Both the position numbers and the translations under genes were made by a program. A stretch of 64,000 nucleotides of DNA. Source: Bacillus sp. ISL-7 (GTDB taxonomy: Bacteria > Bacillota > Bacilli > Bacillales_B > DSM-18226). The stretch covers positions 11,163 to 75,162 of the forward strand of contig NZ_JAGGQW010000044.1 of NCBI RefSeq assembly GCF_018613065.1. Direction: 5' to 3'. The notes beneath the pieces are model-generated. The model saw only the letters and a program-made list of their open reading frames with translations. It did not search any database and was not told the origin of the DNA. Position 1 is the stretch's first letter; each line of letters begins with the position of its first letter. Positions 1 through 64,000 of the stretch are shown in pieces.

Positions 1-132
1 TATTGAGCTGCTCAAACTGCTGGGCAGCTTCTTTTTGCATATTTGGTAACACATGAGTATACGTGTCCATCGTGATTCCGATTGTCGAATGACCTAATCG
101 TTCAGAAACGACTTTAGGGATTCCAACAGCTG
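1..132 (-). pseudogene. Tyrosine recombinase, C-terminal fragment
   Basis: Read on the minus strand the first bases encode a typical C-terminal block of a phage/ICE tyrosine integrase: KVVSERLGHSTIGITMDTY, containing the catalytic GH (LGHSTI) and the tyrosine nucleophile (DTYTHV), followed by LPNMQKEAA. The reading frame runs off the left edge of the window and its upstream part is lost around position 130, where unrelated sequence begins, so catalytic Arg and HxxR are absent. It is a remnant (or, if the frame is complete outside the window, only its 3' end). It probably marks an old integration boundary next to the broken aminotransferase gene. Confidence 0.75.
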
Positions 133-184
133 TCTACGGTTTCAGTGAAGAACTAGCTCAGCGAATCCGTAAGTACGATAGACA

Positions 185-622
185 TTGAAGGAGCCGATGT
201 CGGCGGAAATTGGAGGTACTCTAGCAGGGAATGCCCTATCAATGGCTACCATGCGTGCCACCTTGGAAAATGTGCTTACTGCGGAAGCATATGATCGAAA
301 CATTGCTCTAACCAAACGTTTTTGTGATGGTGTGGAGTCAGTGATTAAAGAACATAACCTCCCGTGTATTGTTAAACATCTTGGTTGCCGTACAGAGTAT
401 TGGTTCCGTGACACTCCACCAAAAAACGGTGGGGAAGCCGCTGCAACATCTGATTATGAACTGGATCGCTACATGCACCTGTATGCTCTAAATCGAGGAA
501 TTTTAATGACTCCTTTCCACAACATGGCACTGATTTCTTCCCAGACAACTGTTGAGGATATCAATCATCATACAAAGGTATTCCGTGAAAGTGTAGAATC
601 ACTTCATGGAGCAGGAGTATAA
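185..622 (+). pseudogene. Glutamate-1-semialdehyde aminomutase-like aminotransferase, 3' fragment
   Basis: About 140 residues match the C-terminal third of class III (PLP) aminotransferases of the glutamate-1-semialdehyde 2,1-aminomutase type: GGTLAGNALSMATMRATL, then CDGVESVIKEHNLPC and LNRGILMTPFHNMALIS. The full family is about 430 residues; the PLP lysine and the N-terminal 300 residues are missing. A TTG at 185 opens the frame by chance next to the integrase remnant, so I do not regard it as a functional start. It is most simply a gene decapitated by a rearrangement at about position 190. Confidence 0.8.
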
Positions 623-735
623 ATTATCTATGAAAAAATGGCAGCCCGCCTACTTCATGTCTGAACTATTTAGCATGATTCGTAAAATAAACATTGAGGT
701 GGAAAGATAAAAATGGGAAGACATTAGATGAGTTG

Positions 736-770
736 AAAAGAAAGCAGTTATAAAAAGCTGCTTTCTTTTT
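736..770. terminator. Bidirectional rho-independent terminator
   Basis: A 12-bp perfect stem, AAAAGAAAGCAG paired with CTGCTTTCTTTT, with a 10-nt loop and T runs on both strands. It lies between the aminotransferase remnant and the convergent lrp-type gene and can end transcription from both sides. Confidence 0.8.
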
Positions 771-797
771 CCATTTTTCATACCCATTGCACCAGGT

Positions 798-1256
798 TTA
801 CTTTTTTACTTCCTTAACGTCATGTGGAGTGATGCAGCGAAATGAGACGGGTGATGATAAAACGATTGATGTATTTACATTTCCGTAAGGAGTTAGCCGG
901 TCAATAAGCCTGCTCAGATGATCCATCCCTGTAACGGCAGCCTTAAGTAAATAGCTAACTGAGCCGGTTAACCGATGACATTCAACGATGTCAGGGTCAA
1001 CGATAATCCGCTTCTCAAATTCTGTATAAGATAATACCTTGAGTTCACTTACCTGAATATAAACGATTACATCCCGTCCAATGGCTTCGAGGGATACCCG
1101 GGCACTGAATCCTTCAATAATTTCCCTATCTTGAAGCCTTTTTAAACGCTCAGTAATGCTTGGACGACTAAGGGATAATTTCTTCGATAATTCACTTAAA
1201 GTCATCCGTCCGTCCATTTGAAGAAGTTCAAGCAGACGAATATCTAATTGGTCCAT
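798..1256 (-). CDS. Lrp/AsnC family transcriptional regulator
   Basis: A 152-residue protein with the classical Lrp layout: an N-terminal winged helix-turn-helix (residues 4-60; LDIRLLELLQMDGRMTLSEL, then LSRPSITERLKRL) and a C-terminal RAM/ligand-binding domain (about 65-145) with DPDIVECHRLTGSVSYLLK. Family members bind amino acids and control amino-acid metabolism genes. It is divergent from the phenylalanine dehydrogenase / 2-oxoacid dehydrogenase cluster and is therefore the likely local regulator of that cluster, probably sensing phenylalanine or a branched-chain amino acid (inference). The intergenic region carries a long imperfect dyad that could be its binding site. Full length, normal start with AGGAG-type RBS. 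Confidence 0.9.
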   Translation of the reverse strand: MDQLDIRLLELLQMDGRMTLSELSKKLSLSRPSITERLKRLQDREIIEGFSARVSLEAIGRDVIVYIQVSELKVLSYTEFEKRIIVDPDIVECHRLTGSVSYLLKAAVTGMDHLSRLIDRLTPYGNVNTSIVLSSPVSFRCITPHDVKEVKK

Positions 1257-1290
1257 AGAATTATTCTCCTTTTAAAAATGAAGTTAAATA

Positions 1291-1355
1291 TTGAAAAACT
1301 TATGCAAAATATAATGCTTATCACCAAAATTTATGCATTTTGATATGTTTTTCAA
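1291..1355. promoter_or_regulatory. Long imperfect dyad, candidate Lrp operator
   Basis: The arms TTGAAAAAC (1291-1299) and GTTTTTCAA (1347-1355) are perfect inverted repeats, and the DNA between them is AT-rich with further partial symmetry (ATGCAAAAT / ATTTATGCAT). It lies just upstream of the Lrp-type gene and divergent from the dehydrogenase cluster, which is where an autoregulated Lrp protein would bind. The assignment is inference from position and symmetry. Confidence 0.45.
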
Positions 1356-1733
1356 TTATATTATAGCTTAATATTAAATAGAAGCATAATCTTTCTAATT
1401 TTTAAACAAATAAAAAGATTATGTATTATCTCAAATCAGGGTAATTTCAATGAACTCGATCATTGTTTATGGAAGGTGCTGATTAATTTGTCCGCATCAA
1501 CAGCAGAAGGGTTTGTTGTAACGATATCTACTGCCAAGCTTCTATTTAATAAAATGTAATCGCTACCAAAGCGGAAAAGCTAGGTACCTAGAGATGGTCA
1601 TTCGAGAAGAAAGAGTCAAGCAAGTCGTCGAAAATGAAACTTCTTCATCATTAACACAGGAAAAGAAGTTGTTTTTTCTCTTTTTTTAAAATGTTTTTCT
1701 ACTATAATCACAGTGCTAATGGAGGTAATTTAA
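1356..1733. other. Intergenic region upstream of the dehydrogenase cluster
   Basis: No convincing gene. A short frame from 1592 (about 30 codons, ending in a T-rich stretch) has no recognisable content. A good -10 box TATAAT lies at 1703-1708, 26 bases before the start codon of the dehydrogenase, with only a T-rich, poor -35. A ribosome-binding site (TGGAGGTAA) precedes the start at 1734. I saw no clear sigma-54 (-24/-12) site, although related bkd operons are often SigL-dependent. Confidence 0.4.
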
Positions 1734-2873
1734 ATGAACGTGTTAGAACACTCTGTACAAAAAACTGAATCAGTTATTGAAAAAATGCATGAGCATGAGC
1801 AAATTGTTTTTTGCAATGACCCGACAACAGGGTTGAAAGCGATTATCGCCATCCATAATACAACACTCGGACCTGCATTGGGGGGCTGCCGTATGCGCCC
1901 GTATCGTACAATGGATGAGGCCTTGGAAGATGTACTCCGTTTATCTAAAGGGATGACATATAAATGCGCTGCTGCCGATGTCGATTTCGGTGGAGGAAAA
2001 GCGGTAATCTTCGGTGATCCTGCAACGGATAAAACACCAGCTATGTTTAGAGCTTTCGGTCAGTTTGTTGATTCTTTAAACGGACGTTTTTACACAGGAA
2101 CAGATATGGGTACTTCAATGGATGACTTTATCCATGCCTCAAAAGAGACAAATTGCATCGTAGGAATTCCTGAAGCATACGGAGGCGGCGGTGATTCATC
2201 CATTCCGACTGCGCTTGGAGTCATTTATGGTATAAAAGCAACGAATAAAGTCGTTTTTGGCACAGATGATCTTTCCGGAAAGACCTTCACTATCCAAGGT
2301 CTTGGAAAAGTAGGGTTCAAAGTAGCCGAACAATTGCTTGAATCCGGAGCTGATTTATACGTAAGTGATATTAATGAAGAAGCCATAAAAGCCATTCAAG
2401 AACGTGCAAAACAATTAGGAAGCATTGCTCGTGTAGTAAGCGGAAATGATGTGTATTCTGCAGAAGCAGATGTATTTGTTCCTTGTGCTTTTGGTGGAAT
2501 TATTAACGATGAAACAATCGAACTGTTAAAAGTAAAAGCAGTGGCTGGTTCGGCAAATAATCAGCTTCTTACTGAGAAACACGGAGAAGTACTAAAACAA
2601 AAAGGAATTTTATATGCTCCAGATTACATTGTAAATGCTGGCGGTCTAATTCAAGTAGCAGATGAACTATACGGCTACAATAAAGAGCGTGTATTATCGA
2701 AAACAAGATCCATTTACACATCGTTATTGGAAGTGTACAGACAGGCAGGGTTGGATGATATCACGACCATTAAAGCGGCAAACCGACTATGTGAAAAACG
2801 AATAGAAGACCGAAAAAAGCATAATAGCTTTTTCACTCATACCAAACGTTCTAAATGGGATATTCGTAAATAA
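1734..2873 (+). CDS. Phenylalanine dehydrogenase (NAD+)
   Basis: 379 residues of the Glu/Leu/Phe/Val dehydrogenase family, catalysing oxidative deamination of an amino acid to its 2-oxo acid. The glycine-rich substrate segment FGGGKAV with Lys89, Lys77 in TYKCAA and catalytic Asp124 in TGTDMG are present, and the Rossmann motif GLGKVG (189-194) is followed by an acidic Asp212 for NAD. Phenylalanine rather than leucine is favoured because Gly122 and Leu305 ([11 protein letters not shown]) match the pair that opens the aromatic pocket in Bacillus phenylalanine dehydrogenases, where leucine dehydrogenases have Ala and Val. Overall wording ([24 protein letters not shown], terminal NSFF..K.KW) also follows the B. 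badius/L. sphaericus type. First gene of a four-gene operon with E1/E2 subunits. Specificity is inferred, not measured. Confidence 0.87.
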
Positions 2874-2898
2874 TAATTTCTGTTTATGAGGTGATGAC

Positions 2899-3966
2899 AT
2901 GTTAACGGAATTTCCAATATTTCAAATTGTCGATGAAATCGGCCAATTAATAAATGAGGATTACAAAGATAAAATAACCGAAGATCTTGTTAAAAAATTC
3001 TACTATAATATGGTTCGCATTCGTACCTTTGATCGAAAAGCCATTAGTTTGCAACGTCAAGGAAGACTTGGTACGTATGCTCCGTTTGAGGGTCAGGAAG
3101 CTTCTCAAGTTGGAAGTGCACTGGCGCTTGAAAAAGATGACTGGGTATTCCCTACCTATCGTGACCATGGTGCCACGTTAACGTTTGGAGCCGGCATGGC
3201 CCGTACATATTTATATTGGAATGGGCGTGTGGAGGGATGCGTGTCTGAAGAAGGGAAAAAGATTTTCCCACCAGCCGTTCCCATTGCAACACAAATCCCG
3301 CATGCAGCAGGGGCTGCTATGGCGGAAAAAAGAAAAGGTACGAAAAATGCAGCGATTGCCTATTTTGGAGACGGTGCCACTTCAGAGGGCGATTTCCATG
3401 AAGGATTGAATTTTGCCAGTGTGTTTAAAGCTCCAGTTATCTTCTTTAATCAAAATAACGGCTTTGCGATTTCAGTGCCGATTAAAAAACAAATGAATTC
3501 CAAAACGATTGCCCAAAAAGCACTCGCTTATGATATGCCGGGTGTCCGTGTCGATGGAAACGATATTTTTGCTGTGTATTTCCAAACGATGGAAGGGCTA
3601 GACCGTGCCCGTCAAGGACTAGGCCCAACTTTAATTGAAGCAATGACATGGAGATATGGTGCTCATACAACGGCAGATGACCCGACTAAATATCGCGATC
3701 AGTCCCAAAGTGACACAATTCGAGAAAATCGAGATCCTCTTCTTCGTGTAGAACGCTTTATGAAAGCAAACAACTTCTGGGATGCAGAATGGGTGATGAA
3801 GGTCAAAGAAGAAACCGCAACCGAAGTAGAACAAGCAGTAAAAGATATGGAAAGCTATCCAAAACCAAATATTAATGATTTATTCGATAATGTATTTGAA
3901 AAGCCGACTTGGACGATTGCGAAACAAAAAGAAGAATATTTTCAATTGATCGGGAGGGAAGCCTGA
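2899..3966 (+). CDS. 2-oxoacid dehydrogenase E1 component, alpha subunit
   Basis: 355 residues, thiamine-diphosphate enzyme subunit that decarboxylates a 2-oxo acid and, with E1beta, acylates the lipoyl domain of E2. The ThDP motif is clear: GDGATSEGDFHEGLNFA followed by NQNNGFAIS. The N-terminal part (RQGRLGTYAPFEGQEASQVG) resembles PdhA rather than BkdAA of Bacillus, so automatic annotation may call it pyruvate dehydrogenase. Placed directly after phenylalanine dehydrogenase and before an amino-acid permease, it more likely handles phenylpyruvate or branched 2-oxo acids (inference from context). Start ATG at 2899 with GAGGTGATG-type RBS; the stop overlaps the start of the next gene (TGATG), indicating translational coupling. 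Confidence 0.88.
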   Translation: MLTEFPIFQIVDEIGQLINEDYKDKITEDLVKKFYYNMVRIRTFDRKAISLQRQGRLGTYAPFEGQEASQVGSALALEKDDWVFPTYRDHGATLTFGAGMARTYLYWNGRVEGCVSEEGKKIFPPAVPIATQIPHAAGAAMAEKRKGTKNAAIAYFGDGATSEGDFHEGLNFASVFKAPVIFFNQNNGFAISVPIKKQMNSKTIAQKALAYDMPGVRVDGNDIFAVYFQTMEGLDRARQGLGPTLIEAMTWRYGAHTTADDPTKYRDQSQSDTIRENRDPLLRVERFMKANNFWDAEWVMKVKEETATEVEQAVKDMESYPKPNINDLFDNVFEKPTWTIAKQKEEYFQLIGREA

Positions 3967-4988
3967 TGATTTTAAGTGTAGACAGACCGGCAGATGACCA
4001 AACTACAAAAACTAACGAGCTAACACTCGTTCAAGCCGTAACAGATGGGTTGCGCACGATTTTAAAAGAGGATGAGCGAGTCCTTCTGCTTGGTGAAGAT
4101 ATCGGTAAAAACGGTGGCGTATTCCGTGCTACCGAGGGTTTGCAAGAAGAATTTGGGGAAGATCGCGTTATTGATACGCCACTGAGCGAAGCAGGGATTA
4201 TCGGAACCTCTATCGGAATGGCTGTCAATGGATTTAAACCCGTAGCGGAGATGCAGTTTCTTGGTTTTATTTATCCGGCGTATGAGCAGATCATGACACA
4301 TGTATCACGCATTCGTATGCGTACGATGGGAAGCTATACAGTTCCAATGGTCATCCGTGCTCCATACGGTGCAGGCATCCGTGCTCCGGAAGTTCATTCA
4401 GACAGTGTGGAAGCATTGTTTACTCATATGCCCGGAATAAAAGTTGTTTGCCCTTCATCTGCATACGATGCAAAGGGTCTGATCATCGCAGCTATCGAAG
4501 ATCCGGATCCCGTCATATTTTTAGAGTCTATGAGAATCTACCGTGCTAACCGTGAAGAGGTTCCGGAAGGAAAATATATAGTTGAAATCGGAAAAGGGAA
4601 AAGGCTCAAAGAAGGAGATGACGTTTCTGTTTTTGCATGGGGTGCGATGGTACCGGTAGCCATGAAAGCAGCGGAACAGGCCGAAAAGTACGGCATTACC
4701 TGTGATGTAATTGATTTGCGGACCCTTTATCCTCTTGATAAGGACATTATTGCAGAATCTGTTCAAAAAACAGGACGTGCGGTTATTGTTCATGAAGCCC
4801 ATGCAACAGGCGGAGTGGGTAATGATATTGTTTCCATTATAAATGATACATCATTTTTGTATATAAAATCTCCGATTGAGCGCGTGACAGGTTTTGATGT
4901 ACCGGTACCATTATTTGCGCTGGAAGAACATTATTTACCTACACCAAAGCGGGTATTCAACGCAATCGAAAAAGTTGTGCATTTTTAG
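3966..4988 (+). CDS. 2-oxoacid dehydrogenase E1 component, beta subunit
   Basis: 340 residues from the ATG at 3966, which overlaps the E1alpha stop codon and sits behind a GGGAGG site; longer frames starting at 3909 overlap E1alpha and are not needed. Typical beta-subunit sequence: LTLVQAVTDGL, LLLGEDIGKNGGVFRATEGL, FGEDRVIDTPLSEAGIIGTSIGMA, and the C-terminal transketolase domain with VIDLRTLYPLD and VHEAHATGGVG. It forms an alpha2beta2 E1 with the preceding gene. Same operon and same inferred substrate class. Confidence 0.9.
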   Translation: MILSVDRPADDQTTKTNELTLVQAVTDGLRTILKEDERVLLLGEDIGKNGGVFRATEGLQEEFGEDRVIDTPLSEAGIIGTSIGMAVNGFKPVAEMQFLGFIYPAYEQIMTHVSRIRMRTMGSYTVPMVIRAPYGAGIRAPEVHSDSVEALFTHMPGIKVVCPSSAYDAKGLIIAAIEDPDPVIFLESMRIYRANREEVPEGKYIVEIGKGKRLKEGDDVSVFAWGAMVPVAMKAAEQAEKYGITCDVIDLRTLYPLDKDIIAESVQKTGRAVIVHEAHATGGVGNDIVSIINDTSFLYIKSPIERVTGFDVPVPLFALEEHYLPTPKRVFNAIEKVVHF

Positions 4989-5000
4989 GAGGGGAAAACA

Positions 5001-6287
5001 TTGGTTGAAGTAAAACTACATGATATTGGTGAAGGGATGACAGAGGGAGAAATTATTCACTATTTCGTAAAAGTGGGGGATATGGTCAAGGTGGACCAGC
5101 CTCTTGTAGAGGTACAAACGGATAAAATGGTGGCTGAGCTTCCTTCCCCAGCTTCAGGGAAAATAAAGGAAATTGTTGTGGACCATGGTAATACGGTCTC
5201 CGTTGGTACTACTCTTCTGGTACTGGAAACAGAAGGAGCAAAAGCGGTAGAAACAGAAAAGAAACAAGCAGAAGCAGCTTCTAAAAAGGCAGAGGCGTTA
5301 CAATCACAACTGCAGCAAACAGATGTGATCGAGCAAAAAGGAGAAAAAAAATTCATCATTGCGGCGCCTTACACAAGAAAAATTGCACGGGAGTTTCGTG
5401 TAGATATTAACGAAATTACAGGTACTGGAACATTTGGGCGCATCACTGTGGAAGATATATACAACTTTGTTAAAAAACGTGATAAAATCCAATCTCCTAA
5501 GGAAATGAAAGCGCCTTCCGCCGAAGTGACTGAAGCAAAAACAGAACCTAAACAAGAGATTCAAAAGCAGGAAGTTCTGAACATAAATGAATCTAATGCA
5601 GAAGTAATTCCGTTTAGAGGCCGTCGGAAGCAAATTGCAAAGAAAATGACCCTATCACTTTATACGATTCCTCATGTGACACATTTTGAAGAAGCAGATC
5701 TAACTGAGCTGCTCACCTATCGAAACGATTTAAAAGAAATGAATATCAATGTTTCGGCTGTTGCTTTCTTTATCAAAGCGATCGCAGTGGCATTAAAACA
5801 ATTCCCTGTATTCAATGCCAAGCTTGATGAAGAAAACGAAGTAATCCGTTTAGAAAAGGAATATAACATTGGAATTGCCACGGATACAGAAAATGGTTTA
5901 ATTGTACCTATCATTCATCATGCTGACCAATTATCTGTTCGTCAAATTCATGACAAATTGAGAGAGTTAACGAAAAAAGCGCAAGAGGATAAGCTGACGT
6001 CGGCTGAATTAAAAGGAGGAACATTTACCATCAGTAATGTCGGTCCATTAGGAAGTATCGGCGCTACTCCGATTATTAATCATCCGGAAACAGGGTTAAT
6101 TGCCTTCCATAAGACGAAAAAAATGCCTGTTGTTATGGAAAACGATGAGATTGCGATTCGCTCGATCATGACCATGTCGATGGCGTTTGACCACCGCGTT
6201 GCAGACGGTGCTACAGCAGTAGCCTTTACGAACCGCTTTAAACAATTAATTGAAAACCCTAAGTTGTGGCCAATAGAACTTGCATAG
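5001..6287 (+). CDS. Dihydrolipoamide acyltransferase (E2)
   Basis: 428 residues starting at TTG 5001 behind a strong AGGAGGGG site. Domains in order: one lipoyl domain (about 1-78) with the lipoylation motif VQTDKMV; an Ala/Lys/Glu/Gln-rich linker (about 79-118); a peripheral subunit-binding domain (about 120-158; APYTRKIAREFRVDINEITGTG); a second linker; and the 2-oxoacid dehydrogenase acyltransferase catalytic domain (about 200-428) ending with MAFDHRVADGA, which carries the catalytic His and Asp. A single lipoyl domain is typical of Bacillus BkdB-type E2. No E3 (lipoamide dehydrogenase) gene follows, so the complex must borrow one from elsewhere in the genome. Confidence 0.92.
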   Translation: MVEVKLHDIGEGMTEGEIIHYFVKVGDMVKVDQPLVEVQTDKMVAELPSPASGKIKEIVVDHGNTVSVGTTLLVLETEGAKAVETEKKQAEAASKKAEALQSQLQQTDVIEQKGEKKFIIAAPYTRKIAREFRVDINEITGTGTFGRITVEDIYNFVKKRDKIQSPKEMKAPSAEVTEAKTEPKQEIQKQEVLNINESNAEVIPFRGRRKQIAKKMTLSLYTIPHVTHFEEADLTELLTYRNDLKEMNINVSAVAFFIKAIAVALKQFPVFNAKLDEENEVIRLEKEYNIGIATDTENGLIVPIIHHADQLSVRQIHDKLRELTKKAQEDKLTSAELKGGTFTISNVGPLGSIGATPIINHPETGLIAFHKTKKMPVVMENDEIAIRSIMTMSMAFDHRVADGATAVAFTNRFKQLIENPKLWPIELA

Positions 6288-6668
6288 TAACCAATAAATC
6301 CACTAAACTCCAAGAATATAACTAGTAAGTCCCGTCAAGCTCAGGGACAATAGGACACCAAATTAGGAAGACTACTCCACATCATTTTGGTAAAGTATTT
6401 TCATTGCCAATAGATTGGTTGAAGTCTTCCTATCTCAAAAAGCAGATAAGATGTGGAAACAGATCTACGAAAATAAATCGGACCTCACCAGAGGCTTGGG
6501 TGGTAGAAAGAAATTTCCAAAAAAGAACAACAGCAAAATTTGTAAGCGTTTGCTTTAAAGGATTTTTCCGGTTGGACAAGTTCGTTACCATCCAGGAAAC
6601 CCGTTGATAGTTCATTTTGATCTTGTCGTTCTGGTATATTAATTAAAAGAGTTTAGGAGGACTAATTA
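6288..6668. other. Gene-free gap between E2 and permease
   Basis: No supportable gene. Two features are visible: GTCCC...GGGAC around 6331-6350 and a wider inverted pair GGAAGACT / AGTCTTCC (about 6365-6374 and 6423-6431). Frames of about 60 codons exist on both strands but have no recognisable motif or ribosome-binding site. It may be remnant DNA. The last bases hold the promoter and RBS (TTAGGAGGAC) of the permease. Confidence 0.4.
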
Positions 6669-8045
6669 ATGAAAGATGCATCATTGCAAAAGAAGTTGTT
6701 GCCGCGGCATATAAGTATGATGGCAATGGGAGGAGCAATAGGGACAGGGATTTTTAAAGGTAGTGCAGAAACCGTATCATTAGCAGGACCAGGTGTTATC
6801 TTTACATATGTGTTCGCAGGACTATTGCTTCTTGTTGTTATGGGAGCTATAGCAGAAATGGCCATCGTCTATCCGAACACAAATATGAAAGGCTTTGTTC
6901 AGAAAGCATTTGGTAAGCGCGCTTCCTTTGTTATAGGCTGGATGTATTGTTTCATGTGGCTGGCCGTATGTGTCATCGAGATTGTCGTGGCAGGCAGCTT
7001 CTTGCAATACTGGTTTCCATCCATTCCTCTTTGGGAATTAAGTTTAGGCTGTGCCGCTTTAGTTATTGGAATTAACATGATGAATGTTAAAAATTATGGG
7101 GAATTTGAATTTTGGTTTGCAGGCATTAAAATCACCATGATTATCGTATTTATCATAATAGGAGCAGGTATTTTATTTGGAGTCATCCCGAGCAATCAAT
7201 CCAACTATCTTCACAATTTTACAGAGCAAGGCGGTTTTTTCCCGAAAGGGTGGATGTCAATCTTTTCAGCTCTGTTTATTGTTATGTTTTCTTATGGAGG
7301 TTCTGAATTAATAGGATTAACAGTAACAGAAGTAAAAGATGCAGAACGGATTTTACCTAAGGTGATTAAAAGTTTTGTTTGGAGAATTATTTTGTTTTAC
7401 ACGCTGCCAATTCTGGTCATTTGCGGTTTAATTCCTTGGAATGAAATTGGCATCAGTCATGCGAGTCCGTTTGTCCAGGTGTTATCCATGGCCGGCCTGA
7501 AGGGGGCAGCTCACCTTATGAACTTTATTTTAATTACAGCTGTCTTATCTGCAGCCAACTCCGGTATATACGGTTGTACACGGATGCTTCATTCCCTAGC
7601 GGTTGAAGGGGAAGCTCCAAAGTCTTTCTCTTTTGTATCAAAAAAGGGTGTTCCATTATACAGTTTAATATTAACAGCAATTATATTAGTCGGCGGCTCC
7701 ATGATTGCCTTTGTTGCGCAGGAAAAGGTATTTACTTTATTAATGGCGGTTCCGGGTTTTGTCGTATCGTTGGTCTGGATTGGTATTTGTCTAGCACATT
7801 TAAAACTTCGCAATTCCTATCCTAAAGAACCAAGCTTTAAATTGTGGGGCTTCCCATATGTAACTGCGATTACAGTCGTTACGTTAAGCATCATATCAGT
7901 AATATTTTTGTTAGATGAACAGAATCGAGTGAGTATTATTACTTGTCTCGTTGTTTTAGCGGTGCTATTTTTGATTTCCATCTTTAAGTTTAAAAATGTG
8001 GATGAAAAAGATACCAAGATAGTAAAACAGAATAAAGTAGTATAG
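6669..8045 (+). CDS. APC-superfamily amino acid permease
   Basis: 458 residues, about 12 membrane segments, of the AAT/APC family of proton-coupled amino-acid importers. The N-terminal signature GGAIGTGIFKGSAETVSLAGPG is the substrate-backbone-binding GTG motif of helix 1; later FSYGGSELIGLT and NSGIYGCTRML are also family hallmarks. The family includes AroP/PheP. Because it closes a cluster containing phenylalanine dehydrogenase and a 2-oxoacid dehydrogenase, import of an aromatic or branched-chain amino acid is likely (inference). ATG start 9 bases after AGGAGG; followed by a strong terminator. Confidence 0.87.
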   Translation: MKDASLQKKLLPRHISMMAMGGAIGTGIFKGSAETVSLAGPGVIFTYVFAGLLLLVVMGAIAEMAIVYPNTNMKGFVQKAFGKRASFVIGWMYCFMWLAVCVIEIVVAGSFLQYWFPSIPLWELSLGCAALVIGINMMNVKNYGEFEFWFAGIKITMIIVFIIIGAGILFGVIPSNQSNYLHNFTEQGGFFPKGWMSIFSALFIVMFSYGGSELIGLTVTEVKDAERILPKVIKSFVWRIILFYTLPILVICGLIPWNEIGISHASPFVQVLSMAGLKGAAHLMNFILITAVLSAANSGIYGCTRMLHSLAVEGEAPKSFSFVSKKGVPLYSLILTAIILVGGSMIAFVAQEKVFTLLMAVPGFVVSLVWIGICLAHLKLRNSYPKEPSFKLWGFPYVTAITVVTLSIISVIFLLDEQNRVSIITCLVVLAVLFLISIFKFKNVDEKDTKIVKQNKVV

Positions 8046-8080
8046 TCATATCCATATTTAAGAGAATAGATAAACAATTA

Positions 8081-8120
8081 AAAAAATGATATGGGCCATA
8101 ATGGCTCATATCATTTTTTA
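8081..8120. terminator. Bidirectional terminator after permease
   Basis: A 16-bp stem with one G-U pair: AATGATATGGGCC and GGCTCATATCATT around the loop ATAAT, with A and T runs at either side. Confidence 0.88.
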
Positions 8121-8132
8121 CATTTATAAATA

Positions 8133-8225
8133 CTTAAACTTCTGTTTCAACAAAGGACTGATTTTTACGATAAACCATTGCTTCCATGGTAGCGATCAAT
8201 TCTTTGTTGCTATATACACGAATGT
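8133..8225 (-). pseudogene. C-terminal scrap of a small (thioesterase-like?) protein
   Basis: The minus strand encodes RVYSNKELIATMEAMVYRKN, then QSFVETEV and a stop, a plausible protein C-terminus immediately after the shared terminator. The upstream part of the gene is replaced by unrelated sequence. It resembles the end of hotdog-fold acyl-CoA thioesterases, but the piece is too short for a firm call. Confidence 0.35.
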
Positions 8226-8236
8226 TATACCATAGC

Positions 8237-8467
8237 GATGCCGGAAATGATGATTTCAAGGGTGCTGAAAGGGAAGCATGCCAGGATTACATGTATTTCA
8301 CAAAAAAGGCATTTGTTGTGGAAAATATCATTCGGTCTCGGATTGGATTTGTTCCAGTACGAATCACTGATAAATATTTAGCCATCTATCTAGCAAACAT
8401 CGAAAAGGATAAAAAAGGTTCAATGGTAATTCGAATCCAACGCCAGGAGTTAAAACCCTTAATTTAG
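8237..8467 (+). pseudogene. Unrecognised C-terminal fragment
   Basis: A frame ending at 8467 encodes about 75 residues (KGAEREACQDYMYFTKKAF ... VRITDKYLAIYLANIEKDKK) of soluble, protein-like composition, with no good start codon or ribosome-binding site of its own; the nominal ATG at 8186 lies within antisense sequence of the preceding scrap. I do not recognise the family. It is most likely a remnant joined here by rearrangement. From here to 8684 nothing else is visible. Confidence 0.35.
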
Positions 8468-8684
8468 CGTAAATCTAAATGAAAATAATGTTGGAAAAGG
8501 ATCTTATTGATTAAACTTTGTTTTAGTTTCCTATAGGGAGCATCAAATTTTGAATAGAAATCAGGTCAACCGTTAAGTGGTCGAGAGGAGAGGTAAGGGA
8601 CGAAAACGGGTACCCACAAGTGTACTAAAAGCGGATGGTTGACGATAAAATGAGGATTGTTATGTATAAGATATCAATCAACTA

Positions 8685-8969
8685 TTATCCTTTTCTCCCT
8701 TTTCTAACTCCCAATTGAAAAACACCCACACTGTATGATACGAACCCGAATATAATCATAATAACTTTCTTATGCAATTTCCACAGCAAGGCCACATTAG
8801 ATGTAAGAGTTCCTTTTGTATGTAAATAATAGAGATAAACAATTAGCAGTGATAGGAAAATAAGAAAGAGAACCTTAAGAAAACGTAAGAAATTTAAATT
8901 TTCAAGAGAAGATGTTATCTTTATGTTGTTTTTTGAAGAAGATCTTTTATTTGTTTTTGTTTCGGCCAT
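8685..8969 (-). CDS. Small membrane protein of unknown function
   Basis: 94 residues. A Lys/Ser-rich cytoplasmic start (about 1-20) is followed by a first hydrophobic helix (about 32-50, FLKVLFLIFLSLLIVYLYYL) and a second (about 68-85, VIMIIFGFVSYSVGVFQLGV), with a basic tail RKGRKG. The region before the start contains GGAGAGGAAAATT, a fair ribosome-binding site. No family recognised. It stands alone between remnant DNA and an IS element. Confidence 0.5.
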   Translation of the reverse strand: MAETKTNKRSSSKNNIKITSSLENLNFLRFLKVLFLIFLSLLIVYLYYLHTKGTLTSNVALLWKLHKKVIMIIFGFVSYSVGVFQLGVRKGRKG

Positions 8970-9348
8970 AAATTTTCCTCTCCCATACTATAATTGAAAT
9001 TTAATACTTAATTTTATGTTAAATAATTGAAAAAATAGTTATAAACTATATGACGGTTTTCCAATCAGTCGTGATTATTTTGATTATAGAAATTTCTGTT
9101 ATTTTCATCAAGCTCTATTATAGGAAAAATTATTCTAGGTCGAGACTTTAGTATTGTTCCTTTTAACAATAATATCAAAATATGTTTAAACATATATGAT
9201 AAAATATACTATATAATATTATTTAAATTATATTTTACTTATAAAAATATTAAAAACAATATTAATGTTTTTAATATATGAGTTAATTTCATAATTGTTT
9301 TTTTGAATTTTTAAGCTGGCCGAATTTTCAATGCTATGTTTTTAAAAA
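8970..9348. other. AT-rich gap
   Basis: Very AT-rich DNA with short repeated ATATTAT/AATATT tracts and no coding signal. It should contain the 3' end of the IS1182-type element whose transposase stops at 9349, but I could not place the terminal inverted repeat. Confidence 0.35.
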
Positions 9349-10705
9349 TTAGGCAGCCAATCTCATTTCTTTCATTTGTTTGTTAATTCGATCTACAGCC
9401 AGTTTTGTTGAGTTGTACACAAGAGTAATTAAATCAAAATGAACTTTTGCCTTTTTTCCAGTTCGGTATCGAACATTTTTTAATTGGAAGAACTCTTTTA
9501 AATACGCATTCACTCGTTCAACCGCAGTTCTTTGTTTATAAAGTTTTTTCCAAGCTTCAGAACCTCGTCCGGGTGCTGAATATCCTCGAATATCGGTATC
9601 AATCTTCATTTTATAGACCTTCTGGCATAGAGAATCATTGGATAATGGGCAGGTTTCACACTCTTTTGGTCTTACGTACTTCAATGAGCGATACTTTTCA
9701 TCATAATTTTCGTATCGATAAGAATGTTCTCTCACACATGTCGGGGCAAAATGCTCATCAAAGCCAATCATTTCACCTTCATTGCGCTTATTATAGGCGA
9801 TGATTCCATAAGCTTTCATATTCAGAAGTTGTTGATAGATTGGCACATAGTCATAACCAGCGTCCATAAGACCATAACGAATGGGTAGAGAAGGAAGCCT
9901 TTCCTGGATCCCTTTTAGGAGAGGAATGGCTGCTTTTCCATCGTTCAAACTAGCAGAAGTCATCATGGATTGTAAGATATACTGACTGTTTGTTCCCACT
10001 GCTAGATGTGCCTTGAAGCCGAACCAAAAGGTATTTTTACCTTCGCTATTTTTCTTAATACCCCAATTGGGCTCCAACGGAGCCTCAGTTCGTAAGGTTT
10101 CTAAGCTAATGGGCAATTGGTCTTCTATCGTCTTTTTGTAAATTGATTTTTGATTTTCTCTTTCCTGTACTTCTAATTGAAAGGCTTCTTGTTCAGCCTT
10201 TGGTTTGCGTCCACGCTTTTTTGGTTCATGCTTTGGCTTCTTCTCTTGTGGAGTGGAACGGTCTCTAGACTCAAAGTGAGTCGCATCTATTGCCACATCC
10301 TCATCACAAACAAAACCTTCTTGAATGGCTTGAAGGAGTAAAGAATCCTGAACCGATTCAAAGGCAGTAGAATCACTTAATTTAGAAGTAAGACGAGAAA
10401 AGGATGCTTCACGGAATTCGATCTGAAAATAGAAAGCCACAATCCAAACGAAACATAAAATCCTGAGTAAGACGTTTAATTAGATCTTTAATTGTTGGTA
10501 TTCTTTCCAGAATACGAGCTACCTGTGCATAAATCATGGCAGGATAATTAAGTTCTGTCGGTGCACCGTAAACAGACTTTTCATTAACTGCAAATAATAA
10601 TGGTTCAATGTGAGGAGTAGAAAAAACTGCTTCAAAACGTTTAGATGGTTCCAATTCATAAAAATTCTGCATGTCAAACAGGCTTCCTTGTCGTATAATA
10701 GACAT
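9349..10705 (-). pseudogene. IS1182-family transposase, frameshifted
   Basis: The frame starts at ATG 10705 (MSIIRQGSLFDMQNFY), behind GAGGTTGACT, and would give about 450 residues: an N-terminal DUF772-type domain followed by a DDE domain ending with YKQRTAVERVNAYLKEFFQLKN. Near 10410 the frame breaks. Comparison with the second copy in this window (31062-31595) shows two bases missing (CTTCACGG here, CTTCGGACGG there), so this copy cannot make full-length transposase without frameshifting. The rest is well preserved, implying recent inactivation. Confidence 0.88.
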
Positions 10706-11275
10706 GGGAGTCAACCTCATTCCATTCTTGATTTTGTTTGTTTGGTCACTTACATTATACAAGAATTTGGGGAGGTACTCCTTTTTTTAACGCTTGGGAG
10801 ACAAGGGATTGGAAATATGAAATTCATTCATATAACTATTTTATAATGTCTTCCACCAGTAGAGTTAAAAAGTAAAGAGAAAATACATCAATAGCAAGTA
10901 ATTAAACGTTTTGAATGACTTACATATATTGATATAAATAAATTGATTGAGTTTTCAAACATACACTGGATCCATTTTATTCGAATTAAGATTTTGGGCT
11001 TATAGAGAAGGTATTGACGCTGTATTGCAAACTGGTATGCAATTCGTTAGATCAAAAGCGGCATTATCTCTTAGAGCACACTACGCTAAGATGAATCAAC
11101 GATATAAACACCGATCTTCGAACCGAACCTTTTATATGAGCCTACTAAAAAATTATTTGCCAAAAGGACCCGAATGCTGAATCAAATAAGTGCTGAATCT
11201 TACAAAAAATTCATACTTATATAATGTTGGTCCCTTGAATAGTGTAGCAAATAATTACATCAATAGATTAAGGGG
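10706..11275. other. Gap with IS flank and diverged repeat
   Basis: The first about 130 bases are the non-coding 5' part of the IS1182-type element (shared with 31596-31720). Bases about 10845-11012 are a diverged copy of 58850-59172: both contain, in the same order, an ATTGATATA block, AATTGATTGA and a stretch reading AAGATTTTGGG(C/T)TTATA. A frame at 10947-11180 (77 codons) follows it but lacks a recognisable motif or RBS, and I do not call it. Confidence 0.4.
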
Positions 11276-11482
11276 TTATACATGGAAAAGAGCAAGCTTC
11301 AGCCTTTTTTCCATGTTCTTTTCGTCTCTTTTGTTTCGTTCATATTCTACCAATATATTTAGGAAAGAAAGATAACTGACTTCTTCTTTTTCGGCTTTTG
11401 CAAGTATAGCAGGAAGCTCCTTTGAAACTTCCGAAAGGCGGAGAGATATCAGGGCATCCTGAAGTTGTCTGATCTGGTTCAT
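11276..11482 (-). pseudogene. istB: IS21 helper ATPase IstB, N-terminal fragment
   Basis: About 60 residues match the start of IstB proteins of IS21-family elements: MNQIRQLQDALISLRLSEVS, then AKAEKEEVSYLSFL and NKRDEKNMEKRLKLA. The protein is cut after residue 65, before the Walker A motif, by unrelated sequence. The ATG overlaps the stop of the upstream istA remnant (AATGAACC), the translational coupling usual in this family. Confidence 0.85.
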
Positions 11483-11690
11483 TTGATTCCCTTCATAATG
11501 GTGACATACTGGTCAAAAGGTCGCTGTTTTGCCTCTACATTCAATAATGGAAACTCCTCTACATCTGTAGATGTTGGTTTATATTCAGCGGTAGCGCTTG
11601 GACTGTTCATCTTAACCTGGCGCTGGCGTTTTCAATCTATTCCTAGTTTCGATAAGAATTTCGTTCATAGGCTTGCTCCCTTCAAAAATT
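11480..11690 (-). pseudogene. istA: IS21 transposase IstA, C-terminal remnant
   Basis: Read on the minus strand, the frame upstream of and overlapping istB ends with EYKPTSTDVEEFPLLNVEAK, then RPFDQYVTIMKGIK and a stop that overlaps the istB ATG. A stop codon interrupts the frame further upstream (around 11625). Together with the istB scrap this is the relic of one IS21-type element. Confidence 0.6.
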
Positions 11691-11743
11691 CAACATAATA
11701 GATTAATATTCTACTTTTCTTTCGAATATGAAGCACTTTTTCG

Positions 11744-12604
11744 GGTTCTGGTGCAAAAAGTTTTACACAATTACAAGTAATCTCTAAATCTTGGACATAC
11801 TGGTACTATTACTCTAGAAAAGGACGTGATCAGTATGGAAAAGCAAAATTTATTTAAGTGGAAACATTATCAGCCAGACATTATTTTGTTAACAGTAAGA
11901 TGGTACCTACGGTACAACTTAAGCTTTCGTAACATAGTGGAGATGATGGAGGAACGTGGCTTATTCATTGCTCACACAACGATTATGCGTTGGGTACATC
12001 AATATGGTCCTGAGTTGGATAAGAGAATCCGTCGCCATCTCAGGCAAACGAATGACTCATGGAGAGTCGATGAGACCTATATCAAGATAAAAGGGGAATG
12101 GATGTACCTGTATCGTGCAGTAGATTCCGAAGGAAACACCATTGATTTTTATCTTAGAAAAAATAGAAATGCCCAATCAGCAAAGTGCTTTTTCAAAAAA
12201 GCCTTGGCTTCTTCGCATGTATCCTCTCCCCGTATGATCACAGTTGATAAGAATCCAGCGTATCCTGTTGCGATTCAAGAATTACAAGAAGAAAAAAGCA
12301 TGCCTTCAGGCACGCAAATAAGACAACAGAAGTACTTAAATAATATCATTGAGCAAGATCATCGCTTTATAAAGAAGCGAGTTCGTTCTATGCTAGGATT
12401 GAAATCGTTTCGAACTGCCAAAAAGATATTGAGTGGTATGGATGCGATGCATATGCTTCAAAAGAAGCAAGTTTTGTTACGGGAGAAGTCTGTCAAAAAC
12501 CAGAAAGAATTTATACATCAGTTGTTTGGACTTACAGCATAAGATAGGATTCCAAAAGGAATCTATTCATTTTTTCAAACTTTTATTGTATTTGCACCAG
12601 AACC
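11744..12604 (+). mobile_element. IS6-family insertion sequence, complete
   Basis: An 861-bp element with perfect 14-bp terminal inverted repeats, GGTTCTGGTGCAAA (11744-11757) and TTTGCACCAGAACC (12591-12604), enclosing one transposase gene. The 8 bases outside each end (CTTTTTCG and ATTTTTTG) are similar but not identical, so there is no clean target duplication, as expected if it arrived or was left by the replicative co-integrate chemistry of the family. It sits between an IS21 relic and a resolvase relic. Confidence 0.92.
11826..12542 (+). CDS. IS6-family transposase
   Basis: A DDE transposase; the reading frame opens at 11826 but starts more likely at MEKQNLFKWKHY (11835). It has an N-terminal helix-turn-helix (LSFRNIVEMMEERGLFIAH), a first Asp in WRVDETYIKIKGEWMYLYRA, a second in MITVDKNPAYP, and the Glu in NIIEQDHRFIKKR; all three catalytic residues are intact. 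Length (about 235) is normal for the IS26/IS240 group. Probably active. Confidence 0.93.
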   Translation: MISMEKQNLFKWKHYQPDIILLTVRWYLRYNLSFRNIVEMMEERGLFIAHTTIMRWVHQYGPELDKRIRRHLRQTNDSWRVDETYIKIKGEWMYLYRAVDSEGNTIDFYLRKNRNAQSAKCFFKKALASSHVSSPRMITVDKNPAYPVAIQELQEEKSMPSGTQIRQQKYLNNIIEQDHRFIKKRVRSMLGLKSFRTAKKILSGMDAMHMLQKKQVLLREKSVKNQKEFIHQLFGLTA

Positions 12605-12910
12605 ATTTTTTGTAACAACAACTTAAAAATGGTAATTTAAATAGGGATTTGCTCCTAAAAAGTGTTGTAACTTTTGGCAAACTAAAATCTATTATTAGGG
12701 AAGAATTTTTTTTCTCTTTCCTACTGTAATCCATACCCGTTCAAAAAAGTACATTTTTTCGAACAGGTATTTTTTGTTCAAAAATGGCCGATTTCAACGT
12801 TCGTAAAACTAAAAAAATAATTTACGGACGGTCACTGTTTTTATTATATTTTTACGAACGTTTTATAGTAGAATAAGAGAAATAAGAATTGAAGTGAGGG
12901 ACAAGAGTGG
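12605..12910. other. Relic of a resolvase promoter / res-like region
   Basis: Contains the inverted hexamers AACGTTCGTAAAAC (about 12799), TTTACGGACGG (about 12821) and TTTTACGAACGTTTTA (about 12852), the same type of repeat found upstream of the intact serine recombinase at 43258. It directly precedes the recombinase remnant. Nothing else visible. Confidence 0.5.
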
Positions 12911-13003
12911 AATGACATTACGAAAAACATCCAGGCCGACATTGTGGTACTGGATATGCCTTTATTGGATACCACTCAATTTAAAGATAGTCTTTGTATA
13001 AAA
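12911..13003 (+). pseudogene. Serine recombinase (resolvase) internal remnant
   Basis: About 30 codons (NDITKNIQADIVVLDMPLLD, then TTQFKDSL) align almost residue for residue with positions 80-110 of the intact resolvase at 43258-43872 (DITKNKKADIVVLDMPLLDT). Sequence on both sides of the match is lost, so the gene is an internal deletion relic: promoter, a short core, nothing more. Confidence 0.75.
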
Positions 13004-13087
13004 CTCTCCTTTTTTGTGCAGCTGCTAGCTTCTTCAGAAGCTGAAAACGTTAATGTATCAACGATGTGTAAACGATAAAAAACGAAC

Positions 13088-13125
13088 AAAAACCAAGCCC
13101 TTAAGTATCAAGGGATTGGCTTTTT
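13088..13125. terminator. Bidirectional terminator
   Basis: Stem CCAAGCCCTT / AAGGGATTGG with a short loop, flanked by A5 and T5. It could end the membrane-protein gene on the minus strand. Confidence 0.75.
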
Positions 13126-13200
13126 CTGTTTCCTGAAATCATCATTATGTTAATTTGAATGTCAATGCGATATACAAGTTTCTAATATTTTGTTCAATAA

Positions 13201-13689
13201 TTATGTATGACGCTTTCGTAGTAACTTTAATTGCCAAGGTAACCAAAAACCAAAAACAATAATGAATACAGGGATAGACCACAGAGTATGCCATCCTTTT
13301 AACTTCATATATCCTATTTGAACAAGCATCCATTCAGAAAAGAAGGACACGATCGTAAAAAGGGTAACATATATCCATTTCTTTTCTTGTTTAAAATAGT
13401 TAAGAAATATTGTAGCGTAACAGGAAGGGATGATACCCATACTTATCAAATCACCAATTCCTTCTTGCTTTGGGTCACGACCTAGATCAAATACATCTAA
13501 GTAATTTAACATAAGGAACACATCTATTACTATTGCTACATAGCCAGTCGTACCAAAGATAAAATAAATTTCTCTCCAACTTAATCGTTTCGGCATGAAA
13601 ATTATATAAATCAAAGCGACAGTACCTAGAGTAATTGGAAACCATATACCTTTTGCTGACAAATCTAAGTTTTGTGTAATTCCTTCCAT
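13201..13689 (-). CDS. CBO0543-like integral membrane protein
   Basis: 162 residues with five predicted membrane helices (about 17-33, 42-62, 83-99, 107-124 and 136-153). Wording such as PKRLSWREIYFIFGTTGYVA and WHTLWSIPVFIIVFGFWLPW resembles the poorly characterised CBO0543 family that is abundant and multicopy in spore-forming Firmicutes. Start ATG follows AAAGGAGACATATT. No role can be assigned; two further membrane proteins of similar type lie at 23996 and 34868. Confidence 0.65.
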   Translation of the reverse strand: MEGITQNLDLSAKGIWFPITLGTVALIYIIFMPKRLSWREIYFIFGTTGYVAIVIDVFLMLNYLDVFDLGRDPKQEGIGDLISMGIIPSCYATIFLNYFKQEKKWIYVTLFTIVSFFSEWMLVQIGYMKLKGWHTLWSIPVFIIVFGFWLPWQLKLLRKRHT

Positions 13690-13898
13690 AATATGTCTCC
13701 TTTATTATTATAAAAAAACAGACATTAATATTTCGTTCTATCTATTGCTGATTGAATATGACCATAAAAGCTTAACATTATTACTTCGTTAAAGTTTGAT
13801 TGAATGTTAATCAAGAATTCTAAAGAATGGAAAGCTTGGTAATGCACTGCTGCAAAGGACCCTTGCAAGTTGATCTATTTTCGTCATTTTATCTCCTT

Positions 13899-14906
13899 CT
13901 AAGTATTAGCTAGTTTATCATGATCCACTACTTTTGGAGGTTGTTCCATCCACCCATTATCGATCATTATGTTTGCAGCGTCTTCTATAAATTTTAGGAC
14001 TTCACCTAAAATTCGGAGGTAATTGGTAGATAAATCACGTCTGGAACTTGTTGACAAACTTGTCCCGTAATATCCAATGGCGCCTGCGGCTAGTGCATTT
14101 ACATGAAACATCATTAGTTTATCGGAAAAAGGGGAAACGGTTGAGTCTAATACTTGGTTATCCCAAGACACAGAAGCTGGAAGGGAATTTTTCATTTAAA
14201 ACGGAACTATAAATTTCAATATGCTTTGAAGCAATTTCTTTTCCTCTTGAGAAAAAGTTACCCACTTCTTTTGACTTTGCCACTTGACTGAAGCCAATGA
14301 ATGTTGACATAGCTAACACATTTCTTTGAATATTAGCATAAAGATTCGTTACTTCTAACGTAGTAAGTGATCTACGTTCTCCAAACCATCCAGCTAAAAA
14401 GTTTTGTTTTCGAATAAAATCGACTTTTTCAGGAGTCGTAACATATGGCGCTCGTATATAGAGACCTTTAGATAGTATAAAACATTTCCTGTGTTTTTGA
14501 GAAGTTTCTTTGAACCATCAATACATTCTGAAAAATAATCAAATACATCAGAACGTGTTGATAATGTCAACGAGATGCTGTAAGCGTTTAACCCTATTGA
14601 ACTCCATTGTTGTAGATAATAAAGAAAGTAAGAATCCGAAAATAATCGTGGAGCTGTAATATCAACATCTTCTTCTTTAAATCCATATGGAATGGGAATT
14701 TTCTCACCGTTAAAGATTAATGTAAGTTTTTTTATGTGTGCCTGTGCTAACTCCAATGCATATTCGACTACAGGACGAATCTCAGGATCCTCTGCTTTTT
14801 CCAAAAAGTATTTAAGTACACAAATGGATAGGCTATCATTCATGTAGGCAGACCACAGCTGTGAAATTTCAGCAGACGTTAGTTTAATGTAATTTTCACT
14901 ATGCAT
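13899..14906 (-). pseudogene. DUF3231 family protein, broken by frameshifts
   Basis: The gene would start at ATG 14906 (MHSENYIKLTSAEISQLWS) behind GGAGGAAG and end at 13899, about 335 codons, the family length. It is read in three pieces: 14906-14394 matches the N-terminal DUF3231 repeat, 14470-14200 continues in other frames (SKGLYIRAPYV, FLAGWFGERRSLTTLEV), and 14195-13899 is the C-terminal part (SPFSDKLMMFHVNALAAGAI, NGWMEQPP). At least two frameshifts separate it from the intact homologues at 41691 and 47159. DUF3231 proteins are helical, ferritin-like proteins of spore formers with no firmly known function. Confidence 0.82.
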
Positions 14907-14924
14907 AAGAGATTCTTCCTCCAT

Positions 14925-15625
14925 TAACTTGAAATGAAATCCTCATGTTATCTTTCCTAATCATGTAAATAAATATTTATCGTATTATGAATTCGCATAT
15001 GATGAGAGAAAAGTCTTGGCCACTTTTAAATTTAAAAAGGTTTATGATTTCATGGAAAAGTAAAAATGAATATTTCTTCATTTTAGTTTAATGATGACAA
15101 CATCAAGCTAGTGATTAAACTAAGCATATAATATACATTATATTCATCTAAACTATTAAAATCCTTGTTATACTCGTCATGTAATGTTGATTTATGGTTC
15201 AATTTGGGATGATTTTTGGAGATTAAAGTATTTGTCCTTTTTCTGAAGATTAACAATAAAATATTCCAACATGACCATCGCATCTTACCTTATATGCTGA
15301 GTTTCATAAAACCCTTACTACCTATCGGAAATGTTTCCGGCAATTAATTGATTTATGTTTTGGCAGTATGTTTATTAATCATTTTGAATTATTTTATTTA
15401 GAAAATCCTGTATAATCTTTAATATTTATACATTTTTTCGATCTTTGCTTATTGTGTTAACGAAGCAGGTTTGTTTAATAAGAATTTTTAGAAGGGAGTG
15501 CTGGTAAACAGGCTTTTTTTTTCTGGTTTGGAGCAGGAAATGCATTTTTGTCTACTTTTCCCAAGGTAAAAGGGAATACTGTTGTTTAGAGTATAACCGA
15601 AGTTTAAGAAAGGAAGATAAACAAC
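14925..15625. other. Gap upstream of the first SulP gene
   Basis: No convincing gene; a 66-codon frame on the minus strand (15083-15283) lacks an RBS and any motif. Around 15468-15528 a pair AGCAGGTTTGTTTA / TGGTAAACAGGCT followed by T9 may form an imperfect terminator-like hairpin in the leader of the SulP gene. The SulP RBS (AAAGGAAG) is at about 15609. Confidence 0.35.
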
Positions 15626-17074
15626 TTGGAGCAACTTTCTTATAAACAATCATGGTTCGGTAATCTAAAGGGAGACATTCTTTCGGGAATAGTAGTTGCA
15701 CTTGCATTGATTCCTGAAGCCATTGCTTTTTCCATCATAGCTGGTGTTGATCCAATGGTTGGATTATATGCCTCTTTTACCATTGCGGTTGTTATTTCAT
15801 TTGTTGGTGGAAGACCTGGAATGATTTCTGCTGCTACAGGGGCAATGGCCTTAGTTTTTACTGAATTAATAAGGGAACATGGACTTCAATATCTTTTAGC
15901 TGCCACGATATTATGCGGTGTCTTTCAAATAATATTTGGAATATTTAAATTGTCTCGATATATGAAATTTATCCCACGATCAGTTATGGTTGGTTTTGTT
16001 AATGCTTTAGCAATTTTGATTTTTATGGCTCAATTGCAACACTTTGTCGGAGAGTCGTGGATTATCTATGTATTAGTCGGAGCGACTTTAGCCATTATTT
16101 ATTTGTTTCCGTATATCACTAAGGCCATTCCCTCCACTCTCGTAGCTATAGTAGCAATTACAACTTTAGTGATCATTATGAAGATTGATGTGAGAACTGT
16201 AGGTGATATGGGAGCCATTTCACAAACATTACCTACATTTTTAATTCCTCAAATCCCAATTACATTGGATACCTTAATGATTATTCTACCTTATTCACTG
16301 GCACTTTCAGTTGTCGGCTTGATAGAATCGCTTTTAACAGCCTCCATTGTCGATGATATGACGGATTCAGGAAGTAATAAAAATGCTGAGTGTAAAGGTC
16401 AGGGAATGGCCAACATTGTGGTTGGTTTTTTTGGCGGAATGGCTGGATGTGCAATGATTGGCCAATCTGTTATTAATGTTAAGTCAGGTGGAAGGGGCAG
16501 ACTTTCGACTTTTATTGCAGGTGTCTTTTTGATGTTTTTAATTGTCGTTTTGGGGAAAATCGTTGTACAGATTCCGATGGTGGCATTGGCTGGTGTCATG
16601 ATTATGGTATCCATTAGTACATTTGATTGGAATTCTATACGAACACTCCACATACTTCCAAGAAGTGATGCAATCGTGATGATTGTCACTGTCCTAACAG
16701 TCGTTTTGACAGATAATCTAGCTATCGGTGTTATTACAGGTATTTTACTTAGTGCCATCTTTTTTGTGTCTAAGATTTCTAAAATTAGTGTAAAAAGTGA
16801 AAAGGAAGGGAATAAAAGAACATATCGTGTTAATGGGGAACTATTTTTTGCATCTGTGACGGAGCTTTTAACGAAATTTGATTACAAGGAAAATATCAGA
16901 ATTGTTGAGATAAATTTAAGCCGTTCCCATGTATGGGATGACTCAGCAGTGGCAGCAGTCGATAAGATTGTTTCAAAATTTGAAGAAAATAATATTATGG
17001 TAAATGTAACAGGATTAAACGAGGATAGTACAGAATTAGTAAATAAGTTAGCTAATAAACTGGGAACACATTAA
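15626..17074 (+). CDS. SulP family anion transporter (sulfate or bicarbonate)
   Basis: 482 residues from TTG 15626. A membrane domain of about 12-14 helices (residues 10-375) carries the family signature regions [38 protein letters not shown] and [26 protein letters not shown]; a cytoplasmic STAS domain (about 388-482) ends with [14 protein letters not shown]. The family covers Na+- or H+-driven uptake of sulfate, bicarbonate (BicA type) and other anions. It forms a likely operon with a universal stress protein 15 bases downstream, and a close paralogue lies at 19175. Substrate uncertain. Confidence 0.9.
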
Positions 17075-17089
17075 GGGAGGTTATGGGGA

Positions 17090-17509
17090 ATGTACAAAAA
17101 AATTGCATTAGCGACAGATGGTTCAGCACACTCAAAAAGAGCAGCAGAAAATGCGATCAATATCGCTAAATGTAGTCCTAATTCCAAAATCGAAGTCTTA
17201 TATGTTGTTGATCCAGATAGAGTGAAATCTGATGTGCTTAGTAATTGGAATTCGGCTGATATTGGGGACAGCCGTAAAAGCCGAATGAGGGAAGTAGAAA
17301 GAATGGCAAAAGAATCGGATGTCTCTTATGATATTAAGATTTTACATGGCGAGCCAGGTCCTGTCATTGTTGATTATGTTAATAAAAATAAGTTTGAAAT
17401 CGTTATCATAGGAAGCAGGGGACTTAACGCACTTCAAGAATTTGTTTTGGGCAGTGTAAGTCATAAAGTGGCTAAACGTGCAAATTGTCCCGTATTAATA
17501 GTTAAATAA
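17090..17509 (+). CDS. Universal stress protein (UspA family)
   Basis: 139 residues, one Usp domain: KIALATDGSAHSKRAAENAI at the N-terminus and, near the C-terminus, the ATP-binding signature G-x2-G-x9-G-S (GSRGLNALQEFVLGSVSHKV) followed by NCPVLIVK. Proteins with this motif bind ATP and often modulate neighbouring transporters. It starts 15 bases after the SulP gene behind GGGAGGTTATGGGG and so is probably co-transcribed; SulP plus Usp is a recurrent pair in which the Usp may regulate the transporter (inference). Confidence 0.9.
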   Translation: MYKKIALATDGSAHSKRAAENAINIAKCSPNSKIEVLYVVDPDRVKSDVLSNWNSADIGDSRKSRMREVERMAKESDVSYDIKILHGEPGPVIVDYVNKNKFEIVIIGSRGLNALQEFVLGSVSHKVAKRANCPVLIVK

Positions 17510-17520
17510 ATAAACAAAGT

Positions 17521-17556
17521 AAAAACAGAACGGTTACAATACCATTCTGTTTTTTT
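17521..17556. terminator. Bidirectional terminator between usp and MFS gene
   Basis: Stem AAAAACAGAACGGT / ACCATTCTGTTTTT (one mismatch), loop TACAAT, T7 on the plus strand and A run on the other; serves the convergent genes. Confidence 0.85.
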
Positions 17557-17567
17557 AATTTTTTAAT

Positions 17568-18857
17568 CTAATTGACCTTTGCAGCATTCTTAATTAAAAA
17601 CTTCTGTTTATCAGGTTTCTTTGCGATAGCTGCACTTACGAGCCCGATAATTGGAAAAAACATTAGTAAAAGTAAACTTTCGTTGTAACTATGGAATTTG
17701 TCAAAACCTATTCCTAATGGCAAAGGTCCACATGCAGAACCAATAACCATTACCATCATCGCAACCCCGCTAATACTTCCCAGATATTTTCTGCCAAAAT
17801 AATTGGACCAAACGATATTAAGTGTAATTCGTTCCACTCCGCCGCCAATTCCCCATATTACCCCGAATAGTATTCCTAAAGTGGCACTATTCACTTTGGT
17901 TAACAGAAATAAAGTTAGCACTTCCAAAACAAAAACAAAGATTAACAATCGATTGGTACTTACTCTTTCTAATATAAACCCTGATATAAACGAAATTGGG
18001 AAGCCTATAATAGCCATTAGACTTAAAACGGTAGCCGCCAGTTGGGGTGATAATTGATTCTGGCCGAAAATGGACAATAAGTGAAAAGTTATCCCTGTAT
18101 TAACGAGTGCAGGAATACCGACACAAATTAATATCGCCCAAAAAGTCCTAGTCCTCATGGCTTCTTGTAATGTCCAATCATCATCTTGAACGGTTATTGT
18201 TTTATCGCTGTGATTATTATTTTTAGAAACAATGATCGGTTTTCCGTCTGGGTGCAAGCCAATATCTTCTGGACGATTTCGTACTATAAAAAAGGCAAGA
18301 GGTGCAAATAGAACAATTAATAACACTCCCCATATTTGCCAAGTCGTTTGCCAGCTCGTTAATTTAATTAGCCATGCATTAGCGACTGGGAAAAATGCCG
18401 CACTCGCAACACTACCTAATGCCATAAAACTCATGGCACGACCACGCTTTTGAATGAACCATTGGGGAACAAGGGTATTTGGAATAAGTGTCATGCTTCC
18501 TTGACCAAATAATCGAATTAAAAAGAATCCAATGGCCATCATCCATGTATTTACGACAAAGCTATTAAAAAAACACGCCAACCCAAGTAATAGGCTAACA
18601 ATCACCATCATTTTTCTTTGACCTAATTTATCCACCAAGCGACCCATGAACATCATAAGTATGCCTGAACATAATGTGGCAAAAGAATAAAGACTAGAGA
18701 TCTCCGAACGAGTCCATCCAAAACTTTTTATGTATTCATCAATAAAAACAGAATTGGAATATGTCTGACCAGGACCTGAAAAAAAACTACCTAACCCAGC
18801 TATACACACGATGACCCATCCATAATAAAACGTTTGCCTCTTATTTTCACTAATCAA
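17568..18857 (-). CDS. MFS transporter, OxlT-like
   Basis: 429 residues with 12 membrane helices and a central cytoplasmic loop (about 195-225). The N-terminal part (YYGWVIVCIAGLGSFFSGPGQT) and the loop-2 motif GRLVDKLGQRKMM are typical of the monocarboxylate/oxalate-formate antiporter branch of the major facilitator superfamily. Start TTG at 18857 behind AAGGGAGTGG. Probably imports or exchanges a carboxylate; substrate not deducible. Divergent from the second SulP gene. Confidence 0.85.
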   Translation of the reverse strand: MISENKRQTFYYGWVIVCIAGLGSFFSGPGQTYSNSVFIDEYIKSFGWTRSEISSLYSFATLCSGILMMFMGRLVDKLGQRKMMVIVSLLLGLACFFNSFVVNTWMMAIGFFLIRLFGQGSMTLIPNTLVPQWFIQKRGRAMSFMALGSVASAAFFPVANAWLIKLTSWQTTWQIWGVLLIVLFAPLAFFIVRNRPEDIGLHPDGKPIIVSKNNNHSDKTITVQDDDWTLQEAMRTRTFWAILICVGIPALVNTGITFHLLSIFGQNQLSPQLAATVLSLMAIIGFPISFISGFILERVSTNRLLIFVFVLEVLTLFLLTKVNSATLGILFGVIWGIGGGVERITLNIVWSNYFGRKYLGSISGVAMMVMVIGSACGPLPLGIGFDKFHSYNESLLLLMFFPIIGLVSAAIAKKPDKQKFLIKNAAKVN

Positions 18858-19174
18858 ATGATAGCCACTCCCTTCTTTAAATAATTGGTTAAACGCACAA
18901 ATCCCGGCTAATAAATTTCAAGTTACTCAATTGAATTATACTATAAACCAAAGGTCCCTATATCTTCCAAAAAAATTCTTTCAACACTATAAGTTACCCC
19001 GGAAAAGGTAGAAAAACATCGTATAACAAAGGAAGCTTCTCTTGTGTCCGCTTTCATGGCGTTTCACAAATTTGCCACAATCCTTTATACTTTGTTTTGT
19101 TAACAACGGACCCGACTTTCATGAGAGTTGAAAGTCAATAAAAAAAAACAAAAGAAAAGGGAGAGGTGCTAAGT
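18858..19174. promoter_or_regulatory. Divergent intergenic region with leader hairpin
   Basis: About 310 bases between the MFS gene and the second SulP gene. A perfect 8-bp hairpin, GACTTTCA / TGAAAGTC (19114-19136, 7-nt loop), lies in the SulP leader; it is followed by an A9 stretch rather than a T run, so on the plus strand it is not a terminator. A TTTACAATCC...TATAC segment near 19075-19090 could hold a promoter. Otherwise unremarkable. Confidence 0.4.
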
Positions 19175-20653
19175 TTGAATTTAAGTACAATTAAATATTC
19201 ATGGTTTGGAAACGTCAAGGGAGATGTGTTAGCAGGTATTGTTGTTGCTCTTGCTTTAATTCCAGAAGCAATTGCATTCTCAATCATTGCAGGTGTGGAT
19301 CCGATGGTGGGACTGTACGCTTCCTTCTGTATTGCCGTTACTATTGCTTTTGTGGGTGGACGACCTGGAATGATTTCAGCTGCCACGGGTGCAACTGCTT
19401 TATTAATGGTAACATTGGTTAAAGACCACGGTTTGCAATATTTACTGGCTGCAACCATCCTAACTGGTGTTTTACAAATAATCATGGGAGCTTTAAAACT
19501 AGGTCGTTTGATGAAATTTGTCCCTAGATCGGTAATGACTGGATTTGTTAATGCCCTTGCGATATTAATCTTTTCAGCTCAATTAGTCCAATTTAAAGGG
19601 GCATCTTGGCAAATGTATGCGATGGTAGCAGGAGCACTTGCCATTATCTACATCTTACCTCGTTTTACTAAAGCTGTACCTTCACCATTAGTTGCGATTA
19701 TTGTTATTACAGCAATCTCAATATTTACGGGAAGTGATGTTCGTACAGTTGGGGACATGGGTGAATTGACTTCGAAATTACCTATATTTTTAATTCCTGA
19801 CATTCCGTTTAACTTTGAGACTTTGCAAATCATTTTTCCTTATTCCTTGTCTATTGCATTGGTAGGACTAGTGGAAACACTTTTAACTGCTTCTATTGTA
19901 GATGACATGACAGATACAGAAAGTGATAAAAATAAGGAAGCACGTGGTCAGGGTATCGCTAATATCGTCTCAGGATTATTTGGCGGAATGGCTGGATGTG
20001 CGATGATTGGTCAGTCTGTCATCAATGTTAAATCTGGTGGTAGAGGACGTTTATCTACATTTGTTGCAGGTGCTTTTTTATTGACACTAATCATGTTGCT
20101 TAAAGGGTTCCTGGTACAAATTCCAATGGCAGCCTTAGTCGGAGTTATGTTCATGGTTTCAATTGGAACATTTGATTGGTCCTGCCTAAAAACATTAAAA
20201 AAGGTACCAGTTACTGATACGATTGTTATGATCGTGACTGTTGTTACAGTGGTTAAAACTGACAACCTATCTATGGGTGTTTTAGTCGGAGTAATTTTAA
20301 GTGCCATTTTCTTCGCAGCAAAGATTTCAAAAGTAACTGTAACAAGTCTGTCATCAAAAGGTTCTCACAAGAAGGTTTATCATGTATCTGGACAACTCTT
20401 CTTTGCTTCTGTAACAGACTTTGTTAACAGCTTTGATTATAAAGAAGCTGTGAGTGAGATTGATATAGATTTGTCCAATGCTCACCTTTGGGATGACTCA
20501 GCTGTTGGTGCCATTGATAAAGTGGTTATCAAGTACCATCAAAATGGGGTTAAGGTGAATCTTAAAGGACTAAATACAGAAAGTAATAAACTAATTGATA
20601 AAATAGCGGTTCATAACAAGCCAGGTGGGCTTGAGAAAGTTGCTAGTCACTAA
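19175..20653 (+). CDS. SulP family anion transporter, second copy
   Basis: 492 residues from TTG 19175, chosen because the AAAGGGAGAGG site (19157-19166) is correctly spaced for it and overlaps the alternative GTG at 19166. Same domain order as the SulP at 15626 (membrane domain to about 380, STAS domain after it, ending [16 protein letters not shown]), and very similar throughout ([40 protein letters not shown]). It is followed by a Na+/H+ antiporter-type gene; SulP plus Na+/H+ antiporter is known for Na+-dependent bicarbonate uptake (BicA with an Nha-type antiporter), which suggests, but does not prove, bicarbonate as substrate. Confidence 0.9.
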
Positions 20654-20683
20654 TATATCGTAAATCATTTTTCAATTGGAGGA

Positions 20684-20727
20684 GCCTGTCACCAGGGGAT
20701 ATTTATACCCTGGTGACAGGCTTTTTT
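20684..20727 (+). terminator. Strong terminator after second SulP gene
   Basis: Perfect 14-bp stem GCCTGTCACCAGGG / CCCTGGTGACAGGC with a 10-nt loop and T6. It separates the SulP gene from the antiporter and argues against starting the latter upstream of it. Confidence 0.93.
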
Positions 20728-20780
20728 GCATTTTTTTATGTTTTATACAAATTCTAATAAGATGGAAAGGCGGTATTAAA

Positions 20781-21885
20781 ATGTTAATACTTCAATTAGC
20801 CATTATTTTAATTGCATCTAAAATTGCTGGGAGTTTAAGTGTAAGATTGGGGCAGCCATCAGTGCTTGGAAAACTCCTTATTGGGATTGTATTAGGACCA
20901 TCAATATTAGGCTTGGTGACAGAAACAGAAACCTTAGCAGAATTCAGTCAGATCGGTGTTATACTTTTGATGTTTATAGCTGGGTTAGAAACGGATATAG
21001 ATGAATTTAAACGAACTGGAAAAGCATCTACCTATGTAGGCCTTGGCGGTATTATCGTTCCACTTGTTTTAGGATCTTTTGCTGGACTGATGTTAAATCT
21101 TACATCCGTACAATCCTGGTTTTTAGGGTTATTGCTTTCTGCTACAAGTGTAAGTATCTCCGTTCAAGCATTGAAAGAGATGGGACATTTAAAAACTCGT
21201 GAAGGAACGACCATCTTAGGGGCCGCCGTTATTGATGATGTGGTGGTAGTTATAGCTTTGGCATTTTTAATGAGTTTTGCAGGTGGAGATGTCAACTTAA
21301 CCACAGTAATTTTAAAGAAATTTTTATTTTTCGCAGGAGCCATTATTGTTGGTTGGAAAATCGTTCCTTTGTTTATGAAAAGATTAGCTATTTTAAAGGT
21401 AACGGAAACTGTTGTTTCATCTGCTTTAATCATCTGTTTTATTTTTGCATATTTAGCAGAGTACACAGGTGTCGCTGCAATAATTGGAGCGTATATCGCT
21501 GGCGTAGCCATAAGCTTAACTGACTTTAAGCACGAGGTATTCGAAAAGATAGAAACCATTAGTTACTCGATATTTGTCCCTGTTTTCTTTACATCCATTG
21601 GAGTAACTGCTCATTTTGGCTATTTTGACTAAACTAATTGGTGCATCCATTGGTGCGAAGGTTGCTAGGTTCTCTTGGAACAGTTCGTTCGGCATTGGGG
21701 CAGCTATGGTATCTCGTGGTGAAGTTGCATTAATCATTGCAGCTATTGGTTTAGAAACAAAACTGTTGAGTCAAGAAATGTTTGCAGTAATTGTTGTTGT
21801 CGTACTTATTACAACGATAGTAACTCCTCCAATGATGAAGATGTTTTTTAATAAGAATTCACAAAAAGAGCTGTCCAATAACTAA
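20781..21885 (+). pseudogene. CPA2-type Na+(K+)/H+ antiporter, internally deleted and frameshifted
   Basis: The gene starts at ATG 20781 behind GGAAAGGCGG (a longer frame from 20676 would run through the terminator). Residues 1-283 match NapA/Kef-type antiporters, including the paired DD in GAAVIDDVVVVIAL expected for electrogenic exchange, and end at a TAA at 21630. Reading resumes in another frame (LAILTKLIGASIGAKVARFS, GAAMVSRGEVALIIAAIGLE) to 21885. Compared with the family, roughly one membrane segment (about 20-25 residues) is missing at the junction. The protein is therefore probably non-functional unless the deletion is an assembly error. Confidence 0.8.
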
Positions 21886-21891
21886 AATAAC

Positions 21892-21923
21892 AAAAGCACG
21901 CTGAATTTCTCAGCGTGCTTTTT
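21892..21923. terminator. Bidirectional terminator
   Basis: Perfect stem AAAAGCACGCTGA / TCAGCGTGCTTTT, loop ATTTC; shared by the antiporter and the convergent RNase J gene. Confidence 0.92.
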
Positions 21924-21948
21924 CAAATTCCACCATTACATACCATTA

Positions 21949-23619
21949 CTAATTGACATCCATAATTATTGGAAGGATCATAGGCCGTCTTCCTGTTTCT
22001 TTATAAATTAACGGCTCAACATAATTTAAAATTTCCTTTTTTATGTTTCCCCACTGAAGTCTTTCTGCTTCAAGAGATGTTATAGTAGCTGTGTGTGCGG
22101 CATCCTTAATTTTTCCTAATAATTCTTCAGATTCTCTCATAAAGACAAATCCTCTTGTAATGATTTCAGGTCCCCTAATAATGGTCTTATTCTTAAAGTC
22201 AATGGCTATAACCGCCATTAAAATACCTGATTCTGATAGTTTTTTACGATCCCTAAGTACAATCTCCCCAATATCACCTATTCCTTCACCATCAACGTAA
22301 ACTGGATCTGCAGGGACACTGCCAGTCAATTTGGCAGTCGTTTCATTGACTTCGAGTATATGCCCATTATCCATTATAAATGAATTGCTGAAAGGCACAT
22401 CGCATTCCTGTGCTAACTCTACATGTCTTTTTAACATACGGTATTCCCCGTGAATGGGTACAAAAAACTTAGGTTTCATCAATCGAAGCATGAGTTTTAG
22501 TTCTTCTTGGGCACCGTGACCTGATGTATGAATTTCAGTGAGCCTGTGATGGATTACATTCGCACCTGCACGACTTAATTGGTCAATAATTTTGTTGATA
22601 CTAGTTGTGTTACCTGGTATAGGGGAGGATGAAAAAATCACAGTATCTTCTTTCTTTATTGATAGTCTGGGGTGTTTTTTATTTGCAATTCTTGATAAAG
22701 CAGCAAAAGGTTCTCCCTGGCTTCCCGTGCAGATAACCAGTATTTGATCATCAGGATATTGGTTAATTTCAGTTTCATCAATTAATGTGTTATCTGGAAT
22801 GGTTAGATAGCCAAGCTCTTGGCCTATTCTAACCGCTTTTACAAGACTTCTTCCAAGGACAGCAATTTTTCGTTTATTAATAATTGCGGCATCAATTGCT
22901 TGTTTAAACCGATACATATTGGAGGCAAAAGTAGCAAAAATGATCCGCCCAGAAATATGATTAAAAAGGTCGTGTATTGTTTGACTTATTTTTCTTTCAG
23001 ACATTGAAAATCCAGGTATTTCACTATTTGTACTATCTGAAAGTAGGCAGACAACTCCTTCATTACCGATAGCAGCCATTTTAGAAATGTTTGATGGATG
23101 ACCTAAAGGAGTTAAATCAAACTTAAAATCTCCTGTATGAACTACATTACCTTTTGGAGTTCTGACAACAATACCGTAAGAATCAGGTATGCTATGGGTT
23201 GTTCTAAAAAAATCTACTGCAACATTCATAAAAGCAATAGTTTTATCTTCTTCGATTTCATATAGTCTCGCTTTATCCAATAAGCCATGTTCTTTTAGCT
23301 TTTCTTTTATTAATTCAATAGCCAATTTTCCTGCATAGATGGGGATGTTTATTTCCTTTAATAAAAAGGGGATACCACCAATATGATCTTCATGACCATG
23401 TGTAACGAATAAACCTTTTATTTTATCCTCATTTTCAATCAAATAAGAATAATCTGGGATGACGTAATCAATGCCAAACAACTCATCTCCAGGGAATTTA
23501 ATACCTGCGTCCACCAGAATAATTTCATTTTGGTATTGAATAACATAAGTATTCTTACCGATTTCACCTAAACCACCAAGTGCAAAAACTTCAATGTTAT
23601 TATTTTTTAAAATCGCCAT
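21949..23619 (-). CDS. rnj: Ribonuclease J
   Basis: 556 residues, the length of Bacillus RNase J1. Metallo-beta-lactamase fold with the zinc motif THGHEDHIGG (His74, His76, Asp78, His79), His142 and Asp164, a beta-CASP region and the C-terminal domain with GFVFMRESEELL and RRPMILPIIMDVN. Such enzymes are 5'-3' exoribonucleases and endonucleases of mRNA turnover. It is closest to the RnjA type but diverged from the B. subtilis protein at many conserved positions, and sits amid transport genes rather than in the usual rnj context, so it may be an additional accessory paralogue. ATG 23619 behind GGAGTGGG. Confidence 0.9.
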   Translation of the reverse strand: MAILKNNNIEVFALGGLGEIGKNTYVIQYQNEIILVDAGIKFPGDELFGIDYVIPDYSYLIENEDKIKGLFVTHGHEDHIGGIPFLLKEINIPIYAGKLAIELIKEKLKEHGLLDKARLYEIEEDKTIAFMNVAVDFFRTTHSIPDSYGIVVRTPKGNVVHTGDFKFDLTPLGHPSNISKMAAIGNEGVVCLLSDSTNSEIPGFSMSERKISQTIHDLFNHISGRIIFATFASNMYRFKQAIDAAIINKRKIAVLGRSLVKAVRIGQELGYLTIPDNTLIDETEINQYPDDQILVICTGSQGEPFAALSRIANKKHPRLSIKKEDTVIFSSSPIPGNTTSINKIIDQLSRAGANVIHHRLTEIHTSGHGAQEELKLMLRLMKPKFFVPIHGEYRMLKRHVELAQECDVPFSNSFIMDNGHILEVNETTAKLTGSVPADPVYVDGEGIGDIGEIVLRDRKKLSESGILMAVIAIDFKNKTIIRGPEIITRGFVFMRESEELLGKIKDAAHTATITSLEAERLQWGNIKKEILNYVEPLIYKETGRRPMILPIIMDVN

Positions 23620-23995
23620 TAACCCACTCCGTTCATAATAAACTGTTACTTTAATTCTAACACAGAATTGGGTCTTGCTAAATTTCTTCTATACGTATAT
23701 TTTTTAATAATAATCCTAATGTGAATAAATTCACTTAAACTAACGGGTGCAAGAGTAAAATATGGAGATCGCTGCGGCGGTCTTTTATGTTTGTTGTGCT
23801 AGGGAAGTTAGTTGTACTAGATTATCTTTCGGAGGTAGTCATATAACTAAACAAACTTGTTAAGTATGTTCTTGGTTTAAGTGCTAGTGGCAGTTTAATC
23901 GGATAGAAAAAAGGGGAAATCTGTATATTTTTTTATACGAAGTTAAAACTAGTGGGAATACAAAAAATGGAAATTAAATAAAAGGAATTAACTTT
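23620..23995. other. Gap with one palindromic repeat
   Basis: No gene. Holds a dispersed palindromic repeat (23721-23790), whose GATCG...CGGTC end resembles a terminator, and the RBS (AAAGGAATT) of the following membrane protein. Confidence 0.4.
23721..23790 (+). repeat. Dispersed palindromic repeat, copy a
   Basis: Core CACTTAAACTAACGGGTGC at 23732-23750, followed by GAGATCGCTGCGGCGGTCTTTT, a small terminator-like hairpin. Shares the core with the copies at 24601, 35991, 47063, 48335 and the IS110-split copy at 49784/51407. Confidence 0.7.
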
Positions 23996-24520
23996 ATGAA
24001 TTTTATCTTCGCTATAATTTATGTTTACATAGGGTGGAAATTTGGGAAATGGAAAGAATTCAATAGGTATTACCCAACACTATTGTACCTAATAATTGGT
24101 GATTTACTCTCTCAGTATTTATTATTTAATCATACTATGTGGATGTTTCATCCTTATGGAAAAATCGATGAATTACTATTTAATAATCATACATTAATTG
24201 CTTTGACAAAAATGGTTATACAATATCCAGTTACTATCGCTATTTTTCTTGGAAGGATGACATCCAGTAAAAAGCAACAATTATTTTCAATTGTTTTATG
24301 GTCTGGAATTTATTCGGTTAATACACTAATAGCTTATTTTTTTGGTGTAATCACTTTACATAATGGTTGGAACTGTTGGTGGGATTGTGCTTTTAATGTA
24401 ATGTTGTTTTCGATGTTATTTATACATTACAAAAAACCAATTTTAGCGTGGATACTTACTGTTTCGATTATATTGGGATTGTGGTGGATTTTTGATGTTC
24501 CTTTTTCTGTTCTTAAATAA
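23996..24520 (+). CDS. CBO0543 family membrane protein
   Basis: 174 residues with five or six membrane helices. Family wording is clear: YIGWKFGKWKEFNRYYPTLL near the start, then LSQYLLFNHTMWMFHP and a C-terminal WWDCAFNVMLFSMLFIHYKK. CBO0543-like proteins are abundant in Bacillus and Clostridium and of unknown function. ATG with AAAGGAATT upstream. Single-gene unit; the terminator at 24677 serves the convergent lipoprotein gene too. Confidence 0.78.
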   Translation: MNFIFAIIYVYIGWKFGKWKEFNRYYPTLLYLIIGDLLSQYLLFNHTMWMFHPYGKIDELLFNNHTLIALTKMVIQYPVTIAIFLGRMTSSKKQQLFSIVLWSGIYSVNTLIAYFFGVITLHNGWNCWWDCAFNVMLFSMLFIHYKKPILAWILTVSIILGLWWIFDVPFSVLK

Positions 24521-24600
24521 CATTTCATTATAATTTAATATTGCTTTAATAAGTGCGATTCTTCAAGATGAAGGTCGCCTTTTGTTTTTTTCATAAACGA

Positions 24601-24645
24601 GATTGTGAAATATTACACTTAAACTATCGGGTGCAAGAGTTAAAG
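24601..24645 (+). repeat. Dispersed palindromic repeat, copy b
   Basis: GATTGTGAAATATTACACTT followed by AAACTATCGGGTGCAAGAG. It shows the 5' extension GATTGTGAA(A/G)nATT that precedes most copies. Confidence 0.7.
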
Positions 24646-24676
24646 AAGATCAGGAACAGTGGAACAATATAATTGA

Positions 24677-24716
24677 CAAGTAAAACCACTTGGGTTATTC
24701 CAAGTGGTTTTACTTT
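24677..24716. terminator. Bidirectional terminator
   Basis: Stem AAGTAAAACCACTTGG / CCAAGTGGTTTTACTT with loop GTTATT; strong on both strands. Confidence 0.9.
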
Positions 24717-24736
24717 GATGCATATGTTTGCTTTAT

Positions 24737-25210
24737 CTATTTAAACGATTTAGCGGTCTCAATTAAATCCACTTTGGACAATTTCTTATTAGATTGTTCA
24801 GTATAATATATTAAAGTATATTCTAAATCTCCATCTTTCCATCTTAAAGTCTGTTCTTCTTTACTTGCAATATATTGTCCTTTTCTTTCTCCAATTTTGA
24901 CTTCTTCAGATTTTGAATTAGAATGACCTTCTTTACCTTTTACTACCAAAAGCTCCAAGTGATTGTTATTTCCCTTCCCATTGGTAAAAAAGTCAAATGT
25001 TTTTATGTCTGTTTGGTCTGGAAGTGAATCAAATGAAGCTTTCACATTTTCGAATGGTAATTTTGTTGGCAATTTAGGTTGGAATCCGTAGCCTTTGACT
25101 TTTTCTTTTAATTTTGAATTATCAAACGCATATAAGTTGGAGCTGTTAGAACTGCATCCTGCAAACAATAGAAGAACAAAAGTTAATAATATTAATAATT
25201 TCTTTTTCAA
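24737..25210 (-). CDS. Secreted lipoprotein of unknown function
   Basis: 157 residues. A lipoprotein signal peptide MKKKLLILLTFVLLLFAGC has the lipobox FAGC with Cys19 as lipid-attachment site. The mature part (YGFQPKLPTKLPFE..., LRWKDGDLEYTLIYYTEQ..., LSKVDLIETAKSF) follows the DUF4367-like pattern of Bacillus proteins in which a short beta domain ends with an SKEEL-type helix. Function unknown. RBS GGGGGAGAAAATTTG is close to the start. Confidence 0.75.
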   Translation of the reverse strand: MKKKLLILLTFVLLLFAGCSSNSSNLYAFDNSKLKEKVKGYGFQPKLPTKLPFENVKASFDSLPDQTDIKTFDFFTNGKGNNNHLELLVVKGKEGHSNSKSEEVKIGERKGQYIASKEEQTLRWKDGDLEYTLIYYTEQSNKKLSKVDLIETAKSFK

Positions 25211-25540
25211 ATTTTCTCCCCCAATATATATTAATCTCTAAATATACTTTAGCATAAAATTCCAGTTGTATTTGTGCTTTTTAAAATAATTTATAAATAA
25301 CACAGCAATTAGTACCCAATTTCCCATAATGACAATAGCTATTGTAAACTTGTTAATTCCTATGATATTTTTTTACAATGTTTGCTAAAAATGGTGTTAC
25401 ATCAATGAAAAAAGCATACTTCGCACTTCAAAGCCTCCAGGGGCGGCGTGGAGATGTACATTATATGGAAAAATATGGAGTAGTAGCTAACTCCTTTATT
25501 TAACTATGCGCCAATACCCATTCGCCCAATAGTATTAAGG
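25211..25540. other. Gap before acyl-CoA dehydrogenase remnant
   Basis: No gene. A 32-codon frame from about 25404 (MKKAYFALQSLQGRRGDVHY) has no recognisable homologue. The region probably contains what is left of the promoter of the sulfur-type operon. Confidence 0.3.
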
Positions 25541-25920
25541 GTCCAATCGCTCAGCTGCCAAACGTGCAGGCTTTATTAGGTGAGATGGACTTGGAATTAT
25601 ACAAAGCAAGATTTGCCCTATATGGTACGGCAGAGGCTTACATTGATGAGGATCGTAATAAGGATATTACGAACGAAGCGCTTGTAGCCAAACATATTGT
25701 GACAAATTCAGCGATTACAGTTGTCGACAAAGCCATGCGATTAGTCGGAGCAAAAAGCTTACAGCTGACAAATCCACTGCAGCGTTATTACCGAGATGTT
25801 CGGGCAGGCCTACATAATCCGCCTATGGATGATCTAACCATTTCAAAATTAGCTCAAACAGCTATTCATCAATATGAATCTAAGGGAGGAAAAGACAATG
25901 AAAATGAAAAAAGTTTTTAA
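25510..25920 (+). pseudogene. Acyl-CoA dehydrogenase-like flavoprotein, C-terminal fragment
   Basis: About 135 codons encode the C-terminal four-helix part of an acyl-CoA dehydrogenase fold: LLGEMDLELYKARFALYGTA, AKHIVTNSAITVVDKAMRLVGAKSL, and NPLQRYYRDVRAGLHNPPMDD with the flavin-facing YRDVR motif. The usual protein is about 390 residues; the catalytic N-terminal two thirds are gone. It overlaps the start of the ABC substrate-binding protein gene by 23 bases. In bacilli this protein type (SfnB/DszC-like) is commonly encoded with a cystine-type amino-acid ABC transporter in operons for organosulfur use. Confidence 0.78.
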
Positions 25921-26770
25921 AATCGCCGCTACAGGAATAGCTTTAGTAACTCTAATAGCAGGTTGCGGCTCAAATACAACAACCGGCGCAAAATCGGATT
26001 CAGGAGATGCTGGGAAAGAAGTTAGAAAAGTAAAAGTAGCGTTTGATCAAGGCGGTAAACCAATAGGATACGTAGATGAAAAGGGAAACCCAACTGGATA
26101 TGAAATTGAAGTCATGAAATTAGTTGATAAGGCACTGCCAGAATACGAATTCCAATATGTGCCAACATCAAGTGAAGACTTATTGATAGGGGTTCAACAA
26201 GGCAAATATCAAGTAGGTGTAAAAAATGCCTGGTTTACAGAGGAAAGAACGAAGAGTTATATTTTCCCTAAAGAATTCCTCGGACTTAGCGGCGTTGGCC
26301 TTTTGTTAAAAAAGGAAAATGAAGATATAAAAGATTTATCAGATTTTGCTAAAGCTAATCTTTCTTTAGCTCCTATTGCTGCAAGTAATGCTCAATATAC
26401 CATTGTGGATGAATATAACCAAGCCAATCCAGACAATAAAGTTAACCTGGAAGCCGGAGATGCATTCTCAGTGGATGTCGTTCAATGGGTAAATGAAGGA
26501 CGTGTAGATGGAGGCATTTATTTGGGAGCAACGTATGAAAAGCAAGTTCTTGCAAAGGATGGTCCTTATCATAATTTAGCAAATGACCTTGTTTATAATG
26601 AGTTTGCGGTTGTCAAAACGTGGCCATTATTCAACAAAAAAGAACAAGAATTTGCAGATGCCTACGATCAAGCCATCAAGAAAATAAAAGAGGAAAAGAA
26701 GACAAACAAACTGATGGTTAAGTTCTATAATACTGATTTATTTAAACTATTGGATACTGTAAAAAGGTAA
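25898..26770 (+). CDS. Amino acid ABC transporter substrate-binding lipoprotein
   Basis: 290 residues from ATG 25898, preceded by AAGGGAGGA at the right distance (an upstream start at 25874 would lie inside the RBS). Lipoprotein signal ending LIAGC, then a family-3 solute-binding domain: VKVAFDQGGKPIGYVDEKG, PTGYEIEVMKLVDKALPEY, GVQQGKYQVGVKNAWFTEER. Resembles the TcyJ/TcyK type of cystine and S-containing amino-acid binding proteins of Bacillus. First intact gene of a transporter operon now missing its ATPase. Confidence 0.88.
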   Translation: MKMKKVFKIAATGIALVTLIAGCGSNTTTGAKSDSGDAGKEVRKVKVAFDQGGKPIGYVDEKGNPTGYEIEVMKLVDKALPEYEFQYVPTSSEDLLIGVQQGKYQVGVKNAWFTEERTKSYIFPKEFLGLSGVGLLLKKENEDIKDLSDFAKANLSLAPIAASNAQYTIVDEYNQANPDNKVNLEAGDAFSVDVVQWVNEGRVDGGIYLGATYEKQVLAKDGPYHNLANDLVYNEFAVVKTWPLFNKKEQEFADAYDQAIKKIKEEKKTNKLMVKFYNTDLFKLLDTVKR

Positions 26771-26791
26771 CCATCTAAAAAGAGGTGGAAT

Positions 26792-27499
26792 ATGCAAACG
26801 TATTTTGATAGTGCCTACATTTGGGGAGCATTGCCACAACTTCTTTCGTTTTTACACGTAACCTTTATGGTTGCAGGTCTATCGGTTTTGTTCGGTACGA
26901 TTCTAGGATTTATCTTAGCCGTAATGAAACTCGGAACGAGTACGGCTGCCAGAAAAATCGCCAATGGGTATACCACCATTTTAAGGTGTACCCCCTCTAT
27001 TGTTCTTTTATTTTTAGTGTATTACGGGCTTCCGGCAATAGCCAGTAACTTTGGTATAGACCTTAATCATCTTCACACTTCGATTTATGTTGTGATTACC
27101 TTTTCGCTGCAATTTGGGGCCATCATGTCTGAGGTGATGAGAACGGCTTATGAAGCGATCGACCGGGGGCAATATGAGGCAGCGGTTAGTGTCGGGCTTA
27201 GTCCTGCCCAGGCATTTCGGAGAATTCTGTTGCCGCAAGCATTTGTTGTCGCATTGCCCAATTTCGGCAACAGCCTCCTTGAATTAATGAAAGAAGGATC
27301 ATTAGCGTATACCATTGGTTTGGTTGATATTATGGGAAAAGCAAGTCTTATTATTTCAAATAACTATAATTCTCATTCGTTAGAAATTTATCTTGCCTTA
27401 TCTCTTATATACTGGGTTTTATCCATTTTGATTGAACAGTTCTTTTCAAAGTTAGAAAAGATTTTTAGTAAAGGTAAACTGGTTATAAAAACGACATAG
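26792..27499 (+). CDS. Amino acid ABC transporter permease
   Basis: 235 residues, five membrane helices, HisM/GlnP family: LGFILAVMKLGTS, TILRCTPSIVLLFLVYYGLP and the cytoplasmic EAA loop EAAVSVGLSPAQAFRRILLPQAF. Starts 21 bases after the binding-protein gene with AAAGAGGTGGAAT. Corresponds to TcyL of the cystine-type transporter. Intact, but the partner permease is truncated and no ATPase follows, so the system is probably dead unless complemented elsewhere. Confidence 0.9.
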   Translation: MQTYFDSAYIWGALPQLLSFLHVTFMVAGLSVLFGTILGFILAVMKLGTSTAARKIANGYTTILRCTPSIVLLFLVYYGLPAIASNFGIDLNHLHTSIYVVITFSLQFGAIMSEVMRTAYEAIDRGQYEAAVSVGLSPAQAFRRILLPQAFVVALPNFGNSLLELMKEGSLAYTIGLVDIMGKASLIISNNYNSHSLEIYLALSLIYWVLSILIEQFFSKLEKIFSKGKLVIKTT

Positions 27500-27510
27500 G
27501 GGGTGACAGC

Positions 27511-27852
27511 ATGTCGGTCGGATTGGATGTTCCATTTTTAGTAAAAACCTTTTTTGTTGCATTATCTGGAGTGCCTATAGCCTTACTCATTACGATTGTC
27601 TCCTTACTCATTGCTCTGCCTTTAGGATTTTTGCTCGCCTTATCGCGGATTAATCGAATTCCAGTGATAAGCCAGTTGGCACGAGTCTCTGTTTCGTTTG
27701 TGAGAGGGACTCCTGTCATTGTTCAAATTTTTATTATTTTTACAAGTGTTCCTCTACTATTGGCTCCCATATTCGAGAAATATCATGTTAAAACGAGTAT
27801 CTCATTCTTTTTCTTGACATGGGATTTTTATTTAAATACAATATTTCTATAA
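27511..27852 (+). pseudogene. Amino acid ABC transporter permease, truncated
   Basis: 113 codons: a correct HisM-type N-terminus (LITIVSLLIALPLGFLLALSRI, VSFVRGTPVIVQIFIIFTSVPLLL) with RBS AGGGGGTGACAGC, but the frame derails after KYHVKTSISFFF, before the EAA loop, and the rest of the gene plus the expected ATP-binding protein gene are replaced by the ArsR/OYE/MFS cassette. The breakpoint lies at about 27815-27845. Confidence 0.85.
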
Positions 27853-27862
27853 ATACTGAAAT
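27842..27862 (-). promoter_or_regulatory. ArsR-type operator, site 1
   Basis: Exact reverse complement of the site at 28189-28209 (core GTATTTATAGAAATA on the minus strand). It also overlaps a second dyad ATAAATACTGAAATAAGTATTTAT around 27849-27873, immediately before the regulator's RBS. Likely autoregulatory operator. Confidence 0.65.
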
Positions 27863-27894
27863 AAGTATTTATATTTTTTGGAAGGGGGTCATCC

Positions 27895-28161
27895 TTGGTG
27901 AATGATGATATTGCAGTAAAAGTCTATAAGGCACTGGGTGAAACAACACGTTTACAAATTGTTAAAGTTTTAGCAAAACAACCGGAATTAGCTTGCCATG
28001 AAATGAAAAATCAAATAAAAGTGTCGGCCAATTCAACTTTGACACATCATTTAAAACCATTACTCGATTGCGGATTGCTTTCCGTTCGCAAAGAGGGAAC
28101 CTTCCGATATTATAGTTTACAACGAGAAATCCTTGAACAATACGCTCCCGCTTTACTTTAA
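27895..28161 (+). CDS. ArsR-family transcriptional repressor
   Basis: 88 residues, a single winged-helix domain: VYKALGETTRLQIVKVLAKQPELACHEM, then the recognition helix ANSTLTHHLKPLLDCGLLSV and the wing RKEGTFRYYSL. No metal-binding CxC pair as in ArsR proper, so a small-molecule or redox signal is more likely. Start TTG 27895 (or the adjacent GTG 27898) behind GAAGGGGG. It lies upstream of an Old Yellow Enzyme and an MFS exporter; shared operators before all three genes make it the probable repressor of the cassette. Confidence 0.85.
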   Translation: MVNDDIAVKVYKALGETTRLQIVKVLAKQPELACHEMKNQIKVSANSTLTHHLKPLLDCGLLSVRKEGTFRYYSLQREILEQYAPALL

Positions 28162-28188
28162 ACAGAAAGCGGAAAATTTTTAATCTAT

Positions 28189-28210
28189 ATTTCAGTATTT
28201 ATAGAAATAC
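28189..28210 (+). promoter_or_regulatory. ArsR-type operator, site 2
   Basis: Dyad GTATTTATAGAAATAC within ATTTCA...CCGAA, about 30 bases before the Old Yellow Enzyme start; the same sequence occurs inverted before the regulator and, with one change, before the MFS gene. Confidence 0.65.
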
Positions 28211-28241
28211 CGAATAATAGAATTGAATGGGGGAAAATTAT

Positions 28242-29339
28242 ATGAGTCAACTTAGCAAAGATTATAATGGGAATCTGAAAAATGGTTTAGAAAGTAAACT
28301 TTTTGAACCTATAAAAATGGGAGCATGGAATTTACGCTCTCGTACGGCGATGGCTCCTTTAACAAGATGTTTTGCTGATGATCAAACTGGCGTAGTTGGA
28401 GATGATGTGGTGGAATATTATCGAAAACGTGCTGCTGACGGAATCGGATTAATTATTTCAGAAGGAACAGTAATTAGTCCTAGAGGAAAAGGCTATCCTG
28501 GAATTCCTGGAATTTATTCTGAGGAACAAATTAAAGGGTGGAAAAAAGTAACTGATGCTGTGCATAAAGAAGGCGGTACGATGATTGCACAAATTTGGCA
28601 TGTAGGACGCTTATCACATCATGAACTTGCAGGTAACTTGCCACCTCAAGCCCCATCGGCCATTCCTGCTGAAGGATTAGTATCTCGTTTTCGTAAGCCA
28701 TATGATATCCCTGAAGAGATGACAATTGCGAATATAAGGGAAGTTGTAAGTCAATATGCGCAGGCGGCAAAAAATACAATCGAAGCTGGATTTGATGGGG
28801 TAGAAATTCATGCTGCACACGGATATTTAATCGATCAATTTAATTCAGAAATAACGAATCATCGCACTGATCAATATGGAGGTAATCTGGCACAAAGATT
28901 AACATTCATGAAAGAAGTAATAAGAGCAGTTATAGATGCCATTGGTACTGAGAGAACGATGATTCGATTTTCTGCTCATAAAGCTGATGTTCCAAACTAT
29001 ATGTGGGAAGATCCAGAAACGGCCATTCGTACATTTGTTGAAGCATTTAATGAAGTTGGCGCTACTTTACTACATCCATCAATCATGCAATTTAATAGAG
29101 TTCTTGCTGATGGAAAAACAATGCATCAATTAGTACGCAAATATTGGGACGGACTGATTGTTGGGGTAGGCAGTCTAGATCCGGAAATGGCTGAACAAGC
29201 TTTAGAAGAAGGGACAATTGACGTTGCAGCATTTGGACGTCCATTAATTTCAAATCCCAACTTTCTTCATCGTTTGAAAAATGGTGAAGAATTAGAAGAA
29301 TACGATGCAAAGAAACATCTAAATATTTTAGTATAAATA
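28242..29339 (+). CDS. Old Yellow Enzyme-family NADPH/NADH:flavin oxidoreductase
   Basis: 365 residues from ATG 28242, spaced 8 bases from GGGGGAA (the upstream ATG 28227 overlaps it). FMN-dependent TIM barrel that reduces activated C=C bonds or nitro groups: LRSRTAMAPLTRCFAD near the start, substrate His pair in VEIHAAHGYLIDQFNSE (about residues 189 and 192), and the C-terminal phosphate-binding GVGSLDPEMAEQAL and VAAFGRPLISNPNF. Typical of NemA/YqiG-like xenobiotic reductases that are induced by electrophiles through a local repressor. Next to an exporter it suggests detoxification of a quinone, enone or nitro compound. Confidence 0.9.
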
Positions 29340-29405
29340 GTTAATCCATATGAAAATGGAAAAATAGAGGAAGCTTTTGATTGAGCTTCTTTTTATCAAT
29401 TTGGT

Positions 29406-29427
29406 ATTTCGGTATTTATAGAAATAT
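29406..29427 (+). promoter_or_regulatory. ArsR-type operator, site 3
   Basis: GGTATTTATAGAAATATT, one base different from site 2, placed 38 bases upstream of the MFS start. Third member of the same set. Confidence 0.6.
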
Positions 29428-29463
29428 TAAATTAATGTAAAAAAATGGAGAGGGAGATTATAC

Positions 29464-30654
29464 ATGTCAAATAACGGGAAGATTTATATTTTAGCAATGA
29501 TTAGTTTTTTAGTCGGTACATCCCAATATATCATTACAGGTATTTTAGATAAAATGGCAGATGCTTTAAGTATTTCTATTGAAGCTGCTGGTCAACTTAT
29601 TACCGTTTATTCGCTAGCTTATGCCATAGGTACACCTATTCTAATGGCATTATTGGCTAAAATGGAAAGACGTAGGTTACTTATTTATTCTTTGAGTTTC
29701 TTTATACTAGGGAATATACTCTCAGTAATCATGCCTGGTTATGGCTTGTTTATGATTGCTCGAATTATTATGGCTTTAAGTACAGGGGTAGCAGTTGTTA
29801 CTGTTTTAAGTTTAGCAGCAAAAATTGCACCTGCAGATAAAAAAGCAAGTTCAATTGCAACTGTTGTTATGGGATTTACAACTTCGTTAATAATTGGTGT
29901 ACCTATTGGTAGATTTATTACATCTGCTTATGGGTGGAAATTTGTCTTTCTTGGTGTTGCTCTTTTAGTGTTTATTGCAATATTTATCATTTTAAATTCA
30001 ATCCCACGAATAATGGGGGATGAACCAATTCCTTTAACTAAACAAATTGTAATGTTGAAAAGACCTAAAATTACTCTAGGTTTATCAATAACGTTCTTCT
30101 TAATGGCAGGATATGGAGTTGTATTTACTTATTTATCTCCTTATCTTATCAATACTGTTGGAATGAGTGATCACCTTTTAAGTATAGCTTTACTTGCTCT
30201 TGGAATCGCTAGCTTATTTGGATCTAAATTCGGAGGCTTCAGTGCAGATAGATGGGGTATAGTGATTACCTTAAAAAGTGGATTAGTACTTAATATTGTT
30301 TCGATGATCTTGCTTTCATTCGTATCAAATTCTTTAATCGCAGTTTTTATGATTCTTATCATTTGGTCATTTGCAGGGTGGTCTTCAGGTGCTACACAAC
30401 AATATAATTTAGCAACAATTCATCCAGAATCTTCTGATGTCTTACTAGGTCTGAATCAGTCAATGATGCAATTAGGATTCGCAGTTGGGGCAGGTCTAGG
30501 AGGGATAGTAGTAGGGCAATTATCAGTATCATCGATCACTTGGTTTGGAGCTTTAGGAGTTGTGTTTGCTCTAGTTACAACCTTTGGCTTATCACGTTTC
30601 TTGATTCGTGAAAATGTAGTTAATCAAAGTTTTAGAGCTCATAAAAGAGCGTAA
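29464..30654 (+). CDS. MFS drug/metabolite exporter (DHA1, AraJ/YdhP-like)
   Basis: 396 residues with 12 membrane helices, starting behind GGAGAGGGAG. The DHA1 branch is shown by LDKMADALSISIEAAGQLIT, the A-like motif LLAKMERRRLL and the motif C region GFTTSLIIGVPIGRFI. Third gene of the ArsR cassette; probably exports the compound, or its reduced product, handled by the Old Yellow Enzyme. Confidence 0.87.
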   Translation: MSNNGKIYILAMISFLVGTSQYIITGILDKMADALSISIEAAGQLITVYSLAYAIGTPILMALLAKMERRRLLIYSLSFFILGNILSVIMPGYGLFMIARIIMALSTGVAVVTVLSLAAKIAPADKKASSIATVVMGFTTSLIIGVPIGRFITSAYGWKFVFLGVALLVFIAIFIILNSIPRIMGDEPIPLTKQIVMLKRPKITLGLSITFFLMAGYGVVFTYLSPYLINTVGMSDHLLSIALLALGIASLFGSKFGGFSADRWGIVITLKSGLVLNIVSMILLSFVSNSLIAVFMILIIWSFAGWSSGATQQYNLATIHPESSDVLLGLNQSMMQLGFAVGAGLGGIVVGQLSVSSITWFGALGVVFALVTTFGLSRFLIRENVVNQSFRAHKRA

Positions 30655-30694
30655 TCTAATTTCGAATAAATGAACTTACTCCTGTACAAATATG

Positions 30695-30996
30695 TAAAAT
30701 CACTACTGGAGCGTTGTAACGTTCAATTGATCGGCATGGAAATATCAAGGAAAGGTTGAGTGATAAATCCGTATCTCATTATAAAGAAATATATAGGAGA
30801 ACTTGGGATGGATGCAAACGACTTTGCAGCACATAGTTTAAGAAGTGGATTATCAACAAGCGTAGCAATGATGGGAATGACAGAAATAGCAATTATGAAA
30901 CAAACAGGTCATAAAACTAGGGAAATGGTTGATCGATATGTTCAGGCTGGTCTACGTTATAAAAACAATGTAAGCAGCATTTTAAAAAACTTATAA
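30695..30996 (+). pseudogene. Tyrosine recombinase, 3' fragment (diverged copy of the gene at 31880)
   Basis: From about 30695 the DNA aligns with the last 300 bases of the intact recombinase at 31880-32827 (HSLRSGLSTSVAMMGMTEIAI, QTGHKTREMVDRYVQAGLRYK), with scattered differences and the frame intact only from the middle onward. The conserved HxxR, GH and Tyr residues are still present; the N-terminal two thirds are absent. The 3' flank (AGTGTGTTGGAGATTT) is shared with the intact copy too. Confidence 0.85.
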
Positions 30997-31061
30997 CTTC
31001 CAATTTTCAGTGTGTTGGAGATTTCGAAATTATCTTTTCTATTATGTACAACTACCCACCT

Positions 31062-31595
31062 AAATTGAAAGGCTTCTTGTTCAGCCTTTGGTTTGCGTCC
31101 ACGCTTTTTTGGTTCATGATTAGGCTTTTTCTCTTGTGGAGTAGAACGGTCTCTAGACTCAAAATGAGTCGCATCTATAGCCACAGCCTCATCACAAACA
31201 AACCCTTCTTGAATGGCTTGAAGAAGTAAAGAATTCTGAACCGATTCAAGGGCAGTAGAATCACTTAATTTAGAAGTAAGACGAGAAAAGGAAGCTTCGG
31301 ACGGAATTCGATCCGAAAATAGAAAGCCACAATCCAAACGAAACATAAAATCCTGAGTAAGGCGTTTAATTAGATCTTTAATTGTTGGTATTCTTTCAAG
31401 AATACGAGCTACCAGTGCATAAATCATGGCAGGATAATTAAGTTCTGTCGGTGCACCGTAAACTGACTTTTTATTAACTGCAAATAATAATGGTTCCATG
31501 TGAAGAGTTGAAAAAACTGCCTCAAAACGTTTAGATGGTTCCAAATTATAAAAATCCTGCATGTCAAACAGGCTTCCTTGTCGTATAATAGACAT
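31062..31595 (-). pseudogene. IS1182-family transposase, N-terminal part (second copy)
   Basis: Starts at MSIIRQGSLFDMQDFYNL (31595) and is nearly identical to the copy at 9349-10705, but is cut at about codon 178 (QEAFQ), where the sequence switches to the 3' flank of the recombinase fragment. It retains the two bases missing in the first copy (ending RIPSEASFSRLTSKL), so it documents the original frame. Confidence 0.87.
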
Positions 31596-31879
31596 GGGAG
31601 TCAACCTCATTTCCATTCTTGTTTTTGTACGTTTGGTCACTACATTATACAAGAATTTGGGGAGGTACTCCTTTTTTCATGCCCTGAAACGCTTGGGGGA
31701 CAAGGGATTGGAATTATGAAATTTATTCAAATGTTAACATTTTAGACTGGTTCACTGCTAACTTGTGAATTTAAATCATGGATTTTCACTCTATTTTGTT
31801 TACGAAAATGCTAAGTTCCGATAATATATAGTTATCGGAACTTAAAACCGGAAAAAACAGCCGTTAAGGAGGTTCGATT

Positions 31880-32827
31880 ATGTTAACTGAAAGTGGGAAA
31901 TTTCTTCAGATTGACAAAGAAAAACTGGAAAAAATTAAATTCTACATACAAAACTCTAAAAGTAAGAACACCCAGAGAAGTTACGCGTCGGACTGGAAGC
32001 ATTTCACAGAGTGGTGTGAGTTGAATGGGCGAGATCCTCTTCCGGCATCTGCTGGCACGCTTTGCCTTTATTTATCGGAATTGGCAACGACACATAAATA
32101 TTCGACCATACGAAGACGAGTTTCTTCTATTAATATGGCGCATAAATTCAAACATCATCTTCCACCTTCCAAGGAAGTTGAGGTTCAAGCCTTATTGGAA
32201 GGAATTAAAAGAGAGATCGGTACTCGGCAAGAACCGAAAAAGGCGTTGATGCTACAGGTCCTTCCGGCCTTAATCGATAAGATTGACACATCGACTCTTA
32301 TTGGAATACGAGATAAAACTATTCTTTTATTAGGTTTTGCCCTGGCAAGCCGACGTTCAGAATTGGTATCTATTAATATAGAAGATTTAGAAATCAACGA
32401 CCTTGGGATGGACGTAAGAGTTCGCGAAACTAAAACGAAAAATGATGATTTTATAAAAGGCGTTGTTTATACGTACAATGAATATTGTCCAGTTAAAGCA
32501 ACTAAAGAATGGATTAAAATAAGTAAAATCAATACAGGAGCGTTATTTCGTTCCATTGATCGACATGGAAATATCAAGGAACGGTTGAGTGATAAATCCG
32601 TAGCACTAATCATAAAGAAATATATCGGGGAACTTGGGATGGATGAAAATGATTTTGCAGCACATAGTTTGAGAAGCGGACTGTCGACAAGTGCTGCTAT
32701 GATGGGCATGACGGAAATTGCGATTATGAAACAAACTGGACATAAAACTAGGGAAATGGTTGATCGCTACGTTCAGGCAGGTCTACGATATAAAAATAAC
32801 GCCAGTAGCATTTTGAAAAATTTATAA
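31880..32827 (+). CDS. Tyrosine-type site-specific recombinase
   Basis: 315 residues with ATG behind AAGGAGGTTCG. N-terminal SAM-like core-binding domain (about 20-110; SKNTQRSYASDWKHFTEWC) and a C-terminal catalytic domain with Arg in LASRRSELVSI (about 157), HSLRSG (about 262-266), TGHKTREM and the nucleophile in DRYVQ (about 296). All catalytic residues are intact. Probably mobilises an unidentified element nearby; it does not belong to the tRNA-linked integrase pair. Confidence 0.92.
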   Translation: MLTESGKFLQIDKEKLEKIKFYIQNSKSKNTQRSYASDWKHFTEWCELNGRDPLPASAGTLCLYLSELATTHKYSTIRRRVSSINMAHKFKHHLPPSKEVEVQALLEGIKREIGTRQEPKKALMLQVLPALIDKIDTSTLIGIRDKTILLLGFALASRRSELVSINIEDLEINDLGMDVRVRETKTKNDDFIKGVVYTYNEYCPVKATKEWIKISKINTGALFRSIDRHGNIKERLSDKSVALIIKKYIGELGMDENDFAAHSLRSGLSTSAAMMGMTEIAIMKQTGHKTREMVDRYVQAGLRYKNNASSILKNL

Positions 32828-33276
32828 TTTACAATTTTTAGTGTGTTGGAGATTTACATTTAAACGAAATTATCTTTTCTTTTATGTACAACAACCCACA
32901 TAATTTCGTTACATGCTAATTATTAGAAAATTAATGCAATTGGAATTAGTGGAAGGAAAATGGCAAGTTTCATAACCAATCAATTTAGGAAAAAAGAGGT
33001 ATCTGTTCCCGGGAAAATTGGTAGATTATTCGTTTATGCGGTGCTAGTAACATTCAATTTGTCACATTCTATAATCTCACCAAAAGCTATTATTAATGGT
33101 TTGTTTTAGGACTATGTTTATAAGTTTGTTGGGTCGATTAGAAAAACTTATGAGATAAAAGTAATTACTTGGGTTTTTCATGCACGCCTGTTTCTAATTT
33201 TTTTAGTTTACACATTTATTTACTGCGAAAGCTTTATCCCCAGTTCAAATCCGGGTATTGCCTTCGTTTGATAAAT
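32828..33276. other. Gap upstream of the tRNA
   Basis: No gene. At 33239-33266 the sequence CCCCAGTTCAAATCCGGGT looks like a T-arm (TTCAAAT loop) and could be a tRNA remnant, but no acceptor or anticodon arm can be built around it. Confidence 0.35.
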
Positions 33277-33359
33277 GCTGGTGTGGCGGAATTGGTCAGA
33301 CACGCACGACTCAAAATCGTGTTCCGTGAGGAGTATCGGTTCGACCCCGATCACCGGTA
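33277..33359 (+). tRNA. tRNA-Leu (anticodon CAA)
   Basis: Complete cloverleaf of a class II tRNA: acceptor GCTGGTG / CACCGGT with two G-U pairs and discriminator A; D-arm with GGTCAGAC; anticodon stem CACGA / TCGTG with loop CTCAAAA, hence anticodon CAA; long variable arm TTCC GTGA GGAG; T-arm ATCGG-TTCGACC-CCGAT. CCA is not encoded. Its 3' part is repeated at 54797-54853, making it the likely attachment site of the island. Confidence 0.95.
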
Positions 33360-33360
33360 T
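33304..33360 (+). repeat. Attachment site attL (57-bp direct repeat, copy 1)
   Basis: Identical over 57 bases to 54797-54853; covers the tRNA from the anticodon stem to the 3' end plus one base. tRNA 3' ends are the classical integration target of tyrosine recombinases, and an integrase gene follows 157 bases downstream. Confidence 0.88.
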
Positions 33361-33411
33361 CAATTTGTTTACGAAAGAAAAACGAGAATGCTCGTCATAT
33401 CAACGTTTTAA

Positions 33412-33441
33412 GTGTTCCTGCTACGGTAGGGACGCTTTTTT
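33412..33441 (+). terminator. Terminator downstream of tRNA-Leu
   Basis: 8-bp stem GTGTTCCT / AGGGACGC (two G-U pairs), loop GCTACGGT, then T6. Confidence 0.7.
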
Positions 33442-33517
33442 CGTTGCCCTAAAAACCGTCTACGAATAAGTTCAAATCTGACGCACCTGTTAATACGCAG
33501 TGGAGGTCGAAGGATCG

Positions 33518-34513
33518 ATGAGCAGGAGAAAAAACGAGTTAAATCCACGGGAAATACGGATTATGGAAACAAAGGTGAAGACTTACGTAGAGTCGTTTGC
33601 CGCTGCATTGGATTTATTTCTAAAAGACTGTGAGGTACGTAATTTACGTCCACATACCATTCGTTACTATCAAAATGAAATCCACGCATGATTGAATCAA
33701 CTAAGGGAGCAAGGGATTAACGTTGAAACGTTGTCGCCCGTACTTGTTACACAGGAACATATAAAAGAAAATGTAATTGCATATATGCGTCATCAAAAGG
33801 GTTTACGAATAGTGACGATTAATACACGATTACGAGCATTACGGGCGTTCTTTAACTACTTGCATAAGGCAAAGCACATACCTCAAAATCCATTTGAAGA
33901 CATCACTTTGTTAAAAGATAGAAAGACAGTAATAGCTACATTTTCGAAGGAACAACTCAATAAACTATTTAAACAACCTGATTTAAAGACTTTTACTGGA
34001 GTACGTGATTACACGATACTAATGCTGTTACTGGAAACTGGTATACGTGCTAGCGAATTGGTAGGCATATCGATTGAGGACATTCTATGGGAAGATGATT
34101 TAATCATAATTAGACAATCTAAAAGTTATCGTCAACGACAAGTACCTATTACGAAACCTATGAGGCAACAACTGAAGAAGTATATCATTATACGAGGTAG
34201 TATTGAGACGAATGCTTTGTTTGTCACAGTCGATAGCAATCCGTTGTCTAAACGTGGCCTTCAGAATCAGATAAAGAAGTATGGAAATGAAGCTGGAATT
34301 AAAGGAGTTCGATGCAGTCCTCATACATTTCGTCATACGTTTGCCAAATTGTCGGTGCAGAACGGTGCGAACATATTTGAGTTGCAAGCAATCTTAGGAC
34401 ATACTTCGTTTGAGATAGTTAAGACATACGTTAACCTTTTCGGGAATGACGTAAGAGATCGGCATAGGGAATTTTCACCGTTAAGGATCTTGGATAACTT
34501 AATCAACCCTTGA
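33518..34513 (+). pseudogene. int: Island integrase 1 (tyrosine recombinase) with in-frame stop
   Basis: Starts at ATG 33518 (MSRRKNELNPREIR). After 57 codons a TGA (33689-33691) interrupts the frame inside the core-binding domain (RYYQNEIHA*), and the same frame continues to 34513 with all catalytic residues: Arg in LLETGIRASELVG, HTFRHTFAKL, LGHTSFE and Tyr in TYVNLF. Aligns along its whole length with integrase 2 at 54995. The stop could be a true nonsense mutation or a sequencing error; internal re-initiation would lack part of the DNA-binding domain. It lies next to attL as expected for the integrase of the 21.5-kb island. Confidence 0.88.
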
Positions 34514-34687
34514 CTGATAAAAGTAGAAATTTACGCTATACGAATAGGATTTGTCTTCAACTTATTTTCCGCCATTGGCATATGAATATGGTGCGTAGTA
34601 ACGTTCAAAAAACGAACTAGGACGTGCAGAATCAGCACAGCCCTCATTCACCGTTGAATTACGATTTTAGTAAGCCCGATAGCATTA

Positions 34688-34713
34688 CGTCACCTTAACG
34701 GGTGGCGTTTTTT
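34688..34713 (+). terminator. Terminator of integrase 1
   Basis: CGTCACC / GGTGGCG stem followed by T6. Integrase 2 has the same stem directly after its stop codon (55990). Confidence 0.8.
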
Positions 34714-34715
34714 CT

Positions 34716-34745
34716 TGTTAAACTAACGTAAGCAGTTTAGTGCAA
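34716..34745 (+). repeat. Dispersed palindromic repeat, variant copy i
   Basis: TTGTTAAACTAACGTAAGC followed by AGTTTAGTGCAA; same palindromic plan TTAAACTAACG..GCAGTTTAG as the other copies. Confidence 0.55.
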
Positions 34746-34867
34746 TAAAATGCTAATGGACAAGTTTTGATTAGTTTTTTTGTTGAGGAAAATATATTTT
34801 ATTCCCATAATGGGAAACTTATCTTTGAACGATAGATTAAAAACTAACGGTTAAAGGAGCAAATATT

Positions 34868-35353
34868 ATGTTTAAAAATAAAAAAATGGCATTCGCTTTA
34901 GGGATGCTAATCATTCCATGGCTATCTGTACCCTTTCTTGGAAAAAAATCATTTTTCAGGTTTTTACCTGTAGCAAGTTTTACTAATTTAATCATAAGTG
35001 TGTTCAGTGTCATTGCTAATAAGAGAAAATGGTGGATAAATAAAAATCCTCTTTCTCCTGGTTTGGTTGATTTTACATATATATTGGGTCCTTTTTTTGT
35101 AGCCACGCTATGGATATTTAAACTGACATACGGGAATTTTTTTAAATATTTCATTACAAATGCAGTATTGGATGTTATTTGTGCTTATCCTTTTGCGGAA
35201 GTATGGGAAAAAGTAGGAGTATTTAAATTTAAAAAATCAAGTCATACTATTTGGTATTTGTTTTGTATTTCTTTAGCAGTTATTATTTATGGGTTTCAGA
35301 AAATAGTGGAAAAGTCGATAAGGGAAACAAAAGGTCCTGAAGCAAAATTATAA
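34868..35353 (+). CDS. Integral membrane protein of unknown function
   Basis: 161 residues, four or five membrane helices (about 7-25, 32-50, 62-90, 95-112, 125-147) with a charged tail RETKGPEAKL. RBS AAAGGAGC. Loosely similar to other small Bacillus membrane proteins of the CBO0543 kind, but not enough for a name. Followed 41 bases later by another membrane protein, possibly the same transcript. Confidence 0.6.
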   Translation: MFKNKKMAFALGMLIIPWLSVPFLGKKSFFRFLPVASFTNLIISVFSVIANKRKWWINKNPLSPGLVDFTYILGPFFVATLWIFKLTYGNFFKYFITNAVLDVICAYPFAEVWEKVGVFKFKKSSHTIWYLFCISLAVIIYGFQKIVEKSIRETKGPEAKL

Positions 35354-35394
35354 GGTAAAGCATCATATATACCGATATTAAAGGTTGATAATTA

Positions 35395-35850
35395 ATGAAA
35401 AAGACAACTAAATTGGAAGCAATACTTTGGAGCGTTGCTTTTCCAGGTTTTGGACAGCTTTTAAATGGGCACCTTATTAAAGGAATTATGTTTATCGTTT
35501 TGGAATTCACCATTAATGTGAACAGTTTTTTTAACCAAGCTATTATGTTTAGTTTTCTTGGGAAAATAAAAGAAGCTGAAAGAGTGGTTGAACACCAATG
35601 GCTTATGTTTTACCCTTGTGTTTATATGTTTGCCATGTATGATGCTTATAAATTTGCGGAAGGGGAAAATCCTCGCTTATCGTTTATCCCATTTGCTTTT
35701 GGAGCCTATTTTGTAACAATAGGTCTTATGTACTCACCTAATAAGATTTTTGGCATACCATTTGGTCCAATTTGGCTTCCAATGATGTCTCTTATTCCAG
35801 GGTTAGGAATCGGATTTATCGTTCGTCATATTATGATGAAAATTGGTTGA
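35395..35850 (+). CDS. TM2-like membrane protein
   Basis: 151 residues. The N-terminal LWSVAFPGFGQLLNGHLIKGIMFIVLEF is the pattern of the many Firmicute proteins with a TM2-like FPGxGQxxNG..xKG element, followed by three further membrane segments. Function unknown. The start lies behind a weak GGTTGATAATTA site. Confidence 0.6.
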   Translation: MKKTTKLEAILWSVAFPGFGQLLNGHLIKGIMFIVLEFTINVNSFFNQAIMFSFLGKIKEAERVVEHQWLMFYPCVYMFAMYDAYKFAEGENPRLSFIPFAFGAYFVTIGLMYSPNKIFGIPFGPIWLPMMSLIPGLGIGFIVRHIMMKIG

Positions 35851-35990
35851 AAACACAAAGTTATAGTGAGAGACCTTCCTAAAAGGAGGGTAGGAATCTT
35901 TTTGCCAAAATTTTGACCCGAAATTACTGTATTTTTAGTATTATCTAATACTTAAGGTGCTCCGCAACAATATTTTATGATGAGGGTAAA

Positions 35991-36035
35991 GATTGTGAAA
36001 TAATATACTTAAACTATAGGGGGCTTTAATTGAAT
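35991..36035 (+). repeat. Dispersed palindromic repeat, copy c
   Basis: GATTGTGAAATAATATACTT then AAACTATAGGGGGCTTTAAT. A terminator-like hairpin AAAGAC...GTCTTT (36045-36069) with a long T run follows, as at copy a. Confidence 0.65.
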
Positions 36036-36077
36036 AAGAAAGTTAAAGACTGCTGAAAAAGTGGTCTTTTATTTTTT

Positions 36078-36107
36078 TTACAATTAGAACGTTTGTTCGT
36101 ATATAAT
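36078..36107 (+). promoter_or_regulatory. Promoter with LexA (SOS) box before yolD
   Basis: AGAACGTTTGTTCG (36086-36099) matches the Bacillus LexA box CGAAC-N4-GTTCG in 9 of 10 fixed positions and lies between a TTACAA -35 (36078-36083) and a TATAAT -10 (36102-36107). A LexA dimer here would block RNA polymerase, so the gene should be DNA-damage inducible. Confidence 0.75.
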
Positions 36108-36129
36108 AATTACGAAGGAGATGACCGAA

Positions 36130-36468
36130 ATGGCAGTACGTGATCGTGGTAAATTAAAATGGCAGCCTGCGTCCTTTTTACCGTTAGCGTTCGAGATGCA
36201 ACGTGAGATGTTTAAGGATCAGGAACGACAGGCTATGCCGATATTAGATGAATATCAAGTACAGGAATTTGATGATCGGATATGTTACGCAATGGAATCT
36301 AATAGCGCAGTACAGCTAACGGTATGGGATGACGGATTTACGCATGAGATTACTGGTCGAATTCATTACGTCGACCAGATAACAAAGCAGCTTCGGGTTA
36401 AGGTAAAGTCTGGAGATTTTGAAAGAATTGCATTCGAAGATGTAGTCGGAGTGGTTGTTATCAGTTAA
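36130..36468 (+). CDS. yolD: YolD-like protein
   Basis: 112 residues from ATG 36130; the nearer ATG 36121 touches the AAGGAG site and is too close. YolD family signature: DRGKLKWQPASFLPLAFEMQ near the start, then EFDDRICYAMESNSAVQLTVWDDGF and a beta-rich end with DQITKQLRVKV. In Bacillus, YolD proteins are SOS-induced and usually precede a Y-family polymerase (UvrX/YqjW), which is missing here. Their role is thought to be linked to that polymerase, but is not established. Confidence 0.87.
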   Translation: MAVRDRGKLKWQPASFLPLAFEMQREMFKDQERQAMPILDEYQVQEFDDRICYAMESNSAVQLTVWDDGFTHEITGRIHYVDQITKQLRVKVKSGDFERIAFEDVVGVVVIS

Positions 36469-36545
36469 TCAAATAAGTTCCCTTGAAATCATCTCAATAG
36501 TGTAAAATTAAGGATAAAATTAAAACACAATATGGAGGCAAATAA

Positions 36546-37379
36546 ATGGCTGAAGAAAGAGAACATAAAAATGCTCGTCGTGTTTGGTTAGTACCAGCTA
36601 ATCCAAATGAATATGACATAGCAAGTGCATTTATTCGTTATGAAACGTTAGACTGGAAACGCTCCGTTAATTATGAAAATGGAGATATTTTATTTATTTA
36701 CGTTTCAGGTAAAATCCAAAAGGTTCAATATAAAGTTGAAGTAATACAAGGGCTCGTACGAACTAATGATACTTATCATAATAAAACATTTTGGGTTGAT
36801 GAAAGTAAATTTGAGCAATCGAAAGAATGGAATTATACTCGTATTCGTTTAGTAGATGAGGTTGATACTACTGAATTAACACTTGCTAAATTAAGAGAAT
36901 ATGGTTTGAAGGGAAATATTCAAGGTCCCATGAAACTTACTGGGGAACTTAGGGATTATGTCATGTCGTTCTTTGAAAAGGATTTAACAGATGGTTATTA
37001 TCCAGAAGAAGTTCCTGAAACTTTAGAAGAAGGTATGCGCAAATCTGTAATGGTCAATATATATGAACGTAATCCTATTGCTCGGAAGCGATGTATGGAT
37101 CATTATGGGGTCAAATGTCAAATTTGTGATCTAAATTTTGAAGATACATTTGGAGAAGTAGGTAAAGATTTTATTCATGTTCATCACATAATACCACTAC
37201 ACGAAATTCAACAGGACTATATTGTAGATCCAATAAATGATCTAATCCCGGTTTGTCCGAACTGCCATGCGATGCTACATCGTAAGGAAAATGGCGTGTA
37301 TTTGATGATAGGACAATTAAAAGAACGAATTATAAGTAATAGAAAACCCGTACAGATTAATAGTTTAGTTAGTTCTTAA
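36546..37379 (+). CDS. EVE/PUA-like domain - HNH endonuclease (probable modification-dependent restriction enzyme)
   Basis: 277 residues. The N-terminal part (about 10-130; RRVWLVPANPNEYDIASAF, NYENGDILFIYVSGKIQKVQYKVEV) has the pattern of EVE/PUA-like domains, which bind modified bases. The C-terminal part (about 175-255) is an HNH nuclease with two zinc-type pairs (CQIC, CPNC), the core HVHHIIPLHEIQ, NDLIPVCPNCHAMLH. The combination is that of McrA-like type IV restriction enzymes that cut modified phage DNA (inference from domains). RBS ATGGAGGCAA. Single gene between yolD and a regulatory block. Confidence 0.82.
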   Translation: MAEEREHKNARRVWLVPANPNEYDIASAFIRYETLDWKRSVNYENGDILFIYVSGKIQKVQYKVEVIQGLVRTNDTYHNKTFWVDESKFEQSKEWNYTRIRLVDEVDTTELTLAKLREYGLKGNIQGPMKLTGELRDYVMSFFEKDLTDGYYPEEVPETLEEGMRKSVMVNIYERNPIARKRCMDHYGVKCQICDLNFEDTFGEVGKDFIHVHHIIPLHEIQQDYIVDPINDLIPVCPNCHAMLHRKENGVYLMIGQLKERIISNRKPVQINSLVSS

Positions 37380-37497
37380 CTGCCCCGAATAATTTCTTCT
37401 TAAAGGAGATTTGATGAACCAGCCAGAACTGTAAATGCTGATAAAGTGAAACAAAAGGGCCTAGGTATATTACCGGGGCTTTTCGTTTTGTATATCG

Positions 37498-37668
37498 CTA
37501 AATTTTAATTGCTGTTGTAGCTTTCAGTAACGCAGATTCTTCGGTATCACCCTGTCTTTTTACGGTCCTCTTCTGTTTGTAATCGGATATAATCACCTCA
37601 AACTTACCGTCTGTTCTTTTGTACGTTAAAACTGTTATTTTTCCTCTTTGTATAATTTTACCACTCAT
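37498..37668 (-). CDS. Small basic protein of unknown function
   Basis: A 56-codon frame below usual size limits: MSGKIIQRGKITVLTYKRTD ... FEVIISDYKQKRTVKRQGD ... LLKATTAIKI. Composition and alternating hydrophobic/charged pattern suggest a small beta-rich DNA- or RNA-binding protein. An AGGGTGAGG site lies upstream; the adjacent TTG just before the ATG would give better spacing. Predicted from coding pattern only. Confidence 0.4.
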   Translation of the reverse strand: MSGKIIQRGKITVLTYKRTDGKFEVIISDYKQKRTVKRQGDTEESALLKATTAIKI

Positions 37669-38197
37669 CAACGTATCGCCTCACCCTTCTATCTTTATTA
37701 ATTCGGTTGCAGTCTACTGTTACCTCTGTACAATTACGTATGTTTTGTGAATTCGTCAATCCACGCACAATAACTACCCTTTCATTACTTTTTTTCGCTA
37801 TAAAATCGCTATCGCCAATAGCCTACTAAAATATCATAAGGAACTAAAAGCGTATACCAAACGGTAGGCGCATTTTTTTTATTTATTTTTAAGTTTTTCG
37901 TTACGATGGGCCGAATGGGCCGGACTGTACATATGAAGAACAACAAAAAAGAGTGGTTAAAGTTTCAGTTTCAGTAAATTGTCGTAATAGCAGTTCTCAA
38001 ATTAATTTTGTTTAAGGCGTTACAAAACGGATTTTGAACCAGATTTAATGTATGAAGAACATCAAAGGAGGTTGGCTAAAGCCCCAATAAAATTAGAGCA
38101 CTACTAGTAGTTCTCAAATTAATTTTGTTTAAGGCGTTACAAAAACGATTTTGAACCAGATTTAATGTATGAAGAACAACAAAGGAGGTGAGCAACG
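37669..38197. repeat. Leader region with tandem 117-bp duplication
   Basis: Bases 37992-38077 and 38109-38194 are near-identical (period 117), each containing TTCTCAAATTAATTTTGTTT, a TTTAATGTATGAAGAAC block and an AAAGGAGG ribosome-binding site; a third partial copy of TATGAAGAACAACAAA is at 37932. The last copy supplies the RBS of the XRE gene. The earlier ones could start very short peptides (for example MYEEHQRRLAK from 38049). Looks like a duplicated translational leader. Confidence 0.6.
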
Positions 38198-38419
38198 ATG
38201 GTTACATCTGCAACAATCAGAATCGTTAGGGCGTATTTGAACCTAACACAAGGTGAATTAGCACAACGGATTGGTGTAAGTGCTGGTTCGGTATCATCGG
38301 TTGAGAACGGAACGAGCAGAGTTACTTCTGAATTCGCTAAGAAGTTCAAACGAGCTGTTGGAATTACGGATGCCGTGTTAATCGACATTCAATATTTGCA
38401 GACAGTGATAGCTGAATAA
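38198..38419 (+). CDS. XRE-family (Cro/CI) helix-turn-helix regulator
   Basis: 73 residues, almost entirely one HTH_3 domain: AYLNLTQGELAQRIGVSAGSVSSVENGTSRV, where QGELAQRIGVS and AGSVSSVEN are the two helices. Strong AAAGGAGGTGAG site. Followed by a phage-type antirepressor, a common repressor/antirepressor pairing that controls excision or replication of prophage-like elements. Confidence 0.87.
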   Translation: MVTSATIRIVRAYLNLTQGELAQRIGVSAGSVSSVENGTSRVTSEFAKKFKRAVGITDAVLIDIQYLQTVIAE

Positions 38420-38481
38420 TGGAGTCATAGAATTCAAGTTTACTATCAATATTACAAATTTAATTTATGGAGGAATATAAA

Positions 38482-39225
38482 ATGACTAACGAACTAACAA
38501 TTTTAAATTTTGGATTAAATGAAATAAGAACAGTTGCTATTGATGGGGAGGTTTGGTTTGTGGCAAAAGACGTTACCACTGTATTGGATATTAAAAATCC
38601 AAGGACTTCCCTTGCATTGCTAGATGAAGATGAAAAGGGAGTACACAGTATGGACACCCTTGGCGGAAAGCAAGAACTCACGATCATTAATGAAGCCGGT
38701 CTTTATACATTAATTTTAAAAAGTCGTAAGCCTGAAGCAAAAGCCTTCAAGCGATGGATTACCCACGAAGTAATCCCAACGATTCGCCAGCACGGTGCGT
38801 ACTTCACTGATAATGTTCTAGCTAAAACGTTAGATGATCCAAATTACATGTTAGGTTTATTGACAAACTTGGCAGAAGAACGAAATAAAAGGATATTAGC
38901 CGATCACACGATAGCATTGCAAGCACCAAAAGTAGAGGCATATGATTCGTTCCTAAGTGGATTGAATACAATGACCATAACTGAGGCAGGTAAATGTTTA
39001 GGTATGAGCGGAATTAAGCTGTATGAGATTTTAAGGAGAGAAGGTATTCTTCTTAAATCTCCATACAATGCCCCTGCACAGGAATATCTAGACAAAGGTT
39101 ACTTTAAGGTAATCTTAAAAAGAAATGATATGCCTTACCCCGCTAATGTCCGTCAAACAAGAGTAACAGCTGCGGGAGTTGACTTTTTATTTAAGATTTT
39201 AAATCGTTATGGATTGATTGCTTAA
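38482..39225 (+). CDS. Phage antirepressor (BRO-N and KilAC domains)
   Basis: 247 residues from ATG 38482 behind TGGAGGAATA. N-terminal BRO domain (about 5-105; IRTVAIDGEVWFVAKDVTTVLDI, RKPEAKAFKRWITHEVIPTIRQHGAY) and a C-terminal KilA-C-type DNA-binding domain (about 155-245; TMTITEAGKCLGMSGIKLYEIL, RREGILL). Such proteins counteract the CI-type repressor or bind DNA during lytic induction. It supports a phage or phage-satellite ancestry of the island. Confidence 0.92.
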   Translation: MTNELTILNFGLNEIRTVAIDGEVWFVAKDVTTVLDIKNPRTSLALLDEDEKGVHSMDTLGGKQELTIINEAGLYTLILKSRKPEAKAFKRWITHEVIPTIRQHGAYFTDNVLAKTLDDPNYMLGLLTNLAEERNKRILADHTIALQAPKVEAYDSFLSGLNTMTITEAGKCLGMSGIKLYEILRREGILLKSPYNAPAQEYLDKGYFKVILKRNDMPYPANVRQTRVTAAGVDFLFKILNRYGLIA

Positions 39226-39242
39226 GGGGAAAAAACCATGAT

Positions 39243-39272
39243 GAGATTGTCATTACGGCAGTCTCCTTTTTT
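39243..39272 (+). terminator. Terminator after antirepressor
   Basis: GAGATTG / CAGTCTC (one G-U pair), 9-nt loop, then T7. Confidence 0.65.
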
Positions 39273-39308
39273 TAGCAATTAATATATTAAATTCTGGAGG
39301 AAGAAATA

Positions 39309-40562
39309 ATGAGTAAAATTGTTAAGGTGATCGATAGTATGATGGGGACGGGTAAGACCAGTTACGCCATTCAGATGATGAAGGAGGCGGAAATTAACGA
39401 AAAGTTTATTTTTGTAACACCGTTCCTTGACGAGGTCCAACGTATTAAAAAAGAAGTCCATAATAGGGACTTCAAAGAACCTGATGCCAAGCACGGATCA
39501 GGAACAAAACTGGAGTCGTTAAAAAGACTAATATCGAAGGGTGAGGACATAGTAACGACACACGCCTTATTTGCTATGGCAGACGACGAATTAATTGAAT
39601 TACTAAGTTGGTCTAATTACACATTAATTATGGATGAAGTCATGTCGGTTATTTGTCAGATACCTGTTCGAAAGGGCGATATACAAATGATGCTGAATGG
39701 TGGAGCGATAGAGGTTGATGAAAGCGGCAGAGTTACTTGGAAAGAACACCCAAAGTTTGACACAACGTTTAGCATTGTTCGAGATTATGCTATTGCAGGG
39801 AACTTGTACCTAGTAAACAACATTGCATTTGTTTGGAACTTTCCGGCCAAGATTTTTAATCTGTTTGATAGGGTTTATATTATGACCTATATGTTCGACG
39901 GGCAATTGCAAAAGTATTATTACGACTTACACAATGTTCAGTACGATTATTATTTGGTTGTTAAAGAAAAAAATAGATACGAGCTGGGGCCATCATCCGA
40001 TGTTCCGGAAGACCGATCGTACTTAAAGAACCTCATTCATATATATGAAGGAAATTTGAATGAAATTGGTCATATTGATAACACATTGTCAAAAAGTTGG
40101 TTTATAAATAACCACAACAAAGTAAATGTGAAGTGCTTAAAGAACAATCTGTACAATTTTTTAAGGAATATCCATAAGGCTCCTGCCGATAAGATACTTT
40201 GGACAACGTTCAAAGATTATAAGAGAAAAATAGAAGGGAACGGCTTTAGGAAAGAAGAGCCTGAAAATACCTCTAAAGTGGACGTTGGACAAGCCTGTTT
40301 TATTCCGTTTAATTTGCGTGCTACCAACAAATATAGACATAAGGACGTATTGGCATTTTGTTTAAATCGATTTATACATCCAATTGAGGAACATTTTTTT
40401 GAACAGCACAATGTTAAAGTCGATGAAGACTTATTAGCTTTATCCGATTTATTACAGTGGATATTCCGATCTGCCGTAAGAGAGGGTAAACCCGTCCATA
40501 TCTATATACCAAGTCGTAGAATGCGTGAATTACTGAAGAAGTGGTTAAATAACGAAATCTAA
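39309..40562 (+). CDS. P-loop helicase-like ATPase
   Basis: 417 residues. Walker A at residues 13-17 (MMGTGKTSYA), Walker B near 108 (LIMDEVMSVI) and a motif III-like THALFAMAD, consistent with a superfamily 2 DEAD/DEAH-type core; the C-terminal half contains a second RecA-like part ending in CFIPFNLRATNKYRHKDVLA, the STNK/RAT region found in phage and plasmid replication helicases. Predicted role is element replication or DNA handling. RBS CTGGAGGAAG. No primase or initiator is recognisable beside it. Confidence 0.75.
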   Translation: MSKIVKVIDSMMGTGKTSYAIQMMKEAEINEKFIFVTPFLDEVQRIKKEVHNRDFKEPDAKHGSGTKLESLKRLISKGEDIVTTHALFAMADDELIELLSWSNYTLIMDEVMSVICQIPVRKGDIQMMLNGGAIEVDESGRVTWKEHPKFDTTFSIVRDYAIAGNLYLVNNIAFVWNFPAKIFNLFDRVYIMTYMFDGQLQKYYYDLHNVQYDYYLVVKEKNRYELGPSSDVPEDRSYLKNLIHIYEGNLNEIGHIDNTLSKSWFINNHNKVNVKCLKNNLYNFLRNIHKAPADKILWTTFKDYKRKIEGNGFRKEEPENTSKVDVGQACFIPFNLRATNKYRHKDVLAFCLNRFIHPIEEHFFEQHNVKVDEDLLALSDLLQWIFRSAVREGKPVHIYIPSRRMRELLKKWLNNEI

Positions 40563-40579
40563 AACAGATGATACTTTAT

Positions 40580-40610
40580 AACCTGGGCGTTTTGCCTGGG
40601 TTTATTTTTT
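40580..40610 (+). terminator. Terminator after helicase gene
   Basis: 9-bp stem AACCTGGGC / GCCTGGGTT with two internal G-U pairs, then a T-rich tail. Confidence 0.75.
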
Positions 40611-40706
40611 TGTATGCAACTAGTAATTTGTAAGGTATAAATAAAGTAACAACCGTAGATTTGCAGAATCGAAACGAAATAAGAAACAAAGAAGGAGGGC
40701 GTAAAA

Positions 40707-40958
40707 ATGATCGTTGATTTAGCGCATCACAGGTGGCGGAAAAGATTATTGGATTCACGCAAAGAAGGAACGGTATATCAACTACTAGGTTTGGACGAGC
40801 ATAGTGTTATGGACATTTTTTTTAGCTATAAAAACGGCAAGTGGTGTTTTAAGCCAGACTTATCGAAACCAGTTATAGAATTTGACGATGTAGATAAAGC
40901 AACAGAGTACATAATCTCGTTGGGTGTCGAAGAGTACGATTCACAATTCGGTATTTAG
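40707..40958 (+). CDS. Small acidic protein of unknown function
   Basis: 83 residues with a strong AAGGAGGGCG site. Basic start (DLAHHRWRKRLLDSRKEG), acidic C-terminus (VIEFDDVDKATEYIISLGVEEYD). No family recognised; phage-style small gene. It directly precedes the large gap holding a conserved RNA-like block. Confidence 0.65.
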   Translation: MIVDLAHHRWRKRLLDSRKEGTVYQLLGLDEHSVMDIFFSYKNGKWCFKPDLSKPVIEFDDVDKATEYIISLGVEEYDSQFGI

Positions 40959-41690
40959 ACGGTATGACTTACGGGATGTGCATCTACTAATCTAGCAAGA
41001 GGACCATGCTAAAATCGTCTGAAAACCCAGTCGTATCAAGGGTTCAAGGCGTGTTGGTCTTAAAAGAAAGTATATGACGTAATAACCTTCGCCTGACGGC
41101 TCGGTGATGTAACTAAAGCATATTAGCTTCAGTAACATCTATAAAATACTGACGGTGTAGTTTTAATAGAAGACTGCCTAAGCAGGATTCAACTGAGCGT
41201 CAGCGAAGTTTAAGACGTCTTACGATTAAATGTTAAGCCAAAAAGTAAAATTATTGTACAGGATTTTTGATTAGCATCTGATCCGACTCAGTGGCGGCTT
41301 CCATCGATTTATAGAAATACACTTGATGCAGCTTGACCGAAAATGGCGTTCCTGGAAACCTCGGGGTTTACGGATTAGCTGTTCAACAACCTTGATGTAC
41401 CAAGCGTTTGGAAGGTATTTTTAATCGATTTGTAAAGTGAATTTGCTTGACAATATGACATTGAAACCGTCACTTTTCGGAAAACTTCGAGGAGGCGACT
41501 TAACTTACTTTATTACGATAAAGCGTTGTTAAAACTGGGTTTCGAGATATCTACCGTGCTTTAATACGCTGAAGGATATGACGTTAATCAATACCTACCA
41601 GAAATCCAGTGACAGTAACTAGACTAAATTGTCGTATCCCTAAATAAGAAAAGGCGACACCCTTATTGAAGTAACAGCCATAAACTTTAA
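40959..41690 (+). ncRNA. Candidate large structured RNA, copy A
   Basis: A 730-base gap without reading frames. Bases 40992-41212 are conserved with 52933-53152 (copy B): by my count 17 differences over 147 aligned bases (40993-41139) with no gap. Conserved pairing: hairpin TAGCA/TGCTA (40993-41011) whose loop contains GACCA, able to pair with TGGTC at 41055-41059 as a pseudoknot; copy B has GATCG there, which still pairs with its TGGTC through G-U pairs. A second hairpin GATGTAACT...AGTAACATC (41106-41139) keeps its AAGC/GCTT stem while its loop varies. The pattern is that of a functional RNA, not a gene. Candidate classes are large phage-associated RNAs such as GOLLD or ROOL; I cannot confirm membership. 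Strand is assumed from the neighbours. Confidence 0.6.
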
Positions 41691-42710
41691 TTATTCGGTG
41701 TCTTTTGTTTGGGATAGTTTTTGTTTATCGGTAGTTCCAGGTGGTTGTTCTAGCCATTTGTTATCAATCAAGATGTTAACTCCATCCTTAGCATACTGAG
41801 CGACTTCTAGCGATAAGCGTTCATAATTTAGAAAAAGGTCTGTTCTTTGACTTGCCGCCGCTCCAGTTGCGTAATTTCCTGAACCAGTCGCACTTAACAA
41901 TGCCATATGAGACATGGCTAATTTGTCTGAGAATGGCGGTGTAGTTGAATTTGTTATAGCAACATCTGATGAAATTGGTGGTTGTATATCATTGTCGAGT
42001 AGAGCTGCAGAAAAAATCTGCACATGCTTTTTTGAAATATCGTTACCTCTTAACATCCACTTTTGTATATTTTTTCTCGGTGATGTTTGAGCAAAACTAA
42101 TAGAAAGATGACTACCTATTAGATTGGTTTGAATGTTCATATAAAGATGAGATATTTCAACTGTATTTAAAGGGCGTTGCTTACTGAAAAGAGAAAAACC
42201 ACTTAAATAACTTCTGCTATCTACGTAATCAGTCTTTGTTGGGTATGCAATATACGGTGCTCTTACAAACAATCCTTTAGAAAGTGCGACATCTGAACTT
42301 CTGTCGAATAAATCGGACGTTTCTTTTAGTCCTTCCATAAAATAACCCCTTACATCTTTTCTTGCACTCATGGAAACGAGTCCACTATAAGCAAGTAACC
42401 CAACCTTTGCCATGTGGTTTATGTAAGTCAGCATAAATGAATCAGTATATAGGGGAGGAGCATTTAAATTGACATCTTCGTTAGTAAATCCTGTTGGTAA
42501 TGGCAAATCTTCTTCTTCGAAAAGATGAGTTAGTTTTTCTATATGAGAAACTGTAAGGTCATATGCAAACTGTATAATAGGCCTTATATCTGAGTCTTTA
42601 ACATGTACTAGAAAATATCCAAGAATGCACTTAGCCATACTATCGTTCATATAGCCAGTCCAAGTACAAGCGATTTCTGATGATGTTAGGCTAATACGGT
42701 TTTCAGTCAT
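41691..42710 (-). CDS. DUF3231 family protein
   Basis: 339 residues, two tandem DUF3231 repeats (about 5-165 and 180-325). Each begins with LTSSEI.. or LNTVEISH.. and is all-helical with ferritin/rubrerythrin-like His and Glu positions (SHIEKLTHLFEEEDLPLPTGF; KKHVQIFSAALLDNDIQPP), ending KWLEQPPGTTD. Function unknown; widespread and multicopy in Bacillus, often on mobile DNA. RBS GAAGGAG. One of three loci in the window plus the 3' end of a fourth. Confidence 0.88.
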   Translation of the reverse strand: MTENRISLTSSEIACTWTGYMNDSMAKCILGYFLVHVKDSDIRPIIQFAYDLTVSHIEKLTHLFEEEDLPLPTGFTNEDVNLNAPPLYTDSFMLTYINHMAKVGLLAYSGLVSMSARKDVRGYFMEGLKETSDLFDRSSDVALSKGLFVRAPYIAYPTKTDYVDSRSYLSGFSLFSKQRPLNTVEISHLYMNIQTNLIGSHLSISFAQTSPRKNIQKWMLRGNDISKKHVQIFSAALLDNDIQPPISSDVAITNSTTPPFSDKLAMSHMALLSATGSGNYATGAAASQRTDLFLNYERLSLEVAQYAKDGVNILIDNKWLEQPPGTTDKQKLSQTKDTE

Positions 42711-43257
42711 ATTCTGAACTCCTTCAAAAATATATATTGGTATAATCTTTCCGAATAAACTTGTTTTTATGTAGCCTAAGATGACCTTGATAGTGTGGTC
42801 ATCCAGTCATAAAATGCAAATAAGACGACCAATCCGCAAGTCATCCGTCCATCGAATATTTACCTACTGTAAACTACCGCTTGGAAATTTATTCGTATCT
42901 ATTAAGTGCATTTTTGAATTGTACATTGTGATTTTCTAATTTTGCGTAAGATACAACGCAAAAAGCATTAACTCTTTGACGTAATCAGGTGGTTTAACGC
43001 CGAATATAACTTCTAAAAAGATTTTAATTCTTCATCTTGACCTGCTATCGGCATAAAAGGTAATTAAATATATTCGTTTAGGTATACATTTACGAACACT
43101 CCGATCACATCCGTCAAACTCGCATTCTACTGTTTGCAACATTGTTCGTAAAAGTGTAAAAAATACTTTATGAATATTCGTTTATTAACTATACATTTAC
43201 GAACACCTTCGATATACTGGAAACAATTACATCAGTGATCGAGAGGAGTATGGAAAT
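42711..43257. promoter_or_regulatory. Resolvase promoter and probable res site
   Basis: No gene. The 190 bases before the recombinase contain three arms of the same sequence in alternating orientation: TTTACGAACACT (about 43089), TGTTCGTAAAAGTG (about 43145) and TTTACGAACACCTT (about 43197), the first and third each preceded by TATTCGTTTA...TATACA. This is the layout of multi-subsite res regions bound by serine resolvases, and would couple recombination with autoregulation. Confidence 0.55.
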
Positions 43258-43872
43258 ATGGATAATCGTAAATTCGGATACATTCGTGTTAGCAGTCGAG
43301 ATCAGAACGAGGCACGTCAGCTGCAGTCTATGAAAGAAGTCGGCATAAGCGACAGGGACATTTTTATCGATAAGCAGAGTGGGAAAGATTTCAAACGGGA
43401 ACAGTATCAGTCTTTAAAGCATCATTTAAGAGCTGGTGATGTATTATACATTCATTCGTTAGACCGATTTGGACGTAACAAGGAAGAAATTTTACATGAA
43501 TGGACAGACATTACTAAGAACAAGAAAGCGGATATCGTTGTTTTGGATATGCCTTTACTAGACACTACCAAGTTCCAGGATAGCCTAGGAACGTTTATTT
43601 CCGACCTTGTACTACAGATACTTTCGTGGTTAGCTGAAGACGAAAGAGAACGGATCAGGAAGCGTCAAAGAGAAGGGATTAATGTAGCTCAAAAAGATGG
43701 TATACGCTTTGGCCGACCTAAAGCTGAAATAACTGATGAATTCATTATGGTCTATAATGAGTGGAAAGAAGAGAGTATTACTGCAACAGAAGCAATGAAA
43801 AGAGCGGACATGAAGCGAACAACATTTTATAAATTAGTTAAGGAATACGAGGAGCAACGGGCGAGCCTATAG
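43258..43872 (+). CDS. Serine recombinase / resolvase
   Basis: 204 residues. Resolvase/invertase catalytic domain with the active Ser in FGYIRVSSRDQNEARQL and DRFGRNKEEI, the long E helix (LSWLAEDERERIRKRQREGI) and a C-terminal helix-turn-helix (SITATEAMKRADMKRTTFYKLVKEYE). Length fits small resolvases of the Pin/TnpR group. RBS GAGAGGAGT. Its relic with the same upstream repeats is at 12799-13003. Confidence 0.93.
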   Translation: MDNRKFGYIRVSSRDQNEARQLQSMKEVGISDRDIFIDKQSGKDFKREQYQSLKHHLRAGDVLYIHSLDRFGRNKEEILHEWTDITKNKKADIVVLDMPLLDTTKFQDSLGTFISDLVLQILSWLAEDERERIRKRQREGINVAQKDGIRFGRPKAEITDEFIMVYNEWKEESITATEAMKRADMKRTTFYKLVKEYEEQRASL

Positions 43873-43908
43873 ATGGTTCGCTTTTTGTTTGTTTATTACG
43901 TTCAATAC

Positions 43909-44030
43909 AGGGGCTACCCTATCACAAAATCAAGCACATATAATAATGCTGTATGCCTCGTGTAACGTAGACATGGAAACGAAAAATCTGAATCTAAAAC
44001 TCTTAATCATGCAAAAGGAACAATAAAAAT
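43909..44030 (+). repeat. Island-specific about 110-bp repeat, copy 1
   Basis: GGGGCTACCCTATCAC ... TATGCCTCGTGTAACGTAG ... ACATGGAAACGAAAAATCTG. Shared with five other places between 45.9 and 54.6 kb; here it precedes the GMC oxidoreductase gene. Confidence 0.7.
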
Positions 44031-44035
44031 GTACT

Positions 44036-44098
44036 GATTAACTATAGAACTTGTCCATATCAAATAGAATGTTTTTTGCATTTACTAAATTTATAAGT
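44036..44098 (+). promoter_or_regulatory. Conserved promoter-like block, copy 1 (GMC gene)
   Basis: GAACTTGTCCATATCAAAT and TTTTTGCATTTACTAAATT closely match the blocks before the three surface-like genes (46024, 53802, 56036). GCATTTACTA is one base from a SigK-type -10 (CATAnnnTA), but the -35 is not convincing, so sigma-factor class is open. Confidence 0.5.
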
Positions 44099-44125
44099 AT
44101 ATTTCTATTTGAAAGGAATGAAATA

Positions 44126-45835
44126 GTGAAAAAAACAATTTTTGATTATATAGTAATTGGTGCCGGAACGGCTGGAGGTGTAATTGCCAAAAAATTAACT
44201 GATGACAAAAGGACCTCTGTGCTTGTTCTTGAAGCGGGAACGAATATCCCTAATCCTAGTCCATCTATTGAGGAAGCAAACGCTTTAGCAAATGATAATA
44301 AACTCTCCTTTAACGCTCTTTCTCAAATAGAGGAGAATATAGGTCGTCAGCTTAAATTATGGAGTGGAAGAGTAATTGGTGGAAGTTCACAACATAACTT
44401 CATGGGTGCAGTACGAGGAAGTCGTAACCTTTATGATGAGTGGGCAAGTCTTGTAGGAAATCAATGGAGTTATGATAATATTCGTTCCTTATTTAAACAA
44501 AATGAAACCTACACAGGAAATACGCAAAGCCCAAACGAACGTGGAAAAGATGGTCCAATTTTCGTTAGGCAACAAGTTATTCCGAATGATGGCCTTATCT
44601 ATAATTTAGCTAAAGCAACGTCTGATGTGCTAGATATTCCAATTGTCGAAGATTATAATACAGGAATAAGAGATTGTACATTTTTCAAATTTCAACTTAC
44701 CCAACAAAAGGTTGATGGAACATTTGTCCGTTCATCTACTGCAACAGGATATTTAAATGCAAATATTGTCACACAAGGAAATGAGTTTGACCCTGATGAG
44801 TTTGGGATTGGTCGGAGAAAGTTAGTCATTTTAGCAAAAACGACCGTAAATAAAATACTATTTAAACAAAAGGAAAGGGATACCATTGCTGTTGGGGTTG
44901 AATATGTAAGAGACGGCATTACACAAAATTCATATGCTCGGAAAGGAATCATTGTCTCTGCAGGTAATTTCTCATCCGTTATTTTACAACGTTCAGGAAT
45001 TGGTAGATCGATCGACTTGACTAAAGCGGGTATATCTACATTGGTAGAGAGTCCGAATGTTGGTCATAATTTTCAAACTCAATATTATGCTGGGATGGGT
45101 ATAGAAGTAGAAACTGGCCGACTCCTCCAAGTCTTGTCTTCTGACCCAAATGAGCCAATCGCACTAGGTGCTTTTAATAAGGAAAGAGGGCCAGGACGTC
45201 GACTTCAATATTTAGGTGTTCCAATTCCCTTGTTTGTACCAATTCAAGATGTATTTATAAATAATTGGCAATTTAACCCATCAAAACCAAGCAATATTAT
45301 GAGTATTGCGATTACCGACCTAAACCCTAATAGTAAAGGAAAGATAACGGTCGCACATAGTGATCCAGAAGCTTATCCTTCTATTAAGTTTAATCCATTA
45401 GAAAATCCTGATGATTTAAATTTTATGGTAGACCAATATATTGAGACTTTTAAAATTATAATGAAGGCTCGTGAATTAGATCCTGAAGGTATTTATAAAG
45501 TTGTTTACCCTGCCGAAAGTATATTTCATTTAACTAATGAGGAAGAAAAAAGAAGCCTGCTTGCTGATTATGTCAAGGCATCTTATACGAATCTAGCTCA
45601 TTTTGGGGGACAATGTAAAATGGGTAGAAGCATTCAAGAAGGAGTAGTAGATGGTTTCCTAAATGTTTTTGGTACTAAAAATCTAAAAGTGGCTGATCTT
45701 TCTATTGCTCCTGTTTTACCAGATGGTAATCCTTCCTTGGCTGTTCAGATGATTGGATTAAATGCAGTACGATTTATTCTGGATTTTGAAAATGACCACC
45801 ACCATGAAAGTAGTAGCGATGAAAGCAGCAGCTAA
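44126..45835 (+). CDS. GMC-family FAD oxidoreductase with His/Ser/Asp tail
   Basis: 569 residues from GTG 44126, 8 bases after GAAAGGA. FAD-binding GAGTAGG at residues 12-18, the GMC signature region LWSGRVIGGSSQHNFMGAV, SAGNFSSVILQRSGIG, and the C-terminal catalytic part with His in LAHFGGQCKMG (about 492) and Asn in PDGNPSLAVQMIG (about 535). GMC enzymes oxidise alcohols such as choline, glucose or cholesterol. Most unusual is the C-terminus: after the fold ends (RFILDF) it adds ENDHHHESSSDESSS, the same kind of tail as the surface-like proteins at 46109, 53887 and 56114. No signal peptide is evident, so the tail may serve localisation. Substrate unknown. Confidence 0.88.
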   Translation: MKKTIFDYIVIGAGTAGGVIAKKLTDDKRTSVLVLEAGTNIPNPSPSIEEANALANDNKLSFNALSQIEENIGRQLKLWSGRVIGGSSQHNFMGAVRGSRNLYDEWASLVGNQWSYDNIRSLFKQNETYTGNTQSPNERGKDGPIFVRQQVIPNDGLIYNLAKATSDVLDIPIVEDYNTGIRDCTFFKFQLTQQKVDGTFVRSSTATGYLNANIVTQGNEFDPDEFGIGRRKLVILAKTTVNKILFKQKERDTIAVGVEYVRDGITQNSYARKGIIVSAGNFSSVILQRSGIGRSIDLTKAGISTLVESPNVGHNFQTQYYAGMGIEVETGRLLQVLSSDPNEPIALGAFNKERGPGRRLQYLGVPIPLFVPIQDVFINNWQFNPSKPSNIMSIAITDLNPNSKGKITVAHSDPEAYPSIKFNPLENPDDLNFMVDQYIETFKIIMKARELDPEGIYKVVYPAESIFHLTNEEEKRSLLADYVKASYTNLAHFGGQCKMGRSIQEGVVDGFLNVFGTKNLKVADLSIAPVLPDGNPSLAVQMIGLNAVRFILDFENDHHHESSSDESSS

Positions 45836-45850
45836 TATTTGAACTACACG

Positions 45851-45890
45851 GAAAGATCGTTTCTACTTTTTAGAGCGGTCTTTCATTTTG
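45851..45890 (+). terminator. Terminator of GMC gene
   Basis: GAAAGATCG / CGGTCTTTC stem; the three surface-like genes end in the same type of GACCG/CGGTC hairpin. Confidence 0.7.
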
Positions 45891-45894
45891 GACA

Positions 45895-46023
45895 AGGGTG
45901 CCACCCCATCACAAACAAAGCCCCCATGCCATATCGCCACTTGCCTCACGTAACGCACACATGGAGACGAAAACTCCGAATCCCGAAAGTTCAGGAACAT
46001 AAAAGTAACCCCTATAATTGGAC
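45895..46023 (+). repeat. Island-specific about 110-bp repeat, copy 2
   Basis: GGGTGCCACCCCATCAC ... TTGCCTCACGTAACGCACAC ... ATGGAGACGAAAACTCCGAA. Lies between the GMC terminator and the first surface-like gene. Confidence 0.7.
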
Positions 46024-46086
46024 AGACTGACTCCATAATTTGTCCCTTTCAATTAGATTACCTTTTGCATTTACTATAAAGATTGA
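46024..46086 (+). promoter_or_regulatory. Conserved promoter-like block, copy 2
   Basis: ACTCCATAATTTGTCCCTTT, TACCTTTTGCATTTACTATA; nearly the same as the blocks at 53802 and 56036. Confidence 0.55.
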
Positions 46087-46108
46087 AGACTATTTTTTTC
46101 GAAAGGAT

Positions 46109-46609
46109 GTGGTTTTTATAGCGACTCTACGTACGGGACCTTTTCTTATTCCTATCTTTACCCATCATCCACCTAGTCCCTGCAATATCGTGATCGTGAC
46201 GCTAAGTAACCAGACAAATCGGACTCTCACAGCCACAGTACGAATCGACCAAGTTATTTTTCCACCGGGTCCGGCTGCTCCTCCGTCTCCTATATTGGTG
46301 CTGGCTCCACCATCTCCCTTCAGGTTAACTCCGAACACAGCTGCGGGGTTTGCTGTACCGGTATTCACTCCTATTCCGATCACAGACACCACTGCCACAG
46401 TAGCAGGCGACCCACGTACTTTGATCGTAACTGTTAGCGGAGATGTTGAAGAATCAGGTGATCTCATTGAAGTCAGCGTCAAAGGCGGTTTCTCATCGGA
46501 TGGCAGTTCACTGGATGTCTCAGAACCGACAATGTTCTTCCGTCATGAAGACTTTGTTGTAGTACATGACGATCACCATCATCACCACCATGATGAAAGC
46601 AGCAGCTAA
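46109..46609 (+). CDS. Beta-rich surface-like protein with poly-His tail, copy 1
   Basis: About 166 residues. No known family recognised. Core of alternating hydrophobic residues rich in Thr/Val/Pro (FIATLRTGPFLIPIFTHH, NIVIVTLSNQTNRTLTATVR, TLIVTVSGDVEESGDLIEVS), suggesting a beta sandwich of a spore-surface or extracellular protein, then SEPTMFFRHEDFVVVHDD, six His, and DESSS. The start is uncertain: GTG 46109 sits immediately after the AAAGGAT site; TTG 46040 upstream has no RBS and lies in the promoter block; conserved ATA is at better spacing. Copies 2 and 3 are at 53887 and 56114. His6 plus acidic tail could bind metal ions. Confidence 0.7.
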   Translation: MVFIATLRTGPFLIPIFTHHPPSPCNIVIVTLSNQTNRTLTATVRIDQVIFPPGPAAPPSPILVLAPPSPFRLTPNTAAGFAVPVFTPIPITDTTATVAGDPRTLIVTVSGDVEESGDLIEVSVKGGFSSDGSSLDVSEPTMFFRHEDFVVVHDDHHHHHHDESSS

Positions 46610-46627
46610 CATTTGAATAAGCAGGTT

Positions 46628-46661
46628 AGACCGTTTCTAGCGTACAGAGCGGTCTTTTTTT
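46628..46661 (+). terminator. Terminator of surface-like gene 1
   Basis: AGACCG / CGGTCT stem followed by T7. Confidence 0.75.
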
Positions 46662-46663
46662 GG

Positions 46664-46775
46664 GGGACAAGGAGGGCTACCCTATCACGAACAAAGCCCG
46701 GATGCCATATCGAACTATGCCTAGTGTAACGTACATATGCAGGTCAAATCTCGAATCCTTGACGAGATGGACAGG
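46664..46775 (+). repeat. Island-specific about 110-bp repeat, copy 3
   Basis: GGAGGGCTACCCTATCACGA ... ATGCCTAGTGTAACGTACAT ... GGTCAAATCTCGAATCCTTG. Here no conserved promoter block follows. Confidence 0.7.
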
Positions 46776-46865
46776 AAAGATACCCCTGTTTCCATAAAAT
46801 CAGTCGGCTGAAATAGCCAAATCGATAAAAAAAATTTTTTCGGAATCAGAAATCTCGGGGGTGGT

Positions 46866-46890
46866 GTTAAACAAACGAGGTAGTTTAATC
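46866..46890 (+). repeat. Dispersed palindromic repeat, variant copy j
   Basis: GTTAAACAAACGAGGTAG followed by TTTAATC: the core TTAAAC(A/T)AACGnGG..AGTTTAA. Confidence 0.5.
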
Positions 46891-46985
46891 ATATAAGTAA
46901 TACTGTTATCACGCTGATAATATCAGATTAAATGCTAAAAAAATAGTACACTGGATTGATAATTTAATGTAGATAGAAAAGTAGA

Positions 46986-47020
46986 AAGTCGATTACTTAA
47001 CTAAGGAAATCGGCTTTTTT
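46986..47020 (+). terminator. Terminator-like hairpin
   Basis: AAGTCGATT / AATCGGCTT (one G-U pair) plus T6; no gene directly upstream, so it may belong to a lost unit. Confidence 0.6.
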
Positions 47021-47062
47021 ATATCGTTGTCCTCCTCACAAAAGGCAGATATTATACGAGCA

Positions 47063-47110
47063 TTGTGAAATAATGTACTTAAACTAATGGAGCAGTTTAG
47101 TGGAAGAATG
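47063..47110 (+). repeat. Dispersed palindromic repeat, copy d
   Basis: ATTGTGAAATAATGTACTTAA, then ACTAATGGAGCAGTTTAGTGG. From 47092 onward the DNA is identical to 63912-64000. Confidence 0.7.
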
Positions 47111-47120
47111 ATTTTTTTTA

Positions 47121-47160
47121 AAATTAAAATGCCCGACCGATTGGGAAGGGCATTTAATTT
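47121..47160. terminator. Terminator of DUF3231 gene
   Basis: AAATTAAAATGCCC / GGGCATTTAATTT with a 13-nt loop; the right arm overlaps the stop codon. Confidence 0.85.
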
Positions 47161-48163
47161 ATTTTTCTTTTGCAATTTCTGTTCTATTAGGTGCAAGTGG
47201 AGGTTGTTCTAACCATTTATTTTGCACCATAATATTAAACCACTTTTTAGTAAGCATAAGATTTTGTAGAATGGTGCTTTCGTAAGTAGATACAAGGTCT
47301 GTTCGCATTGCAGATGCTAAACCTACCCCGTGATACGCTTGTGCAGCTTGGAATAAGAAACCAGTATGATACAACATTAACTTATCGGAAAAAGGAGAGT
47401 CTGTTGAAGTTGTAACTTCAGTCTCCCACGACTTAGGAACTGGTAAATTATCCGTTTGCATAATTTTTGAAAAATCTTTTATTTGTTGATTAGCTATTTT
47501 TTCAGCATACTCGAAAAATTTTCTTCCTTCTTTTGTTTGTGTGACTTGACTAAATGCAATTGCAAGAGTTTTTGCCATAATACTTTTCTTTAGGTTGAAA
47601 GAAATACTTATGATTTCTGTCGCTGCTAACGTTCTACCCTTTCCGAAAAATCCATCTGTGAAATCTTGGCTGGAAACATATTCAGGGTTTTCAGCAGGAT
47701 AAAATAAAGGGTCTCTCTGAAAACTTCCTTTTTCAAGCAATAAATCAATTGTTTGATGATACATCCTTTTCCCATCGTTATCGCACGAGTCGTAAAAAAA
47801 CCTTAAGTCCTCTCTGACAGAAACAGCAAATGAAGTGGAGTGTCCTAGCAAACCGTGTAAAGTCATAATGTGTAAATAATTTAAGCAAAAAATATCAGTG
47901 AACAATCTCGGTTTACCTTTAAAAAGGTCGGATTCCGTAAATCCAATGGGAATAGGAAATTTCTCGTTCTCCAAAAAAGCAACCATTTGTTGCTTTTGCT
48001 TTTCGAAAGTCTTGATAGCATCCTTAAAAATTGCTTTTATTGACTCGTCCTCAATAATAGAAATCATATATCTATTTACAATATCAACAGCTGTTCCATT
48101 TACATACTCTCCCCACAAAGTTCCTATTTCGGAAGATGTGAGTTTTAATTTATCCTTTTCCAT
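47159..48163 (-). CDS. DUF3231 family protein, second intact copy
   Basis: 334 residues with the two-repeat DUF3231 layout: LTSSEIGTLWGEYVNGTAVD, EKFPIPIGFTESDLFKGKPR in the first half, ATEIISISFNLKKSIMAKTL and DSPFSDKLMLYHTGFLFQAA in the second, ending NKWLEQPP. Clearly paralogous to 41691 but well diverged. Start ATG behind GAGGTGGCAG. Its last 22 bases and the DNA beyond recur identically at the right edge of the window. Confidence 0.88.
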   Translation of the reverse strand: MEKDKLKLTSSEIGTLWGEYVNGTAVDIVNRYMISIIEDESIKAIFKDAIKTFEKQKQQMVAFLENEKFPIPIGFTESDLFKGKPRLFTDIFCLNYLHIMTLHGLLGHSTSFAVSVREDLRFFYDSCDNDGKRMYHQTIDLLLEKGSFQRDPLFYPAENPEYVSSQDFTDGFFGKGRTLAATEIISISFNLKKSIMAKTLAIAFSQVTQTKEGRKFFEYAEKIANQQIKDFSKIMQTDNLPVPKSWETEVTTSTDSPFSDKLMLYHTGFLFQAAQAYHGVGLASAMRTDLVSTYESTILQNLMLTKKWFNIMVQNKWLEQPPLAPNRTEIAKEK

Positions 48164-48607
48164 TCTGCCACCTCTTGGATATTATTTACCAATTTACCAA
48201 GAGATATGAATTTCTGATTTATAAAAAGATGACCAGTTTTAAGATTAGATGTAAAGTTTAATTTAGAATAATTAGCCGATTTTTCACTTGCGATTTTTCC
48301 AAGAATAATTTTACTTTACTTAAAATAATTTAAAGATTGTGAAGAATTACACTTAAACAAACGGGTGCTTTAGTTTAACAACAACAACAAAGAGAGGAAC
48401 GCTAACATGGGGGAAGAAAAGCTATCGGAAGCATTTTTATGCCTTCTTTATGGAGGAGAGAAAACAATGGTAAATTAGAAGTGTTAACTTGGCTTAAGCA
48501 ATTTTTAATTCATGGGAGGTGTGAAAATAAACTTATGCGAGGTAACTTACAAAAGTATCTAAACCATTTACACCCCCATATGTCAATTACTACTTTTATA
48601 CAATTAA
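48164..48607. other. Gap between DUF3231 and secreted-protein genes
   Basis: No supportable gene. Contains palindromic repeat copy e and, after it, a GGAGGAGAGAAAAC site with a very short frame. The long frame on the plus strand over 48439-48795 is antisense to the secreted-protein gene. Confidence 0.4.
48335..48382 (+). repeat. Dispersed palindromic repeat, copy e
   Basis: GATTGTGAAGAATTACACTT, AAACAAACGGGTGCTTTAG. One of the best preserved copies. Confidence 0.7.
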
Positions 48608-48640
48608 AAAAGCCCGTCAAAATGACGAGCCCGTTTTTAT
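48608..48640. terminator. Terminator of secreted-protein gene
   Basis: GCCCGTCA / TGACGAGC (one mismatch) with loop AAA, A6 and T5 flanks. Confidence 0.75.
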
Positions 48641-49296
48641 TATCTAGGAATCCTAGAAACAAAAGACATGGTTTTTACCAGCTTCGTTCTAGCAGAATCC
48701 GAATACTGTTTCGAAACGTGTTTTCCATAGTAATAGTAAGAATCTCTTGCTTGATAAACCCACGTCTTATAATACTTCGTGGTAGGAGGCTTTAAGAAAG
48801 TATTGTAAGTGGCGGAACCTGCTCCGGCTGCCCAAGGATTTTTGCTGATCATAGCAGGGATAACAGCGGCTCCAAATTGGTAAACCCACTCCGCCATTGT
48901 ATCAATTACAGCAGATGTACCAGTAAAAGAATCGATTAACGTGTATCCCATTTCTGATTCGCCAATGGCAATGTAGCTAGGCCCATCACCAGGATTGGTT
49001 ACCTCTGTCATCGTACCTTCATTATATGTAGTTTGTGAATCAACTTCCCCAGTAACTACATCGTACTCTGTTACAACAACGGAATTATCAACACCAGGTT
49101 CTTCATTCGTCGTTACATCCATAAGTGCGGCATCTTGTTCTGTAACAGGTTCGGTTGTGGTGGTTACCGTTGGCTCTTCCGGCGGTTGTGTAATACTTGG
49201 CCCTGTTGTTGCTGCATACGTGCTAAAAGGCACAGCTACCAAGGAAACACACAAAGCGCACGACATGACAAGATTCTTGATTTTCACTTTCCTCAT
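48640..49296 (-). CDS. Secreted protein of unknown function
   Basis: 218 residues with a Sec signal peptide (about 1-28; NLVMSCALCVSLVAVPFSTY then AATTG, cleavage likely after TYA). A Thr/Pro/Glu-rich linker (TQPPEEPTVTTTTEPVTEQD) leads to a C-terminal domain with AEWVYQFGAAVIPAMI and a Tyr-rich YYKTWVYQARDSYYYYGKHV. I do not recognise a family. ATG behind AGGGGGA. Confidence 0.7.
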   Translation of the reverse strand: MRKVKIKNLVMSCALCVSLVAVPFSTYAATTGPSITQPPEEPTVTTTTEPVTEQDAALMDVTTNEEPGVDNSVVVTEYDVVTGEVDSQTTYNEGTMTEVTNPGDGPSYIAIGESEMGYTLIDSFTGTSAVIDTMAEWVYQFGAAVIPAMISKNPWAAGAGSATYNTFLKPPTTKYYKTWVYQARDSYYYYGKHVSKQYSDSARTKLVKTMSFVSRIPR

Positions 49297-49428
49297 TCCC
49301 CCTATTTTGTTTATTTATGTAAAATATTGTTACTTCTGTAGTATATCTCTATTTTCAAAATATTGCTATAATAACAGTAGAGAATATACAAAATAGGAGA
49401 AATATAACAGACCTAGGAGGAAAGCCTT

Positions 49429-49650
49429 ATGAATACAACCAAAAAACTATTTACGATATTCGCTATTATTTCAATAGTCGTTCTTATGTTAAATTCGGCA
49501 GGACCATTTGAAGGACAATTTAGAGTGATTGGCTTTATCTTATTTACACTGCTTTGCTTAGGGATAGGTATTGAAAGCAGGAAATCTACATGGAAAGTAA
49601 TTACTATTACTGTGTTTTGGATTGTATTTGGCCTTGTTCAAATGGTTTAA
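49429..49650 (+). CDS. Small two-helix membrane protein
   Basis: 73 residues, membrane segments at about 8-24 and 33-50 and a third at 55-72 (VITITVFWIVFGLVQMV). RBS CTAGGAGGAAAG. No family recognised. Confidence 0.6.
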   Translation: MNTTKKLFTIFAIISIVVLMLNSAGPFEGQFRVIGFILFTLLCLGIGIESRKSTWKVITITVFWIVFGLVQMV

Positions 49651-49783
49651 TGAGACCTTTATATAGATGGCCCAGATACAACACCCGAAATGGAGGAGGT
49701 TGTTCTCCAGGGACCTCATTGAAGCCCAAGCACCCGTCCCGGGGCTCCCTGTTCCAGGGTTTTGTTGATATAAATATGAGATT

Positions 49784-49804
49784 GTGAAGGATTGTACTTA
49801 AACT
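49784..49804 (+). repeat. Palindromic repeat copy f, left half (IS110 target)
   Basis: GATTGTGAAGGATTGTACTT then AAACT; interrupted by the IS110 element immediately after the CT at 49803-49804. The right half is at 51407. Confidence 0.75.
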
Positions 49805-49926
49805 ACTATGAAAATTTACTTCTGTAACATCGGAAAAAAGGCAATACTTAAGAAGAAGCAGCTCATTCATTTTTTAAAAAAGGAAGAGAGCTACAGTTTA
49901 TTGATCTATTGTTAAAATGAGTTGGA

Positions 49927-51150
49927 TTAGGATGCTTCTGGTTCTTTAATTGATACGATATAACCAAAACTTTCAAGTCTTCTTAAGGAATGTCGAACAA
50001 TAGATTGCTGTCTTTGTTTATCGAAGTAGTCTTCGCCTAAATCTACATACATTTCTTTACGGGTTAATAGATAATAAGCGATTCTTAACATCGCATGGGC
50101 TACTACTATTCCAGCTTTTTTCTTCCCTTTTCGTGATGCTGTAAGCCTATACAGTGCTCCGAGATAGTTTTTTGATGCTTTAACTGAATGAGCTGCTTCT
50201 ATTAATGAAGATTTTAAATATTTATTTCCTTTTTTGGTTTTAGAAGATTTCCTTTTTCCGGCACTTTCGTTATGACCAGGAACTAGGCCCGCCCACGAAC
50301 ACATATGAGCTGCAGATGGAAATTGTTCTTTAATATTGTTTCCTAATTCAGCCATCATTTGTTCCGCCATTCGTGTAGCGATACCAGGGATGGAATCAAG
50401 TCGTTCTACATCTTCTTGATAAGAACTTAATCTTTGGGCTACTTCTTGATCCAACATTTCAATTTGCTCGGTAAGGAAATCAATGTGTTTTAAAATGGTT
50501 TTTAACATCAGACGTTGATGAGGATTAATATAACCATTAAGAGCCAGCTCAAGTTCTTCTTTCTTCTTTTTCAGTGTACGTCTAGCTAAGTTTGCTAGTT
50601 TCTCAGGATCATCTTCACCATCTGCGATTGAATTAAGCATATCTTTTGCTGAAACCCCCATAATGTCAGAAACAACCGATCCTAGTTTGATGTTAGCACC
50701 TTCCAACACCTTTTGGATTCGATTGATTTGTCTTGCCCGTTCTTCAATAATACTCCGACGATAACGCACAAGTTCTCGTAACTCTCGTTGGTTTCGGTTT
50801 GGAATATAACTGGGTTTTAGTAGTCCGTGCCGAAGAAGCTGAGCAATCCACTCTGCATCCTTAACGTCGGTCTTGCGACCAGGGAGTGCCTTCATATGCT
50901 GGGCATTCACTACTAAAAACTCAATTCCTTTAGCTTCAAGTAGGTTAACGATGGGTTTCCAATATACACTTGTGCTTTCCATAGCCACATGGGTACATTT
51001 ATGTTCCTTAATCCAATCAATTAATTGTAGTAAAAATACTGTTTTAGTCGAAAAAGTTTTAATCTCCTTTCCTTCAGTTGTCATAATACATGCAGTAATA
51101 TTGTCCTTATGGACATCCATTCCACATGCTCTTTCAATGATTACATCCAT
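49927..51150 (-). CDS. IS110-family transposase (DEDD recombinase)
   Basis: 407 residues from ATG 51150 (MDVIIERACGMDVHKDNITA). RuvC-like DEDD domain: Asp in GMDVHKD, Glu in HVAMESTSVYW, two Asp in LPGRKTDVKDAEWIAQLL. A coiled middle part leads to the C-terminal Tnp domain with RLDSIPGIATRMAEQMMAEL and the catalytic Ser region SWAGLVPGHNESAGKRKSSK. These enzymes recombine DNA guided by a bispecific bridge RNA encoded in the element end. Full length, apparently intact. Confidence 0.94.
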   Translation of the reverse strand: MDVIIERACGMDVHKDNITACIMTTEGKEIKTFSTKTVFLLQLIDWIKEHKCTHVAMESTSVYWKPIVNLLEAKGIEFLVVNAQHMKALPGRKTDVKDAEWIAQLLRHGLLKPSYIPNRNQRELRELVRYRRSIIEERARQINRIQKVLEGANIKLGSVVSDIMGVSAKDMLNSIADGEDDPEKLANLARRTLKKKKEELELALNGYINPHQRLMLKTILKHIDFLTEQIEMLDQEVAQRLSSYQEDVERLDSIPGIATRMAEQMMAELGNNIKEQFPSAAHMCSWAGLVPGHNESAGKRKSSKTKKGNKYLKSSLIEAAHSVKASKNYLGALYRLTASRKGKKKAGIVVAHAMLRIAYYLLTRKEMYVDLGEDYFDKQRQQSIVRHSLRRLESFGYIVSIKEPEAS

Positions 51151-51159
51151 TGAAATTTT

Positions 51160-51400
51160 CCTTTCCACGGCTACTATTTTTAGAGGCTGGTGCAACAACC
51201 AGAATAGGATTAATCTACTATGAGTGCTTCCCGTAAGGGAGCGACAGTCTGTGGTGCACCGTGGTCGTTGGAGTCAGACTAACGGATGGGCTCTAACGCA
51301 CCATAGTTCATCGACCTTCCTCTCCCAGCCGTAGAATCAGTATTGACGGTTCTAATATATTTTCATTCTCTGTGGTGTAGCGATGATTTTTCCGCTGCAT
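51160..51400 (-). ncRNA. Probable IS110 bridge RNA
   Basis: The noncoding segment upstream of the transposase, in the position of known IS110 bridge RNAs. It is strongly conserved with an orphan copy at 63129-63323. The hairpin GCTTCCC/GGGAGC (51226-51242) covaries with GCTACCC/GGGTGC there (T-A to A-T). AGACTAACGGATGG (51276-51289) resembles the target repeat AAACTAACGGGTGC; in RNA sense 12 of 14 positions could pair with the target, counting one G-U. Confidence 0.7.
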
Positions 51401-51406
51401 GGATGG

Positions 51407-51460
51407 CTATCGGGTGCTTTACTTTAACTAACGATGATCGTCAAAGACGGTCATTTTTTG
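51407..51460 (+). repeat. Palindromic repeat copy f, right half
   Basis: CTATCGGGTGCTTTACTTTAA then CTAACGATGATCGTCAAAGA and GGTCATTTTTT, the repeat's right arm and terminator-like end. Joined to the left half at 49804 it reconstitutes an unbroken copy like that at 24615. Confidence 0.7.
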
Positions 51461-51880
51461 CTAGTTTACTCTTATCAAAAGCTAAGAAAAGCTATGACAC
51501 GAATCGGGAAACGTGTTTTATCCACCAGTGAGTGATTGACTCATATTTATGCCATGAGGCAGGTAAGACAATAGTACATAGACAAAACGTTAGATTACGT
51601 AGTCAAACGTATGATAACCGCAATAGGAACGTATATAGAATGAATCAATAGCGTAATGGGGGTACCGGATCACAAATGAGAAGGGTGTGCAATATTAACA
51701 TGTGCCTGGTTATAGACGAACATGGACGTGGAATCTCGAACGTTGACGAGTTTCAAACTGCTTAATTCAATCGATTCAATTGAGGGTAGCGTTATAGTAA
51801 AGGAAGGAATTTTACTTAAAGATATAGAAAATAAAATAAGTATGTATTTATATTTATGACTGTTCAAGAGGTGAACGAGG
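51461..51880. other. Gap upstream of GIY-YIG gene
   Basis: No gene; contains island repeat copy 4 (51657-51755) and the RBS AAGAGGTGAACGAGG. Short frames without motifs only. Confidence 0.4.
51657..51755 (+). repeat. Island-specific about 110-bp repeat, copy 4
   Basis: GGGGGTACCGGATCACAAA ... TGTGCCTGGTTATAGACGAA ... CATGGACGTGGAATCTCGAA. The most diverged copy, related mainly to copy 6. Confidence 0.55.
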
Positions 51881-52735
51881 GTGGACCTAAGAAATTTGAT
51901 GCAATTCTATGGTTTAGACACTAGCAAAAAGATAAAAGTAGCACGTCATAAAGATGAAAAAAGGGGATATGATCTACGACACCTCTATCAAATCGGTCAA
52001 TTCGAGATTTACCAAAGTTACCAGCAAGATCCGGATTTTCATGGCTGTGAGTATCTAATCTCGTTTCTTGGTACAGACAACAACCAAGCGATTTTTATCG
52101 GTGTCTACAAAGTTAAATCTATTAAAAAGGCTTCCGAAGTTCCTTTGTCTCATAATTTTATCTACCATGATATCTATAAACCTACCAGGAACTATTATTA
52201 TGAGCTAGAAGAAATGCCTGGGTTCGAAGATCTAAAGGACCGATTAGTTATTAATTGGAGCGGGGGAGCCATCAATTGGATACAGTGGCTGGATAAACGG
52301 GAAAAAGAAGTGGTACAGCTTTTACCGAAGGGATACGTTTTCCACTTTCCCGGTTATTTAAATTTTATCCTGACCCATGACCAGTTGAAAAAAATCATTG
52401 AGAATCCGGATGCCCATAAGGACTGGCATAAAATGCTTTCTGCTGTTGCAGGGATTTATTTAATCGTCGACACAACGAGCGGAAAACAATATATCGGCTC
52501 GGCCTCGGGTAAAGAAGGTCTCCTTGGTCGATTTAAGACATATGCGAAAAGTGCAGATGGTGGGAACGTAGAATTGAAAAAACTGATTGTCGCCAATCCA
52601 ATGCATGCAAAGATGCTTCAATTCACATTATTAGAAACGCTTCCTCTCTCACTTACAGCTAAAGAAGTATTGGCACGAGAAGAGCTCTATAAAAAGAAGT
52701 TAGGAAGCCGTAAAAACGGACTGAATTTGAATTAA
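51881..52735 (+). CDS. GIY-YIG nuclease family protein
   Basis: 284 residues from GTG 51881. N-terminal domain of about 175 residues (FEIYQSYQQDPDFHGCEYLI, QAIFIGVYKVKSIKKASEVP) of a type seen in uncharacterised bacterial GIY-YIG proteins; C-terminal GIY-YIG nuclease (about 195-284) with AGIYLIVDTTSGKQYIGSAS, the catalytic Arg region LLGRFKTYA and the Glu in AREELYKKKLGSR. A nuclease of phage-defence or homing character. It follows IS110 and precedes RNA copy B. Confidence 0.85.
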   Translation: MDLRNLMQFYGLDTSKKIKVARHKDEKRGYDLRHLYQIGQFEIYQSYQQDPDFHGCEYLISFLGTDNNQAIFIGVYKVKSIKKASEVPLSHNFIYHDIYKPTRNYYYELEEMPGFEDLKDRLVINWSGGAINWIQWLDKREKEVVQLLPKGYVFHFPGYLNFILTHDQLKKIIENPDAHKDWHKMLSAVAGIYLIVDTTSGKQYIGSASGKEGLLGRFKTYAKSADGGNVELKKLIVANPMHAKMLQFTLLETLPLSLTAKEVLAREELYKKKLGSRKNGLNLN

Positions 52736-53640
52736 ATGTGTTTGGTGCTTAAGTTTAAGAAAGAAAGGTCCTCAAAATGACGATCTTTTTCCTTTGGTCA
52801 CTATTTAAATAACTAACGTACATTTCAAATTTACAGCTCACGAGGGAATATTGCGAAATACGAGAAGAAGATAACAAATAATATAAACTGGCGAGGTTCA
52901 CGGAAGACTTGCTTCCTTTAACGTCTAATAAAACTAGCAAGTTGATCGTGCTAAAATCGTTTAGAAAGCTAGTCGTATCAAGGGTTCATGACGTATTGGT
53001 CTTAAGAGAAAGTATATGACGTAATAACCTTCGCCTGACGGCTCAGTGATGTAACCAAAGCTTATCAGCTTCAGTAACATCAAATAAATATAAACGTGTA
53101 TATTATGTGAAGACTGTGCAAAGCAGGATTCAACTGAACGGTAGTGAAGTTTATTGCAACGTTTATTGCTGTAGAGCTAGTCTATTGCGTATTATCTCTT
53201 TAGGTTGATGGATGAATGTATATGTAAAGACTGTGCGTCTAAATTCACTGCTTTGACCCAGAGAAAACAGAAGTAACTAATTTAGTACTCACCGAATATG
53301 ACGTTGCTTCAAACTATATTACGACTCTAGCTTCTTTTTTTTGCTCTGATCAGCGTACAACTAAGGTATCGCCGTTGTCTCAAAAATGACAGTAATGCTT
53401 TGAATTGTGTAGATGAAGTTTTTGTTCCAGTAAATACCTTTGAAGATATTTTCGTATCATTCTGACTTCAATTTCACGATCTGTTCCACGACGGAATTAC
53501 GATTCACCGTTTGCCCCCTTAGTACTAACTCGTACATAGCCATATTTAATCGTATTTTCCCTTTGAATTATGAACAATAGTTATGACACCTTTTAAACCT
53601 TGATAAATACGACTCAATAATTTGGTGCCAATACTTTTAA
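52736..53640 (+). ncRNA. Candidate large structured RNA, copy B
   Basis: A gene-free 900-base stretch whose segment 52933-53152 is the partner of copy A. Hairpin TAGCA/TGCTA (52935-52953), loop GATCG able to pair with TGGTC at 52997-53001, hairpin GATGTAAC...ACATC (53048-53081) and the downstream GAAGACTG...AGCAGGATTCAACTGA block (53109-53136) are all present. Beyond about 53160 the two copies are no longer clearly alignable by eye; whether the RNA extends over the whole gap is unknown. Strand assumed to be plus. Confidence 0.55.
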
Positions 53641-53670
53641 GTTATGAAACTATTTAGGATATCAGAAGGA

Positions 53671-53800
53671 GTACGGGAAGCCACCCTATCACAAGAGCGA
53701 CCCACCCTTAATATAGCCGTATGCCTGGTGTAACGCACACACGATCGTAAAAACTTGGAATCCTGAACGTTCAAAACGCATAGTAACGCCAAAAATGTAC
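53671..53800 (+). repeat. Island-specific about 110-bp repeat, copy 5
   Basis: GGAAGCCACCCTATCACAAG ... TATGCCTGGTGTAACGCACA ... AACTTGGAATCCTGAACGTT; followed by the promoter block of surface-like gene 2. Confidence 0.7.
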
Positions 53801-53801
53801 G

Positions 53802-53862
53802 GATTAACTCCATAACTTGTCCCTATCAAAAAGAACGCCTTTTGCATTTACTATATTGATTG
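53802..53862 (+). promoter_or_regulatory. Conserved promoter-like block, copy 3
   Basis: TTAACTCCATAACTTGTCCC ... GCCTTTTGCATTTACTATAT. See 46024. Confidence 0.55.
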
Positions 53863-53886
53863 AAAAATTATAAATTTCGAAAGGAT

Positions 53887-54402
53887 GTGTTTTTTATAGC
53901 GACTTTACGTACGGGACCTTTTCTCCTTCCTATCTTTACTCATGGGACACCACCCTCCCCCATAAACATTGTAATCGTAACGCTAAGTAACCAGACGAAC
54001 AGGACGCTAACGGCTACGGTACGAATCGACCAAGTCATTTATCCTCCGGGTCCGGTTTTGCCTCCGACTCCTATATTGGTGCTGCACCCTCCGCAACCTT
54101 TTAGATTACCTCCGAACACAGCTGCGGGGGTTGCTGTTCCTGTGTTCACTCCCATTCCGATCACAGACACCAGTACAACAGCAGCAGGCGATCCACGTGC
54201 TTTAATCGTAACGGTTAGCGGAGATGTTGAAGAATCAGGAGATGAAATTCTAGTCAGCGTCACAGGCGGATTCTCATCGGATGGCAGTTCACTGGATGTC
54301 TCAGAACCGACAATGTTCTTCCGTCATGAAGACTTTGTTGTAGTACATGACGATCACCATCATCACCACCATGATGAAAGCAGCGATGAAAGCAGTAGTT
54401 AA
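53887..54402 (+). CDS. Beta-rich surface-like protein with poly-His tail, copy 2
   Basis: About 171 residues, very similar to copy 1: FIATLRTGPFLLPIFTHGTP, NIVIVTLSNQTNRTLTATVR, then VVVHDD, six His, DESSDESSS. The Pro-rich middle differs (PPGPVLPPTPILVLHPPQP). Same start ambiguity: GTG 53887 follows CGAAAGGAT, a TTG at 53860 lies directly after a TGA and lacks an RBS. Duplicated together with its upstream repeat and promoter block. Confidence 0.7.
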   Translation: MFFIATLRTGPFLLPIFTHGTPPSPINIVIVTLSNQTNRTLTATVRIDQVIYPPGPVLPPTPILVLHPPQPFRLPPNTAAGVAVPVFTPIPITDTSTTAAGDPRALIVTVSGDVEESGDEILVSVTGGFSSDGSSLDVSEPTMFFRHEDFVVVHDDHHHHHHDESSDESSS

Positions 54403-54421
54403 CAGTTGAATACGAATGATT

Positions 54422-54454
54422 GACCGTTTCTAACGTATAGGGCGGTCTTTTTTT
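54422..54454 (+). terminator. Terminator of surface-like gene 2
   Basis: GACCG / CGGTC stem and T7. Confidence 0.75.
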
Positions 54455-54461
54455 GTACGAG

Positions 54462-54560
54462 CAAGGGGCCACCCTATCACGGGAGAAGGGTACGTGTTAT
54501 ATTGACACACGCCTAACGATAGACAAACATGGATGTAAAATCTCGAAACCTTGACGTTAT
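54462..54560 (+). repeat. Island-specific about 110-bp repeat, copy 6
   Basis: GGGGCCACCCTATCACGGGA ... CACACGCCTAACGATAGACA ... ATGTAAAATCTCGAAACCTT. Lies just inside attR. Confidence 0.65.
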
Positions 54561-54796
54561 TACGTAGGTCTGTCACCCCCGTCTTGCCAAAACCAGCCGT
54601 TCCACACAGCCAAATCCGTTCTAAAAATTTTGTGGTAAATCGTAAACTCAGGGTCTGTACAACATCGCCTACAATTGATATAATGTATCCCAACAGGTAA
54701 TCGTGCGAATGAACTTTTTCGGTTTTAGCGGTCGAACGTAAGAAAACGCTGAATGGACGGTATATCTCGTACATAATTTCGTAAATAAATTTTCTA

Positions 54797-54853
54797 GCAC
54801 GACTCAAAATCGTGTTCCGTGAGGAGTATCGGTTCGACCCCGATCACCGGTAT
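54797..54853 (+). repeat. Attachment site attR (57-bp direct repeat, copy 2)
   Basis: Perfect copy of tRNA-Leu bases 33304-33360: anticodon arm, variable arm, T-arm and acceptor 3' strand, without the 5' half of the tRNA. Marks the right boundary of the 21.5-kb island and the left boundary of a second element. Confidence 0.9.
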
Positions 54854-54870
54854 AAAAAAACGTTGAAATG

Positions 54871-54907
54871 ACGACGATCTACACGAGATGTAGGTCGTCG
54901 TTTTTTC
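54871..54907 (+). terminator. Terminator beside attR
   Basis: ACGACGATCTACA / TGTAGGTCGTCG with loop CGAGA and T6. Confidence 0.8.
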
Positions 54908-54994
54908 GTCTATGCACACGATTCGATGGCCGAAAGTCGTACGCGGTGAATCGTGCGCAGAGGGAACGAATAATTCAGCAATGGAGGAGTTATT

Positions 54995-55990
54995 TTGACC
55001 CGCACTAGACGAACAAATGCACTTTCTACGGAGGATATGGCGAAGCTGCGCGGCAGTTTACGTTCGGATTACCTCGACTTTAATGATGCGCTTGACCTCT
55101 TTATCAAAGACGGAGAAATCCGAAATCTGCGTGAGCATACAATTAAATATTATCGGAATGAATTAACGACCTTTCAAAAGATTCTCGTCGAGCAATCCGT
55201 GACGACTTATCCTGGCGAAATAACTAAGGACATCATTAACGATAATGTAATCCGTTATTTACGCGTTGAAAAAGGACTGAAAACAACGTCTATTAATACT
55301 AGATTGCGTGCGATTCGAGCGTTCTTTAACTTTTTGTATAAGGACCGGTATATTCCGCAGAATCCCGTCGAGAATCTTAGGTTAATCCGCGACCGTAAGC
55401 AGATTATTGCTACGTTTACCGTAAAGCAAATTACCGACATACTGAACCGGCCAGACTTAAAGACATTCGTTGGCGTCCGTGATTATACGATCATGCTATT
55501 GTTACTCGAGACTGGTGTCCGTGTTAACGAGCTGATAGGCGTCAAAGTAAGCGATATTAACTGGGAAGAGTCGAAGGTACTAATCCGCAATACTAAAGGC
55601 TATTTACAGCGTTATGTACCGCTATCAGCTACGATGAAAGACCAACTGCGACGTTACCTTGCTATCCGAGGCAATGTGGTCGATTGCGATGCGTTGTTCC
55701 TCACAATAGACGACACACCGCTCACTAAGCGCCAAATACAGTCGCGTATAAGTGTTTACGGAAAAGAGGCGGCCATTGAGGGCGTACGGTGCAGTCCGCA
55801 TACGTTCCGGCACACATTCGCAAAACTAAGCGTGAAGAATGGCGCAGGAATCTTCGAGCTGCAGCAGATACTCGGACATACTACGTTTGATATGGTGAGG
55901 ACATACGTTAACTTATTCGCTGAGGACGTAAAGGAGCAGCATCGCAAGTTTTCACCGCTGAATAACTTAAAGCAACGGAAAGATTATTAG
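54995..55990 (+). CDS. int: Island integrase 2 (tyrosine recombinase)
   Basis: 331 residues from TTG 54995 behind GGAGGAG. Core-binding domain (NDALDLFIKDGEIRNLREHT) and catalytic domain with Arg in LLETGVRVNELIGV (about 175), HTFRHTFAKL (about 269-272), LGHTTFDMV and Tyr in TYVNLFAED (about 304). Colinear with the broken integrase 1, with the same spacing to the tRNA repeat and the same terminator, so both integrases target this tRNA-Leu. Its DNA is visibly richer in G+C than the island to its left, suggesting a different source. Confidence 0.93.
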   Translation: MTRTRRTNALSTEDMAKLRGSLRSDYLDFNDALDLFIKDGEIRNLREHTIKYYRNELTTFQKILVEQSVTTYPGEITKDIINDNVIRYLRVEKGLKTTSINTRLRAIRAFFNFLYKDRYIPQNPVENLRLIRDRKQIIATFTVKQITDILNRPDLKTFVGVRDYTIMLLLLETGVRVNELIGVKVSDINWEESKVLIRNTKGYLQRYVPLSATMKDQLRRYLAIRGNVVDCDALFLTIDDTPLTKRQIQSRISVYGKEAAIEGVRCSPHTFRHTFAKLSVKNGAGIFELQQILGHTTFDMVRTYVNLFAEDVKEQHRKFSPLNNLKQRKDY

Positions 55991-56016
55991 CGTCACCTTT
56001 GCGGTGGCGTTTTTTA
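55990..56016 (+). terminator. Terminator of integrase 2
   Basis: GCGTCACC / GGTGGCG stem, T6; overlaps the stop codon. Confidence 0.82.
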
Positions 56017-56035
56017 TATCAAAAAATGTGCGCTA

Positions 56036-56096
56036 TTACTCGATGCTTGTCCCTTTCAAATAAATTACCTTTCGCATTTACTATATTGATTGAAAA
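56036..56096 (+). promoter_or_regulatory. Conserved promoter-like block, copy 4
   Basis: GCTTGTCCCTTTCAAAT, CCTTTCGCATTTACTATATT, as at 46024 and 53802, but without the about 110-bp repeat upstream. Confidence 0.55.
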
Positions 56097-56113
56097 ACTA
56101 TTTGCGAAAGGAT

Positions 56114-56623
56114 GTGTTTTTTATAGCGACTTTACGTACGGGACCTTTTCTTATTCCTATCTTTACTCATCATCCACCAAGTCCCTGCAATATCGTAATC
56201 GTGACGCTTAGTAACCAGACGAACAGGACGCTAACCGCCACGGTAAGAATCGACCAAGTTATTTTGCTTCCGAGTCCGATTGCTCCTCCGGCTCCTTGGA
56301 CCGTGCTATTCCCTTCGTCACCTATGACCTTGCCTCCGAACACGGCTGGGGGGTTTGCTGTACCGGTATTCACTCCATCACCAATCACAGACGCCACGGT
56401 CACAGCAGCAGGCGATCCACGTGCTTTGATCGTAACGGTAAGCGGAGATGTTGAAGAATCAGGCGATCTCATTGAAGTCAGCGTAACAGGCGGATTCTCA
56501 TCTGATGGCAGTTCACTTGACGAATCAGAACCTACGATGTTCTTCCGACATGATGACTTTGTAGTAGTTCATGACGGCCACAATCACCATCACCATCACC
56601 ACAATGATGAAAGCAGTGACTAG
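56114..56623 (+). CDS. Beta-rich surface-like protein with poly-His tail, copy 3
   Basis: About 169 residues: FIATLRTGPFLIPIFTHHPP, NQTNRTLTATVRIDQVIL, a distinct middle (PSPIAPPAPWTVLFPSSPMT), and the tail VVHDGHN, six His, NDESSD. Start again ambiguous (GTG 56114 behind GCGAAAGGAT). It lies in the second element, so the gene family is shared by both tRNA-linked elements. Confidence 0.7.
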   Translation: MFFIATLRTGPFLIPIFTHHPPSPCNIVIVTLSNQTNRTLTATVRIDQVILLPSPIAPPAPWTVLFPSSPMTLPPNTAGGFAVPVFTPSPITDATVTAAGDPRALIVTVSGDVEESGDLIEVSVTGGFSSDGSSLDESEPTMFFRHDDFVVVHDGHNHHHHHHNDESSD

Positions 56624-56628
56624 CATAT

Positions 56629-56663
56629 TAGACCGTCTCTTGTTTCTAAAGGGCGGTCTTTTC
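56629..56663 (+). terminator. Terminator of surface-like gene 3
   Basis: AGACCG ... CGGTCT hairpin followed by TTTC. Confidence 0.65.
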
Positions 56664-56688
56664 ATGACATATTATTTATTGTACATAC

Positions 56689-56710
56689 GGAACATTTGTT
56701 CATATATAAT
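56689..56710 (+). promoter_or_regulatory. LexA-like box and -10 before second yolD
   Basis: GGAACATTTGTTCA (56689-56702) keeps the GAAC-N4-GTTC core of the LexA box and lies directly before TATAAT (56705-56710), the same arrangement as at 36086. Confidence 0.65.
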
Positions 56711-56728
56711 AGTACCGAGGTGATTATT

Positions 56729-57066
56729 ATGGCGATAAGAGACCGAGGTCTGATTAAGTGGAATGCAGCGTCCTTTATGCCGCAAGTATTCGAACAGCAG
56801 CGAGCCATGTTTAAGGACCAAGAGCGCCAGCCACGGCCGTTACTAAGCGAATTCGATACGGAGGAGTTTGATCAGCGCATAGCCTACGCAATGGAATATA
56901 ACCTGGCGGTAAAGCTATCCGTATGGGCTGACGGATTCACATCGGAGATTACTGGCCGAATACATCACGTAGACCCTATTACGATCAGCTCCGCATTGAG
57001 GTAAAGCCTGGCGAATTCGAGCGGGTGGCCTTCGAGAATGTTACCGGGGTTACTGTCATAGATTAG
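56729..57066 (+). pseudogene. yolD: YolD-like protein, frameshifted
   Basis: Begins with MAIRDRGLIKWNAASFMPQV (ATG 56729, RBS GAGGTGATT) and is colinear with the yolD at 36130 up to HHVDPIT; the zero frame then ends at 57004. The expected C-terminus (YDQLRIEVKPGEFERVAFEN, VTGVTVID) is encoded in another frame to 57066, so one base is missing near 56975. A recent mutation or a sequencing error. Confidence 0.85.
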
Positions 57067-57454
57067 GCTGAAATAAAAAAAGCGCCATTTAGACGCTTTG
57101 TAAATGTTTACTTAACTATCATTGAGGTTACTTTATGTTATGAAGGGTTGTCTTAGATAGCGATGGACAACCGCGGACTAGTTATAAATAAAGGGCGGTG
57201 TCTGTCGTAGATTAAAAAGAAAAGTCCATCCTCACTATTACGGTAAGGACGGACAAAAGACGTAAGCAACCAAACCACAGGGGTGTTTGGTATATTCTTA
57301 TTCTGGACTAATCTGCGAACGAATATACGCCCTCTATTTTAATTTAGTGCGGTATTACTTTAATGCGATAATGCGTTATATAATAGAAGGAACACGGAAT
57401 GATTACGATTTATAACGTAAGGTGACGTAATGTGGAAGATAATAACGGTAGGTG
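57067..57454. other. Gap with hairpins
   Basis: No gene. GTCCATCCT / AGGACGGAC (about 57221-57255) and CCAAAC / GTTTGG (about 57271-57291) can fold; neither is followed by a T run. Possibly a small RNA or remnant, not assignable. Confidence 0.35.
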
Positions 57455-57601
57455 CTATTGATTTTGACTATCGTCATTATCCTGCATATTTTGTTTTAAA
57501 TTTGAATAAACTAAATAAATTAGAAAAGTGCCAGGAATCGAGATCAAAATGAATACAAACCAAAGCGTGTTTATAAAATGAGTGTATATCCACGAAGACA
57601 T
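57455..57601 (-). CDS. Single-pass membrane micropeptide
   Basis: 48 residues from ATG 57601 (MSSWIYTHFINTLWFVFILI), spaced 5 bases from a perfect TTAGGAGGTG. One membrane helix, then a polar acidic tail (NLKQNMQDNDDSQNQ). Unknown function; the RBS makes translation likely. Confidence 0.6.
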   Translation of the reverse strand: MSSWIYTHFINTLWFVFILISIPGTFLIYLVYSNLKQNMQDNDDSQNQ

Positions 57602-58153
57602 ACTAGCACCTCCTAATTCTAGAATGTCCGAAATGTCCATATCTTACAATCAGAATAATCATCTAGCAATATGGCAGGGATACGGTGGCGAATCGTAAGG
57701 CATCCGGCTATACAAAAGATTACATATCTGCGTATTTCATTAACAAGAGGCGCCCGCTGGATGGACGCCTCTCAAACTCAGGTACCCCGTTATTATGCCG
57801 GATATGTACCGGAAGTATGCACGATTCTATGCACGGACTATCGGCAGCCAGCTACGTAGGCATGCGGGTTGAAGCGATGCATAAACTAAACGTCAACCAT
57901 ATCGATCATTCACCGTCAACAAACCGCTTTACATCAACGTTTAGTCGTTCGTTCGACTGTTACATAATACGATTGTGTTACACTCGATATACATAAACGT
58001 GAATATCGGATTCATTACGATTTAATATCCGAGTAAAAAAGTCGGAATTACCCAAGCCACGTCAAAAAAAGCCGGGGGTTTGACGATTCTGAACCGCGCA
58101 CAATTTTTCGAACTCATATAGTTAACTCAGCGCAATAAAAAAGACCGAAGCTG
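57602..58153. other. Gap upstream (3') of integrase 3
   Basis: Hairpin GAGGCGCCC / GGACGCCTC at 57746-57772. Short frames with no RBS. At 57979 TGTTACACTCGATATA resembles half of the operator at 58714. Nothing else supported. Confidence 0.4.
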
Positions 58154-58696
58154 TTAAACTTCGATCATCAGGTACGCATCGCTGATTTCCTCGTCAGTGA
58201 TGTCGATATATGCCAGCGTTATCTCAGGCGAACTATGCCCGAAGATGGCCATTATGCGCGTGATATCTACGCCTTTCTTATGGAGCTGGTAACCGAACGT
58301 CTTGCGGAGCGAATGGCAGCCAATCGAGCCTATCTTATCGAGTATGCCCGCTTTCTTTGCTGCGCCATTAAGTATGCGGTAAGCTTGCACGCGACTGATC
58401 GGCTTATTACCGCCCTGGCGCGATTGAAATACGTAATCAGTGTCCGCGCCATCTAACTTCGCAATCTCCTCTTTAACGGTATCGCTTAAAGTAATCTTCC
58501 CCTTCTTCTTCGTCTTCTCTTCGCCGATAATAAAGAAGTCCTTGCCGCGTAAGTCTCCGATCTTCAGCTCGAGCAAATCCGATATCCTTAGTCCGAATGA
58601 TACGCCCATAATGAACATTAACTTATTGCGGCCAGCTAGCGCCTTTTTCATTACCTCGATGTCTTTAGCTTCGCGAATAGGTTCGACTTTGTTCAT
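58154..58696 (-). CDS. Short tyrosine recombinase (catalytic domain only)
   Basis: 180 residues, essentially only the catalytic domain: Arg in VSFGLRISDLLELKIGDLRG, HSLRKTFGYQL, FGHSSPEITLAYIDI with Tyr near residue 165. Such short integrases occur in Bacillus phages and plasmids (YopP/SprA-accessory type). Start behind a GGAGG site at 58696. G+C-richer than its surroundings, like integrase 2. Confidence 0.9.
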   Translation of the reverse strand: MNKVEPIREAKDIEVMKKALAGRNKLMFIMGVSFGLRISDLLELKIGDLRGKDFFIIGEEKTKKKGKITLSDTVKEEIAKLDGADTDYVFQSRQGGNKPISRVQAYRILNGAAKKAGILDKIGSIGCHSLRKTFGYQLHKKGVDITRIMAIFGHSSPEITLAYIDITDEEISDAYLMIEV

Positions 58697-58713
58697 TTCG
58701 TTTGCCTCCGTTC

Positions 58714-58743
58714 AGTGTAACTAATTTTTATTTATGTTACACT
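58714..58743. promoter_or_regulatory. Palindromic operator of integrase 3
   Basis: AGTGTAAC and GTTACACT, perfect inverted 8-mers 14 bases apart, just upstream of the integrase RBS. Likely a regulator binding site overlapping the promoter. Confidence 0.6.
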
Positions 58744-59356
58744 CAGTATAACGTTAGCAGTTGCCGTTTATGTTATGTCCGATAAGCCCACTAGGATATA
58801 AGATATTTGTAAAAATGTTAACAATCTCATAATTGTTATATACAGTTTTATATTACAGTTGGACCAGTGCAGATAAAAAAGTAATGAGAATAACATCTAT
58901 AGCAGGTATTTGAACGTTTAAATAATTATATAAATATTGATATATAATTAATTGATTGAATTTTTAAATATTTTTTATACAACAAAATTAGATGCATAGT
59001 TATACATAAAAGGAAAGATAATTGCACTACAATGCAAATCTCCAACGCCCTAAATTAAGGAAATAAAGATTAAAATAAATATAGCATCTTAAAAATAAAA
59101 AACAGTACTAATCACAATTTAAATTAATTTTTTGAACCAATGAATTCGACTTAAGATTTTGGGTTTATATTTCCTTGTGAAATATATTTTAAATAATTAG
59201 AAGCTGAATTTTCCTCTATTCCACAAAAGAAAGTTAAAAATACCAATAATTTTTTACTTTTCTTGTATATCCCACAAAGAAAGTGTCAAAAAAACTCTTT
59301 CTAATCAAGTTACCAAATAATTTTTGTATTATTTAAACTAATAAAAAATAATGCCT
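58744..59356. other. AT-rich gap with diverged repeat
   Basis: No gene. The part 58850-59172 is related to 10845-11012, sharing an AATTGATTGA block and AAGATTTTGGGTTTATA. Confidence 0.4.
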
Positions 59357-60472
59357 TTAAAACAAGTTAACCTTATTTAAATGTAGATACGAGTTATCTT
59401 GGTTGATACGTTCTAAGTAAATATTAGTTGTAGAAATATCCGAATGCCCAGCCCAATCTTTAACCACCGCAAGAGGAACGTCGTTCTCAAGCAGAAGAGT
59501 GACAAATGTATGACGGAACCAGTGAGGCGTAACGCCTAAATTTTTTCCCGCAAGTTGTACAGCTTCCTTCACAATTTTATACAGAGCAGGGTAGGTTAAC
59601 CGTTTTTTATTTACAAGAAGTTCATTTTTATTGTATAAAGCAAAAAAAAGCGGGCTGGTATCCTGCATATTTATTTCAACGGTTTCTCCCATACTTTTTC
59701 GATACCTAAATAAAATATCTTTGGTTTCATCTCTTATAGGAATTGATCGAGGTTTCTTTCCTTTACCAATGACATCTACAAATAAAAATCCTTTACGGTT
59801 ATATCGAAAGCTTCCCCAATTTAAGCTTAAAAGCTCACTTGCACGAAGCCCCGTGGTATAGAGTAGGTAGCCAATCAGCAAATTCCTCTTCTCCAATTGT
59901 TCTCGATTTCGTGTCGCCCTTACTATTTTAGGAAAGAAGGAAATAAGAAATTCAGCTTCTCTTTGATTCAATTCTCTGACTTGCACTCGGGTTTGTGCTT
60001 CTTCGTGACGAGTTTCTTCTATTATATAGTGTCCTTTTTTAGACACCGGCTTCGAGATCCAGGTGGAAAGGTGGGCTTTATAAAATTGTGTTTCATAACC
60101 AAAGTCCAACAATCTTCTGAAAAACTCCAATTTTCGTATGGCTGATTTAGCTGCATAATGTTCTTTGATAAATTGGTTATACGCTTTTACTTCTGGGAAT
60201 CCAATATCCCGAAAGGAAAGGGAAAGGTCCGTCAGAAAAGTAAGCAGCGTTTTGGCATCCGATCGGTAGGCTTTAATAGTGTGGGACGAAAGTTTTTTAT
60301 CTTGAGGAAACAATTTCTCTAAAAAAAACATTTCAAGAAAATCCTGTTCGGAACTATTTTCAAGTGTTAGGTTCCGATTTTCATCAAGTAGATGACGAGC
60401 TTTTAGATTCTCCCGTAAATGGGTTAAATACTGTTCACCATTCATATTTTGAAGAAGGGTCAAGTAATTCAT
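59357..60472 (-). CDS. XerC/D-like tyrosine recombinase
   Basis: 371 residues, RBS TAGGAGGTC. N-terminal SAM-like domain (KLSSHTIKAYRSDAKTLLTF) and catalytic domain with Arg in TTGLRASELLSLNWGSFR, HWFRHTFVTLLLENDVPL, AGHSDISTTNIYLERI. Longer than XerC/D by an N-terminal extension; resembles recombinases of large Bacillus plasmids and transposons. Not linked to the tRNA. Confidence 0.9.
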   Translation of the reverse strand: MNYLTLLQNMNGEQYLTHLRENLKARHLLDENRNLTLENSSEQDFLEMFFLEKLFPQDKKLSSHTIKAYRSDAKTLLTFLTDLSLSFRDIGFPEVKAYNQFIKEHYAAKSAIRKLEFFRRLLDFGYETQFYKAHLSTWISKPVSKKGHYIIEETRHEEAQTRVQVRELNQREAEFLISFFPKIVRATRNREQLEKRNLLIGYLLYTTGLRASELLSLNWGSFRYNRKGFLFVDVIGKGKKPRSIPIRDETKDILFRYRKSMGETVEINMQDTSPLFFALYNKNELLVNKKRLTYPALYKIVKEAVQLAGKNLGVTPHWFRHTFVTLLLENDVPLAVVKDWAGHSDISTTNIYLERINQDNSYLHLNKVNLF

Positions 60473-61604
60473 TAATGACCTCCTATAAATAACTTTTAAA
60501 TAATTTTATTATGTAAAGTAAAGATAATACCTAATTATCTTTACTTATATTTTAACACAGAATGTTTGTTCTATCTATAAATCTGGCTTCCTTATTTTAT
60601 TTAAATATATTCAAAAATTGAAGTTGGGGTCCTGTCTGAGATTCGCTCTCAGGCCAAATTACTTTTTATTTTTAATATAATAGCCCATTCATTTTAATAC
60701 AAAGCATATATAGAATTCCATTCATTTGTAAGTAGAAATGATATAGTAAGATGTTATTTGCATAATGCTTTAATAATGGGTGCATTCCTGGAAAAATGGT
60801 AATGCTATTTTCTTCTTCAAGTAACGGGCAGCATGATTGACATCCACCTTATGGAAAGGTTGGACGAAGGAATTTTGGAGCAAAGACTCTTTTAGATATG
60901 GGAGGGTTGACCTCCATTAGAAATTTGGGGATCCGCCAGTGCAACTTTAACTAGTTATCCACCTTTTGGATAAGTGAGGTTTGGTAGCTATCAGTAGCTT
61001 TTTCACCTTGTACAGAAAATTATCCTTGAATACATCATTATTCCAATCCTCAAATGAAAATAAACAGACTACACGTAATTTGGAGAAAATGAGAGATTTT
61101 CCTTTCTATATAAAAGGAAGGACGACGTAAATTATGCATACTCCGTGAACACTAAGGAGACAATTATAACAAGAGCAAGGCTTTAAATATACATCAAACC
61201 TCACTGTGAAATGGCTACCGCATAAGAAAAATTTCAAGCCTTGCTCCAAATTACACAATCACCTAGCGCTTTTAAATTCATAAAATATATAGGGTGTATG
61301 TATTAGTCACAAATCTAAGCCAGTATAATTCTCATGTTCAAAAGTTATTTCCATACGTCATTTTATTCCCATTGACTGCTCAATTAATTGAGCAGTCTAT
61401 TTACTTTTCATTAGTAAGGAGATTACATATTTTACATATAAATATGTTTGTCCTTTAATTTATAGAATTTTTCAATTTGTAGTCTTGTTAATATACGTTT
61501 TGTTGGTAGGAATCCTAATAACACGATTGTTGCATTTTAATAAAACAACATTTGTTGTATAATGGATTTAATAAAACAATTGTTGTCTTAAAGGAGCAGT
61601 ATTT
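60473..61604. other. 1.1-kb gap with inverted repeats
   Basis: No gene. Visible: CTGAGA / TCTCAG near 60640 in a GGGTCCTGTCTGAGA context that looks like an insertion-sequence end; TTATCCA / TGGATAA near 60955; a long-range inverted pair GAGCAAGGCTT / AAGCCTTGCTC (about 61172 and 61233); and a palindromic-repeat variant CTTCAAGTAACGGGCAGC (about 60816). The last 100 bases hold the HTH gene's promoter. Confidence 0.4.
61545..61584 (+). promoter_or_regulatory. Operators overlapping the HTH gene promoter
   Basis: Perfect palindrome ACAACATTTGTTGT (61545-61558) abuts a TATAAT -10 (61558-61563), and a second palindrome AACAATTGTT (61575-61584) lies downstream, before the AAAGGAG site. Typical autoregulation by the encoded HTH protein. 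Confidence 0.6.
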
Positions 61605-62165
61605 ATGAAAATGTATAGCGTTGATGAAGCGTTTGACCTATTAAAAATAAATAAAATTACGACCAACAAAGAGAGTGTCCGCAGGTGGCTAAGACAAGGT
61701 GCGATAAAAGGAATTGCTCCAGCTTCAAGAAAGGAAGGGTGGAAAATCCCTGAAAACATATTGCAAGAATTTATTCAACAGCGTTTGCCCGAAATATATA
61801 TAACAAATGTTGTAAAAGAAACAAATGAAATAAACACAAAAAATGTTGTAAATGTTGAAATCAAAGAACAAATTCGAACGGAAATGTGGCAAGAATTGGC
61901 TAAAAAGTACATTTGGGAAGGATATATATATGTAAAAAAGTCATTAATTCGAAAATGTATCCAGCACAGACGTTATTCAAAAGCCCTTGAAGAAAAGGTT
62001 TGGAAAGCGTGCGAAGCCAATAGTAAAGCATATAGAAAGCCAAGAATCAGCTATTTACTTGAAGCATTTGCATTTGAAGGTAAACGCTTATTGATGGATA
62101 AAAATTTTGAGAGTTTAGAAGAACAGATCATTTTCCCCGTAATTGAATACATCCGAAAAAAATAG
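61605..62165 (+). CDS. MerR-like helix-turn-helix DNA-binding protein (plasmid/excisionase type)
   Basis: 186 residues. N-terminal winged HTH of the excisionase/MerR type (about 3-55; MYSVDEAFDLLKINKITTNK, ESVRRWLRQGAIKGIAPASR, KEGWKIPENIL), then a charged linker and a helical C-terminal domain (YIWEGYIYVKKSLIRKCIQH). Proteins of this form are common on Bacillus plasmids and act as segregation or copy-number regulators; here it is beside a recombinase, so a plasmid-derived piece is likely. Confidence 0.8.
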   Translation: MKMYSVDEAFDLLKINKITTNKESVRRWLRQGAIKGIAPASRKEGWKIPENILQEFIQQRLPEIYITNVVKETNEINTKNVVNVEIKEQIRTEMWQELAKKYIWEGYIYVKKSLIRKCIQHRRYSKALEEKVWKACEANSKAYRKPRISYLLEAFAFEGKRLLMDKNFESLEEQIIFPVIEYIRKK

Positions 62166-62194
62166 AAAAAATAATACAACAAAAGTGTTATTAA

Positions 62195-62443
62195 AGTGTT
62201 CGAGTTACTGAAACAGAGAGAATAGAACCTGTTTCTATACAAGGTTGCCCAAATCCAAAATGTAAACGTCAAACTCCTTTTCAAACAGATTTTCAAGTAT
62301 TTGCGATAGATACTGTTGATTGGATTAACTACAGTGAAAGTCATAAAGATTTCATAGAAAAAATTAAATGGAGTTCTCCAAAACATGCCCCCGAATTTGC
62401 TATAAAAATATACGAAAAACAAGGTATTAGAATTGAAACCTAA
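62195..62443 (+). pseudogene. C-terminal fragment with CxxxxC motif
   Basis: An 83-codon open frame without any start codon: VTETERIEPVSIQGCPNPKC, KRQTPFQTDFQVFAIDTVDW, KWSSPKHAPEFAIKIYEKQG. Clean protein-like composition and a zinc-ribbon-like GCPNPKC suggest the 3' part of a gene that followed the HTH gene. It starts just 30 bases after that gene's stop. Confidence 0.5.
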
Positions 62444-62616
62444 GGCAAAGTTTCATATTATTGGAATTTGAGATAATGGGAATCTTCCACGAACGGGTGA
62501 GGGTAAAGCTTTTTTGTTGTACTGCCGAAGCAGGTTTGGTTAAAGAAGCGAGAGGAGAAAATAAGCTCCCTTTATGTCGTATTTGACACAAAGAGCGACA
62601 TAAAATATTAGTAAAA

Positions 62617-62648
62617 AGAGGGTTCTGAATAAGTTTCAGAATCCCTCT
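62617..62648. terminator. Terminator
   Basis: AGAGGGTTCTGAA / TTCAGAATCCCTCT (one mismatch), flanked by A5; serves the yjcZ-type gene on the minus strand. Confidence 0.8.
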
Positions 62649-62676
62649 AAATAAAATTAACCACCTTGTAATTAAA

Positions 62677-62781
62677 TTAGTATCCTCCACCCATGAAGGA
62701 TGCTCCAACGATGATTAAAAGGATGAATAGAACAACAATTAAAGCAAAACTTGTGCCCATTCCGCCGCCTTGGTAGCTCAT
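62677..62781 (-). CDS. yjcZ: YjcZ-family sporulation micropeptide
   Basis: 34 residues: [11 protein letters not shown], a single hydrophobic helix ([18 protein letters not shown]) and the Gly-rich end MGGGY. This is the YjcZ family of tiny Gly-rich membrane proteins made during sporulation in Bacillus. Perfect TAAGGAGGTGAG site 5 bases before ATG 62781. It is too short for standard gene finding. Confidence 0.9.
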
Positions 62782-63128
62782 GTAAACTCACCTCCTTATT
62801 TAAGAGGTAATACATTTTATTCTAACGGAGATAACTTGAAAGGGACAAGCATGTAATTATTCTTAAAAAGTTGTTCTTTTTTCGTACTTCGAAGAAATTG
62901 TGCATTAGTAGGATAGTCTTTGTTAACTAACGGAGTAAGCAACGTAGAGAATGTGAAGAATTGCACTTAAACTCCCATGAAAATAAAAACTGAAAAAGGG
63001 CATACAAAAATAGACCCAGAAAAGCCAGTTTTTAAAAAAAGGCTGAGCCTCTTGAAGAACTCATATAGGGTTGGCTGGTAATGGATAGTAAAAAACACCC
63101 ATCCTTCTTTGAAATAAATTCTATGTGA
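62782..63128. other. Gap with palindromic-repeat halves
   Basis: No gene. Contains a variant GTTAACTAACGGAGTAAGC (about 62921-62940) and repeat half-copy g (62950-62973). Confidence 0.45.
62950..62973 (+). repeat. Palindromic repeat, left half copy g
   Basis: GAATGTGAAGAATTGCACTT then AAACT, ending in the same CT as the IS110-split copy at 49804; the next bases CCCATGAAAATAAAAACTG resemble the IS110 end at 49805 (ACTATGAAAATTTACTTCTG). Confidence 0.6.
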
Positions 63129-63323
63129 ACTGGCGCAAAAACCAGAAAAAGGATTAATCTCCCATGAGTGCTACCCATAAAGGGTGCGACAGTCGGTGGA
63201 ACACCGTGGTCGTTGGAGTCAGACTAACGAAAGGGCTCAAAGGCACCATAGTTCAAAGACCTTCTTCGCCAGCATTAAAACAGTATAGACTGCCTGAATG
63301 ATTTTCATTCTCTGTGGTGCAGC
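63129..63323 (-). ncRNA. Orphan IS110 bridge-RNA-like segment
   Basis: Aligned over nearly 200 bases with 51186-51382: GGATTAATCT, GAGTGCTACCC, CGTGGTCGTTGGAGTCAGAC, GGCACCATAGTTCA and TTTTCATTCTCTGTGGTG are shared. The hairpin GCTACCC/GGGTGC shows a compensatory change relative to GCTTCCC/GGGAGC. The positions that vary (GGAACA for GGTGCA, CGAAAGGG for CGGATGGG) lie in the presumed guide loops. No transposase is present. Confidence 0.65.
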
Positions 63324-63417
63324 GCCGAACTGGCAGGTTGTACGGGGTTATTGGTTGTTGTGGATAATATTATTTGAAGATGCGAATTCTAACTATAATA
63401 TTATGGGAGTGAGCATC

Positions 63418-63844
63418 ATGAAGAAAATGATTTGTCCTTTTCACCATTTCTTTAATGTTTGTCACAGGAAACTTAACTTATGCTAAACCTCCAGAGCCAA
63501 AGGAAATTAAACCATTTGCAGATGACTGGTATGTCACACCAGAGGATATTATTAGAGATATTATATTTCCATCTATTGATAAAAGAGTGATGAAAGAATA
63601 TCCAGGGAAAGATGCTGCTACTTTTGGCTGGCAGTCACAGAGGATTGTTGGTATTGTTTATAGCAACGATCATTCCTATGATATTTCCGTGAGGCTTCTA
63701 ATTCCTAAGAATAGCAATAGCCCATTGGAATATGCAGAGGACTTGGTTAAAGTAAGAGTATCTCCATCCTGCGACAGCCCCAAAATTAGATGTAGTCATG
63801 GTTTTAAAGTAGAAGTATTAGAGTACAAACATATATCAAGATAA
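63418..63844 (+). pseudogene. Secreted protein of unknown function, frameshift in signal peptide
   Basis: A GGGAGTGAG site precedes ATG 63418 (MKKMI), but one extra T near 63434 shifts the frame; the other frame continues the signal peptide (VLFTISLMFVTGNLTYA) and the mature protein (KPPEPKEIKPFADDWYVTPE, GKDAATFGWQSQRIVGIVYS, VSPSCDSPKIRCSHGFKVEV) to 63844. Total about 142 residues with two Cys. Family not recognised with confidence. Either recent inactivation or a sequencing error. Confidence 0.7.
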
Positions 63845-63896
63845 GAACGCGAAGAGGTGTTGCCTTTAATTGGCTGCACCTTATTTAGATTGACCT

Positions 63897-63930
63897 TCTT
63901 CAACTAAAGGGGCAGTTTAGTGGAAGAATG
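63897..63930 (+). repeat. Dispersed palindromic repeat, copy h
   Basis: CTTCAACTAAAGGGGC and AGTTTAGTGGAAG, a nearly complete palindrome showing the full symmetry of the unit. Confidence 0.7.
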
Positions 63931-63978
63931 ATTTTTTTTAAAATTAAAATGCCCGACCGATTGGGAAGGGCATTTAAT

Positions 63979-64000
63979 TTATTTTTCTTTTGCAATTTCT
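63979..64000 (-). CDS. DUF3231 family protein, 3' end at window edge
   Basis: Only the stop and the last codons (...IAKEK) are in the window. 63912-64000 is identical to 47092-47180, including the terminator and these codons of the DUF3231 gene at 47159, so a near-identical second copy of that gene probably continues to the right. Confidence 0.6.

Follow-up and report, generated by a model that had tools for sequence, protein, structure and literature searches.

The described systems closest to the locus studied here are noncoding RNAs on the one hand and replication origins on the other. The large GOLLD and ROOL RNAs are reported from prophage-like elements, frequently close to tRNA genes (PMC12286853). 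Among replication functions, phage Sfi21 is reported to carry a 302-bp noncoding origin element (PMC6356513), the pSK41 origin is located centrally within rep (PMC5703833), and sso1 of ICEBs1 consists of several stem-loops close to replication functions (PMC4595007). The gene yonV forms the end of a long SPbeta transcript (PMC5848175). A sequence-only reading of the window (the whole analysed stretch of 64,000 nucleotides) had proposed a large noncoding RNA, possibly of a new class, in a block that occurs twice (copies A and B). Our evidence points to two modules, an origin-like module and a folding module termed D1, rather than to one large RNA. We consider it fairly probable that an integrated island of phage- or plasmid-like kind has its replication origin in this block, where a 17-bp motif is followed by a 150-bp module that is predicted to fold in single-stranded form. 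Of the two, the origin module is the better supported, and the role of D1 is less firm.

Comparison of the two copies confirmed the earlier description of the DNA itself. Positions 40993-41139 align without gaps to 52935-53081 with exactly the 17 differences in 147 positions that had been counted, and a gapped match of 40983-41212 to 52924-53153 reaches 83% over 232 columns (E ~1e-57). The gap at 40959-41690 is indeed without a reading frame, the longest stop-to-stop frame in any of the six frames being 49 codons, and the hairpin TAGCA/TGCTA is present in both window copies. The suggested pseudoknot stood in part: the 5-base pairing GACCA/TGGTC exists in A, but it is not kept across all six copies examined. 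Four pairs are possible in register in the copies G001a and G126, at most two in G001b, and the longest match detected for B and G108 sits in a different register. Rfam gave no link to known large RNAs: around both copies, the matches listed to a limit of E = 10 included none of GOLLD, ROOL, OLE and HEARO. At the gathering score, the whole window yielded tRNA only, and the window together with 12 further loci yielded no relevant family. The idea that the block is more conserved than its neighbours was given up, as between A and G001a the DUF3231 gene is conserved to the same degree as the block (0.95-1.00 for the gene and 0.80-0.99 for the block, per 100 bases).

Block A is preceded by genes for a tyrosine integrase, YolD, HNH and BRO/KilAC proteins, a helicase-like protein and an 83-aa ORF, and is followed by a DUF3231 gene on the opposite strand and a serine recombinase gene (Table 1). 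The tyrosine integrase near tRNA-Leu likely marks one end of the island. Assignment of the helicase-like gene to the YonV family is based on a PHROG match (E 1.3e-76) and on PF27199, which is assigned to its relatives. The encoded protein is 43% identical to phi3T_69, itself annotated for its similarity to SPbeta yonV. Its relatives at E up to 1e-10 number 1,244; among those with a named source, one from Neobacillus (81%) is closest. A one-sequence structure model of this protein had a pLDDT of 33 and was set aside. Block B is on the 3' side of a GIY-YIG gene and precedes a second integrase gene. Several window genes form pairs with the same relatives, namely the integrases at 33692-34513/54995-55990 and the pairs 36121-36468/56696-57004 and 46040-46609/56090-56623 (YolD, unknown protein), which suggests that two related islands adjoin each other, the first bearing copy A and the second copy B.

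Table 1 Positions of the features discussed, numbered within the window
Feature	Position	Strand	Remarks
Tyrosine integrase	33692..34513	+	near tRNA-Leu(CAA) 33276-33361
YonV-family helicase-like gene, 417 aa	39309..40562	+	upstream of block A; phrog_2467, PF27199
83-aa ORF	40707..40958	+	between helicase gene and block A; G001a without aligned counterpart
First hairpin (TAGCA/TGCTA) of origin-like module	40992..41011		kept in both window copies
Origin-type motif CAGTCGTATCAAGGGTT, 17 bp	41028..41044	+	
AT-rich stretch CTTAAAAGAAAGTATATGA past motif	41059..41077	+	resembles post-motif stretch in G062, L098, phi3T
D1, conserved 150-nt module, predicted fold	41068..41217		model R1, 172 bits
D2, conserved stretch	41308..41467		also in G001a, G114a, G114b
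D3, conserved stretch	41463..41591		also in G001a, G114a, G152, G417
DUF3231 genes	41691-42710 and 47159-48163	-	two in same island
Serine recombinase gene	43258..43872	+	3' side of region
Motif copy B	52970..52986	+	one mismatch
D1 copy B	53010..53158		164 bits with R1

Further observations concern the surroundings of the two blocks. The C-terminal ~190 residues of the YonV-like protein (window 39309-40562) recur with 32% identity behind a GIY-YIG start in plasmid plaBV1 (L144:2704-3552), where the gene with the GIY-YIG start adjoins a full YonV-like gene. The stretch 53522-53650, 3' of copy B, recurs near the starts of serine recombinase genes in L026, L032 and L121 and is perhaps a candidate recombinase site. 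An IS110 bridge RNA was rejected as a candidate: the IS110-type gene (49927-51198, minus strand) is 1.7 kb from the start of copy B, and no IS110 gene was found among the ORFs scanned near copy A.

The first part of the block (40983-41077) carries the motif CAGTC[GA]TATCAAGGGTT, 3' of the YonV-family gene. The motif is situated 465 bp past the helicase stop and behind the 83-aa ORF, and both this distance and the extra ORF count against the origin reading. Exact matches to the 17-bp motif were found in 53 viral-contig stretches, and the pattern CAGTCRYATCAAGGGTT occurred at 21 sites in 20 of 193 genomes, compared with none for the reversed control pattern. The motif loci from viral contigs and the 193 genomes (n=74) fell into 33 flank clusters. 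Four clusters (8, 6, 4 and 3 loci) adjoin D5-type primase-helicase genes, as assigned by Pfam on one member in three of them and by BLAST cluster in the fourth. The motif lies 3' of these genes in either orientation, which argues for a role as DNA. One two-locus cluster is located inside a Phage_rep_O gene (Pfam, one member), and three single loci adjoin YonV-type genes. Clusters of 11 and 3 loci adjoin integrase genes (Pfam, one member each), as does one further locus (PHROG); a role as origin is less obvious there, and this company of integrase genes and att-like sites speaks against the origin reading. The other loci carry no such assignment. Several viral-contig matches that fall within coding genes (L051, L062 and L067 among them) are probably due to chance, and were retained in the counts.

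In the 11-locus cluster (L092-L095, L097, L100, L102, L105, L106, L108, L110), the motif CAGTCATATCAAGGGTT sits beside an att-like site, between the repeats at the integrase end (ATGTTAGCAAA) and a groEL-like sequence, which we take to be the 3' end of groEL. The notion of a hairpin before every motif was unsupported, with folding z-scores below -1.5 at 17 of 46 sites and a value of +0.4 at A. A text search of one collection of papers for the motif letters in four spellings gave no match, which does not show that the motif is undescribed.

We then considered yonV loci specifically. Of 246 viral loci with a yonV relative, the best 80 were tested. In this set, the motif was present near the yonV 3' end (-100 to +500 of the end of the protein match) at 25 loci with up to one mismatch and at 36 loci with up to three, and up to one mismatch it was found elsewhere in none of the 80. 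At the other 44 of these best 80 loci it was absent even at three mismatches, which has to be counted against an origin function. The sites listed with up to one mismatch lie 42-44 bp past the match end. As many of the 80 loci are close SPbeta relatives, these counts are not independent. In phi3T and plasmid plaBV1, the motif likewise lies 3' of a yonV-type gene.

Annotated phages and plasmids place the motif in further replication contexts. When such records were searched with a 30-nt motif consensus, matches appeared in 169 of 50,697 from phages and 359 of 72,556 from plasmids; the threshold (E up to 10) is loose and lets chance matches through. Six phage records were examined beyond phi3T. 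Three had a primase or primase/helicase gene near the motif, with distances of 22 and 54 bp to DNA primase genes in Streptococcus satellites and of 176 bp to one phage primase/helicase gene; in two the neighbour was a gene adjoining a replication-protein gene, and in one it was FtsK/SpoIIIE. In the plasmids pt38 (one mismatch) and pSpnP1 (two mismatches), the motif lies ~50 bp past CTTATCTTGATA, presumably the nick region of the pC194/pUB110 type, and ahead of rep. A motif-like site in pLNU8 lies ~50 bp past TCTTGTCTTGATA, the site in the 1377-bp pMA2609B (two mismatches) ~147 bp before repL, and that in staphylococcal pT8Gha ~370 bp from the rep gene. Among the 40 plasmid matches listed, 23 were from Enterococcus, and 22 of these 23 fall inside the gene for replication initiator protein A (20-nt match). 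In the E. faecium repA record, the 20-nt match covers bases 507-526 of the 1041-base gene, with two mismatches at the motif end. The signal is thus shared with known origin regions, both near CTTATCTTGATA before rep (pt38, pSpnP1) and inside repA (E. faecium plasmids). Considering that the motif accompanies unrelated kinds of replication genes, sits where known plasmid origins sit and is free in orientation, we read 40983-41077 as an origin module.

The second module, D1, has a much narrower distribution. Locus L010 from Bacillus sp. ISL-18 matches the A region over positions 25-732 with 87%, and its genome (G001) carries a second, B-type copy. A DNA search of 193 genomes of the family of G001 gave matches in 12 at E up to 0.001, several via short stretches only. 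R1, a covariance model of D1 built from eight sequences, matched 5 of these 193 genomes at seven places, 2 of 397 genomes in an order sample (one of them new, G417), 1 of 19 in the family of G417 (G417 itself) and 1 of 398 in a class sample (G001 itself), i.e., 1,007 genome scans in which some genomes were counted more than once. D1 is therefore known in 10 copies: the window has two, and the other eight, of which G114b is partial, are spread over six genomes. Searches of phage and plasmid records revealed no homologues of the 732-nt A region. The G152 region had none in phage records and, in plasmid records, a single 33-base match (E 0.06) that was not counted. Four of five D1 patterns had no match on viral contigs and the fifth occurred in two, within a coding gene. 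An 18-nt pattern found eight loci on genome contigs; L010 alone is a true relative, and the other seven align over 18-24 bases only.

The genes upstream of D1 may be replication genes in most copies. A YonV-like gene precedes it in A, G001a and G126 (fragmented in the latter two), and a gene for a 259-262 aa protein does so in G114a, G114b, G152 and G417. The 259-aa protein has weak matches to RepL, Phage_rep_O and DnaD-like families, and relatives with 29-35% identity are encoded in four plasmid records. Hence, 7 of the 10 D1 copies lie beside a putative replication gene of YonV-like or RepL/RepO-like type, the protein functions themselves being deduced from context and weak family matches. 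The other three follow a GIY-YIG gene (B), a YitT gene (G001b) and a NOV_C/sacsin-like gene (G108), and these neighbours count against the origin reading. The same is true of G114 and G152, in which D1 is present and the exact motif absent; the G417 sequence is likewise without a visible motif, and G001 and G108 have it with one mismatch. Conversely, G062 has a helicase gene followed by the hairpin, the motif and CTTAAAGGAAAATATATAA, and lacks D1. The motif module and D1 are thus separable.

The consensus of eight D1 sequences consists of a long closing helix and two hairpins. In nine sequences, 95.2% of the pair cells are paired, compared with 22.5-36.9% in slid controls. Alternatively, D1, with or without D2 and D3, could be transcribed as a structured RNA of the island that represents a new family and adjoins the replication origin on its 3' side. 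Consistent with this, the upstream gene is co-oriented with D1 in all 10 copies, a hairpin with GA/GA inside is present in 9 of 9 aligned copies, Rfam returned no match, and G-U cells (16) exceed A-C cells (6), a mild plus-strand lean in which two of the six A-C cells stem from an apparent register shift. Two pairs have changed on both sides, and 17 of 500 shuffles gave as many; the +1 slid control, however, has three, more than the real structure. A strand-favoured fold was sought in D1 and not found: z-scores are similar on both strands in the 10 copies, at -1.6 to -6.4 on the plus and -3.0 to -6.8 on the minus strand, with -6.4 and -6.8 in copy A. Promoter and terminator scans near the block were not above shuffles either, except for a terminator after the helicase gene, and plus-strand folding of D2 and D3 is within chance (z of +0.9 to -1.1 in four pieces, with -3.0 for the minus strand of the G114a piece). 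We therefore regard a transcribed D1 as unlikely, though it deserves consideration.

The same evidence bears on the original proposal. A conserved, structured, gene-free element outside the Rfam families has held up, but a single large noncoding RNA is not supported: the first ~95 bp are a DNA module common to many unrelated replicons in either orientation to the neighbouring gene, D1 folds about equally well on both strands, the D2/D3 pieces show no plus-strand excess of folding, the pseudoknot is not general and covariation is modest. The whole 732 nt of A had a folding z of -4.5, which by our reading is mostly owed to D1, and copy B as a whole had -0.6.

The part of the region beyond D1 has features of its own. 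In G417, a 350-aa ORF lies between D1 and D3 (L121:7896-9450), which marks the middle of the region as an entry place for genes. The sequence TATGACRTT closes both D2 and D3 (41454-41462 and 41577-41585) and, if one mismatch is allowed, is seen again toward the end of the conserved region in G114a, G114b, G152 and G417. Such repeats and the inserted ORF, together with a serine recombinase gene 3' of six of the seven A-type copies, would fit D1-D3 being recombination DNA. The serine recombinase or tyrosine integrase encoded nearby would then use it as a res or att-like site, with exchange of cargo genes between such sites. This reading is quite improbable, since the nearby recombinases are clearly different relatives (~31% to 89% identity) while D1 is conserved; moreover, a long foldable element such as D1 is not known to be typical of a res site.

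Returning to the replication origin as the favoured explanation, the block may work as follows. On excision of the island, the YonV-family helicase encoded upstream would open the DNA at the block, and in related islands the protein with weak RepL/RepO-like matches would take its place. Since very different initiators share the same motif, the motif may be recognised by a host factor that acts in helicase loading or in priming, and not by the initiator. D1, which we read as a module predicted to fold when single-stranded, could then fold on the exposed strand and serve as a priming or single-strand initiation site.

More tentatively, CAGTC[GA]TATCAAGGGTT might be a common origin signal of Gram-positive mobile DNA, tied to one conserved host replication factor and used by D5-primase phages, satellites, YonV-type elements, RepA_N theta plasmids and rolling-circle plasmids. 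The islands described here would couple this signal to D1, a new DNA module that would fold and from which the second strand would be started or primed. We put this forward as a possibility that we ourselves doubt somewhat. If one short motif marks origins with unrelated initiators, one would expect all of them to depend on the same step of the host, for example helicase loading or priming. If true, this would offer a testable entry into the replication start of Gram-positive mobile DNA and would make origins in phages, satellites and islands findable by sequence. It would also be a warning that conserved, palindromic, gene-free blocks of islands can be mistaken for large RNAs.

With respect to the known systems, the window block resembles GOLLD and ROOL in its prophage-like setting near a tRNA gene, but differs in having no covariance-model match and no strand-specific fold. 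Like the sso of rolling-circle plasmids and of ICEBs1, the 150-nt D1 region is predicted to fold single-stranded; unlike those replicons, the window has no nicking Rep or relaxase family among its 20 ORFs scanned against Pfam and no sequence match to plasmids. RepA_N plasmids, whose origins lie inside rep, use another initiator, and the record read has two mismatches at the motif end, but they share with the window a 20-nt motif match, placed inside the gene for replication initiator protein A. In the SPbeta-type yonV locus (phi3T_69), as in the window, a YonV-family gene is shortly followed by CAGTCATATCAAGGGTT and a TCTTTAGGGAAAG...TATAAAA stretch. The locus differs in that no D1 was seen in the 360-bp gap inspected, and identity between the two proteins is 43%.
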